Assembly: GCA_003601835.1 (NCBI GenBank)
Contig: PIYB01000007.1
Span: forward strand, 1-34,416
Source of the DNA: Candidatus Bathyarchaeota archaeon
GTDB lineage: Archaea; Thermoproteota; Bathyarchaeia; Bathyarchaeales; DTEX01
DNA length: 34,416 bases
Direction of reading: 5' to 3'
This document shows positions 1-34,416 of the stretch, piece after piece. Each line of letters begins with the position of its first letter. Position 1 is the stretch's first letter. Both the position numbers and the translations under genes were made by a program. The notes under the pieces were generated by a model. The model ran no database searches, was not told the DNA's origin, and saw only the letters and a list, made by a program, of their open reading frames with translations.

Positions 1-203
1 TTGAAGGAAAAAGAACAGATGACATCCGGGAAGTTGCTTCCTATGAAGGGCTTTACGGAGGTATCAGCGAGGAAGGCGGAGAAATCCTCGTCTACGGAAA
101 ACTAGAACATGTCTCTGACATAAGGCTTGGAACGGAATATCACCGGGTTCTGGTGGGTTCAAAAGAAGCTGGGGGAAAAGATTACATCAAGCCCTTACAA
201 TGA
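1..203 (+). CDS. C-terminal end of a nucleotidyltransferase-like protein (partial, paralogue of the next gene)
   Basis: This open frame runs in from the left edge (frame from base 3) and ends at a TGA at 201-203; only about 66 residues are visible. It is not in the ORF track because its start lies outside the window. The visible tail can be aligned by eye with the last ~60 residues of the gene on the opposite strand: IREVASYEG against IREIVSFRG, GKLEHV against GKLEKV, then TEYHRVLVGSK against TEFFRLVLGAK. The two genes are therefore probably paralogues lying tail to tail with a 9-bp overlap. No catalytic motif is visible, so function is inferred only from the paralogue. The C-terminal tail may be a small beta-rich domain shared by this archaeal family. 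Confidence 0.7.
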   Translation, partial: EGKRTDDIREVASYEGLYGGISEEGGEILVYGKLEHVSDIRLGTEYHRVLVGSKEAGGKDYIKPLQ

Positions 204-1226
204 CTTGTTTATCATGAAGTCAAACGGTTTCGCCCCTAAGACTAGCCTGAAAAATTCGGTGCCATCCTTCTCCGCGACCTTCTCGAGTTTTCCTTGAGCA
301 ACGATGTGTTCACCTTTCTCCGCTTGTTTAGCGAATCTTCCTCGGAAAGAGACGATCTCTCTGATGGGTGACGCCGCTGTTCCTGACAGAACCTCGACGT
401 CTGACAGTGCATATCTACAGGGCGTGAACATTGATTCTGAGTCGTCTTCGATCTTTGCCTTGATCCTTGTGTAGCCTGCTCGAGAATAAAGTCTGTCACC
501 GTATTTTTCGTTCACTTCATCCCAGTCAAGAATGAACCTGACGAAGAAATCTTTTCCCTTAAACTTTCCTTGAGAAGATTTTCTTCGCTCTACTTTGATG
601 AAGTCTTCTAGAGGCATCCATGTGTCCTTTGAACGGAACGCATACAATGCCTTGAGGTCTTCTGTGCTGTATGCGGAAACGGGACTGCATTTTTCTTGCA
701 TCAACGTTCCTAAAGCCTCGTATGCCCTAATGCAGTTCTCTCTTCCGTAAACTATGATGTCTATATCAGAATCTTCTGTATGGAGATCTACGAGAATCGA
801 CCCTGAGATTCCAAGTTTGCTGAAGCGAACAGAAGCCGCGTCATGCACGATCTCGACGAACTCGACAGCGAGAGACTCCAAAGGATCTAAATCATCCTTA
901 CTCAGAAGGCAAGAAACTTTTTCAGCGGGCTGGTACAGCTTTGAGACTTGTGTGTGCGGAACTCCTTGCATGTTTTCTCCGAAAACAGGGTCGTAGAAAA
1001 GGTACTGAGGAAACTTTTCCCTAAGGATGCGTTCCCTATCGGACAGCGAGTAAACCTTGGAATATTTTTTGCCTCCCCTTTTCCGTGTGCCCAAAGGGTC
1101 CTCAAAATAGCGAAGATAGGCGATTATTTTACGCGGAGGGTGAACAAGGCCTTTAACGTCGAAGATGAGTCCTTCACGGGTCTCGAGGAAATCTCCTTCA
1201 CGAGCCTTGTAAACTTTCAATTTCAA
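195..1226 (-). CDS. Archaeal nucleotidyltransferase-domain protein (pol beta superfamily)
   Basis: A 343-residue protein with a nucleotidyltransferase signature in its middle: SGSILVDLHTEDSDIDIIVY at about residues 141-160, giving the GS pair followed by the DxD metal-binding aspartates. This places it in the polymerase-beta-like nucleotidyltransferase superfamily, as in the uncharacterised archaeal proteins called predicted nucleotidyltransferase. About 130 residues precede the motif and may form a separate N-terminal domain; the C-terminal ~60 residues match the tail of the convergent gene at 1-203. The start appears to be TTG, with an AAGG-like ribosome site inside the end of the upstream citG-like gene, which stops 3 bases earlier, so the two are probably co-transcribed. 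The substrate (nucleotide, RNA or small molecule) cannot be told from the sequence. Confidence 0.75.
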   Translation of the reverse strand: MKLKVYKAREGDFLETREGLIFDVKGLVHPPRKIIAYLRYFEDPLGTRKRGGKKYSKVYSLSDRERILREKFPQYLFYDPVFGENMQGVPHTQVSKLYQPAEKVSCLLSKDDLDPLESLAVEFVEIVHDAASVRFSKLGISGSILVDLHTEDSDIDIIVYGRENCIRAYEALGTLMQEKCSPVSAYSTEDLKALYAFRSKDTWMPLEDFIKVERRKSSQGKFKGKDFFVRFILDWDEVNEKYGDRLYSRAGYTRIKAKIEDDSESMFTPCRYALSDVEVLSGTAASPIREIVSFRGRFAKQAEKGEHIVAQGKLEKVAEKDGTEFFRLVLGAKPFDFMINKSL

Positions 1227-1229
1227 CCA

Positions 1230-2264
1230 CTAGAACCTTAAGCCGTTCAACAATGCAACCATTAACGCGGCGGCGGTTAGGTCCGCGGTGGTCCCGGGGT
1301 TGTAGTCCTTGCCTAAACTCTGCAGCTTGGAGTCTAAACGTCGCAGAGCGGTTCTGCCCGCTGCTGTTGATAGCCCGCCTAGATTCAGGACTTCTTTGGC
1401 GGCTTCACATATCCAAGACGTTTCTTTTTTCCCTATTTTTACGGCTTTCTTTACGTCATTGGTCTTTTTTAACCCAACTTTTCTGGCGATGAAGGTGTCA
1501 GGAACTTCTGATAGGATTCTGAGAAAGGTGTGAACGGTTGCCTTGTTGATGTCACCCGTTTTGTTGAAGGTTTCTGTCAGCTCTTTGTACCCTATGTTGA
1601 AGGTGATGTTCATGCCTGTTACCAGCTCGCTTGCTACGGTATCATAGGACGAAGCGTCATTCATAACATCAAAAAGCGTAAGCCCTCGGCCAACAATCTT
1701 TGTTTTAGCTTCCTCATCGTACAAGTCCGGAACCCTGTTGTCTTTCAGCTTCCCCATTGACCCCGGAGAACTAGCTTTCCTCACCGCCTCATAAACAGCA
1801 ACAACATCCCTGCGCGTGGTTGACTTCACAATCTCCATTACGTCTGCGCGCAAGGAATCAAGAAGGAAATCTCCGTTCTCAACATAAGTTTTCGCCGCTG
1901 CTGCTCCTAAAGGAATGAAAAGAAGGCAGATCCCGAGGTGAGTGTTGCCTCCTCTGTGCGACAAGGATATTTCGGCAACCGCTTTTTTAATGAGATTCCC
2001 CACTCCGATCCTGGAAATATGTTCTTTCCGCCTGCCAACCATTGCCCCTTTTACAGCGGCATCTTCAACAGCGGAACCGAGAGCGACCGCACCTGCTAGG
2101 AAGTGTTCGTATCTCGCATCTGGATGATCCTTGAGTCTGTGAACGTTCCCAGGTTTCGGCCATCCCGAGACTTCAAGAACAGCGGCGAGCTGGGCTGAAT
2201 GCCTTACATATCTCGCGAGTTTTCGGGTTCCCATTTTTCTTTTTTCTTGTATCATCCGCATCAA
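1230..2264 (-). CDS. CitG/MdcB-like triphosphoribosyl-dephospho-CoA synthase family protein
   Basis: The protein carries the landmark motifs of the CitG family (PF01874): WPKPGNVHR near residue 35, GGNTHLGICLLFIPLGAAAA around residues 105-124, and a C-terminal NPGTTADLTAAALMVALLNG. Bacterial members make the 2'-(5''-triphosphoribosyl)-dephospho-CoA precursor of the citrate or malonate lyase prosthetic group. Archaeal homologues usually lack a lyase partner, and none is visible here, so the true product is unknown. It is about 344 residues against roughly 280-300 for bacterial CitG. The start is uncertain: an ATG lies at 2261, and a later in-frame ATG at about residue 11 (MGTRK) would also leave the whole family domain. 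It is followed almost directly by the nucleotidyltransferase gene. Confidence 0.75.
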   Translation of the reverse strand: MMRMIQEKRKMGTRKLARYVRHSAQLAAVLEVSGWPKPGNVHRLKDHPDARYEHFLAGAVALGSAVEDAAVKGAMVGRRKEHISRIGVGNLIKKAVAEISLSHRGGNTHLGICLLFIPLGAAAAKTYVENGDFLLDSLRADVMEIVKSTTRRDVVAVYEAVRKASSPGSMGKLKDNRVPDLYDEEAKTKIVGRGLTLFDVMNDASSYDTVASELVTGMNITFNIGYKELTETFNKTGDINKATVHTFLRILSEVPDTFIARKVGLKKTNDVKKAVKIGKKETSWICEAAKEVLNLGGLSTAAGRTALRRLDSKLQSLGKDYNPGTTADLTAAALMVALLNGLRF

Positions 2265-2531
2265 TCCCGGTTTAGTCCAGTTGGTTTTCTTGCAGTAGAA
2301 ACGTTCGCATCGTTGAGCCGCAGGTTTGTTGGACTAACAAATGAGGAAAAATAGCGTCCATCGGTTTCGCGCAACATCAACAGTGGCACCTTTCTAGTAA
2401 GCTTGTCGTAGAAGAAAGCTGGGCGGCGAACTTTATATCTGTAGTGCATGAAACTACGCGAGGACGTTGCACGGTTCATTAATATGAAAGGAGCGAAGAA
2501 AAAAGCAGATGGCTTGTAAAGTCTTACGATT
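2265..2531 (-). promoter_or_regulatory. Leader/promoter of the citG-like gene with alternative inverted repeats
   Basis: This gap has no convincing gene; the 92-residue ORF in the track here has no recognisable features. Reading leftward, AGATATAAAG (complement of 2431-2440) is a fair archaeal TATA element, which would give a leader of about 140 nt. Within that leader TTTGTT/AACAAA (2325-2341) can form a small hairpin. The overlapping TGGACTAA (2330-2337) is also exactly complementary to TTAGTCCA at 2272-2279, just upstream of the start codon. The two pairings exclude each other. Regulation is inference only. Confidence 0.3.
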
Positions 2532-3236
2532 CTACGCAAGATGGATCATGGAGGAAATGAAGCGAACCTGCGGCGGCGAAGAAGATATCAGGTAAATCTC
2601 TGCGAGAGCTCCTAGGAGAAGCAAAACCGCGCAGATTGCAATGGCCTTAGCAGCATTGGACAGTTCATTTCGGAACCCTTTAACCCCGTATCTGGCAGAA
2701 TAAAGAAGCCAGAAGCTTTCAGAGATCGCGAGGCTGTAAGACACATATTCCAACCAAGAATGCGGATACAAGAACAAGGCCACGAAGAGGAAAAACGGAT
2801 CAGCCCCGATCTCGGTGCTCATAACAGCTAAAATTCTTCCGGTTGAATACAAGACGAAGGAGCCATAGAAAGGACCTAAAACGGGTATAAACATCATCAA
2901 GCAGTACATTAGGTTGTTTCCATAAATCATTTGAACACCCGCAATCTCAAGCATTTCCTGCATCTGTTTTAGGTTCTGCATAATCTCCTGCGCCTCTGAG
3001 GAGGAGACATTCGCGAAGGTTCCTGCGGAAGTTACTGAAAAACAGACGGCTAAAGCTATCAACAAAGCGATGAGGCGAGCTTTTAGGGAAATAGTTTCTT
3101 TCGCATAATGATGCCTACGGCTGACAGTGCCTTCGCCATAGAACATTTGTTGAGAAAGGGGTGCCCCACAGTTAGGGCAGAACCTAGCTTTTTCATCTTC
3201 CGGTAACCGTGTGCCACATTTCATGCAGTAGTTCAT
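2532..3236 (-). CDS. Zinc-ribbon SpoIIM-like membrane protein
   Basis: The 234-residue protein begins with a zinc ribbon (CMKCGTRLP...FCPNCGAP; cysteines near residues 4, 7, 21 and 24). This is followed by a short linker and several hydrophobic segments at about 54-75, 105-130, 140-165 and 200-222. The middle (FIPVLGPFYGSFVLYSTGR, then a stretch with PHSWLEYVSYSLA) resembles the SpoIIM/DUF95 family of stage II sporulation protein M-like membrane proteins, which are common in archaea with no known role and no link to sporulation there. The combination suggests a cytoplasmic metal-binding head on an integral membrane body. ATG start near a short divergent gap. No operon partner is evident. The SpoIIM assignment is moderate; the zinc ribbon and membrane segments are clear. 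Confidence 0.65.
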   Translation of the reverse strand: MNYCMKCGTRLPEDEKARFCPNCGAPLSQQMFYGEGTVSRRHHYAKETISLKARLIALLIALAVCFSVTSAGTFANVSSSEAQEIMQNLKQMQEMLEIAGVQMIYGNNLMYCLMMFIPVLGPFYGSFVLYSTGRILAVMSTEIGADPFFLFVALFLYPHSWLEYVSYSLAISESFWLLYSARYGVKGFRNELSNAAKAIAICAVLLLLGALAEIYLISSSPPQVRFISSMIHLA

Positions 3237-3298
3237 GAACCCACCGCAGAATCATTCGTGAATTCGTTGAAAAACCTTCCTATCCCTTCGCGTAGCAT

Positions 3299-4306
3299 TC
3301 ATCTTTCGAGAGCATACCAAAGATGGTCACAGATAGGTCTGACGAGGGGTGATGCTGACCCGTCGGCGTGGATTATGACGCGTTCGTCTGGGTTTCGCAA
3401 GAATTCGCCGATAACAGCAGCCTTAATGCCGTGGTTTGACAGTTCATCTGTAACTTTTTCTGCTGCTTCAGACTTGACGGATATGAGCAAAGCGCCGGAG
3501 CTAATCAGCTGCAAAGGATCAATTCGGAAGAACGTACATATCTGTGAGGTTTCCTGCGCTATGTGAATGTTCTGTTCGAAAACCTTGACGCCGAGTCCAG
3601 CAGCATCCGCCATCTCGTGTATTCCCCCTGCAATTCCTCCTTCCGTCGGGTCGTGCATGGCTGTGACCCCGCCTGTGTTGAAAGCTAGAACCGCCTCTTG
3701 GACGACGCTGATCTGTTCGTAGAATTTTCGAGCGGAGTTGAGAAGTTTTTCATCCAGCTTCTTCTTCAACTTGTCGTATCTGTCTGTTGCTAAGACCGCT
3801 GTTCCTTCAATACCTGCTCCTTTCGTGAGTATAAGTCTGTCTCCCGGCTTGGAACCCCCGGATGTCACATACCGTCCCGGTTCAGTTACGCCCATTGCGC
3901 AGCCGATGATTACAGGTCTGTTCAGTTCAGGTGTAACCTCTGAGTGTCCTCCGATGATGGCTACGCCAAGTTTCTCGGCAGCGGAACCCATTTGAGTACA
4001 TATTTCCTGGACGGTTTTTTCCGTAGAGTTTTCGGGGAGAAGGATGCAAGAGGAAAAGAATAATGGTTGAACCCCGAATGTTGCTACGTCATTTGCGTTT
4101 ATGTTCACTGCTAACCAGCCTATTCTTTCCACGGCGCCTGTTATCGGGTCCATGGCGGATATGAGCATCTTGTCGCCGACCTTTACAACGGCTCCGTCCT
4201 CGCCGAGTGCTGGACCCAGCATTACATCTTGGTTTTTGACGCCTAGATGCTTGAAAACTGCTTCCTTCAGGGTGCCGGGCGGAATTTTTCCCATTGGTAG
4301 CTTCAT
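3299..4306 (-). CDS. AIR synthase-related / HypE-like protein
   Basis: This protein belongs to the PurM/HypE/ThiL/SelD ATP-binding superfamily. It shows GEDGAVVKVGDKMLISAMDP near the N-terminus, WLAVNINANDVATFGV, IIGGHSEVTP and DPTEGGIAGGIHEMADAAGL. Superfamily members activate an oxygen atom with ATP. True HypE ends in a PRIC-type tail whose terminal cysteine receives the carbamoyl group. Here RPIC is followed by nine more residues (DHLWYALER), so this is better called an archaeal AIR-synthase-related protein than hydrogenase maturation HypE, and no hyp genes are nearby. I prefer ATG at 4306 (MKLPMGKIPP) over the ORF-track start at 4342, because AGGAGA lies 11 bases upstream of it. A TATA element sits at about 4408-4416. 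Confidence 0.7.
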   Translation of the reverse strand: MKLPMGKIPPGTLKEAVFKHLGVKNQDVMLGPALGEDGAVVKVGDKMLISAMDPITGAVERIGWLAVNINANDVATFGVQPLFFSSCILLPENSTEKTVQEICTQMGSAAEKLGVAIIGGHSEVTPELNRPVIIGCAMGVTEPGRYVTSGGSKPGDRLILTKGAGIEGTAVLATDRYDKLKKKLDEKLLNSARKFYEQISVVQEAVLAFNTGGVTAMHDPTEGGIAGGIHEMADAAGLGVKVFEQNIHIAQETSQICTFFRIDPLQLISSGALLISVKSEAAEKVTDELSNHGIKAAVIGEFLRNPDERVIIHADGSASPLVRPICDHLWYALER

Positions 4307-4342
4307 CAACCCATATATCTCCTGCTTACAGATGCGTGTCAT

Positions 4343-4757
4343 GCGAGTTTACGCCGCAAACCAGGCGGCAACATTTACGTAGACATACTGAAAGGGCTGT
4401 TTAAGCATATTTATAACTTCTTGACAAACGAAACATGTTTCATTCATGCTCTGAAAACGGATAAAAACCCTTCCGGCGGTTACAGACTTGTTTGTCTTTG
4501 TTTTCCTCTTTATTCTTTTTAGACCAGGGTGTTGAGGGCAGTCAGTTTAAATAGCATTTCCGAATATTTTCTATGTGTGGGTGATGACAGCTCTGACCCT
4601 ACTGACATGGATTTGATGATGTAGATCTTGAGTGTGGAGCCCACACGCTTCTTTTGAATATGTCTGTTCTGCTTGCTTTGTTCGGTAAGGAAACTCAAAT
4701 AAGAAGCGTAGATGATTCTTAAGGCAGCCTAAAACATCGCCGTATCTTGGTGTTCGA
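4343..4757. promoter_or_regulatory. Divergent intergenic region with two TATA elements and a structured leader candidate
   Basis: No gene is convincing in this 415-bp gap. Leftward, GTTATAAATAT (complement of 4407-4417) is a good TATA element for the AIR-synthase-like gene. Rightward, TTTAAATAG at about 4546-4554 would start transcription near 4575, leaving a leader of about 180 nt before the UPF0282 gene. That start falls at GTGTGGGTGATGA (4575-4587). GTGTGG/CCACAC forms a perfect 6-bp hairpin at 4632-4646, and the 5' GTGTGGG can alternatively pair with CCCACAC at 4641-4647. The stretch also has box-C-like and box-D-like words. A T-rich run lies at 4490-4520. Confidence 0.4.
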
Positions 4758-5744
4758 ATGGAAAAACTCAGAAACATCAAAGTTGTCCCGGTTGCCTTCG
4801 AAAGCCTCGGTGTCCGCTCAATGTGCACCTACGTGGAAACGCCTGAGATTAAGGTTCTCTTGGACGCCGGCGTCTCACTGAGCCCTAACCGTTACGGTCT
4901 CGCCCCCCACCCTGAGGAATACAAGGTTATCAGAGAACGACGTAGCCTAATGTTGAAGATGGCTGAACAGGCGGATATCATCACGATAAGCCACTACCAT
5001 TTTGATCACCATACTCCTTCCTTTACGGATTGGGTTTGTAACTGGTGTTCAGCTACAACCGCAAGGAAGATCTACAGCGGGAAAATTGTTTTTGCAAAGA
5101 GCTACAAATCCAAGATAAATGCCAGCCAAAGACGACGAGGATGGATGTTTCACAAAACAGGTGGACAAGCCGCAAACAGACTTGAGTTTGTAGACGGGCG
5201 AACCTTCAAATTCGGCAGCACAACAATAAGATTTTCAAAACCCGTCTATCATGGACGCAAAGGTTCACCGTTAGGCTGGGTTCTGATGACCATAATAGAG
5301 CGTGACGAGGAAAAAATTTTGTTCGCTCCGGACATTCAAGGTCCGATGTATGAGGAGCCGTTGAAAAAAATCTTGGCTGAAAAACCATTTCTCGCCATAA
5401 TAGGTGGTCCTCCATTGTATTTAGCTGAGTACAAGGTTAACCCGGAAAACATAAAGTTGGCTATGAAAAACCTGGAAGTCATAGCTGAACAGATTCCGGT
5501 CGTCATATTAGATCATCATATTCTAAGAGACCAAAACTGGGAAGAATCAGCAAAGTTGGTTCTTAAAAAGGCGTCAAGTCTCGGTCACGTAATCCTGACA
5601 GCCGCGCAGTATGTTGGAGAGAAAAACCTCCTTTTGGAAGCTCAGCGGAAAGCCCTTTACGCATCTCACCCGCCCAGCAAGGAATTTTTGGAATGGGCGA
5701 AAATCAATATTCAGGAAAGAAAAGGCATCCCGCCGCCTATCTAA
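4758..5744 (+). CDS. UPF0282 family metallo-beta-lactamase-fold hydrolase
   Basis: A 328-residue protein with the metallo-beta-lactamase HxHxDHH motif as SHYHFDHHTP at about residues 78-87, preceded by the typical LLDAGVSLSP strand-turn. A downstream LFAPDIQGP supplies the expected second metal aspartate, and VILDHHILRD supplies late histidines. Length and motif spelling match the archaeal UPF0282 family (MJ1629 type), a relative of the beta-CASP and lactonase groups with no established substrate. It is probably cytoplasmic, since no signal peptide is seen. The gene stands alone on the + strand between leftward genes, converges on the dehydrogenase at 5843, and appears to have a long leader (see the region upstream). 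Family assignment is strong; the reaction is unknown. Confidence 0.85.
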   Translation: MEKLRNIKVVPVAFESLGVRSMCTYVETPEIKVLLDAGVSLSPNRYGLAPHPEEYKVIRERRSLMLKMAEQADIITISHYHFDHHTPSFTDWVCNWCSATTARKIYSGKIVFAKSYKSKINASQRRRGWMFHKTGGQAANRLEFVDGRTFKFGSTTIRFSKPVYHGRKGSPLGWVLMTIIERDEEKILFAPDIQGPMYEEPLKKILAEKPFLAIIGGPPLYLAEYKVNPENIKLAMKNLEVIAEQIPVVILDHHILRDQNWEESAKLVLKKASSLGHVILTAAQYVGEKNLLLEAQRKALYASHPPSKEFLEWAKINIQERKGIPPPI

Positions 5745-5842
5745 GGTGGAAAGAAAGACATCGGGAACAAGATGAGCTGAAGACTTATGATGCGCTAGGA
5801 ATTCGGGAAGCTGCTGAACTTGCCTGTTGACCGGATTTTTGG

Positions 5843-6895
5843 TTAACGCTTAAGGTATCGGTTCATGTCTTCGAGAACAGCTGATGGTATCGGCAAGTCC
5901 TTCATCGTCTTCAACCCTGGCTCGGCGTTAATCACTTTCGGGATTGAATTCACAATTATGGCGGCGGTTCCAAGGTCTCCGTGCACGCAGGGAGATATTT
6001 TCTCATGTATACTGGGTGTTCCATCAATTGTTATTGAGTCATATTCTTCTTTGGCACCGATGTAAGCCTTGAAAACCAAGGTTATCACGGGTTTCCCGTT
6101 CATGACGCCGCGTGCAGACTGAGACAAACCTGCCACATTTCCGCGTGTCACCTTTACAGCTTCGCTTTCCACCGGTGTTTCAGCTATAACCGGTTCCACT
6201 TCTCCAACCTCGATTCTCTGGAGACGCCAGCCTAAGGCGTCAGCTATCATGGCTACCGATTGTTCAAGGCCAACATGACCGGTGATCTGCCCTGTCTCCA
6301 TTTTTTCCTTGAATTCCTCAAGCGTTAGTCCAGCACCGATCTTTTTTTGGAACGGTATCCTCCGTTTCGCTGCATCCATAACCCTTTCAACATGAATCTG
6401 CTTGACCTCTTGGCAGAGACCAGTCAGCACAATCGGTAACGTGTCCATTAGGAAACCGGGGTTGATGCCTGTGGCTAGAACCGTAACACCGTGTTTTTTA
6501 GCTAATCTGTCAAGGTCCGCAGCTAGTTCTCTGTGCGAAAGATGAGGGTAAGAGAGTTCTTCGCATGTTGAAATCACATTCACACCGTGTTCGACCAGCT
6601 CTGTAATCTGAGAAAACACGTTCTTGAGGAAAGATGAGGTTGCGTGAACCGCTACGTCAGGTTTAGTGGCTGGCAGTACTTCGCTAGGCGCATTGGATAC
6701 AATGATGCCTAAAGGTTCCCCGGTTCCTATCACGTCGCTCAGATCTCGCCCAACCTTGTTAGGGGCAGAATCTATTGCGCAGACGATTTCGAGCCCTTTC
6801 TTTTTGAGGAGAAGTCTTGCTATGCTGGCGCCTATTGATCCAACGCCGTAAAGGGCAATTTTCAGTTTTTGTGGTTCAGCATTTTCTTTTTTCAT
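5843..6895 (-). CDS. Dihydrodipicolinate reductase-like (2,4-diaminopentanoate dehydrogenase-type) NAD(P)-dependent dehydrogenase
   Basis: An N-terminal Rossmann fold is clear: KIALYGVGSIGASIARLLL, an acidic VCAIDSAPNKVGRD turn, and VHATSSFLKNV. These are followed by VLATGINPGFLMDTLPIVLT, a run typical of the DapB-like family that includes 2,4-diaminopentanoate dehydrogenase. Members reduce or oxidise imine/amine centres; the substrate cannot be deduced here. The protein is about 350 residues, normal for that subfamily. I prefer the ATG at 6895 (MKKENAEP) with GGAAGGA about 11 bases upstream over the GTG at 6919. It is the last gene of the pfkB-agaS operon, starting about 50 bases after agaS ends, which suggests an amino-sugar or amino-acid-like substrate, but that is inference. 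Confidence 0.75.
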   Translation of the reverse strand: MKKENAEPQKLKIALYGVGSIGASIARLLLKKKGLEIVCAIDSAPNKVGRDLSDVIGTGEPLGIIVSNAPSEVLPATKPDVAVHATSSFLKNVFSQITELVEHGVNVISTCEELSYPHLSHRELAADLDRLAKKHGVTVLATGINPGFLMDTLPIVLTGLCQEVKQIHVERVMDAAKRRIPFQKKIGAGLTLEEFKEKMETGQITGHVGLEQSVAMIADALGWRLQRIEVGEVEPVIAETPVESEAVKVTRGNVAGLSQSARGVMNGKPVITLVFKAYIGAKEEYDSITIDGTPSIHEKISPCVHGDLGTAAIIVNSIPKVINAEPGLKTMKDLPIPSAVLEDMNRYLKR

Positions 6896-6944
6896 TTTTC
6901 GCTGCGTCCTTCCATTCACAGAATTCGAAGATGTAAGGAAACGA

Positions 6945-8177
6945 TCATCCAGCTACGATTACGAACCTTTTTTGTTTCTTAAACTTTTCATCATCATAGA
7001 TCTTTACGCCTTCCACGACTCGCGTTATTACGCCCTTCTCGCTTGGATTATCAGGCTTCAGACCTAAGCTGAGAGATTTGAACAATCCTAACGTTTGTCC
7101 GATCGTAACGTCAACTATCGATCTGCAATAATCAGGTATGATGAGAACATCATCTGGGTCTAATTCTATAACGTGGTCAACATAATCGGTGATTTCTTTA
7201 TTCCGTTTTTTACAGACAGCTATCTTTCTCATGCCGAGGTCTCGAGCGTGCATGTCAGCCATAAGGTCCAATTCGTAACGCTGAACAAACAGGTCATCTG
7301 ACACGTAATACACGATCAAGGTTTCATCGTTTACAGCCGCTTTAGGACCATGCCTGATCCCTAGAAACGAGTCTGCCTTACATATTATTTGACCAGCCGT
7401 CAGTTCCTGCAGTTTCAGATGAGATTCTAAGGCGCACCCGTACAGAGGACCGGTTCCCAAGAAGAAGCTTCTATGAAAATCGAGCTCCGAGATCTCCTTC
7501 AACAAAGCTGAAGATTCCTTAAGCACCGACTCAGCTGCTTTTGACAGGTCTTGGACTATCCTCCCGTAATCCTCCATGCTTAAGATGTAACCGAGAAGCT
7601 GGGCGGTCATCAGCATAGTTGTGAAGGAAGCGGTCATGGCTAAGCCTTGATCGTTTGTTTCCTCGGAAAGAACCAGTAAGAGAACATCCTCGCGTCCTTC
7701 TCCCAGTTTTGCCAGCTGCCCATCTCTGTTGCACGTAACAATAATATGGCTGATCTTTCCGCAGAACTTGTCAGCCAGCATGAAGGCGCCGACAGCTTCA
7801 GGGCTGTTTCCGGACCTGGAGAAGGAGATCAAGGTGGTTTCGGCATGTTTGAGAAAGATAGAGTCCCAGTTCGTCACGATGTCTGTGTTCGGTCTTGCTT
7901 CCACTGGTTTTTGCCACCGTTTTCTCAGCAAGAGTTCAGCTGAGGTCCCGATGAATGCGGATGATCCGGCTCCGGAGAGAACGACTTGTGAATTGTCTTT
8001 GTTTAGGATTCGGGATTCCACGAAAGACCTTATTTCTTCCTTTTTTCTGCTTAAAATCTCGAAGTTTTTAAGCCAGATCTTTGGTTGAGACCAGATTTCG
8101 CGGGGGGTGTATTCTATTCCTTTTTCTTTCCTTTCTTTTTCAGGTAATGAAACTAGCTCGTACAGGGGACCGGTCAT
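6945..8177 (-). CDS. agaS: AgaS-family SIS-domain sugar isomerase/deaminase
   Basis: A 410-residue double-SIS-domain protein. The N-terminal SLPEKE...EYTPREIWSQP is characteristic of the AgaS family. It is followed by the first SIS domain (VVLSGAGSSAFIGTSAELLL; ISFSRSGNSPEAVGAF), the family hallmark ETNDQGLAMTASFTTML, and the second SIS domain (FLGTGPLYGCALESHLKLQE; GIRHGPKAAVND). In bacteria AgaS is the galactosamine-6-phosphate deaminase/isomerase, or tagatose-6-phosphate ketose/aldose isomerase, of N-acetylgalactosamine catabolism. The start is well supported: AGGAGG overlaps the stop of pfkB and sits about 10 bases before ATG. Next to a sugar kinase, an amino-sugar phosphate is the likely substrate; the exact sugar is unproven. 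Confidence 0.8.
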   Translation of the reverse strand: MTGPLYELVSLPEKERKEKGIEYTPREIWSQPKIWLKNFEILSRKKEEIRSFVESRILNKDNSQVVLSGAGSSAFIGTSAELLLRKRWQKPVEARPNTDIVTNWDSIFLKHAETTLISFSRSGNSPEAVGAFMLADKFCGKISHIIVTCNRDGQLAKLGEGREDVLLLVLSEETNDQGLAMTASFTTMLMTAQLLGYILSMEDYGRIVQDLSKAAESVLKESSALLKEISELDFHRSFFLGTGPLYGCALESHLKLQELTAGQIICKADSFLGIRHGPKAAVNDETLIVYYVSDDLFVQRYELDLMADMHARDLGMRKIAVCKKRNKEITDYVDHVIELDPDDVLIIPDYCRSIVDVTIGQTLGLFKSLSLGLKPDNPSEKGVITRVVEGVKIYDDEKFKKQKRFVIVAG

Positions 8178-8190
8178 TTTTGTTTTCCTC

Positions 8191-9129
8191 CTAACTGCCT
8201 ACTTGTTTGGAAGCCTCGTCTAGGAATTTCAATGCTGCTTCTTCCGTGATCTTTCCTTCGGCTCCGCCTGTGTAAAGGCAGGACAAGGCGCCGACTGCGT
8301 TCGCGAATTCCATGGACCTTTTGAAGGTCTGTTTCTTCCATATATAGTAGTAGATAAACCCGGCGTCGAATGCGTCACCTGCTCCAGTTGTGTCCACGGG
8401 ATTAACCTTCAAAGCTTTGACCTTCACAATGTGTTCTTCTGTTCTGCCAATTGCACCGCGGCTTCCACGTTTTATGACAACTGTTTGAGCTGTTAAGCTC
8501 AGTTTGCTTAATGCGTCGTTCAAGCTGCTTAAACCCGTTATTTCCTTGGCTTCTCTTTCGTTCGGTAGAAAGATGTTTGTGTTCTTCAGTATGCTCCATA
8601 TCTTGTTATATTCGCCAAGAGGGTCGCTCTGTGGGTCTAAGGAGACTGTGAGCCCATGGTTCCTCGCTTCCATGAATATCTCATCCAGAGAATCCAAAAG
8701 TTTCGGCTGGAAATATATGGACGAGACATGTAGGTGGTCATAGCTACGGAAAAGGTCAGGTTTGATGTCTGAAGGGGTTAATGCTCCGATGCTTCCCGTG
8801 AAAGTGAGGAGCGCCTTCTCTTGTGGATAGGTTAAGGAAACAGTTACTCCTGTTCTGAGGGCGTCGTCGATGATCACTCTTTCTGTGCCTACGCCGTTCT
8901 TTTTCAGCGTGTTCAAGACTATTTTTCCATTCTCGTCGTTTCCGACCTTGCCGAATATGTCAACCTTCGCTCCGAGCTGTGCAAGTCTACAGGCGAAAAT
9001 GGAAGCAGAACCGCCTAACACTGTTTGGATATTGTCGCACAGAATCTCTCGTCCTAACTCTGGAAACTCCGTCATCCCGCTGATTATGACATCCACGTTC
9101 AGGTCACCGACCACAAGGATCTTTCTCAA
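8191..9129 (-). CDS. PfkB-family carbohydrate kinase (ribokinase fold)
   Basis: This kinase has the PfkB signatures: VVGDLNVDVI at the N-terminus, the glycine-rich LGGSASIFACRLAQLGAKV, and the C-terminal ATP/anion-hole motif VDTTGAGDAFDAGFIYYY. Substrates of the family include ribose, fructose, fructose-6-phosphate, tagatose-6-phosphate and nucleosides; nothing here fixes which. As the partner of AgaS it could phosphorylate the ketose phosphate released by that enzyme. I place the start at the TTG at 9129 (MRKILVVGD), preceded by TAAGAAGGTG, giving 312 residues, normal for the family. The ORF-track start at 9189 adds about 20 residues (MKQALNCGQH...) with no family similarity. It is first in its operon and divergent from the Gfo/Idh gene. 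Confidence 0.8.
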   Translation of the reverse strand: MRKILVVGDLNVDVIISGMTEFPELGREILCDNIQTVLGGSASIFACRLAQLGAKVDIFGKVGNDENGKIVLNTLKKNGVGTERVIIDDALRTGVTVSLTYPQEKALLTFTGSIGALTPSDIKPDLFRSYDHLHVSSIYFQPKLLDSLDEIFMEARNHGLTVSLDPQSDPLGEYNKIWSILKNTNIFLPNEREAKEITGLSSLNDALSKLSLTAQTVVIKRGSRGAIGRTEEHIVKVKALKVNPVDTTGAGDAFDAGFIYYYIWKKQTFKRSMEFANAVGALSCLYTGGAEGKITEEAALKFLDEASKQVGS

Positions 9130-9221
9130 GAAGCCGCACCTTCTTACTTCCGTATTTCCGTGTTGTCCACAATTCAAGGCTTGCTTCACGCAGATGTAAG
9201 TGGATTTGTGTCAAAATAGCG

Positions 9222-9238
9222 CTTAAGAAAATCTTAAG
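9222..9238. promoter_or_regulatory. Perfect inverted repeat, candidate operator between pfkB and the Gfo/Idh gene
   Basis: CTTAAGA-AAA-TCTTAAG is a perfect 7+3+7 inverted repeat in the ~160-bp gap between two divergent sugar-related genes. It lies about 90 bases from the kinase start and about 50 from the oxidoreductase start, where one bound dimer could affect both promoters. No regulator gene is adjacent. The symmetry is directly visible; the role is inferred. Confidence 0.45.
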
Positions 9239-9289
9239 ACTTGTGTTATCTCTCAGACTGATGGTAAAGAGATAAGGGGGAGAAAGTGT

Positions 9290-10320
9290 TTGAGAAAAAT
9301 CGGCATGGCTTTTGTTGGCGCCGGTTTTCTGTCCGACAAGTATGCCGGTTGCTACCGGAAGAACCCTCATGTTGAACTCGTTGCTGTTTCGTCGAAAACG
9401 GAGGAACACGCAAAAGCCTTTGCCAAAAATACGGGTTGAAGGCGTGGTACACAGATTACGAGGATATGGTGAAACAGGACGACATTGACGCAGTCAACGT
9501 TTGTGTACCCAACTTTCTTCACGCTTCTGCAACAATCTCCGCTGCTGAACACGGGAAGCATGTGCTCTGTACGAAGCCGCTTGCAATCTCGATGGAACAA
9601 GCGGATAACATGGTGAAAGCCTGCAAACAAGCAGGGGTCAAGTTCATGTACGGAGAGAACTGGCTTTACACGCCGGCTGCTGAGAGAATGTTCAAGGTAA
9701 TTGAGGAAGGCGCTTTAGGGAAGATTCTTGCTGTTGAAGCCCGAGAACAACACAGCGGCAGCCACTCGCCTTACGCGACGAAGAAAGAGTATTGCGGCGG
9801 AGGAGTGCTGATTCACATGGCGGCCCATCCAATTGGGTTCATAATGCACGTTATGAACCAGCCGGTTGAACGTGTCTACGCCGAGCTTGGGAACCTGCTG
9901 CATGACCTTGAAGTAGAAGACTACGCCGTGCTGGTTATGCGTTTCGAGGACGGAGGCTCTGGAATAGCGCAGTCAAACTACATTACGAAGGGTGGCATGC
10001 AGGACAGAATCGAAATCTACGGTTCGGAAGGCATGGCTTTCATGAACCTCACTCACGTAAACCCAATTCAGGTTTACAGCGAAACAGGATACTCATACGT
10101 TGTTGAGAAGGCTTCCATGAGCCGAGGTTGGACCTCGCCGGTCGTCGACGAGAACGTTCATTACGGATTCTGCAACATGGTTAGCCACTTCGTCAACTGC
10201 ATCCTGAAGGATGAGGAGCCCCGGTCAACCGGAGAATTCGGTCGGGAAGTCCTTAGAGTAATATTTGCTGGCTACGAATCAAACAGAAAGAGGACCGCGG
10301 TCACGGTTCACAGCGGCTAA
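9290..10320 (+). CDS. Gfo/Idh/MocA-family oxidoreductase with an apparent one-base frameshift
   Basis: The ORF track shows only the piece from 9436, but the missing N-terminus is present in another frame. From TTG at 9290, eight bases after GGGGGAG, the sequence reads RKIGMAFVGAGFLSDKYAGC and continues with family-like sequence to ...AFAKNTG, then hits TGA at 9437-9439. The downstream frame begins KAWYTDYEDMV. Adding one T within GGGTT near 9436 would restore TGLKAWYTDYE, a normal Gfo/Idh sequence. The rest is intact: the LCTKPLAISMEQA catalytic-lysine region, GGVLIHMAAHPIGF, and a C-terminal substrate-domain sheet (GGMQDRIEIYGSEG). Members are NAD(P)-dependent sugar or inositol dehydrogenases. 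Either a sequencing error or a recent inactivating deletion explains the break. The stop overlaps the convergent purQ stop by 4 bases. Confidence 0.8.
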
Positions 10321-11135
10321 AGCTTCGTCGTAATGTATTCGATTACAGACTCGAAAATCAGTCTTCCATCCCCAAATTTAGGCAGTCTCTCAAAGCGAGT
10401 CCAGTCCGGCAGCTGCCAACCGTAATAAGCCCTTTCAGGGTGAGGCATCAGCCCGAACACTGTTCCCTCCGGGTTGCAGATGCCTGCGATGTCGTAGAAT
10501 GAACCGTTTGGGTTAGCAGGATAGCTTTCTCCGGCGGGTTTTCCCGTTTCCATGCAGTATCTGAAGACGAGCTGATCGTTCTCTAAGAGCTTATCTAGAA
10601 ATTTCTTTTCTTTTTCTTTTGGGAACATGAATCTGCCTTCGCCGTGAGCAATGGGCATCCGCAGAGTTTCACCTTCTGGTATCTTGTTTGTGAAGATGCA
10701 TCTGCCAGAGTTTTCGTGGCGGAGATGTATCCAGCGGCAACGGAATCCAATTGGGAAGTTTGTTGCCAAAGCCGCCTCGGGAACCTCGCTTATTCCGCTA
10801 AAACCGGGCAGCAGACCGGCTTCTACGAGTATTTGGAAACCGTTGCATACCCCTAAGATTGGTTTGCCCTTGTCTGTGAATCTTTCTAGTTCTTTGCCAA
10901 GCTTGGCGGAGAACGCTTTCGCCAATATTGCTCCTGCTCTGACGTAGTCGCCGAAGGAGAATCCGCCTGGGAAAACTAGGACATCATATTCTGACAGGTT
11001 TCTTCTTTTGATAAGCCGGTTGATGTGAACGATTTCAGCGTTAACCCCGAGGTCTTGGAACGCTCTTTTTGTTTCGCCGTCACAGTTGGTCCCGCCAGCC
11101 CTGACCACGCAAACCTGCACATCCGTCTTTTTCAT
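10317..11135 (-). CDS. purQ: Phosphoribosylformylglycinamidine synthase subunit PurQ (glutaminase)
   Basis: This class I glutamine amidotransferase supplies ammonia to PurL in the fourth step of IMP synthesis (FGAR to FGAM). The nucleophile is C97 in ILGVCNGFQIL, the N-terminal strand carries VVRAGGTNCDGE, the oxyanion region VFPGGFSFGDYVRAGA is present, and the His-Glu pair sits in GLMPHPERAYYGW near the C-terminus. At 272 residues it is somewhat longer than the ~225-residue small bacterial PurQ, as seen in some archaeal forms. It starts 4 bases after the purL stop with an AGGATGTGAG ribosome site. As last gene of purS-purL-purQ it completes a stoichiometric three-subunit complex. Very secure. 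Confidence 0.95.
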   Translation of the reverse strand: MKKTDVQVCVVRAGGTNCDGETKRAFQDLGVNAEIVHINRLIKRRNLSEYDVLVFPGGFSFGDYVRAGAILAKAFSAKLGKELERFTDKGKPILGVCNGFQILVEAGLLPGFSGISEVPEAALATNFPIGFRCRWIHLRHENSGRCIFTNKIPEGETLRMPIAHGEGRFMFPKEKEKKFLDKLLENDQLVFRYCMETGKPAGESYPANPNGSFYDIAGICNPEGTVFGLMPHPERAYYGWQLPDWTRFERLPKFGDGRLIFESVIEYITTKL

Positions 11136-11139
11136 TTTC

Positions 11140-13521
11140 TCACATCCTGAAGGTGCTCTTCCAAGCCTTCATCAGCTCGTTCAAGCCAGCCTCCATAACC
11201 TTCTTCCCGTTTAACCCGTAGACTGAAAAACTTCTCTCTTTTTTCACTTCTCCAATCAGCGAGACAACAACGCCTTTGGTGGCTTCCTCGAAATCCGCTT
11301 GCACCGTTTTGGGAACCTCAACCAAGAACCGGCTGTTTGATTCAGAAAACAAGATTTGAGCGTCCGTTTGAACATAGTCCGTTCGAGGAACATTGCTCAG
11401 CCACAGGTCTATGCCACGGTCCCCGGAAAATGCCATTTCAGCAGCTGCCACCGCCAATCCGCCTTCAGAAAGGTCATGGCACGCCTTCACGTAGCCTGCG
11501 TCAATTGCGTTGGTTATTGCTTTCATGGCGTTTTTAGCATCTTCAAGTCTGACTCTGGGAACTGACCGTCCGAGAGCACCGTGGAGCCTGAAGTATTCTG
11601 AGCCTCCTAGCTCAAGATATGTCCGTCCGACAAGGTAGAGAAGGTCGCCGGATGTCTTTAGATCCATGGTGACAACCTTTCTGATGTCAGGGACTATGCC
11701 TACTGCTGTTATCAGGAGCGTCGGCGTTACTGGACCTAAAGGTGACTCGTTGTATAGGCTGTCTTTGCCGGAAATGAAGGGTGCCTCAAAACCTTTTGAA
11801 AACTCGTAACAAGCTTCACAAGCTCTGACAAGTGAACCAAGCCGGTCAGGTTTCTCGGGGCTTCCCCAAACGAAATTGTCCAGCAACGCTATGCGCCGAC
11901 CGCCCACTGCGACGTTGTTCCTTATAGCCTCGTCAATGGCTGATGCAGCCATCCAGTATGGATCGATCTTGCCGTACTGCGGGTTCATGCCGCTTGAAAT
12001 AACCAAGCCTTTCCAAGAAGAGTCCAGCGGTTTAAGAACAGCAGCATCGCTGGGACCGTCATTTTTTCCACACAAAGGCTTTAAAACCGTGTTTCCTTTA
12101 ACCTCGTGATCGTAGGTTCTTATGACGGCTTCTTTGCTTGCCACGTTAGGTGAAGCCAAAATCCTTAGCAGTACGCTTTTAAGGTTTCTCGGTTCACCAA
12201 GTTTCGGCTCGACATGTTCAGGCGGCTTCCACTCCGCCGTTCCTCTGAATTTTGGGGGGCTGAAGAGAAATCCCATGTCTAATTCTGCGACGGGGATGTC
12301 GTGATATTTTATTTTAAGCAGGGGTTCCGGGGTTAATCGTCCAATCGGCGTAGCCTCAACATCTTCTGATTCGAAGATCTGCAAGACCTTTTCTAAATTC
12401 TCGCTTGGAACGGTGATCAGCATTCTTTCTTGAGATTCGGAGATGTAGATTTCCCACGGAGGTATGTGAGGATACTTCAAAGGAACTTTCTCAAGCTCAA
12501 CGAGGGCGCCGCACTGAAACCTGTGAGCCGTTTCGCCGACTGCGCTGGATAGCCCTCCGCCGCCCAAGTCTGTTATGGAGGAAGCAAGTTCAAAGTCTCT
12601 AATGGTGATTATAGCGCGTTTAAGTTTTTCTTCTTCAATTGGATTTGCTATTTGAACGGCGGGTCGTGACACTTCCTCGGATTTTTCAGTGAGCTCCAAT
12701 GATGCAAAGGTGACACCGTGAATTCCGTCTCTTCCCGTTCTGCCCCCCGCTAAAACTAGACAGTGCCCCGGTTTGGCGTTCTTTATGTATTTTTTGATCG
12801 GCAGCGTTCCTATGCATCCACAGTACACTACGACGTTCCCCGTGTAGCTTTCATCAAAGAATATTGCGCCGTTTACGGTTGGTATGCCCATGTTGTTCCC
12901 GTAATGACCGATCCCTGCGACAACCCCCCTGTAAACGTACCTTGGATGCTTCACACCGGGGGGCAACTTGCTGAAATCGTAATCTAACGGTCCGAATCCT
13001 AGAACGTCAGTGCAGGCTATTGGATCAGCCCAGACACCTAACACGTCACGGATTACCCCACCGGTTCCTGTTGCAGCGCCTCCAAAAGGTTCAACGGCTG
13101 AGGGATGATTATGGGTCTCAACCTTGACGGCTATCGCGATGTCGCCTTCGAAGCTGATGATTCCGGCGTTATCCTCGAAAACGGAGATGCACCAAGGTTT
13201 GTTCAGTTCCAGTGTTGCTTTAGCTATGTAAGTTTTGATAAGTGAGTTGATCTTCTTTCCTTCATGCGTCAATATTGTTCCTTTAAATGTCTTGTGAAAA
13301 CAATGCTCCGACCATGTTTGCCCTAATGTTTGAAGCTCCACATCGGTGGGGTTCCTACCTTTCTCGGCGAAGTATCGTCTTGTAGCTTTCATTTCTTCGA
13401 GGTTAAGCGCCAAGCCCATTTCTTCACTTATTTGAAGGAGCTGTTCGTCATCTGCATCCAGAAGCGTTATCTCGTAAAGTTCGAACGGAACTTTTTTCTT
13501 GACATACCTCGATTGAATCAT
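11140..13521 (-). CDS. purL: Phosphoribosylformylglycinamidine synthase subunit PurL (synthetase)
   Basis: A 793-residue small-type PurL, the ATP-dependent amidine-forming subunit of FGAM synthase in de novo purine synthesis. Recognised motifs are TLGQTWSEHCFHKTFKG, VETHNHPSAVEPFGGAATG followed by GVIRDVLG, DLGGGGLSSAVGETAH, and in the second half SGKDSLYNE and CHDLSEGGLAVAAAEMAFSG. These show both PurM-like halves. The N-terminal Pro/His-rich extension of large eukaryotic-type PurL is absent, consistent with separate PurS and PurQ. Its ATG overlaps the purS stop by four bases (ATGA), indicating translational coupling. Length and all active-site motifs are normal. Confidence 0.96.
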   Translation of the reverse strand: MIQSRYVKKKVPFELYEITLLDADDEQLLQISEEMGLALNLEEMKATRRYFAEKGRNPTDVELQTLGQTWSEHCFHKTFKGTILTHEGKKINSLIKTYIAKATLELNKPWCISVFEDNAGIISFEGDIAIAVKVETHNHPSAVEPFGGAATGTGGVIRDVLGVWADPIACTDVLGFGPLDYDFSKLPPGVKHPRYVYRGVVAGIGHYGNNMGIPTVNGAIFFDESYTGNVVVYCGCIGTLPIKKYIKNAKPGHCLVLAGGRTGRDGIHGVTFASLELTEKSEEVSRPAVQIANPIEEEKLKRAIITIRDFELASSITDLGGGGLSSAVGETAHRFQCGALVELEKVPLKYPHIPPWEIYISESQERMLITVPSENLEKVLQIFESEDVEATPIGRLTPEPLLKIKYHDIPVAELDMGFLFSPPKFRGTAEWKPPEHVEPKLGEPRNLKSVLLRILASPNVASKEAVIRTYDHEVKGNTVLKPLCGKNDGPSDAAVLKPLDSSWKGLVISSGMNPQYGKIDPYWMAASAIDEAIRNNVAVGGRRIALLDNFVWGSPEKPDRLGSLVRACEACYEFSKGFEAPFISGKDSLYNESPLGPVTPTLLITAVGIVPDIRKVVTMDLKTSGDLLYLVGRTYLELGGSEYFRLHGALGRSVPRVRLEDAKNAMKAITNAIDAGYVKACHDLSEGGLAVAAAEMAFSGDRGIDLWLSNVPRTDYVQTDAQILFSESNSRFLVEVPKTVQADFEEATKGVVVSLIGEVKKERSFSVYGLNGKKVMEAGLNELMKAWKSTFRM

Positions 13522-13769
13522 TGAGCTTCCTCAACTTGAATTGTGTAGTTGTCCTTAACCGGGTTTGCGAGAAGCCTTCTACACATCTCCTCAACTTTTC
13601 TTTCAGCCTCTTCCTGCGAAGAAGCATCAAGATATAGCTCGTAGACTTTGCTTACTTTCACCTTTTCAACTGGATAGTTGAGCTCCACAAGAGAGGCTTT
13701 GGTGGTTTCGCCTTCAGGATCGGAATGACCTGGCTTAAGACCAACCTCGATTCTCGCTTTGTATTTCAT
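13518..13769 (-). CDS. purS: Phosphoribosylformylglycinamidine synthase subunit PurS
   Basis: An 83-residue PurS, the small dimeric subunit that bridges PurL and PurQ in the FGAM synthase complex. The opening KYKARIEVGLKPGHSDPEGE and the later VSKVYELYLDA match the family. The ORF track starts 24 codons earlier (METSSFFKF...), but the family begins at MKYKAR, so ATG at 13769 is chosen. GTTTAATATAC lies about 26 bases upstream of this ATG with no Shine-Dalgarno between, which suggests a leaderless transcript. A second TATA-like word (TTAAATTTTTATG) lies near 13815. First gene of the pur operon. Confidence 0.93.
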   Translation of the reverse strand: MKYKARIEVGLKPGHSDPEGETTKASLVELNYPVEKVKVSKVYELYLDASSQEEAERKVEEMCRRLLANPVKDNYTIQVEEAQ

Positions 13770-13791
13770 AAAAGAATGAAAAACATTTCTG

Positions 13792-13803
13792 TATATTAAA
13801 CGT
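13792..13803 (-). promoter_or_regulatory. TATA element for the purSLQ operon (possible leaderless start)
   Basis: Reading leftward, CGTTTAATATAC is centred about 27 bases upstream of the purS ATG. That is the spacing expected between an archaeal TATA box and its start site, so transcription may begin at the start codon itself. No ribosome-binding site is visible between them. Confidence 0.4.
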
Positions 13804-13864
13804 TGATGACATAAAAATTTAAAAAAGGATGAAGTTTCCATTTTCTCCAGGCAGCAGCATGTGC

Positions 13865-14254
13865 TTACGTCTTTTCCGCAAGTTTTTCCATAAGCCGGTC
13901 GTAGGCATCTCGGTCCACGGGTAAAGATCGGTTATCTGTGGTCCCCCCGAAGATAGGGGCACATATCACACCGACGCCGTCCAGTTCAGCGCACATCTTC
14001 AACAGGTCTTTCACGCCTTGCATGGTTTGCGCTCTGGTTTTTCGGTCTGGGCCGAGAAGGCCGCTGGGGGTTCCGCAGACTGTTGAGAACCTAATCTTTG
14101 AGGAGGGCAAAGTTTGTTTTGCTTCTTCCATTTTCTGGGGGCATTGACCGTAGCTGATTTCCACTCCTTCGAATCCGTAGTTTTCCATGTTTCGAAGCTT
14201 CTCAGCAAATGTTTCTCCAGGAACAAGGTTTTCCTGAACAGCTAACCTCAACAA
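13865..14254 (-). pseudogene. Truncated sugar-phosphate isomerase/epimerase (xylose isomerase-like TIM barrel), N-terminal half only
   Basis: The ORF reads as the N-terminal half of an AP-endonuclease-2/xylose-isomerase-like TIM barrel: LRLAVQENLVPGETFAEKL, YGFEGVEISYG, then SKIRFSTVCGTPSG, and LLKMCAELDGVGVICAPIFG. Family members are normally ~270-290 residues; this stops at about 130-141, just after DAYDRLMEKLAEKT, and loses the second half with its metal ligands. I looked in all three frames between the stop and purS and saw no continuation, so it is a true truncation rather than a frameshift. The likely start is TTG at 14254 or the next codon, after GAAAGGAAG; the track uses an upstream start at 14290. 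Probably a decaying gene, although a short expressed protein cannot be excluded. Confidence 0.65.
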
Positions 14255-14324
14255 GATCCACTTCCTTTCTCGCTGGTTGTAGGATGACAATAGACGAATT
14301 TAACACTTAACATTTTTTCCAGCG

Positions 14325-14771
14325 TCAGAAAGGTTTCTGCATCCAAAGCCTAATTGTTTCAAACCACAATATTAGACACGCTAAACCCCCGAACATTATC
14401 GCTACAACATTGTGGATGCTTCCGCTCTGACCGTAAAGAACCAAATAAACCACAAGCATGGTTGAGAACCAAACTGAATAGAAAAGGTAACGGGGAACCA
14501 TGTAACGACCTAACCTCGTGAAGAACCTTAAAACCCCAACCTTCACCTCACGCGTAAGATAATACTCTCCCCGCATAGTTTTCTCAACAAGTCCCAACCC
14601 GTGAAGCTTATCCAAATGATGCGCTGCCACACTGGGACTGGAAAACCCCAGCTTCCGCTGAATCTCGCGGACGCCAACCGAGGAGCTTGGAGACTTAAGC
14701 ATAAACCAGTAAACAAGAAGAGTCTTCCCTTTCAACTGGGACTCAATCTCAGCCAGCGAAAGGTTACTCAT
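14325..14771 (-). CDS. Membrane-anchored winged-helix transcriptional regulator
   Basis: The 148-residue protein has an N-terminal winged helix: VYWFMLKSPSSSVGVREIQ, then FSSPSVAAHHLDKLHGLGLV as turn and recognition helix, then a wing with MRGEYYLTR. It resembles archaeal ArsR/MarR-like one-domain regulators. Two hydrophobic segments follow, at roughly residues 95-113 and 122-139, so the DNA-binding head is likely tethered to the membrane. No ligand motif is visible. The gene stands alone, divergent from tRNA-His. A perfect palindrome ACCTATATAGGT lies 14-25 bases upstream of the ATG, downstream of a TTTAATATT element, a layout that would suit autoregulation. The target genes are unknown. Confidence 0.75.
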   Translation of the reverse strand: MSNLSLAEIESQLKGKTLLVYWFMLKSPSSSVGVREIQRKLGFSSPSVAAHHLDKLHGLGLVEKTMRGEYYLTREVKVGVLRFFTRLGRYMVPRYLFYSVWFSTMLVVYLVLYGQSGSIHNVVAIMFGGLACLILWFETIRLWMQKPF

Positions 14772-14784
14772 CCGAAACCGCCAA

Positions 14785-14796
14785 ACCTATATAGGT
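14785..14796. promoter_or_regulatory. Perfect 12-bp palindrome upstream of the winged-helix gene
   Basis: ACCTATATAGGT is exactly self-complementary and sits 14-25 bases ahead of the regulator's ATG. TTTAATATT (complement of 14803-14811) upstream of it could be the TATA box. The palindrome would then overlap the transcription start, a position expected for autorepression. The TATATA core could alternatively be a promoter element. Confidence 0.4.
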
Positions 14797-14863
14797 GCCT
14801 AGAATATTAAAGGCTAACATCACCATAAAACAGCCGGTCAAACAAACCGAAAAGGAAAACCGT

Positions 14864-14966
14864 GGCCGCCGTAACGTAGAGGGGACATCTTAAACGGCAT
14901 CCGCGGAATCTGGTAGCGTACAGGCCTGTGGAGCCTGGAGGCCGGGTTCAAATCCCGGCGGCGGCC
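14864..14966 (+). tRNA. tRNA-His (anticodon GTG) with a ~29-nt insertion in the D-loop
   Basis: All arms fold. The acceptor GCCGCCG (14865-14871) pairs perfectly with CGGCGGC (14959-14965). The D-stem ACGT/GCGT, anticodon stem CAGGC/GCCTG with loop CTGTGGA, and T-stem CCGGG/CCCGG with loop TTCAAAT are all present. The anticodon GTG is at 14928-14930. Identity is confirmed by the tRNA-His hallmark, an extra G at position -1 (14864) facing C73 (14966). U8 and A9 are in place. The D-loop is interrupted: between AG (14878-14879) and TCTGGTA (14909-14915) lie about 29 extra bases, most simply a non-canonical archaeal tRNA intron. No strict bulge-helix-bulge motif was found by eye. CCA is not encoded directly after C73 (sequence is TCCA). 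Confidence 0.85.
14880..14908 (+). other. Putative D-loop intron of tRNA-His (boundaries approximate)
   Basis: About 29 bases separate the A14-G15 side from the TCTGGTA side of the D-loop. Removing them leaves AGTCTGGTA, a normal D-loop. AGA at 14878-14880 can pair with TCT at 14909-14911, extending the D-stem in the precursor. Sliding of the exact ends by a few bases is possible. Confidence 0.55.
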
Positions 14967-14976
14967 TCCACTGTGC

Positions 14977-14985
14977 TATTTTTGG
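14977..14985 (+). terminator. T-run terminator after tRNA-His
   Basis: CTATTTTTG begins about 11 bases past the tRNA 3' end; an oligo-T stretch of this kind is the usual archaeal terminator. No stem is needed. Confidence 0.4.
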
Positions 14986-15008
14986 GTTGCTTTCTTGATT
15001 ATGTCTTC

Positions 15009-15631
15009 TACGTATTTGGTGGGTATCTTGTGCATCTGTAGATGGAGTGAGCGGAAGGTTTGACGCCGGTTAGGTTCCATCCATCGTAGTAGGGTGTTAG
15101 GTATTCCCATACGGTTTTGCCTTCAGCCATTACTTCGAAGAATCTTCATCTGGTGCCGCCTTCGCATATGAGGGTGTTTCCGTTGGGCATTCTGTCTGCG
15201 CCGCCTAACCCGCCTCCGCACCACCAGTTCTTTTGAGAGTATTCCCAAACTATTTCTTCGGTTTGTGGATCGAGCTCGATCACCTTTGTGTGTCTTCTTG
15301 TGTCGCCGTTATCGTATATCAAGAAATGTCCGGCGCCCGGTATTTTCTCCCCAGTCATGGGGTGACGGCCAGGGATTAGGGTCGGCATGTGCTGTTTGTC
15401 TAGTACGCCGGGACCCCAAGCCCACACGATTTCCCCGTCTTTTTGTCTATGACTCCGATAACGTCCAAGTTGCGGTGGCTGAAAACGATGTTTCCCGCTT
15501 TGAACCGCGAATCTTTTCTTTTCGTCATCGTCCAGAACGTTGGATTCTACATATAAGCATTGACGAAGGAAATGTTGCGGCGGATTACTGTGTAACCGTT
15601 GGCTGTTTCGGGCGAGCTGAACGCATAATCT
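15009..15631 (-). pseudogene. Arylsulfotransferase (ASST)-like beta-propeller protein, degraded
   Basis: The readable core (GEIVWAWGPGVLDKQHMPTL, GHFLIYDNG, KVIELDPQTEEIVWEYS, GGADRMPNGNTLICEGG) is typical of the ASST/PQQ-like propeller family, whose bacterial members transfer sulfate between phenols. Several lesions are visible. Upstream of GEIVW the family-like reading (FKAGNIVFSHRNLDVIGVID) lies in another frame, implying a one-base loss in the GGGG run near 15434. That upstream frame has an in-frame TAG after FVNAYM. A TGA at 15144-15146 interrupts GTR*RFFEVMAEGKTVWEY, which continues in the same frame to a TAG at 15009. The N-terminal half is missing, cut where the methyltransferase gene ends. 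The 193-residue ORF in the track is only a fragment, and its first ~90 residues are out of frame. Confidence 0.75.
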
Positions 15632-15633
15632 GG

Positions 15634-16500
15634 TTATTGAAGTTGTTTTAGGTATTCTTGGATCTTCGGTTTGACGGCAAAGTAGTCCCTTAACGCTTGG
15701 TACGCAGCTAGGCTTTTCCGGTTCCATTCTCTGATTTTTTCAGCCCGAAGCATGATGTTTTTCGGCGTGTACTTTGAGGAGACAAATTCGAACAGGTCCA
15801 CTTTGTATCCGAAGCTTTCCAACGCAAGTTTTCTCAGGGTTTCGGTTAGAGCCACACCTATGTATTCTTTGGTCACCTTCGCTTCCACGAGGGGCTTGAT
15901 CTGCGGAACATTTCTGGACACGCGGCTTATCTGTTTAACAACTTGCCTTTGACAGCAAGGCGCAGCTAGGATGAATCTGCTGGACAAGCGGATTCCTTTG
16001 GCAATGGCTTCGTCGGTTGCAGTGTCGCATGCATGAAGGGCACAAACAATGTTCACAGGTTGTTCCGGTTCAAAGCTAATTATGTTGCTTTCGTAAAACC
16101 GCATGTTGAAAAAGCCCAGCTTTTTGCTGATCTCCGTTGATCTTTTGACAAGCTCTGGGTTTGAGTCGATGCCTATGTAATCTATTTGTCTCCGCTTTTT
16201 TCCGAGAACATAGTTGACGAAAAAAGGCAAGTATGAACGTCCGCATCCACAATCCAGCAGAACCACTTCTCGCCTACGGGAAATGTTTTCCACACATTTC
16301 ACTATGTGACTTGAAAAATGAATGACTTCGTACAGTTTCTTCTCGCGTTCACCATACATTTTTCCGCCGGGATTCATTATGCCGACAGCCTTGAGAAACT
16401 CAACCAGCTCTCCCAGATCCCATCCTATTTCAGAATGTACTTTTCGAAGACAGTTTATGAGTTCTCTGTTTTCCGCTGACGGTTCCATGCGACTCGACAC
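15634..16500 (-). CDS. SAM-dependent methyltransferase (Methyltransf_32-like)
   Basis: A 288-residue class I methyltransferase. Motif I appears as VVLLDCGCGRSYLPFFV, the acidic ribose-binding turn as YIGIDSNPELVKR, and the family-specific ALHACDTATDEAIAKGI and FILAAPCCQRQVV match PF13679 (Methyltransf_32, METTL25/RRNAD1-like). The PCCQ segment replaces the usual motif IV NPPY of nucleic-acid N-methyltransferases. The substrate is unknown in archaea; an RNA or protein target is plausible. The start may be GTG at 16500 or ATG at 16488, neither with a clear Shine-Dalgarno. TATATA at about 16560-16568 could be its promoter. It abuts the degraded ASST gene downstream. Confidence 0.75.
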   Translation of the reverse strand: MSSRMEPSAENRELINCLRKVHSEIGWDLGELVEFLKAVGIMNPGGKMYGEREKKLYEVIHFSSHIVKCVENISRRREVVLLDCGCGRSYLPFFVNYVLGKKRRQIDYIGIDSNPELVKRSTEISKKLGFFNMRFYESNIISFEPEQPVNIVCALHACDTATDEAIAKGIRLSSRFILAAPCCQRQVVKQISRVSRNVPQIKPLVEAKVTKEYIGVALTETLRKLALESFGYKVDLFEFVSSKYTPKNIMLRAEKIREWNRKSLAAYQALRDYFAVKPKIQEYLKQLQ

Positions 16501-16877
16501 TCTTCATAGTACGGTGGACACGTGTGTTTTGAACGCTTATGAAAAATATGACTAGGGCGATATATAATGAGAACTAATGATGGTATCCTTGTTCACAGCC
16601 GAGGGATCACCTGAACACCAGAAAGCCGAAAGCACCCTGTTTTATGCTTAACTAGCAGAGTTCGTGGAGCCAAACGAGTTCCATATTGAAACCTTGGAGA
16701 TACCGTAAAGAAATTAAGGTTCCCCGAATTATGCTGGTCACGTCTGTAAAACAGAAGACCCCCGTTTTTCAGAAAGCCAAAAGGAAAAAAAGTAGATGGA
16801 ATCTTAGGAAAAACATACCAGAAGGTATAAATTTCACTTTCTCTTAGCATAGCCCTAGCTTGGAGCGTTGTGTCGAA
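16501..16877. promoter_or_regulatory. Divergent gap between methyltransferase and L15e genes, with the L15e TATA box
   Basis: No credible gene here; the 106-residue leftward ORF in the track lies across the L15e promoter and has no recognisable features. GTATAAATTT at 16825-16834 is a strong TATA element for L15e, about 45-50 bases before its start. GATATATAATG at 16559-16569 could serve either direction. About 230 bases between the two are unexplained; I see no RNase P, SRP RNA or box C/D pattern in them. Confidence 0.5.
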
Positions 16878-17375
16878 TTGGCTTACAAATATATGGCTGA
16901 AGCATGGAGACAACCGGAATCCTCCTTCGTCAAAGAACTGATGCAGAAAAGGGTCATCGAATGGCGGAAACAGCCAGCCATAACCCGAGTGGATAAGCCT
17001 ACACGTATAGATAGGGCTCGACGGTTAGGATACAAGGACAAACCCGGCTACGTCGTTGTACGCATCCGTGTTAGAAGAGGCGGGCTTAGGAAGCAAAGAC
17101 CGAAAATGGGACGGAGACAGAAACGTATGGGCGTAACCAAGTACAAGCCTGCGAAAAGTATCCGGTTGATCGCTGAGGAAAGGGCTGCAAAGAAACATCC
17201 CAACTTAGAAGTTCTTAACTCTTACTGGGTTTGGCAAGACGGTCGCCATAAATGGTTTGAGGTTATTCTTGTCGATAAAACTCTTTTACCTGAGCTACGG
17301 CTAGGAAAAGGCAAAGGAAGAGTGTTCAGGGGACTAACCAGCGCAGGAAGAAAAATGCGCGGCTTAATACCCTAA
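16878..17375 (+). CDS. rpl15e: Large ribosomal subunit protein eL15 (L15e)
   Basis: This is the archaeal/eukaryotic 50S protein L15e: KYMAEAWRQP, WRKQPAITRVDKPTRIDRAR, GRRQKRMGVTKYKPAKSIRL, AEERAAKKHPNLEVLNSYWV and RVFRGLTSAGRKMRGL are all family hallmarks. It is rich in Arg/Lys, as expected for an rRNA-binding protein. The alignment with other archaeal L15e (AY-YI-EAW-P) suggests TTG at 16878 as start, with GGAG 12 bases upstream; the ORF track starts at TTG 16860. At 165 residues it is shorter than the ~185-196 common in archaea, because it lacks the basic C-terminal tail and a short insertion before RVFRGLT. A solo gene with its own TATA element; it converges on the decarboxylase gene. Confidence 0.93.
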   Translation: MAYKYMAEAWRQPESSFVKELMQKRVIEWRKQPAITRVDKPTRIDRARRLGYKDKPGYVVVRIRVRRGGLRKQRPKMGRRQKRMGVTKYKPAKSIRLIAEERAAKKHPNLEVLNSYWVWQDGRHKWFEVILVDKTLLPELRLGKGKGRVFRGLTSAGRKMRGLIP

Positions 17376-17386
17376 ACGATAACAGC

Positions 17387-17845
17387 CTAAAGGACGTAAA
17401 CCAAGGCTACAACAGCGCACCCGTAACTGTTCTCTGGCACATCAAGCGTCTCAATTCTGTGTTTAACGTCGGTCAGCTTGATGCCGCGGATTTCCGCCAT
17501 TTCCATGAGCCTGCCGAATATTTGTTTCTTGATCGTTGCTTCATCTGTGTTTCCGTAAGCCTCAGCCACCACGCCGTAACCATGGTTTTCTTCGGCTCCC
17601 CATGCAATTCCGGAGCTAATTTTGCCGCTTGTTCCTTCCGCTTTCGAGATAACCGCGTATGTGATTGCGCCTATCGGAATCTTCTGAGGTTCAACCTCTT
17701 TGCAGCCAGGCGGGATTATGGAGCTCACCTCCACAAGGTTACATTGAGCTATGCCAGCTTCTTTTAAGGCTAGGTCGAAAGCGTTCAGCTGCGAAACCTT
17801 GCTGACTGCTTTTCCACCGGTTACGAAGAAAGCCTTCGGAATCAT
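17387..17845 (-). CDS. pdaD: Pyruvoyl-dependent arginine decarboxylase
   Basis: A 152-residue proenzyme that cleaves itself to form a pyruvoyl group and then converts arginine to agmatine, the precursor of polyamines and of agmatidine in tRNA-Ile. The self-cleavage site is VEVSSIIPPGCKE, with scission expected between S41 and S42. KIPIGAITYAVISKAEGTSG and GVVAEAYG are further family motifs with the catalytic Glu region. Length is close to the ~160 residues of MJ0316. An ATG start follows GGTGGAAAC. Single gene, convergent with L15e (11-base gap). Use of the pyruvoyl type rather than the AdoMetDC-derived arginine decarboxylase of Crenarchaeota is a taxonomic hint. Confidence 0.93.
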   Translation of the reverse strand: MIPKAFFVTGGKAVSKVSQLNAFDLALKEAGIAQCNLVEVSSIIPPGCKEVEPQKIPIGAITYAVISKAEGTSGKISSGIAWGAEENHGYGVVAEAYGNTDEATIKKQIFGRLMEMAEIRGIKLTDVKHRIETLDVPENSYGCAVVALVYVL

Positions 17846-18096
17846 ATGTTTCCACCGTTTACATTCAACTTTATTCTGTCTGCAATCTCTTCACAGACCG
17901 GTCTCACGGCATATTCATGATAAAACGAACACATTAAATTAACTGTGATCCGACTGAATACCGGTTAACCGTTAGCAAACAGTCAACAACCGCTCATAAC
18001 CCAGATGTTGCTTAGTAATGGCGTTCCACAGATTTCGATACTTAACACTGTTTTAACACAATATAAGCGGCAGTTGTATTCAGCGTAGGGATTATC
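17846..18096. other. Non-coding gap between pdaD and gcvT
   Basis: This 251-bp stretch is AT-rich and holds no gene I can support. It must contain the leftward pdaD promoter; AT-rich words such as TTAATTTAAT (complement, near 17935) are candidates. CGGTTAACCG at 17962-17971 is a perfect 10-bp palindrome of unknown meaning. Confidence 0.3.
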
Positions 18097-19299
18097 TCAA
18101 TTCTTAGCACGATCACAACCAAGGGGCGTTTTTTCCTTGTTTTTCGTTGGATTTCCTATCGAAATCCGATAAGTTGGTTCGGCTATTTTTCTTTTCCATC
18201 CGTATTTACGTTTGTCATAAAACGGAAACTTGACAACTTTCGCCGTGGAGGTTTTTCCTCTGATGTCTATCGTGAGCTCTGTTCCAGGCGCCGAAAAATC
18301 AGGATGTACATATCCGATGGCGATTCCTTTCTTCAACAATGGTGAATAGGTTCCACTGGTTACGACTCCCACTTCCTTGTTACCGCTTCTTATTGGCATT
18401 CCCTTCCTCGGTATGCCTTTGCTGACAAGCCTTAAACCTATCCTCGTCTTCTTTGGACCTTCATTTATCTGCTTAAGGAGCGCCGCCTTCCCAACAAAAT
18501 CTCGTTCATCAAACCTAACCCCGTAGTCTAGTCCAGCCTCGATTGGACTGGTCTCTTCGTTCAGTTCATTGCCGTAAAGACAGTAACCTGCCTCTGTCCT
18601 CAAGGTGTCCCTCGCTGCAAGCCCACAAGGCTCAATACCGAATCCTCTCCCAGTGTCAAGAATCTTATGCCAAAACCTTAGAACGTCTTCCTTGCCTTGG
18701 TGTTCAAAAAGGTAGATTTCGAACCCGTCCTCACCTGTGTAGCCAGTTCTCGATATCAGAAAACGGTTGTGTCCCGCGGAAAACCATGAACAATGAAAAC
18801 GTGGCATGGAAGCCAATTCAAAGCCGAAGCATTGCTCAAGCGTCTGAGCAGCTCGAGGACCTTGAACCGCTATCATGGGTACATTGTCCGTAAGGTCCTT
18901 CAGCTCAACATTCATCTCTTGAGAATTTTTCCTTAACCATGAAAGATCCTTTTCCTTGTTGACGGCGTTGGTCACCAACAAGAATTCTTCTTCACCTAGC
19001 CTGAAGATCATTATGTCATCGATAACGCCGCCGGAAACGTTGCAAAAAAAGGCGTGTTGACCCTGCATGAGGTCAAGAATTGAAGCGTCATTCGTTAAGA
19101 GACGGTTCAACAGGTTCAAGGAATGAGCGCTCCGTACGAGAAGCCGTCCCATGTGAGAAATGTCAAACAACCCGACGGCGTTCCTGACAGCTAGATGCTC
19201 AACGATGGACCCTTTGTACCAGAGGGGCATCTCAAAACCAGCATACTCATAAACACGTCCGTGTTCCTTGTGAAAATCGTAAAGCAAGGTTCTCTTCAT
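18097..19299 (-). CDS. gcvT: Glycine cleavage system T protein (aminomethyltransferase)
   Basis: GcvT takes the aminomethyl group from lipoyl-GcvH and passes the one-carbon unit to tetrahydrofolate or, in many archaea, tetrahydromethanopterin, releasing ammonia. Visible motifs: YEYAGFEMPLWYKGSIVEH, FDISHMGRLLV, GVIDDIMIFRL (the pterin-binding aspartate region), RTGYTGEDGFEIYL, GLAARDTLRTEAGYCLYGNE and EAGLDYGVRFD. I start at ATG 19299 with GAAGGTC upstream; the track's 19326 adds nine residues. After the usual end (KVVKFPFYDKRKY) there is an extra ~34-residue basic tail that the family lacks. gcvP and gcvH are not in the window, but glyA lies 4 kb away, linking serine-glycine one-carbon flow. 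Confidence 0.92.
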   Translation of the reverse strand: MKRTLLYDFHKEHGRVYEYAGFEMPLWYKGSIVEHLAVRNAVGLFDISHMGRLLVRSAHSLNLLNRLLTNDASILDLMQGQHAFFCNVSGGVIDDIMIFRLGEEEFLLVTNAVNKEKDLSWLRKNSQEMNVELKDLTDNVPMIAVQGPRAAQTLEQCFGFELASMPRFHCSWFSAGHNRFLISRTGYTGEDGFEIYLFEHQGKEDVLRFWHKILDTGRGFGIEPCGLAARDTLRTEAGYCLYGNELNEETSPIEAGLDYGVRFDERDFVGKAALLKQINEGPKKTRIGLRLVSKGIPRKGMPIRSGNKEVGVVTSGTYSPLLKKGIAIGYVHPDFSAPGTELTIDIRGKTSTAKVVKFPFYDKRKYGWKRKIAEPTYRISIGNPTKNKEKTPLGCDRAKN

Positions 19300-19509
19300 G
19301 ATTAGACCTTCGAATCGCCTTTGCAATATTTTTAAGGTACTGCGATTCCGATATTAACCCTTCGTTAATCCTCTCTATTCCTAGTTGCCCACGCTTCTAA
19401 TGCAGGAAAAAGGAGAACCAAAAATTATTAATGCCACTATTCAGAAAGGTGGAAACCTAGTTCGAAACCTATAGCCACAAAAAAAGGCTTGAAGCCAAGG
19501 CTGCCAAAC

Positions 19510-20358
19510 ATGAATCCTCAAAAAAACGTCAAAGTTGCCTTTCAAGGCGAACCCGGAGCTTACAGCGAAAGCGCTGTCCTAACCTTTTTCGGTTCATCTT
19601 CTCAACCAGTGCCCTGCAGAAGGTTCTCGGACGTATTTAGAAGTGTCGAAACTGGGGAAACAGAGTTTGGTGTTGTTCCAATCGAAAACTCAATTGAGGG
19701 AAGCGTAAACCAAGTTTACGATCTGTTCCTGAAGTATGACCATAAAGTCTGCGGGGAAATAGTTCTAAAGATCGCCCACTGCCTCATAGCGAATCCCGGA
19801 ACTAAACTTGACACAATTAAGGTCATCTATTCTCACCCGCAAGCCTTAGCTCAATGCAGAAGCTTCCTGGAAAACCTAGACTGCGAAATGATCTCTACGT
19901 ACGACACAGCTGGCAGCGTAAAAATGATAAAAGAGCAACAGCTGATGGATGCTGGCGCCATAGCTGGAGAAAGAGCCGCCGAGATCTATAACATGAACAT
20001 TCTAGCTCGGAATATATCAGACACCCCAAACAATTACACGCGTTTTTTTGTACTATCCAAAAATGATGCGCCTCCTTCTGGCAACGACAAAACCTCCGTG
20101 ATCTTCTCGACAAGACATGTGCCGGGCGCGCTCTATCAGATTCTCGGAGAATTCGCGAAACGAAAAATAAACCTCACAAAAATCGAGTCCAGACCGACGA
20201 AACGCCGACCTTGGGAGTACAACTTCTACCTAGACTTTGAAGGCCACAGAACTGAGAAACATTGCGCAGAAGCCTTAGAAGGCCTGAGAAGCAAAGCAGT
20301 CTTCGTTAAAGTTCTAGGCTCCTACCCGAAAGCCCCAGAAATATCGAACAGTTTGTAG
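19510..20358 (+). CDS. pheA: Prephenate dehydratase with C-terminal ACT domain
   Basis: This monofunctional prephenate dehydratase converts prephenate to phenylpyruvate for phenylalanine. The periplasmic-binding-protein-like catalytic part has VAFQGEPGAYSESAV, FGVVPIENSIEGSVNQVYD and the NNYTRFFVL motif containing the essential TRF. A regulatory ACT domain follows (ALYQILGEFAKRKINLTKIE, then SRP...EYNFYLDFEGH), with the ESRP motif expected for phenylalanine feedback. No chorismate mutase domain is fused. ATG at 19510 has AAGG nine bases upstream and is preferred to TTG at 19489. Stand-alone gene, separated by 13 kb from the aro operon that supplies chorismate. Confidence 0.93.
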   Translation: MNPQKNVKVAFQGEPGAYSESAVLTFFGSSSQPVPCRRFSDVFRSVETGETEFGVVPIENSIEGSVNQVYDLFLKYDHKVCGEIVLKIAHCLIANPGTKLDTIKVIYSHPQALAQCRSFLENLDCEMISTYDTAGSVKMIKEQQLMDAGAIAGERAAEIYNMNILARNISDTPNNYTRFFVLSKNDAPPSGNDKTSVIFSTRHVPGALYQILGEFAKRKINLTKIESRPTKRRPWEYNFYLDFEGHRTEKHCAEALEGLRSKAVFVKVLGSYPKAPEISNSL

Positions 20359-20410
20359 CCTTTCAGCTTCAATAAATATAAATCTGCTAAATCCGCGGCG
20401 TTCTTCTGTC

Positions 20411-21121
20411 TTATTTCACTCTTACGATCTCTGGGATCTTCCCCCACAACCCCAATCGGCCTTCTCGAACTATTATGACCCCTCGAACACACTCGATGCC
20501 TCTCGCCTTTTCCAGCCCAAGACGAATCGACCCGTCAACATCCGAGCCGACCACAGAGTTGCAGACAGCTGTAGCCGCAGCATCAGCCAACGCAGCGTTC
20601 TCCGCCAATATAGTTACGGAGTCCGCTTCTCCGAAGCTTAAGGCGTGCCCAGTTTTGCTTGAGCTTGTAGCAACTCCCAGCGGACAATCCTTTTCGGTGA
20701 CGCGAAGACCGATTTTGCCGGAAACCTTTGGGTAGGCGGATACTATCGATATCACGACAGGGCTGTCTGTGACAACAGCTATTTCCCCACCATCTTCGAC
20801 AATTGCAACCCTTGCGCCGTCTCTGAGCATAGCTCTGACCGCAACATCTGCTAGTGCACCGGCGACGGATGCCATTGGTCCCACATCGGCTTTCTTCGAG
20901 GCTTCGGTCATGATCCGGACGATTTCGGGAGCTTCCGACGAGGGTTCTATAGGCTGCAACGTGTTTTGGAATTCTGGATGCTCCTTTATGTAGTTGAGAA
21001 GCAATCTTCTATGTCGTCTTATTTCAGCTATCGCTGTGGCGATGGCTTTTTCACTGTCACTTTTCAGGTGGAGCTTGGATTCCGCGATTCTCAGGCTTTG
21101 CTCGTACATAGTCGTCTTCAA
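20411..21121 (-). CDS. UPF0280 (COG2122, ApbE-like) protein, homocysteine/sulfide assimilation cluster
   Basis: A 236-residue UPF0280 protein: DVGPMASVAGALADVAVRAM, VAIVEDGGEIAV and GHALSFGEADSVTILAENAA correspond to the conserved core of this ApbE-related family. In Methanosarcina the COG2122 member (MA1715) has been linked genetically to efficient sulfide assimilation for homocysteine, although its chemistry is unsettled. Context supports the same role: it is the third gene of a leftward operon after the DUF39 and NIL-ferredoxin genes, starting 18 bases after the ferredoxin stop. No membrane segment or covalent-flavin motif is obvious. Confidence 0.85.
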   Translation of the reverse strand: MKTTMYEQSLRIAESKLHLKSDSEKAIATAIAEIRRHRRLLLNYIKEHPEFQNTLQPIEPSSEAPEIVRIMTEASKKADVGPMASVAGALADVAVRAMLRDGARVAIVEDGGEIAVVTDSPVVISIVSAYPKVSGKIGLRVTEKDCPLGVATSSSKTGHALSFGEADSVTILAENAALADAAATAVCNSVVGSDVDGSIRLGLEKARGIECVRGVIIVREGRLGLWGKIPEIVRVK

Positions 21122-21139
21122 CGGCGGTTTTCACCATTG

Positions 21140-21529
21140 TCAAAGAACCGTAATGGCTTTCACTGGACACGCCGCCACACAGGTTCTGCAGGCTACGCAT
21201 TTTTCTTCATCGAATTCAAGTGTCCAGTCCAGCCCGAATCTCAAGGCTTTTGTTGGGCAAGGAGAGATGCAAGCTCCACAGGATGTACAGGTGTCGTAAT
21301 CTATGTGGAGAATCCTAGTGAACTTTTGAACCTTTACCCCTGCTTTTTCAAACATCCTAAGAACGTCTTCAAGTTTCTTGCCTGTTACAGGGATTGATAC
21401 GACAAGTTCACCTTTCTGGGCGTTCACTTTGGCTTCCAATATGTTTATCGGTAAACGTGTTTTGAGCACAACCTCGGCTAGAACAGGTTTCTCGACAACC
21501 CCGGGTGAATAGGTGAGCCTTACCTTCAT
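21140..21529 (-). CDS. NIL-domain / 2x[4Fe-4S] ferredoxin of homocysteine biosynthesis
   Basis: Residues ~1-72 form a NIL domain (RLTYSPGVVEKPVLAEV; LEDVLRMFEKAGV). It is followed by a bacterial-type double-cluster ferredoxin with cysteines at 81, 84, 87, 91 (CTSCGACISPCP) and 111, 114, 117, 121 (CVACRTCVAACP). The NIL-ferredoxin protein (MA1822 in Methanosarcina) is required with the DUF39 protein to make homocysteine from aspartate-semialdehyde and sulfide without O-acylhomoserine; it presumably delivers electrons. Its ATG overlaps the DUF39 stop by four bases, so the pair is translationally coupled. Complete clusters and normal length. Confidence 0.9.
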   Translation of the reverse strand: MKVRLTYSPGVVEKPVLAEVVLKTRLPINILEAKVNAQKGELVVSIPVTGKKLEDVLRMFEKAGVKVQKFTRILHIDYDTCTSCGACISPCPTKALRFGLDWTLEFDEEKCVACRTCVAACPVKAITVL

Positions 21530-23061
21530 ATCGTAGATCTCCCTCCTACAAGCTTCTTGGAGATATCATCCGTCGTTATGATTCCCTTGACGCACCTAGC
21601 CTCATCAACAACAGGGACCCCTGAAATGTTGTGTCTCGCCATCCTTCTGGCTACAACATCAATAGATTCATTTTCTAAAGCCGTGACAACCTTTCTGGTC
21701 ATTATCTCTGACAACTTTGCCTTCTCGTTAGCTAACGCTCTAGCCAAGTCCCAAGATGTCACGATCCCAACAAGCCTCTGGTTCTCATCTACGACCGGTA
21801 GATGATCGATTCCCTTCTCTACGAGTTTTCTCGCAACTTTCTTCACATCGTCACTAGGCTGCGCCGTGATAACCTCTTTTCTCATCACATCTCGAACTTT
21901 AGGCTCCCTCCGCTTTACCTTTAAAGGTTTGAATGTTCTTTGTCTTGGAAGAGGCTCCACCGGCTTTGTGAGGAAGAATCTTCCTTCAAGAATCCATTTC
22001 TTCAGTACCTCAGATATCTCCCTCGCCATCTTGTAGCTTGACAGTGACGAAGAGGGCACATCTTTGTCTCCAATCGTGACCTTCCCTGACCGTAGATCTG
22101 CATATGTAACCTTCCCAACCACCGGTCTCAAGTCAGGTCTCCGTGGAACACCGTAATCTTTTATGGTTACAGTTATGTCCTCGTCTTTCAAAGCAGCAGT
22201 AGATGCAACCCTTCGATTTATTATCGGAATTGGGATGCCTACGCCCACATACAAAGTAACCCCGTACCTGTGGAAAGAGGCGCCTCGGAGATACCGGCTT
22301 TGCATCTGTTTCAGGTCGCCTCGAACCATGAGCGTGCCGAAACCCGCTTGGGGACTGTGTTGAGTTCCCTCGCCGATGATGTAGCCGGTTCCTCCACCCA
22401 GAAAGATTCTTGTGCCGATTCCTAACGTTTCGTAATTCCAGTCTTTACAAAGCGGGTTCAGCTGCCCTGCACCTGAGAAGGTTACGTTTCCAAAGTTCGG
22501 CAGCAACGTGCCCATGTACGTATATATAACGCGGTCAGTGCTGTTTGTGGCTGCGTCATAAGTTTGATAGCAGTTCCTCGGGTTGACTAGAATAGCTTGG
22601 TTTAAATCGTCGATCGTGATGACTGTTTCAATGTGCCTGCGTGGATAACAGTCAGTACCATAAGACTCAGCTCTCAGCTCAACCTCCTTGCCTGAAACCA
22701 AGTCTTCTATAACATGCCCCCCGCCATATTCGAACCCTCTAGTCTCGCTTAACGCCGTGGCACCTAGATATCCATCAACAGCAGCTAATCCCTTGTAAAG
22801 TGGGACGTCATTGAGCCAACATTTAGTCATCTTTATCGGTGGGTCTGCATGCCCAAAGTTGAGGAAGACGCCGGAGCTGCACATGGCGCCGAAGGTTCCA
22901 GAGGTGACAACATCCACCTCTTTCGCTGCAACCTCTACTCCGCTGCTTTCGACGAGTTTGATCATTTCCTCAGCGGTTAGCACAACAGCGTCGCCGCGCT
23001 TTATCTTCTCATTTATCTCCTCCACCGACCGAATCTCATCTGTCTCACTGTTTCCAGACAA
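21526..23061 (-). CDS. DUF39 homocysteine biosynthesis protein (HcyBio) fused to a CBS-domain pair
   Basis: Residues ~1-375 are the DUF39/COG1900 domain: VVTSGTFGAMCSSGVFLNFG with C61, a region with YGTDCYPRRHIETV carrying C138, and FLGGGTGYIIGEGTQHSP. The family (MA1821 in Methanosarcina) converts aspartate-semialdehyde and sulfide to homocysteine together with the NIL-ferredoxin; two conserved cysteines are implicated. Residues ~385-508 are two CBS domains (VRDVMRKEVITAQPSDDV; LSEIMTRKVVTALENESIDV) that may sense an adenosyl compound such as SAM, which is inference. The start is TTG at 23061, backed by GGAGGGATG seven bases upstream; no suitable ATG lies in frame there. First gene of a three-gene operon. 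Confidence 0.92.
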   Translation of the reverse strand: MSGNSETDEIRSVEEINEKIKRGDAVVLTAEEMIKLVESSGVEVAAKEVDVVTSGTFGAMCSSGVFLNFGHADPPIKMTKCWLNDVPLYKGLAAVDGYLGATALSETRGFEYGGGHVIEDLVSGKEVELRAESYGTDCYPRRHIETVITIDDLNQAILVNPRNCYQTYDAATNSTDRVIYTYMGTLLPNFGNVTFSGAGQLNPLCKDWNYETLGIGTRIFLGGGTGYIIGEGTQHSPQAGFGTLMVRGDLKQMQSRYLRGASFHRYGVTLYVGVGIPIPIINRRVASTAALKDEDITVTIKDYGVPRRPDLRPVVGKVTYADLRSGKVTIGDKDVPSSSLSSYKMAREISEVLKKWILEGRFFLTKPVEPLPRQRTFKPLKVKRREPKVRDVMRKEVITAQPSDDVKKVARKLVEKGIDHLPVVDENQRLVGIVTSWDLARALANEKAKLSEIMTRKVVTALENESIDVVARRMARHNISGVPVVDEARCVKGIITTDDISKKLVGGRSTI

Positions 23062-23442
23062 TTTTCATCCCTCCAACAACTTGTCCATAGGTTTCAACAT
23101 AAAAAATGAACGAAATGCTGCTTCAACACGAGAAAACTGTTGAGATTCTCCGCAGATTATTCTGAGACTTGTTTCCCCCATGTATTCTTTTACATATTTA
23201 CGCTACGTATTATTCACTTGCATATATATTTTTCCTTGAAAACTCGTAAACCAAGAATCTAAGCCCGGTTTTCTCAGGAAAATCTTCAGAGATAGCTCGT
23301 CTTTTTCTCATCCGGAAGCCTAAGAATAAACATAGCTGCACGAGTAAAACCTTGAAAAACATATCCAAAAAAATGTGCAAAAGCGATAAATAATGGTTCA
23401 CCTTTCTCTATGCGGAACTCAAACTAAAAGCTGGATAAACCT
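23062..23442. promoter_or_regulatory. Divergent promoter region between the homocysteine operon and glyA
   Basis: This 381-bp AT-rich gap holds no gene. Rightward, GATAAATAAT at 23385-23394 is a TATA element placing the glyA transcription start near 23415. Leftward, AAAAATATATATG (complement of 23221-23233) or CGTAAATATGTAA (23190-23202) could drive the DUF39 operon, leaving a leader of 110-135 nt. I see no SAM-riboswitch-like architecture in that leader. Confidence 0.45.
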
Positions 23443-24780
23443 ATGGAAGAATTCTTCCAGCTGGCTATTGAACTCGTCGAAGCCAGCAAAAAACACGAGC
23501 ACTACCGCGATTCGGAATGCATCAACCTCATAGCAAGCGAAGGCATCAAATCTCCCGCCGTTAAAGAGATGCTTCAACTATCCATGGATCTCGAAAGCAG
23601 ATATGCAGAAGGCGAAAACGATCTTGAGGGACACGTGAAGAAAAGGTACTATCAAGGTCAGAAATACATGAGCGTCATCGAGGACCGCGCAACAGATCTT
23701 ATGAAAAAACTCTTCAAGTGCAGCTGGGCAGACGTTCGACTTGTTTCAGGTACGCACGCCAATCTCGCTGCTTTTAAAGGGCTTTCAATGGTAACCAAAA
23801 GCCAAAAGATGGTTGTCACCCCACTTAGCTGCGGGGCACACATCACACACGACTATTCAGGTCTCGCAGGAAAAGTCTTAGGGCTGGTAAACATAGAACA
23901 TGCATATGACATAAAGGAGATGAATATAGACCCAGATAAATCAGCCGCCATAATTAGAGCAGCAAAACCCGGCATCGTAACATTTGGCGGAAGCCTTTTC
24001 CTGTTCCCCCATCCAGTCAAAGAACTCAGGGCTGTAGCTGATGAGGTAGGTGCATACATCGTCTATGATGCAGCTCACGTTCTCGGCCTCATAGCCGGCG
24101 GCGAGTTTCAGGATCCGCTGAGAGAAGGAGCTGACTTTGTCACATCCTCAACTCATAAAACGTTTCCTGGCCCTCAGGGCGGTGCGATCTTCGCTGATCT
24201 GAAAAACACTAGGATGGAAAAAGCTATAAAAAATGTTCAGTATGCCATCTTTCCGTTGAGCACCTCCAACACTCATCTGGGACGGTTGCCTGCGTTAGGG
24301 GTTGCGGCTTTAGAGCTGAAACTGTTCGGTGACGATCTTGCTAAACAGACGGTTAAGAACGCTCAGGCGGCTGGACAGTACCTGTACGAGAATGGATTAA
24401 AGGTTCTAGCTGAGCACAAGGGTTTCACAAGGTCGCATCAGATCGCAGTGGATGTCCGTGAGTATGGCGGCGGAAAGATAATAGCGGAGAAGCTGGAAGC
24501 AGCGAACATAATTTTGAATAGAAACCTGTTGCCGTATGATGATCAAAGCAACCGAGAGAACCCATCGGGGCTTAGAATAGGTTTCCAAGACGTGACTAGA
24601 AGAGGATTCAAAGAAGAAGATATCAAGCATCTTTGTGATCTGATGATGGACGTGATAAAGAACCGTCGCCAGCCTTCCGAAGTCAGAGAAGACGTGATAG
24701 CCTTAAGAAAGAAGTTCAACGAGATTCATTACGGGTTCAAAAGCGTGGAAGAGGCCTTAAAACATCTTGAACAGGCTTGA
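23443..24780 (+). CDS. glyA: Serine hydroxymethyltransferase
   Basis: This PLP enzyme interconverts serine and glycine while loading a one-carbon unit on a pterin carrier. Motifs: INLIASEG near the N-terminus, SRYAEG, the PLP-binding aspartate in YDAAHVLGLIAGG (D209), and the Schiff-base lysine in SSTHKTFPGPQGG (K239). At 445 residues it is the archaeal length. The C-terminus contains the expected small domain (GGGKIIAEKLEAANIILNRN). ATG start with only a weak ribosome site. It is divergent from the homocysteine operon and, with gcvT 4 kb to the left, points to serine/glycine one-carbon metabolism. The sugar-carrier cofactor (H4F or H4MPT) cannot be told. Confidence 0.95.
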   Translation: MEEFFQLAIELVEASKKHEHYRDSECINLIASEGIKSPAVKEMLQLSMDLESRYAEGENDLEGHVKKRYYQGQKYMSVIEDRATDLMKKLFKCSWADVRLVSGTHANLAAFKGLSMVTKSQKMVVTPLSCGAHITHDYSGLAGKVLGLVNIEHAYDIKEMNIDPDKSAAIIRAAKPGIVTFGGSLFLFPHPVKELRAVADEVGAYIVYDAAHVLGLIAGGEFQDPLREGADFVTSSTHKTFPGPQGGAIFADLKNTRMEKAIKNVQYAIFPLSTSNTHLGRLPALGVAALELKLFGDDLAKQTVKNAQAAGQYLYENGLKVLAEHKGFTRSHQIAVDVREYGGGKIIAEKLEAANIILNRNLLPYDDQSNRENPSGLRIGFQDVTRRGFKEEDIKHLCDLMMDVIKNRRQPSEVREDVIALRKKFNEIHYGFKSVEEALKHLEQA

Positions 24781-24892
24781 TAAATAGTGAAAAGACTGCT
24801 GTTCATTCTGTCTTCACATTCCTTTTAAGAGCCTTAACAGTTCTGTCCAAATTTCGTCACGTTCGCTTACCGAGCTCCCGATGTTTTCGAGA

Positions 24893-26164
24893 CTATCTTT
24901 CTCCTCGGAAGAATCTTATGATATTCACAACCGTGTTAATGTCACCGAACCCGCCAGCCTTTGTTACCACACGTAATCCATCATGGTGTCCGCCGATAAC
25001 GGTCCCGATCGGAACGCCTGGCAAGATTTCGGCGTCAATCCTTACCCCACTAGCCCCCAGCGCATCCATAATCTTCACAGCAGCGTCTCCGCCTATGAGC
25101 GTCAAGCCGGCTAACCTGTGACTTTTTGCAATCCGTTTAACGGCGCCGCTCAAGACTGACAAAATTTTCTCAGCAACCTGTTCTCGTTTCAACCCCAGAC
25201 TTTTTCCAGTCTCCTGTATCTCTAAAACGGAATTCTCAGAATGCACTGCCCGGATGATAACGTCTTTGCCCTTTACGAAAGCTTCTCCCGTCCTGTTCAC
25301 AAGCTCCATTATTGCAGCTTCAAGCTCTTCTCTGGTTTTGAAGATTTTGTTAAAATCAGGATCAAGAACCACAATGTTTGGCTCATCTTCAGCTAACGCT
25401 ATTTGACCAAGTGTCACCTTGTTTGTGCTTCCAGACACCACAAGCAGTCTTGATCTTGATCCAACATTCAGAAGCTCAGCAACATGCAGAGCTAACCCAG
25501 CAGATCCACAGGGCAACATGTTACAGTCCGCTGAAGCCTTGGCTATTTTCGCTAGATCCTCCCGTGTCTCGCAGTCTGCTACTATTATTTTGGCTCCTTC
25601 CTGAATCAGTCTTTGAATTTCATGGTTTACGGACTCATCTCCGCTCCTGACTTTAGACAAGCTCAGATAACCAATCTTCCGGCTCGTCTGTCTCCCTATT
25701 AGGTTGATAATGTGCGATTCCTTCACGGGATTCAAAGGGTCCCGAGCAAACTCTGACTTTTCAAGAGGCACGTTGTTGACCATAAGCTGTCCGTTGACGA
25801 CGGTTCTGCCTTGCTCAGGAAATGCTGGCGCCACAATAACAGCGTCTAAGTCGAGCTCGTCTAGAACAGCGTTAAGCTCTGCTCCAAGGTTTCCTCTCAA
25901 GGTTGAATCAATCTTTTTGTAAACTAGTTCAATCCCTAGGTTCCTAAGTCTCCTCAGCGTGTCTCTAACTTTCTTATATGCGTTTTCCGCCGTCACATTT
26001 CTTGTTTCAGTGTCAATGACCACGACATCGAAGTTTTTCCTTAACGAGCCCAACGCGTCAGGTTTAGCTAAAACAAGAGTTTCCAGCCCCTTTTTCTTAA
26101 ACTGGATACCAACATCACAGGCTCCAGTGAAATCGTCCGCAACCACGCCGAAAAAGACGGCCAT
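24893..26164 (-). CDS. Four-carbon acid sugar kinase family (DUF1537) protein
   Basis: The N-terminal domain opens with VVADDFTGACDVGIQF and carries VVIDTETRNVTAENAY, KKIDSTLRGNLGAELNA and VIVAPAFPEQGRTVVNG. The C-terminal nucleotide-binding domain has LTLIGGDAAVKIMDALGASG and PIGTVIGGHHDGLRVVTKAG. These are hallmarks of the DUF1537 family (D-threonate, D-erythronate and related acid-sugar kinases). I start at ATG 26164, with GAGGAA six bases upstream; the track's 26224 adds 20 residues unlike the family. It is the last gene of the aro operon, about 75 bases after aroC. DUF1537 enzymes usually sit with PdxA2-like dehydrogenases or aldolases, so linkage to aro genes is unusual and its substrate here is open. 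Confidence 0.85.
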   Translation of the reverse strand: MAVFFGVVADDFTGACDVGIQFKKKGLETLVLAKPDALGSLRKNFDVVVIDTETRNVTAENAYKKVRDTLRRLRNLGIELVYKKIDSTLRGNLGAELNAVLDELDLDAVIVAPAFPEQGRTVVNGQLMVNNVPLEKSEFARDPLNPVKESHIINLIGRQTSRKIGYLSLSKVRSGDESVNHEIQRLIQEGAKIIVADCETREDLAKIAKASADCNMLPCGSAGLALHVAELLNVGSRSRLLVVSGSTNKVTLGQIALAEDEPNIVVLDPDFNKIFKTREELEAAIMELVNRTGEAFVKGKDVIIRAVHSENSVLEIQETGKSLGLKREQVAEKILSVLSGAVKRIAKSHRLAGLTLIGGDAAVKIMDALGASGVRIDAEILPGVPIGTVIGGHHDGLRVVTKAGGFGDINTVVNIIRFFRGER

Positions 26165-26239
26165 GCCTATTCCTCTGAAAAGAGACGATCGTATCAAATT
26201 AAAGAATCTATCGTTCCGCAGCATGTTGAGCTGATATTG

Positions 26240-27352
26240 TTATTGCTTGTCATTCTCCAGAACACGAGGAATCTTTCCGGATCTAATGGCATGGTCAGCT
26301 AGGACAAGAGCTAAACAAGATTCTACGACGGGTACGGCTCTCGGGACGACGCATGGATCATGTCTTCCCGACAGTTCGATTTCGGTTTCTTCCATCCGGC
26401 TTATGTCAACGGTTTTCTGTCGCTTAGATATGGAAGACGTCGGCTTGAAAGCAACCCTCACAACAATCGGCATGCCCGATGATATTCCGCCAAGCACCCC
26501 GCCAGCATTGTTGGATAAGGAGATAACCCTGCCCTTTCTAACAGCGTACTGGTCGTTGTTTTCTGAACCTTTCATGTAGGCAGCTTGGAAACCTGCGCCA
26601 AACTCTACGCCTTTCACAGCGGGAATGTTGAACATCATTTTGGCTATGTCTGAGTCTAAAGAATCAAAGACAGGTTCCCCGAGTCCAACTGGGACATTCA
26701 AGGCTATCCCTTCAACTATTCCGCCTAGACTATCCCCTTCTTCAATCGTCTTAAGTACAGCCTTTTCCATAAGGACTGCGGTTTCCGGAACAGCGCAGCG
26801 CACTGCATTTTTGTAGACGTTTCTGCGGATATCGTCGTATTCCACTTGACCAGCGACTTTTATCTTGCCGATCTGTACGGTGTGGGCTAAAACCTCTACG
26901 CCGAGGTATGTGAGCAGTTTCTTGGCGATTGCACCCGCCATCACGTAAGCTACGGTGACGCGGCCGCTGAATCTTCCTCCTCCTCTATAATCGTTGTATC
27001 CACCGTACTTTATGTGAGCTGTGTAATCCGCGTGTCCGGGACGAGGCTTTTGTCTCAACAGACGGTACGGTTCGGATTTGACATCGCGGTTTCTAACAAT
27101 CAAACATATCGGCGCGCCTGTTGTGTATCCTTCGTGGATTCCTGAAAGAATCTCGACGCGGTCCTCTTCCTTTCTCCGAGTGCTCACCGACGTAAACCCG
27201 GGTTTTCTTTTGTCCACCTCAGCTTGAACATCCTCAATTGTGAGCTTTAGACCCGCTGGACAGCCATCTAAAACCGCACCGATACATGCGCCGTGGCTTT
27301 CTCCAAAACAAGTCAGGACCAGAGCCTTCCCTATTGAGTTACCGTTCAACAA
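26240..27352 (-). CDS. aroC: Chorismate synthase
   Basis: Chorismate synthase removes phosphate from EPSP using reduced FMN, the seventh and last shikimate step. Motifs include LTCFGESHGACIG, LDGCPAGL, KPRPGHADYTAHIKYGG followed by YNDYRGGGRFSGR, SSGMPIVVRVAFKPTSS, and GRHDPCVVPRAVPVVES near the C-terminus. The start is TTG (27352, or the next codon 27349), placed right after AGGAGG that lies inside the last codons of aroA; the genes overlap by 14 bases. Full length (370 residues). No flavin reductase domain is fused. Confidence 0.96.
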   Translation of the reverse strand: MLNGNSIGKALVLTCFGESHGACIGAVLDGCPAGLKLTIEDVQAEVDKRKPGFTSVSTRRKEEDRVEILSGIHEGYTTGAPICLIVRNRDVKSEPYRLLRQKPRPGHADYTAHIKYGGYNDYRGGGRFSGRVTVAYVMAGAIAKKLLTYLGVEVLAHTVQIGKIKVAGQVEYDDIRRNVYKNAVRCAVPETAVLMEKAVLKTIEEGDSLGGIVEGIALNVPVGLGEPVFDSLDSDIAKMMFNIPAVKGVEFGAGFQAAYMKGSENNDQYAVRKGRVISLSNNAGGVLGGISSGMPIVVRVAFKPTSSISKRQKTVDISRMEETEIELSGRHDPCVVPRAVPVVESCLALVLADHAIRSGKIPRVLENDKQ

Positions 27353-28643
27353 TTTCTCCTCCTAAATGAACGATGTCCCGAAGAAACTTTGGGTAGGATT
27401 TATTTATGCATTCGACGCCACGAATCACCGTGCGCCCGCGAGTCCTTAACGCAGCAACGACGCACGCCATTGCAATTCTGTGATCCCCGTGAGAATCCAG
27501 CTGGGCGGCATGAAACTCTGGTACCCCTTCTATTTCTAGAACATCGTTTGAGGCGTTGATCTTTGCGCCTAGCTTTGTTAACTCGCTTAGCAAGGCGGCT
27601 ATCCTGTCCGACTCCTTAAAACGCAGCCTCTTCACCGATCTAATCACAGATTTTCCAGCAGCTAAGCAGCAGAGAACCGCGCAGACCGGAACCAGATCAG
27701 GATTATCACGTAAATCAACGTTTACCGGTTTCAATTCTCCATTAAGCCCGTGGACCTCAACAAAGTCTTCGCCGATATTGACCTGAACATTCATCTTTGT
27801 CAACAAGTCAACGATCGCTCGGTCGCCTTGCACAGAATTCCTTGCCAGATTTTCAACCTTCACATGTGAGTCTGTGATGGTTGCGGCGGCAAGCAGGAAG
27901 GCTGCGGACGAGTAGTCTCCTTCTATTGCGTGATCGTGTGGCTTATACTTCTGTTGGGAGGGCACGTGGAATTTTCCATATCCGGACTGAACCTTCACAT
28001 GTACTCCGTGTTCTTGTAGAACTTTCAATGTCATCTTCACGTAGGGTTTGGATACAAGTGGGGTTGATAGAACTATGTCCACATCTTTTTCAGCCATAGG
28101 CGCGGCGAAAAGTAGACCTGAAACGAATTGGGAGCTAATGTCACCTCGGAGGCAAGTCTTTCCGCCGGGTATTTTTCCTCCGAACATAACCAGAGGGGGG
28201 CAACCGTTTCCACGCGTGGAATAGCATTGGACACCAAGCTGCCTCAAAGCCGTCAATGCTGGGTTCATCGGTCTCCTACGGAGACTGTCGCCGCCTGTTA
28301 ACACAGAGATACCGTCTGCCAATGCGCAGACTGGTGTGAGAAAACGCATGGTTGAGGCTGAATCTTTGCAGTTCACAACATCTGGAGGGGTGACAAGTTT
28401 TGAATGTCCGCGGACTTCGAATGTTCCTTCCTTTGTTTGATGTATCTCTGCTCCTAGCATGCTGCAAGCGTTAACAGTAGCTAATGTGTCGTCACAGATG
28501 AGCGCGTTCTCTATATTTGACGTTCCCTCTGAAAGCGCAGCTGCTATCAGAGCTCTGTGCGTGTAGGATTTGGAAGGAGGCGCCTTAACTGTTCCGTTAA
28601 GCCGGTTTACCTTTTTTACAACAATATCTGTCAACCTTTTCAC
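27339..28643 (-). CDS. aroA: 3-phosphoshikimate 1-carboxyvinyltransferase (EPSP synthase)
   Basis: EPSP synthase joins shikimate-3-phosphate and phosphoenolpyruvate. Conserved sites are present: APPSKSYTHRALIAAAL, CKDSASTMRFLTPVCAL, EGDYSSAAFLLAAA, RFKESDRIAALLSEL and DSHGDHRIAMACVVAA. The ORF track begins at 28709, but the first 22 residues (MAEIPRRDNR...) are unlike the family. GTG at 28643 overlaps the shikimate-kinase stop by four bases (GTGA) and gives 434 residues, the usual archaeal length. The context (shikimate kinase upstream, chorismate synthase downstream) is in pathway order. Confidence 0.95.
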   Translation of the reverse strand: MKRLTDIVVKKVNRLNGTVKAPPSKSYTHRALIAAALSEGTSNIENALICDDTLATVNACSMLGAEIHQTKEGTFEVRGHSKLVTPPDVVNCKDSASTMRFLTPVCALADGISVLTGGDSLRRRPMNPALTALRQLGVQCYSTRGNGCPPLVMFGGKIPGGKTCLRGDISSQFVSGLLFAAPMAEKDVDIVLSTPLVSKPYVKMTLKVLQEHGVHVKVQSGYGKFHVPSQQKYKPHDHAIEGDYSSAAFLLAAATITDSHVKVENLARNSVQGDRAIVDLLTKMNVQVNIGEDFVEVHGLNGELKPVNVDLRDNPDLVPVCAVLCCLAAGKSVIRSVKRLRFKESDRIAALLSELTKLGAKINASNDVLEIEGVPEFHAAQLDSHGDHRIAMACVVAALRTRGRTVIRGVECINKSYPKFLRDIVHLGGEIVER

Positions 28644-29512
28644 GGCACCACATGGGCTTTTATGGAGTTGATCTTGGTCTCGATTATCTCGCCTTGGAAT
28701 TTCTGCCAAGCTTCTTTAACATAATCTACCTTTTCCGGAGGCACCACAGCGGCAACGGCTGGTCCTGTGCCGGAAAGTCCTGAGGCTAAGGCTCCAGCAT
28801 CTAAAGCATCTATTGCCGCCTTTGTATCGTACTTCAGAACCGTTGAGTAAGCAAGCCCATTAAGGGTCATTGCTGCCCAATATTCGTCTTGAAGCGCAAG
28901 TTTATGTAAAGCCTTGACTTCTCTTCCGATAAGTTTCATCTTCTTAACATCGGATTTGGCTGTGTAAACCTTTTCAGAGGGAACGTGAATAAGGACAGGA
29001 TAGTTTTCTCTCGGATGCACCTGTTTTAAGATTTTCCTGTTGTAATTGTCCGTTATCACAATATCCCCGAAGTACGATGCACAAGCATCGTCAAATGCGC
29101 CTGTTATGGTAACCCCCGCATCCAACGCGGCGTCAACGCCCAGATTAACAACAGTCAAATCGTCAACTTCTTGACCTAAGGCTGCAATAACCGCTACTGT
29201 AACGGCGTTAGCGGCTGCGCTGCTGCTTTTTAGCCCTCTTGCAATTGGAATGTCTGACTTGGTCTCCACATACGCGCCGTATTCATCTTCAAGTCTGAAA
29301 TGTTTCAACACGCGATTGACGGTCTTCTCTATCAGGATTGTGCTTTCCTCTGGATGCGATAGGATTCGTCCTTCGACATGTCCTGGTTCGCTGGTCAGTT
29401 TCACAAAGGCTTCCGTTTTCAGTTCGACGCCTAATGCTGCCCCGAAACCGCATGAAATCGCATTGATAATTGTGACCGCTCCGTGTGCAACAGCCTTTCC
29501 CACAAGCGCCAT
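28640..29512 (-). CDS. aroK: Archaeal shikimate kinase (GHMP superfamily)
   Basis: This is the archaeal, non-homologous shikimate kinase of the GHMP family (MJ1440 type), not the bacterial P-loop AroK. The ATP-binding glycine/serine loop is SDIPIARGLKSSSAAANAVT at about residues 86-105. The N-terminal AVAHGAVTIINAISCGFGAA and the late ALASGLSGTGPAVAAVVPPE (GHMP motif 3) agree. It phosphorylates shikimate for the next gene's product. At 290 residues the length is normal. Start ATG at 29512 with GGGAGG 12 bases upstream, 31 bases after the aroE stop. Assignment is strengthened by its place between aroE and aroA. Confidence 0.95.
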   Translation of the reverse strand: MALVGKAVAHGAVTIINAISCGFGAALGVELKTEAFVKLTSEPGHVEGRILSHPEESTILIEKTVNRVLKHFRLEDEYGAYVETKSDIPIARGLKSSSAAANAVTVAVIAALGQEVDDLTVVNLGVDAALDAGVTITGAFDDACASYFGDIVITDNYNRKILKQVHPRENYPVLIHVPSEKVYTAKSDVKKMKLIGREVKALHKLALQDEYWAAMTLNGLAYSTVLKYDTKAAIDALDAGALASGLSGTGPAVAAVVPPEKVDYVKEAWQKFQGEIIETKINSIKAHVVP

Positions 29513-29543
29513 CGCCGTGTTTCGCCTCCCTTCATTCTTCTTT

Positions 29544-30407
29544 TCATCTTTCCTTCAGTTCCCGCAACGCCGCGTCCATCATGACCTTTATTGGCGGTTC
29601 AACGCCAGTCCAAATCTCGAATGAGATTGCCCCCTGAAACACAAGCATAGTTAGACCATTAACGGTCTTCGCGCCTTTCTTCTTTGCTTCGCTAAGCAGT
29701 CTCGTCTCAAGAGGGTTATAAACGAGGTCGAAGACCGTCAAGCTAGGATGGAGAAGACTGGGGTTAACAGGTGTAACATCTGTGTTCGGTCGCATTCCGA
29801 CGGGGGTCGCGTTTACAAGAATGTCTGCGTCTTCGAGTTCTTTCTTGACGTTTTCGTCGTCAAGTTTCCCCGCTCTCGTCTCCGCAGCGTTTTCTGACAT
29901 GCAGGAAAGATTATTCACCAAGTTCTCTGCTCGTTTCAGGGTTCTGTTCAAAACTACGAGTTCTCTTGCTTCCTTTGCCAGAGCGAACGAGACTGATCTC
30001 GAAGCGCCGCCTGCTCCTAAAACAACGATTTTCTTTCCAGACGGATCTGTTCCGTGGTACTTTAGAGCTTTCAAGGCGCCCATCCCGTCGGTTGTGTAAC
30101 CGATTAGTCTTCCATTCTTGTTCAAGATCGTGTTAACTGAACCTATGCTCTCAGCGGTCTTATCCAGTTCGTCAAGGTACTTGATGACATCTATCTTGTG
30201 AGGCATCGTGACGTTCAATCCACGAATCCCAAAACTGCGCATACCTTGAACGGCGCTGTGAAGATGTTCTTTTTTCACGGTGAAAACTACATAGACATAG
30301 TCTAAGCCAAGATGTTGAAACGCGGCATTCTGAAAACAGGGACTCAAAGAATGTTCCACAGGATTCCCTATCAACCCGCAAACTTTCGTCTTACCAGAAA
30401 TCCTCAT
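29544..30407 (-). CDS. aroE: Shikimate dehydrogenase
   Basis: AroE reduces 3-dehydroshikimate to shikimate with NADPH. Key elements: substrate site IGNPVEHSLSPCFQNAAF, the catalytic lysine K71 in GLNVTMPHKID, IGSVNTIL, GYTTDGMGALKAL with the catalytic aspartate, the Rossmann glycine loop VLGAGGASRSVSFAL, and NATPVGMRP. The NRT after the second strand (VVLNRTLKRA) suits NADPH. Its ATG overlaps the aroD stop (ATGA), so the two are translationally coupled; in some organisms they are fused. Full length at 287 residues. Confidence 0.95.
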   Translation of the reverse strand: MRISGKTKVCGLIGNPVEHSLSPCFQNAAFQHLGLDYVYVVFTVKKEHLHSAVQGMRSFGIRGLNVTMPHKIDVIKYLDELDKTAESIGSVNTILNKNGRLIGYTTDGMGALKALKYHGTDPSGKKIVVLGAGGASRSVSFALAKEARELVVLNRTLKRAENLVNNLSCMSENAAETRAGKLDDENVKKELEDADILVNATPVGMRPNTDVTPVNPSLLHPSLTVFDLVYNPLETRLLSEAKKKGAKTVNGLTMLVFQGAISFEIWTGVEPPIKVMMDAALRELKER

Positions 30408-31105
30408 AAGTCAACACCAAGTTTTCTGTAGATCTTCCTTAGATCGGCTATTGATATTTGTCCTGAAGCCGTTTCCAACGTGCTTTCAAGCGAAGCGAAA
30501 GTGAAAACGGCGCCGAAAAATGGAGAAAGAACCCTGGAAAGGATTCCTTTTCCGCCCATAGCGAAACAAACTAGTTCTGTAGCATCCTTCATCTTGTGAG
30601 CGAAAAGCAAACAATTAATGTTGTCCGCCAAGTTGTTAGCTTTAGTGACAAGCTTGCAGACCTTTGCTGCTGCTTCGATCTGTGACCTGACAATCTTTTC
30701 CATCTCAGACTCAGATGGCGTACGCTGGAAATTGTGAAACGAAACAATGGGGTTTGAACCGGAATCTCTTATTCTACGGACTATTTCATTCAGGTTCGCA
30801 GTGGTCAATTCTACGTCAACATACTGGAACCCTATCTCGGCTGCTTTGATCAAGGTTTGGACTCTTTGTTCCTCGTTTTGCCGGCGATATCCTCCTTGGC
30901 TGTATTGTCTGTTTGTAGCGATAAGCGGCACCGAAGCCTCCTTAATGGTCTCGTTAAGCTGATCAAGGTCGTCAGAAGCACTCATATCCAGATAGTCTAA
31001 ACGTATCTCAATCAGATCTGCGCCCGCCTCCTCCGCTCTTCTGATCATGGATGGTAGATCGGAGATTCTCGTAGCCGGCAAAGGGACGCAGATCTTGGGA
31101 TTCAC
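30404..31105 (-). CDS. aroD: 3-dehydroquinate dehydratase, type I
   Basis: Type I (Schiff-base) dehydroquinase dehydrates 3-dehydroquinate to 3-dehydroshikimate. IEIRLDYLDM holds the substrate-binding E-x-R. The catalytic pair appears as H124 in SFHNFQRTP and K151 in AKVCKLVTKANN. The C-terminal FAMGGKGILSRVLSPFFGA and ASGQISIADL complete the barrel. Start is GTG at 31105, overlapping the aroB' stop by four bases (GTGA). Length 233 residues, normal. Confidence 0.95.
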   Translation of the reverse strand: MNPKICVPLPATRISDLPSMIRRAEEAGADLIEIRLDYLDMSASDDLDQLNETIKEASVPLIATNRQYSQGGYRRQNEEQRVQTLIKAAEIGFQYVDVELTTANLNEIVRRIRDSGSNPIVSFHNFQRTPSESEMEKIVRSQIEAAAKVCKLVTKANNLADNINCLLFAHKMKDATELVCFAMGGKGILSRVLSPFFGAVFTFASLESTLETASGQISIADLRKIYRKLGVDL

Positions 31106-32196
31106 AGTTCGATCACCCGTTCTTCCTTCACAAGGGTTCCGAAGTGTCTGCCGCCTTCTTCAAGGTGTACAAGAACCTTGTCGCCCGGAGCAAGTTCGCT
31201 CACGGATTTGCTTCCGTTTTCTGTCACTAGCCTTATTGTTTCGGCGTTCTGGAGAATCGTTTTAACGGTTCGTCCTTCACATTCCGCTTCAATCATTAGC
31301 AGCGGTCTCCATTCTATCTTAGCGCGGCAAAGGGTTGTGGTTCGGCTTCTTCCTTCACGGTCCACTATGAGAACCTCATCTCCAGCCTTCAACTCAGAAA
31401 GGTACCGGGTCTTTCCGCCAGGTGCAAGAACATAAAGCGCAATTGACCCGGCGTTAACCCTGAAGGGACGAGGAGCAACAAAGGGGGTTTCATGAACCTC
31501 AGCTTCCACAAGGAAGAGGCTTGCAGATTGGCAACCAACAAGCAGTCCTTCTCCTTCCTTCATCAAATCGCATGTGTCAATGCACACACGTGCGCCTGAA
31601 CTTAGGGATTTGATGTTTTTGACTTCTGCGGGAATAAGCGGTATGGTTTCAGCGGATTCAATCTCTGATGTTCTGGTCTTGACTTCTTTAACGGTTTCAT
31701 GAATCTTCAGTATTTGCCTGATGTCTGAAACGTCAGCTACGATTCCATCTACACCTATCTCAAGAGTTTCTAGGGCGGTCTTTGCTTCCTGAACATCTGA
31801 AACCGATGCGAGAAGCCTAGTTTTGCCCTGTGTTGTCGCTATAAGATTTTCTATAGGGATTATCTTCCAGTCTGGACATACCGCTAAGATGTAGTCAGCT
31901 GCTGCTTCGGCTGCTGCTAGAATCTTTTTTTCGTCTCCTTTCGATTTAACCGTGACGGCGACGCAGACTTTACGGTCTGATTTTCTGATCTCTTGGATGT
32001 CACTGAGGTTTTCTGTAAGTATGATGTCTCCTTTTTCTGAAGAGGTTACCAATGTGGTTGCTCCTGATTTTCTAGCCAGCTCGATATCTTCAGGTTCAAC
32101 CATGAAAGCAGAGACCACAGACGAAGTCTTCCTTATAATCTTCTTTTTTGTCTTCTCATCTAGGGTTGGGTCAATTTTTACCCATAATTCTCTCAT
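31102..32196 (-). CDS. aroB': 3-dehydroquinate synthase II (archaeal AroB')
   Basis: This enzyme oxidatively deaminates and cyclises 2-amino-3,7-dideoxy-D-threo-hept-6-ulosonate (ADH) to 3-dehydroquinate, replacing bacterial AroB in archaea that lack DAHP. Family features: RELWVKIDP at the start, IDTCDLMKEGEGLLVGCQSA, FVAPRPFRVNAGSIALYVLA, GDEVLIVDREGRSR and the ILQNAETIRLV tail. I start at ATG 32196, with GGAGG 11 bases upstream inside the aspartokinase end and one base after its stop; the track's 32214 adds six residues. Its substrate is made by the divergent aldolase gene at 33838. Confidence 0.94.
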   Translation of the reverse strand: MRELWVKIDPTLDEKTKKKIIRKTSSVVSAFMVEPEDIELARKSGATTLVTSSEKGDIILTENLSDIQEIRKSDRKVCVAVTVKSKGDEKKILAAAEAAADYILAVCPDWKIIPIENLIATTQGKTRLLASVSDVQEAKTALETLEIGVDGIVADVSDIRQILKIHETVKEVKTRTSEIESAETIPLIPAEVKNIKSLSSGARVCIDTCDLMKEGEGLLVGCQSASLFLVEAEVHETPFVAPRPFRVNAGSIALYVLAPGGKTRYLSELKAGDEVLIVDREGRSRTTTLCRAKIEWRPLLMIEAECEGRTVKTILQNAETIRLVTENGSKSVSELAPGDKVLVHLEEGGRHFGTLVKEERVIEL

Positions 32197-32197
32197 T

Positions 32198-33490
32198 TCA
32201 TGTTTTTCCTCCAAGTTGACTTTTTAGCTCTGAGTTGTTGTTAATCGCTACCGCTTCTTCTATTAACTGAATCGCCTTCTTTCGGTTCTTAAGGTCCACA
32301 AACACCACGACGCTGGACGTGATGGTGAAGGTGCCATAAATGTTTATGTTTGCAGAGTTTAAGGCTTTAGTTATGCTACTTATTACTCCGGGGGTTTCCT
32401 CAAGCCCGATTCCTTTAACCCTTATGAAAGCAAGATTCTTCCTTACGCCCATGGCTAGAGTACTTCGGTGCCTAACGACAATTGAATGAATCAGCTCCAA
32501 AAGAGTCTCACCAGCCTTTACTGGAAGATACAGGACTAGAGAATTATGGTTTATAGACATGCCCAGCAACGGCGCCTTCGCTTTGTTAATCTCTCGAAGA
32601 ATTTCAGCGAGAGTCTGCATGGATTCCGAGACGGCTTTGCCGACTATTGTGATCGCCATTGCAGAACCTGAATACGGATCGACAAAGATGCTTTTAGGAA
32701 AGCTACCTCGAATTATGGTTCCCTCAGCGTCAAGGCTTCCAGCTGAATTACTGATAACTTTCACGTCCATTTCCGGGTTTTTGTATCGCAAAGCCTTTTT
32801 GTGAATGAACTTGGTGCCAGAATCAGCCAAACCCACAAGGGCATCCATCGAAATTTCTTTTATTTTCAGAGGTTTCTTGATGACCTTTGGGTCAGCTGTC
32901 ATAATTCCCTCCACATCTGTGACCAAAACAACCTGGTCGGCGGCTAACGCTTGAGCCAGAATCATGGCTGTGATGTCGCTTCCCCCTCTTCCCAACGTTG
33001 TTATCTTCCCGTGTTCCGTTTTACCGATGAAGCCGGGAACGACTACAATTACACCCTTTTCAAGCAGCGGTTGAACGTGTCTTTTGATTAATCTTTCGCA
33101 GACAGGTAAAATTGGTTTAGCGTTCAGATGAACATCATCGGTTATAATAGGCCAGTCAGGGTCAACTGGATCCATGTAACGGCTTTCCCAACCGTGAGCC
33201 CGTAGAGACGCCGAGAAGATTCTTGCATTGGTTCTTTCACCCATAGCAATTATGTCATCTAACTCGTCGTTTGGAATCTCTTCTCCGCACGCTGTTTTCG
33301 CCGTGTCAATCAGATGATCCGTTGTCTTCCCCATCGCAGAGACGACAACAGCGATCTGGACGCCTTGCTCAGCCTTTTTTATGACCGAGTTCGCTGCCCG
33401 GGATATTGCTGTTCCATCAGCTAGGCTGCTTCCTCCGAACTTGGCAACGAGGCGACCGAACGGTTTTTTGTCTTTTTTCATTTTCATCAT
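32198..33490 (-). CDS. lysC: Aspartate kinase with C-terminal ACT domains
   Basis: Aspartokinase phosphorylates aspartate, the first step to aspartate-semialdehyde. Motifs: VAKFGGSSLADG, ITTLGRGGSDITAMILAQAL, VEGIMTADPKVI, and the SGTKFIHKKAL region that follows. Two ACT domains occupy roughly the last 130 residues (SINHNSLVLYLPV; GVISSITKALNSANINIYG), so feedback control is likely. The start is one of clustered ATGs (33490, 33487, 33481), with TTG at 33493 in the track; no strong ribosome site. As first gene of the aro operon it makes biochemical sense: aspartate-semialdehyde is a substrate of the archaeal ADH synthase. It also feeds the DUF39 homocysteine route. Asd itself is not in the window. 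Confidence 0.93.
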   Translation of the reverse strand: MMKMKKDKKPFGRLVAKFGGSSLADGTAISRAANSVIKKAEQGVQIAVVVSAMGKTTDHLIDTAKTACGEEIPNDELDDIIAMGERTNARIFSASLRAHGWESRYMDPVDPDWPIITDDVHLNAKPILPVCERLIKRHVQPLLEKGVIVVVPGFIGKTEHGKITTLGRGGSDITAMILAQALAADQVVLVTDVEGIMTADPKVIKKPLKIKEISMDALVGLADSGTKFIHKKALRYKNPEMDVKVISNSAGSLDAEGTIIRGSFPKSIFVDPYSGSAMAITIVGKAVSESMQTLAEILREINKAKAPLLGMSINHNSLVLYLPVKAGETLLELIHSIVVRHRSTLAMGVRKNLAFIRVKGIGLEETPGVISSITKALNSANINIYGTFTITSSVVVFVDLKNRKKAIQLIEEAVAINNNSELKSQLGGKT

Positions 33491-33493
33491 CAA

Positions 33494-33837
33494 AACCCCA
33501 AAACGGAAGAAACCAGAGACCGTAAAAGGAAGTTTCCGGTTTCTTCAGCCTAATATGTAGTATAAAAGCTGAAGAAACGCGTCATTCGCGTAGTGTAGAG
33601 AAACCTTAACGAGCGCATGTTTTCCATCTGAAGGCTCTCCGCTTTTCCGTCTCTACCATTATCTCGTATATAAGCCTTGTGAAGACAGGGACTAATTCCT
33701 TTTTGCGTATTGGTAGAACAAGTCATACAATGGGTTTCGGCGAAATCTTGCTGTCTGAAGCAAAATCTTTTATGCGGAAACCTTGTTTACTCTAGGGGTG
33801 CATCGCTCAATAAGCTCATCAAAAGAGAGTGTAGGTT
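33494..33837. promoter_or_regulatory. Divergent control region between the aspartokinase-aro operon and aroA'
   Basis: A 344-bp gap without a gene. Rightward, CTTTTATGC at 33767-33775 is a TATA-like element for aroA'. Leftward, GCTTATATACG (complement of 33664-33674) would give a leader of about 150 nt for the operon; a second option, AGCTTTTATACTAC (complement of 33557-33570), would give a short one. The leader carries three related arms: GAAGAAACC (33506-33514), GGTTTCTTCAGC (33538-33549) and GCTGAAGAAAC (33568-33578). The middle arm can pair with either neighbour but not both. Confidence 0.5.
33506..33578 (-). repeat. Overlapping inverted repeats (mutually exclusive hairpins) ahead of lysC-aro
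   Basis: GTTTCTTCAGC (33539-33549) and GCTGAAGAAAC (33568-33578) form a perfect 11-bp inverted repeat with an 18-base loop. GAAGAAACC (33506-33514) and GGTTTCTTC (33538-33546) form a perfect 9-bp one that shares the middle arm. The 18-base loop contains a TATA-like GTATAAAA, so the repeat could also be a DNA operator around a promoter. Confidence 0.6.
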
Positions 33838-34416
33838 ATGACAGAGATAGGTAAGAAAATTCGAATGGACCGGATAATGAATAGGGATACGGGAAAGACG
33901 GTTATAATCCCCATGGATCATGGATTAACAGTTGGCCCTATTCATGGACTGGAAGACATGCGAGTCGCAGTTAACAAGGTCGCAGAGGGAGGAGCCAACG
34001 CTGTTCTTTTGCATAAAGGGATCATACGGGCGGGTTACAGAGGCTACGGAAAAGACATTGGGTTAATAATGCATCTCTCTGGAAGCACAGCGTTAGGACC
34101 TGACCCTAACGACAAGGTTCTCGTAGCAGATGTGATTGAGGCAATAAAGATGGGTGCAGACGCGGTATCGATTCACATTAATGTAGGCTCAAAAACTGAA
34201 CCTGCTCAGTTGAAGGTTCTTGGCGACGTAGCTAGGATCTGTGAAGATTGGGGCATGCCTTTACTGGCGATGGTGTATCCGAGAGGGGAGAAGATTAAGA
34301 ATCAATATGATGTTGACGTTGTAAAACATGCGGCTCGTATAGGTGCTGAACTGGGCGCGGACATTGTCAAGACTAATTACACGGGAAGCCCGGAGACATT
34401 CAGAGAAGTAGTTAAA
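33838..34416 (+). CDS. aroA': 2-amino-3,7-dideoxy-D-threo-hept-6-ulosonate (ADH) synthase, partial
   Basis: This ORF is missing from the track because it runs off the right edge; 193 codons are open from ATG at 33838. The translation begins [20 protein letters not shown] and has [48 protein letters not shown] and VSIHINVGS, the last lines of a class I (DhnA/Fba-like) aldolase barrel; [11 protein letters not shown] includes the expected Schiff-base lysine. These motifs match archaeal ADH synthase (MJ0400 type), which condenses aspartate-semialdehyde with 6-deoxy-5-ketofructose-1-phosphate to start the archaeal shikimate route. The close relative fructose-bisphosphate aldolase is the main alternative. 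Divergence from aspartokinase-aroB' strongly favours the aromatic role. Confidence 0.9.

Follow-up and report, generated by a model that had tools for sequence, protein, structure and literature searches.

A Phe/Tyr-rich leader ORF that ends beside a conserved RNA hairpin is a probable ribosome-read attenuator of the aspartokinase-aro operon in Bathyarchaeia

The region upstream of the aspartokinase (AK)-aro operon in a Candidatus Bathyarchaeota archaeon is very probably a ribosome-read leader, that is, an attenuator of the operon. Comparison of related sequences establishes a short open reading frame (ORF) ahead of AK, the bias of this ORF toward aromatic codons and the position of these codons, an RNA hairpin with its covariation and, among the genes tested, the uniqueness of the arrangement to this operon.

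The stretch of DNA that we analyzed, called the window here, comprises 34,416 nt of contig PIYB01000007.1. An operon on its minus strand and a divergent plus-strand gene for 2-amino-3,7-dideoxy-D-threo-hept-6-ulosonate (ADH) synthase, separated by a 344-nt intergenic region, together encode the archaeal aromatic pathway. In archaea, aspartate semialdehyde is the compound from which aromatic synthesis begins (PMC4162585), so that AK can be understood as the supply enzyme that heads the aro operon. The genes of the operon are:

32198 to 33490, minus strand: aspartokinase (AK), first gene of the operon, with its ATG at 33490; NCBIfam NF005159 above cut-off
31102 to 32214, minus strand: 3-dehydroquinate synthase II (archaeal aro step 2), overlapping the AK ORF; best match NF002626 (E 8e-106), under that model's cut-off
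26240 to 31105, minus strand: the remaining operon (aroD, aroE, archaeal shikimate kinase, aroA and aroC), mostly overlapping genes

Upstream of AK, in the direction of transcription, the leader contains the following features:

33667 to 33674, minus strand: likely TATA box of the AK-aro operon, CTTATATA, conserved as TTTATATA/TTTAAATA in the family alignment
33635 to 33640, minus strand: Shine-Dalgarno (SD) sequence of the leader ORF, GGAGAG, 7 nt before the ATG; the CGGAGA core is invariant in 8/8 family members
33550 to 33627, minus strand: leader ORF, translated as MENMRSLRFLYTTRMTRFFSFYTTY (25 codons and TAG), with its ATG at 33627; homologous Phe/Tyr-rich ORFs occur in relatives
33568 to 33578, minus strand: arm C, within the leader ORF (Arg-Phe-Phe-Ser codons), which pairs with arm B in this genome only
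33538 to 33549, minus strand: arm B, the 5′ arm of the hairpin, starting at the base after the leader stop codon
33506 to 33514, minus strand: arm A, the 3′ arm of the hairpin; the RNA stem spans 33546-33506 (-17.1 kcal/mol)
33496 to 33499, minus strand: SD-like GGGG of AK, 6 nt after arm A and 5 nt before the ATG

The first bases of the Phe and Tyr codons in the leader ORF lie at 33603, 33597, 33576, 33573, 33567, 33564 and 33555. A sequence-only reading that had drawn attention to the arms overlooked this short minus-strand ORF, which contains arm C. Judging from the position of the TATA box, transcription of the operon would start near 33645; in 49 of 73 leaders, where 19 would be expected, TATA-like words cluster at a distance of 121-137 nt ahead of the leader stop. 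Inside the leader ORF, the window differs in length from its relatives in family f1 by 12 nt, a multiple of three, and remains in frame. Thr is likewise frequent in leaders of the window's family and of family f4 (TTRMT..YTTY, STTSTTTSS). As Thr is another product of the aspartate family, its abundance could represent a second signal. On the other side of the intergenic region, a CTTTTAT(G/T) motif (33767-33774 in the window, plus strand) is conserved ahead of the ADH synthase gene and is likely to be its TATA box.

AK orthologues were found in 75 of the 163 genomes of the order. Most of the genomes used for comparison are MAGs, all results come from comparing sequences, and matches in a contig scan for AK were mostly remote aspartokinases. 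A Phe/Tyr-rich ORF ends shortly before AK in all 71 of the order-level leaders that could be read; examples of the peptides, each followed by a stop codon, are RFFTYFSGYYTTF, TPFFGRFGYFGY, SSMFYSFSYFFYN and SFDYGFYYFGYFP. The last 16 leader codons contain a mean of 7.9 Phe, Tyr or Trp codons, compared with 3.6 in dinucleotide shuffles, and 1.3% of shuffles matched the observed aromatic count. Phe and Tyr make up ~48% of these codons, and about half that share in the shuffles. The richness is specific to the reading frame, since the ORF's own frame has 8.0 aromatic codons and the two shifted frames have 2.3 and 1.6. It is concentrated near the end of the ORF: at codons -2 to -7, a fraction of 0.69-0.88 is Phe, Tyr or Trp, and farther from the stop than -17 this fraction drops almost to 0. 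When the order-level set was supplemented with five leaders from elsewhere and four leaders were dropped, the final aromatic codon lay at -1 to -3 before the stop in all 72 of the resulting leaders. The order of the residues differs between leader families (for example, NPYYYYYYYCFF, FHYPYFYFFYCYYFFEG and the SFDYGFYYFGYFP leader above, all ending at a stop), whereas the richness in Phe and Tyr is kept, which points to the reading of codons and not to a functional peptide. A codon-position test carries little weight, because the third-position excess in the leader ORF is modest (5179 vs 3889 and 4350) and a shifted frame has a similar synonymous share. No aromatic leader peptides were found ahead of hisG or the second aspartokinase of the same organisms, which served as negative controls, and none was seen by eye in the sequence upstream of the window's pheA (19489 onward).

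The second conserved element is the hairpin formed by arms B and A. It starts 0-5 nt past the leader stop in 70 of the 72 leaders and is followed after 3-7 nt by the SD-like word of AK in most relatives. Across 40 distinct stem sequences, double compensatory changes are present at 9/9 outer base pairs. In the hairpin alignment, 91.7% of cells are paired, compared with 55% after shuffling, and double changes number 135 versus 40.7; the covariation score is 0.974 versus 0.267 for the shuffled alignment and falls to 0.30 and 0.40 when the alignment is slid by one column. Among the stem cells that are not Watson-Crick pairs, with stems chosen by folding the AK mRNA strand, 32 are G.U and 2 are A.C on that strand, a disparity indicating that the hairpin acts as RNA of the AK strand. 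The hairpin pattern of families f4 and f5 (TAA GCCCAG ... CTGGGC) occurs once per genome in 11 genomes and is located at AK in 10 of them. Searches of the locus with Rfam covariance models, covering riboswitch, T-box and other leader classes, gave no match near the gathering score.

Could the repeats instead be a DNA operator, with a regulator binding the GAAGAAAC/GTTTCTTC repeats around the promoter? This was the explanation toward which the sequence-only reading leaned. In its favor, a repeated word and a dyad lie close to a TATA-like motif in the window. The motif, TATAAAAG, is indeed in the loop, but its bases are the leader codons Phe-Tyr, and the loop continues as Thr-Thr-Tyr-stop. We rejected a promoter at this site, since TTT TAT encodes Phe-Tyr and aligned relatives keep Tyr-Thr-Thr-Phe-stop; the dyad lies ~90-170 nt downstream of the conserved, likely TATA box. 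The words AGAAACC and GGAAACC that had been taken as further hints of a binding site are likewise present, the first at 33599-33605 (and not at about 33596), where it is part of an Arg-Phe codon pair in the leader ORF, and the second at 33776-33782, directly after the TATA-like box of the ADH synthase gene; neither recurs as an operator word in relatives. The arms differ completely between relatives and are nevertheless still complementary, the G.U pairs are biased to one strand, and the arm A sequence, GAAGAAACC, has 68 copies in the 1.25-Mb genome. In light of these findings, we regard an operator as highly improbable. Nearly as improbable is that the leader ORF is the gene of a small, hydrophobic protein with a function of its own and lies ahead of AK by chance. 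Although such a protein would be consistent with the conservation of an SF(D/E/G)Y.FYY segment inside family f5, what is kept between families is the Phe/Tyr richness and the distance to the hairpin, not the order of residues, and the stop codon adjoins the hairpin.

A different question is whether the ribosome-read leader uses the third arm. Read directly from the plus strand, arms A (33506-33514, GAAGAAACC), B (33538-33549, GGTTTCTTCAGC) and C (33568-33578, GCTGAAGAAAC) form, as originally described, perfect inverted repeats of 9 bp (A:B, 33506-33514/33538-33546) and 11 bp (B:C, 33539-33549/33568-33578) that have arm B in common. In dinucleotide shuffles of the 344-nt intergenic region, a perfect repeat of at least 11 bp with a loop of at most 40 appeared in 0.2% (P about 0.002) and two repeats of at least 9 bp in 0.4% (P about 0.004), and B:C is the sole repeat of at least 11 bp with a loop of at most 40 in the entire window. 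The two stems differ little in energy (-17.1 kcal/mol for B:A and -16.1 for C:B), and a ribosome mask placed over the Phe/Tyr codons and arm C flips the predicted fold to B:A and leaves the SD more exposed. It is conceivable that C:B and B:A exclude each other and that a ribosome covering arm C selects B:A. Pairing of C with B in the window is better than in 99% of synonymous-codon shuffles (z -2.46), but it is an outlier: across 69 leaders, the ORF tail pairs with arm B no better than when its peptide is encoded by shuffled synonymous codons (mean z -0.06), and the 68 other leaders, family members included, have no signal as a group. We thus rejected arm C as a general conserved feature. The flip of the window fold is suggestive only, since in relatives the exposure of the masked SD does not beat that obtained with swapped downstream sequences. 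The C:B stem may also be a by-product of Phe-Phe-Ser codons that face a GAAGAAAC arm. We consider a three-arm RNA switch unlikely; the window may be alone in having this design, or the design may be such a by-product. The suggestion that the ~150-nt leader contains an RNA switch holds in altered form, as attenuation-like control through a conserved Phe/Tyr-rich leader peptide that ends on a hairpin. The competing hairpins proposed for it exist in the window, and comparison with relatives, the way suggested for telling RNA from operator, revealed strong covariation of A:B and no conservation of C:B.

If the region is a ribosome-read leader, how might it control the operon? We propose that a ribosome translates the 25-codon leader peptide, which ends in a cluster of Phe/Tyr codons, and approaches a stop codon that would place it against the B:A hairpin, directly ahead of the AK ribosome-binding site. 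A shortage of charged tRNA-Phe or tRNA-Tyr would cause the ribosome to stall in the cluster beside the hairpin; with an ample supply of the charged tRNAs, it would reach the leader stop and depart. The place where the ribosome rests would determine whether the hairpin forms and, through this, the level of AK, and the overlapping genes, for which translational coupling is likely, would pass this control on to the rest of the aro operon. We infer that the leader ORF is translated, that the device responds to starvation and that a shortage of aromatic amino acids results in higher expression.

The output step is less certain, because conservation of C:B is lacking and the leaders as a group have no common terminator and no common sequestration of the SD. 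One possibility, to which we give roughly even credence, is that the leader controls the initiation of AK translation, with the hairpin hindering 30S loading and a stalled ribosome preventing arm B from pairing. We favor this output because most leaders have no U-tract after the stem, the genes overlap and the stem adjoins the SD. The polarity, in which a stall opens the hairpin, is less certain. Starved ribosomes should stall first at the upstream Phe/Tyr codons, too far from arm B for their footprint to cover it. With a ribosome held at the first aromatic codons, the stem would stay folded, while one at the last codons or the stop would melt it. Sequestration of the SD by a freed arm A was also considered and found no support: arm A-SD pairing was no better in leaders' own sequences than in cross-family swaps (P 0.82), and ribosome masks were unsupportive. 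Masking of arm B increased the predicted exposure of the SD in only a few distant leaders.

It is also possible, though we doubt it, that attenuation is transcriptional in the strict sense, with the leader ribosome deciding, as at E. coli pheA and trp, whether RNA polymerase terminates in the leader, here at an archaeal terminator of the U-tract or factor-dependent type. In 48 of the 72 leaders, the hairpin region contains a run of at least four U, two leaders of family f12 have a hairpin with a U-run after the stem, and the near-equal energies and mask-dependent fold of the window hairpins would suit such a decision. Against this, a U-tract after the hairpin is inconsistent, and there is no conserved terminator/antiterminator pair. 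A general intrinsic terminator was rejected, since only 9/72 leaders have a run of at least four U in the 8 nt that follow the hairpin. About as doubtful is an output other than either translation initiation or termination of leader transcription.

The same leader anatomy is present in other orders of Bathyarchaeia, in families f12 (NPYYYYYYYCFF), f13 (FHYPYFYFFYCYYFFEG), f19 (HTTFCYYSYCTSFSFSG) and f14 (locus L184, AFRSYAAFFFSYR), and similar leaders precede AK in other classes of the phylum (KKVFGFFYGFYFYFYFGP, KFNWPYYWYYF, TYSFSYFFYYSF and RTFFYGVWSFYYFALA, each ending at a stop). In some leaders outside the order, the stem appears to include the SD, and masking gave mixed results. In family f32 (L323, L324, L325, L334), a long hairpin, CCTCCTGAAGCC...GGGCTTCGGGAG, seemingly lies within the leader coding region before a short Phe/Tyr cluster, which seems to be a different arrangement of the same leader idea.

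A second variant emerged at trpE. No Trp-run leader was found in the trpE upstream regions, and it was the search for one that led us to notice a cassette in which an ORF with an SD and ATG, encoding M(R/G)(D/N/Y)x(V/I/L)W, has NUU-UGG as its codons 5-6 and lies ahead of trpE; about 70 of the 79 Bathyarchaeia examined have it (loci L195-L209 and L211-L289; 67 were counted by script, L197 was read directly, and L214 and L216 resemble it). Here, trpE lies in the +1 frame of the cassette ORF, and in 34 cases there is no ATG, GTG or TTG before the TrpE domain. From this arrangement, trpE looks as though it uses +1 frameshifting of the prfB type at a hungry Trp codon. The AK genes of families f10 and f15 (L178, L179, L181, L183, L185-L188, L191, L192) are similarly in the +1 frame of a short ORF, which contains the codon pairs NUU-UUC, NUU-UAU or NUU-UAC and encodes peptides such as MGDCVFGDGVYF, VKQIGGRIFGGHIYGDHYW and MGGHLYWH; in some genomes, the AK frame itself offers few start codons that could serve. 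These AK genes seem to use +1 frameshifting at hungry Phe/Tyr codons. We also observed that trpE promoters (L195-L209, ~1340-1400 of the turned loci) contain a TGTACA palindrome close to TGTACATTTTTGTACA, just upstream of a TTTAAATA box. These palindromes presumably resemble the TRP box of TrpY.

Regulators of aromatic synthesis in archaea have been described. TrpY of Methanothermobacter and Tar of Thermococcus act on the same pathway as the leader described here but, unlike it, are DNA-binding proteins, which recognize TRP-box and TGGACA-N8-TGTCCA palindromes (PMC6737238). Crenarchaeota have aro and trp operons and almost never Tar or TrpY, and it has been suggested that a third regulator or mechanism may act (PMC6737238). 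The AK leader is a candidate for such a third mechanism in lineages without TrpY and Tar. In the open literature, our search scope, we found no archaeal amino-acid leader peptide or attenuator; the introduction of one article mentions archaea in general terms with regard to attenuation (PMC10219788). In the parts of a frameshifting review that we consulted, the archaeal cases are confined to magnesium chelatase, haloviruses and a possibility in Sulfolobus (PMC5009743).

We think it likely that archaea of this phylum sense charged tRNA with the ribosome, through AK-aro attenuators together with frameshifting at trpE and at AK (f10 and f15), as their main control of aromatic synthesis. If so, such sensing would supply the missing mechanism where TrpY and Tar are absent and would be the first case of codon-reading attenuation in archaea. 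The leader device has been kept across much of a class and is met again in further classes of the phylum. It would imply a coupling between translation of the leader and gene expression in archaea, the frameshift cassettes would be a second variant of the same sensing idea, and control of aro and trp in lineages without known regulators would become directly testable.

Attenuation by the reading of codons is textbook knowledge for bacteria. Its kind is therefore familiar, and what is new is the domain, the anatomy and the gene set. Like the E. coli pheA/pheL, trpL and hisL leaders, the AK leader has a short ORF with clustered codons for the end product and a stop beside a stem located ahead of the first structural gene. 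The resemblance to pheL is a general one and does not derive from a homology test. In contrast to the E. coli attenuators, the AK leader is archaeal, would govern aspartokinase and the archaeal aro pathway, has one conserved stop-adjoining hairpin in place of a conserved 1:2/2:3/3:4 set and has no general intrinsic terminator. With the translational attenuation of ermC and cat, it would share a stalled leader ribosome beside a stem that adjoins the SD of the next gene, but the proposed cause of the stall is uncharged tRNA instead of an antibiotic, and the SD is usually just outside the stem. The trpE cassettes and those of AK in f10 and f15 are closest to prfB (CUU UGA C), since in each an NUU codon is followed by a slow codon that starts with U, and the downstream gene is in the +1 frame. 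They differ from prfB in being archaeal and in the slow codon, which is UGG, UUC, UAU or UAC instead of UGA, and frameshifting is not the mechanism of the window leader itself.
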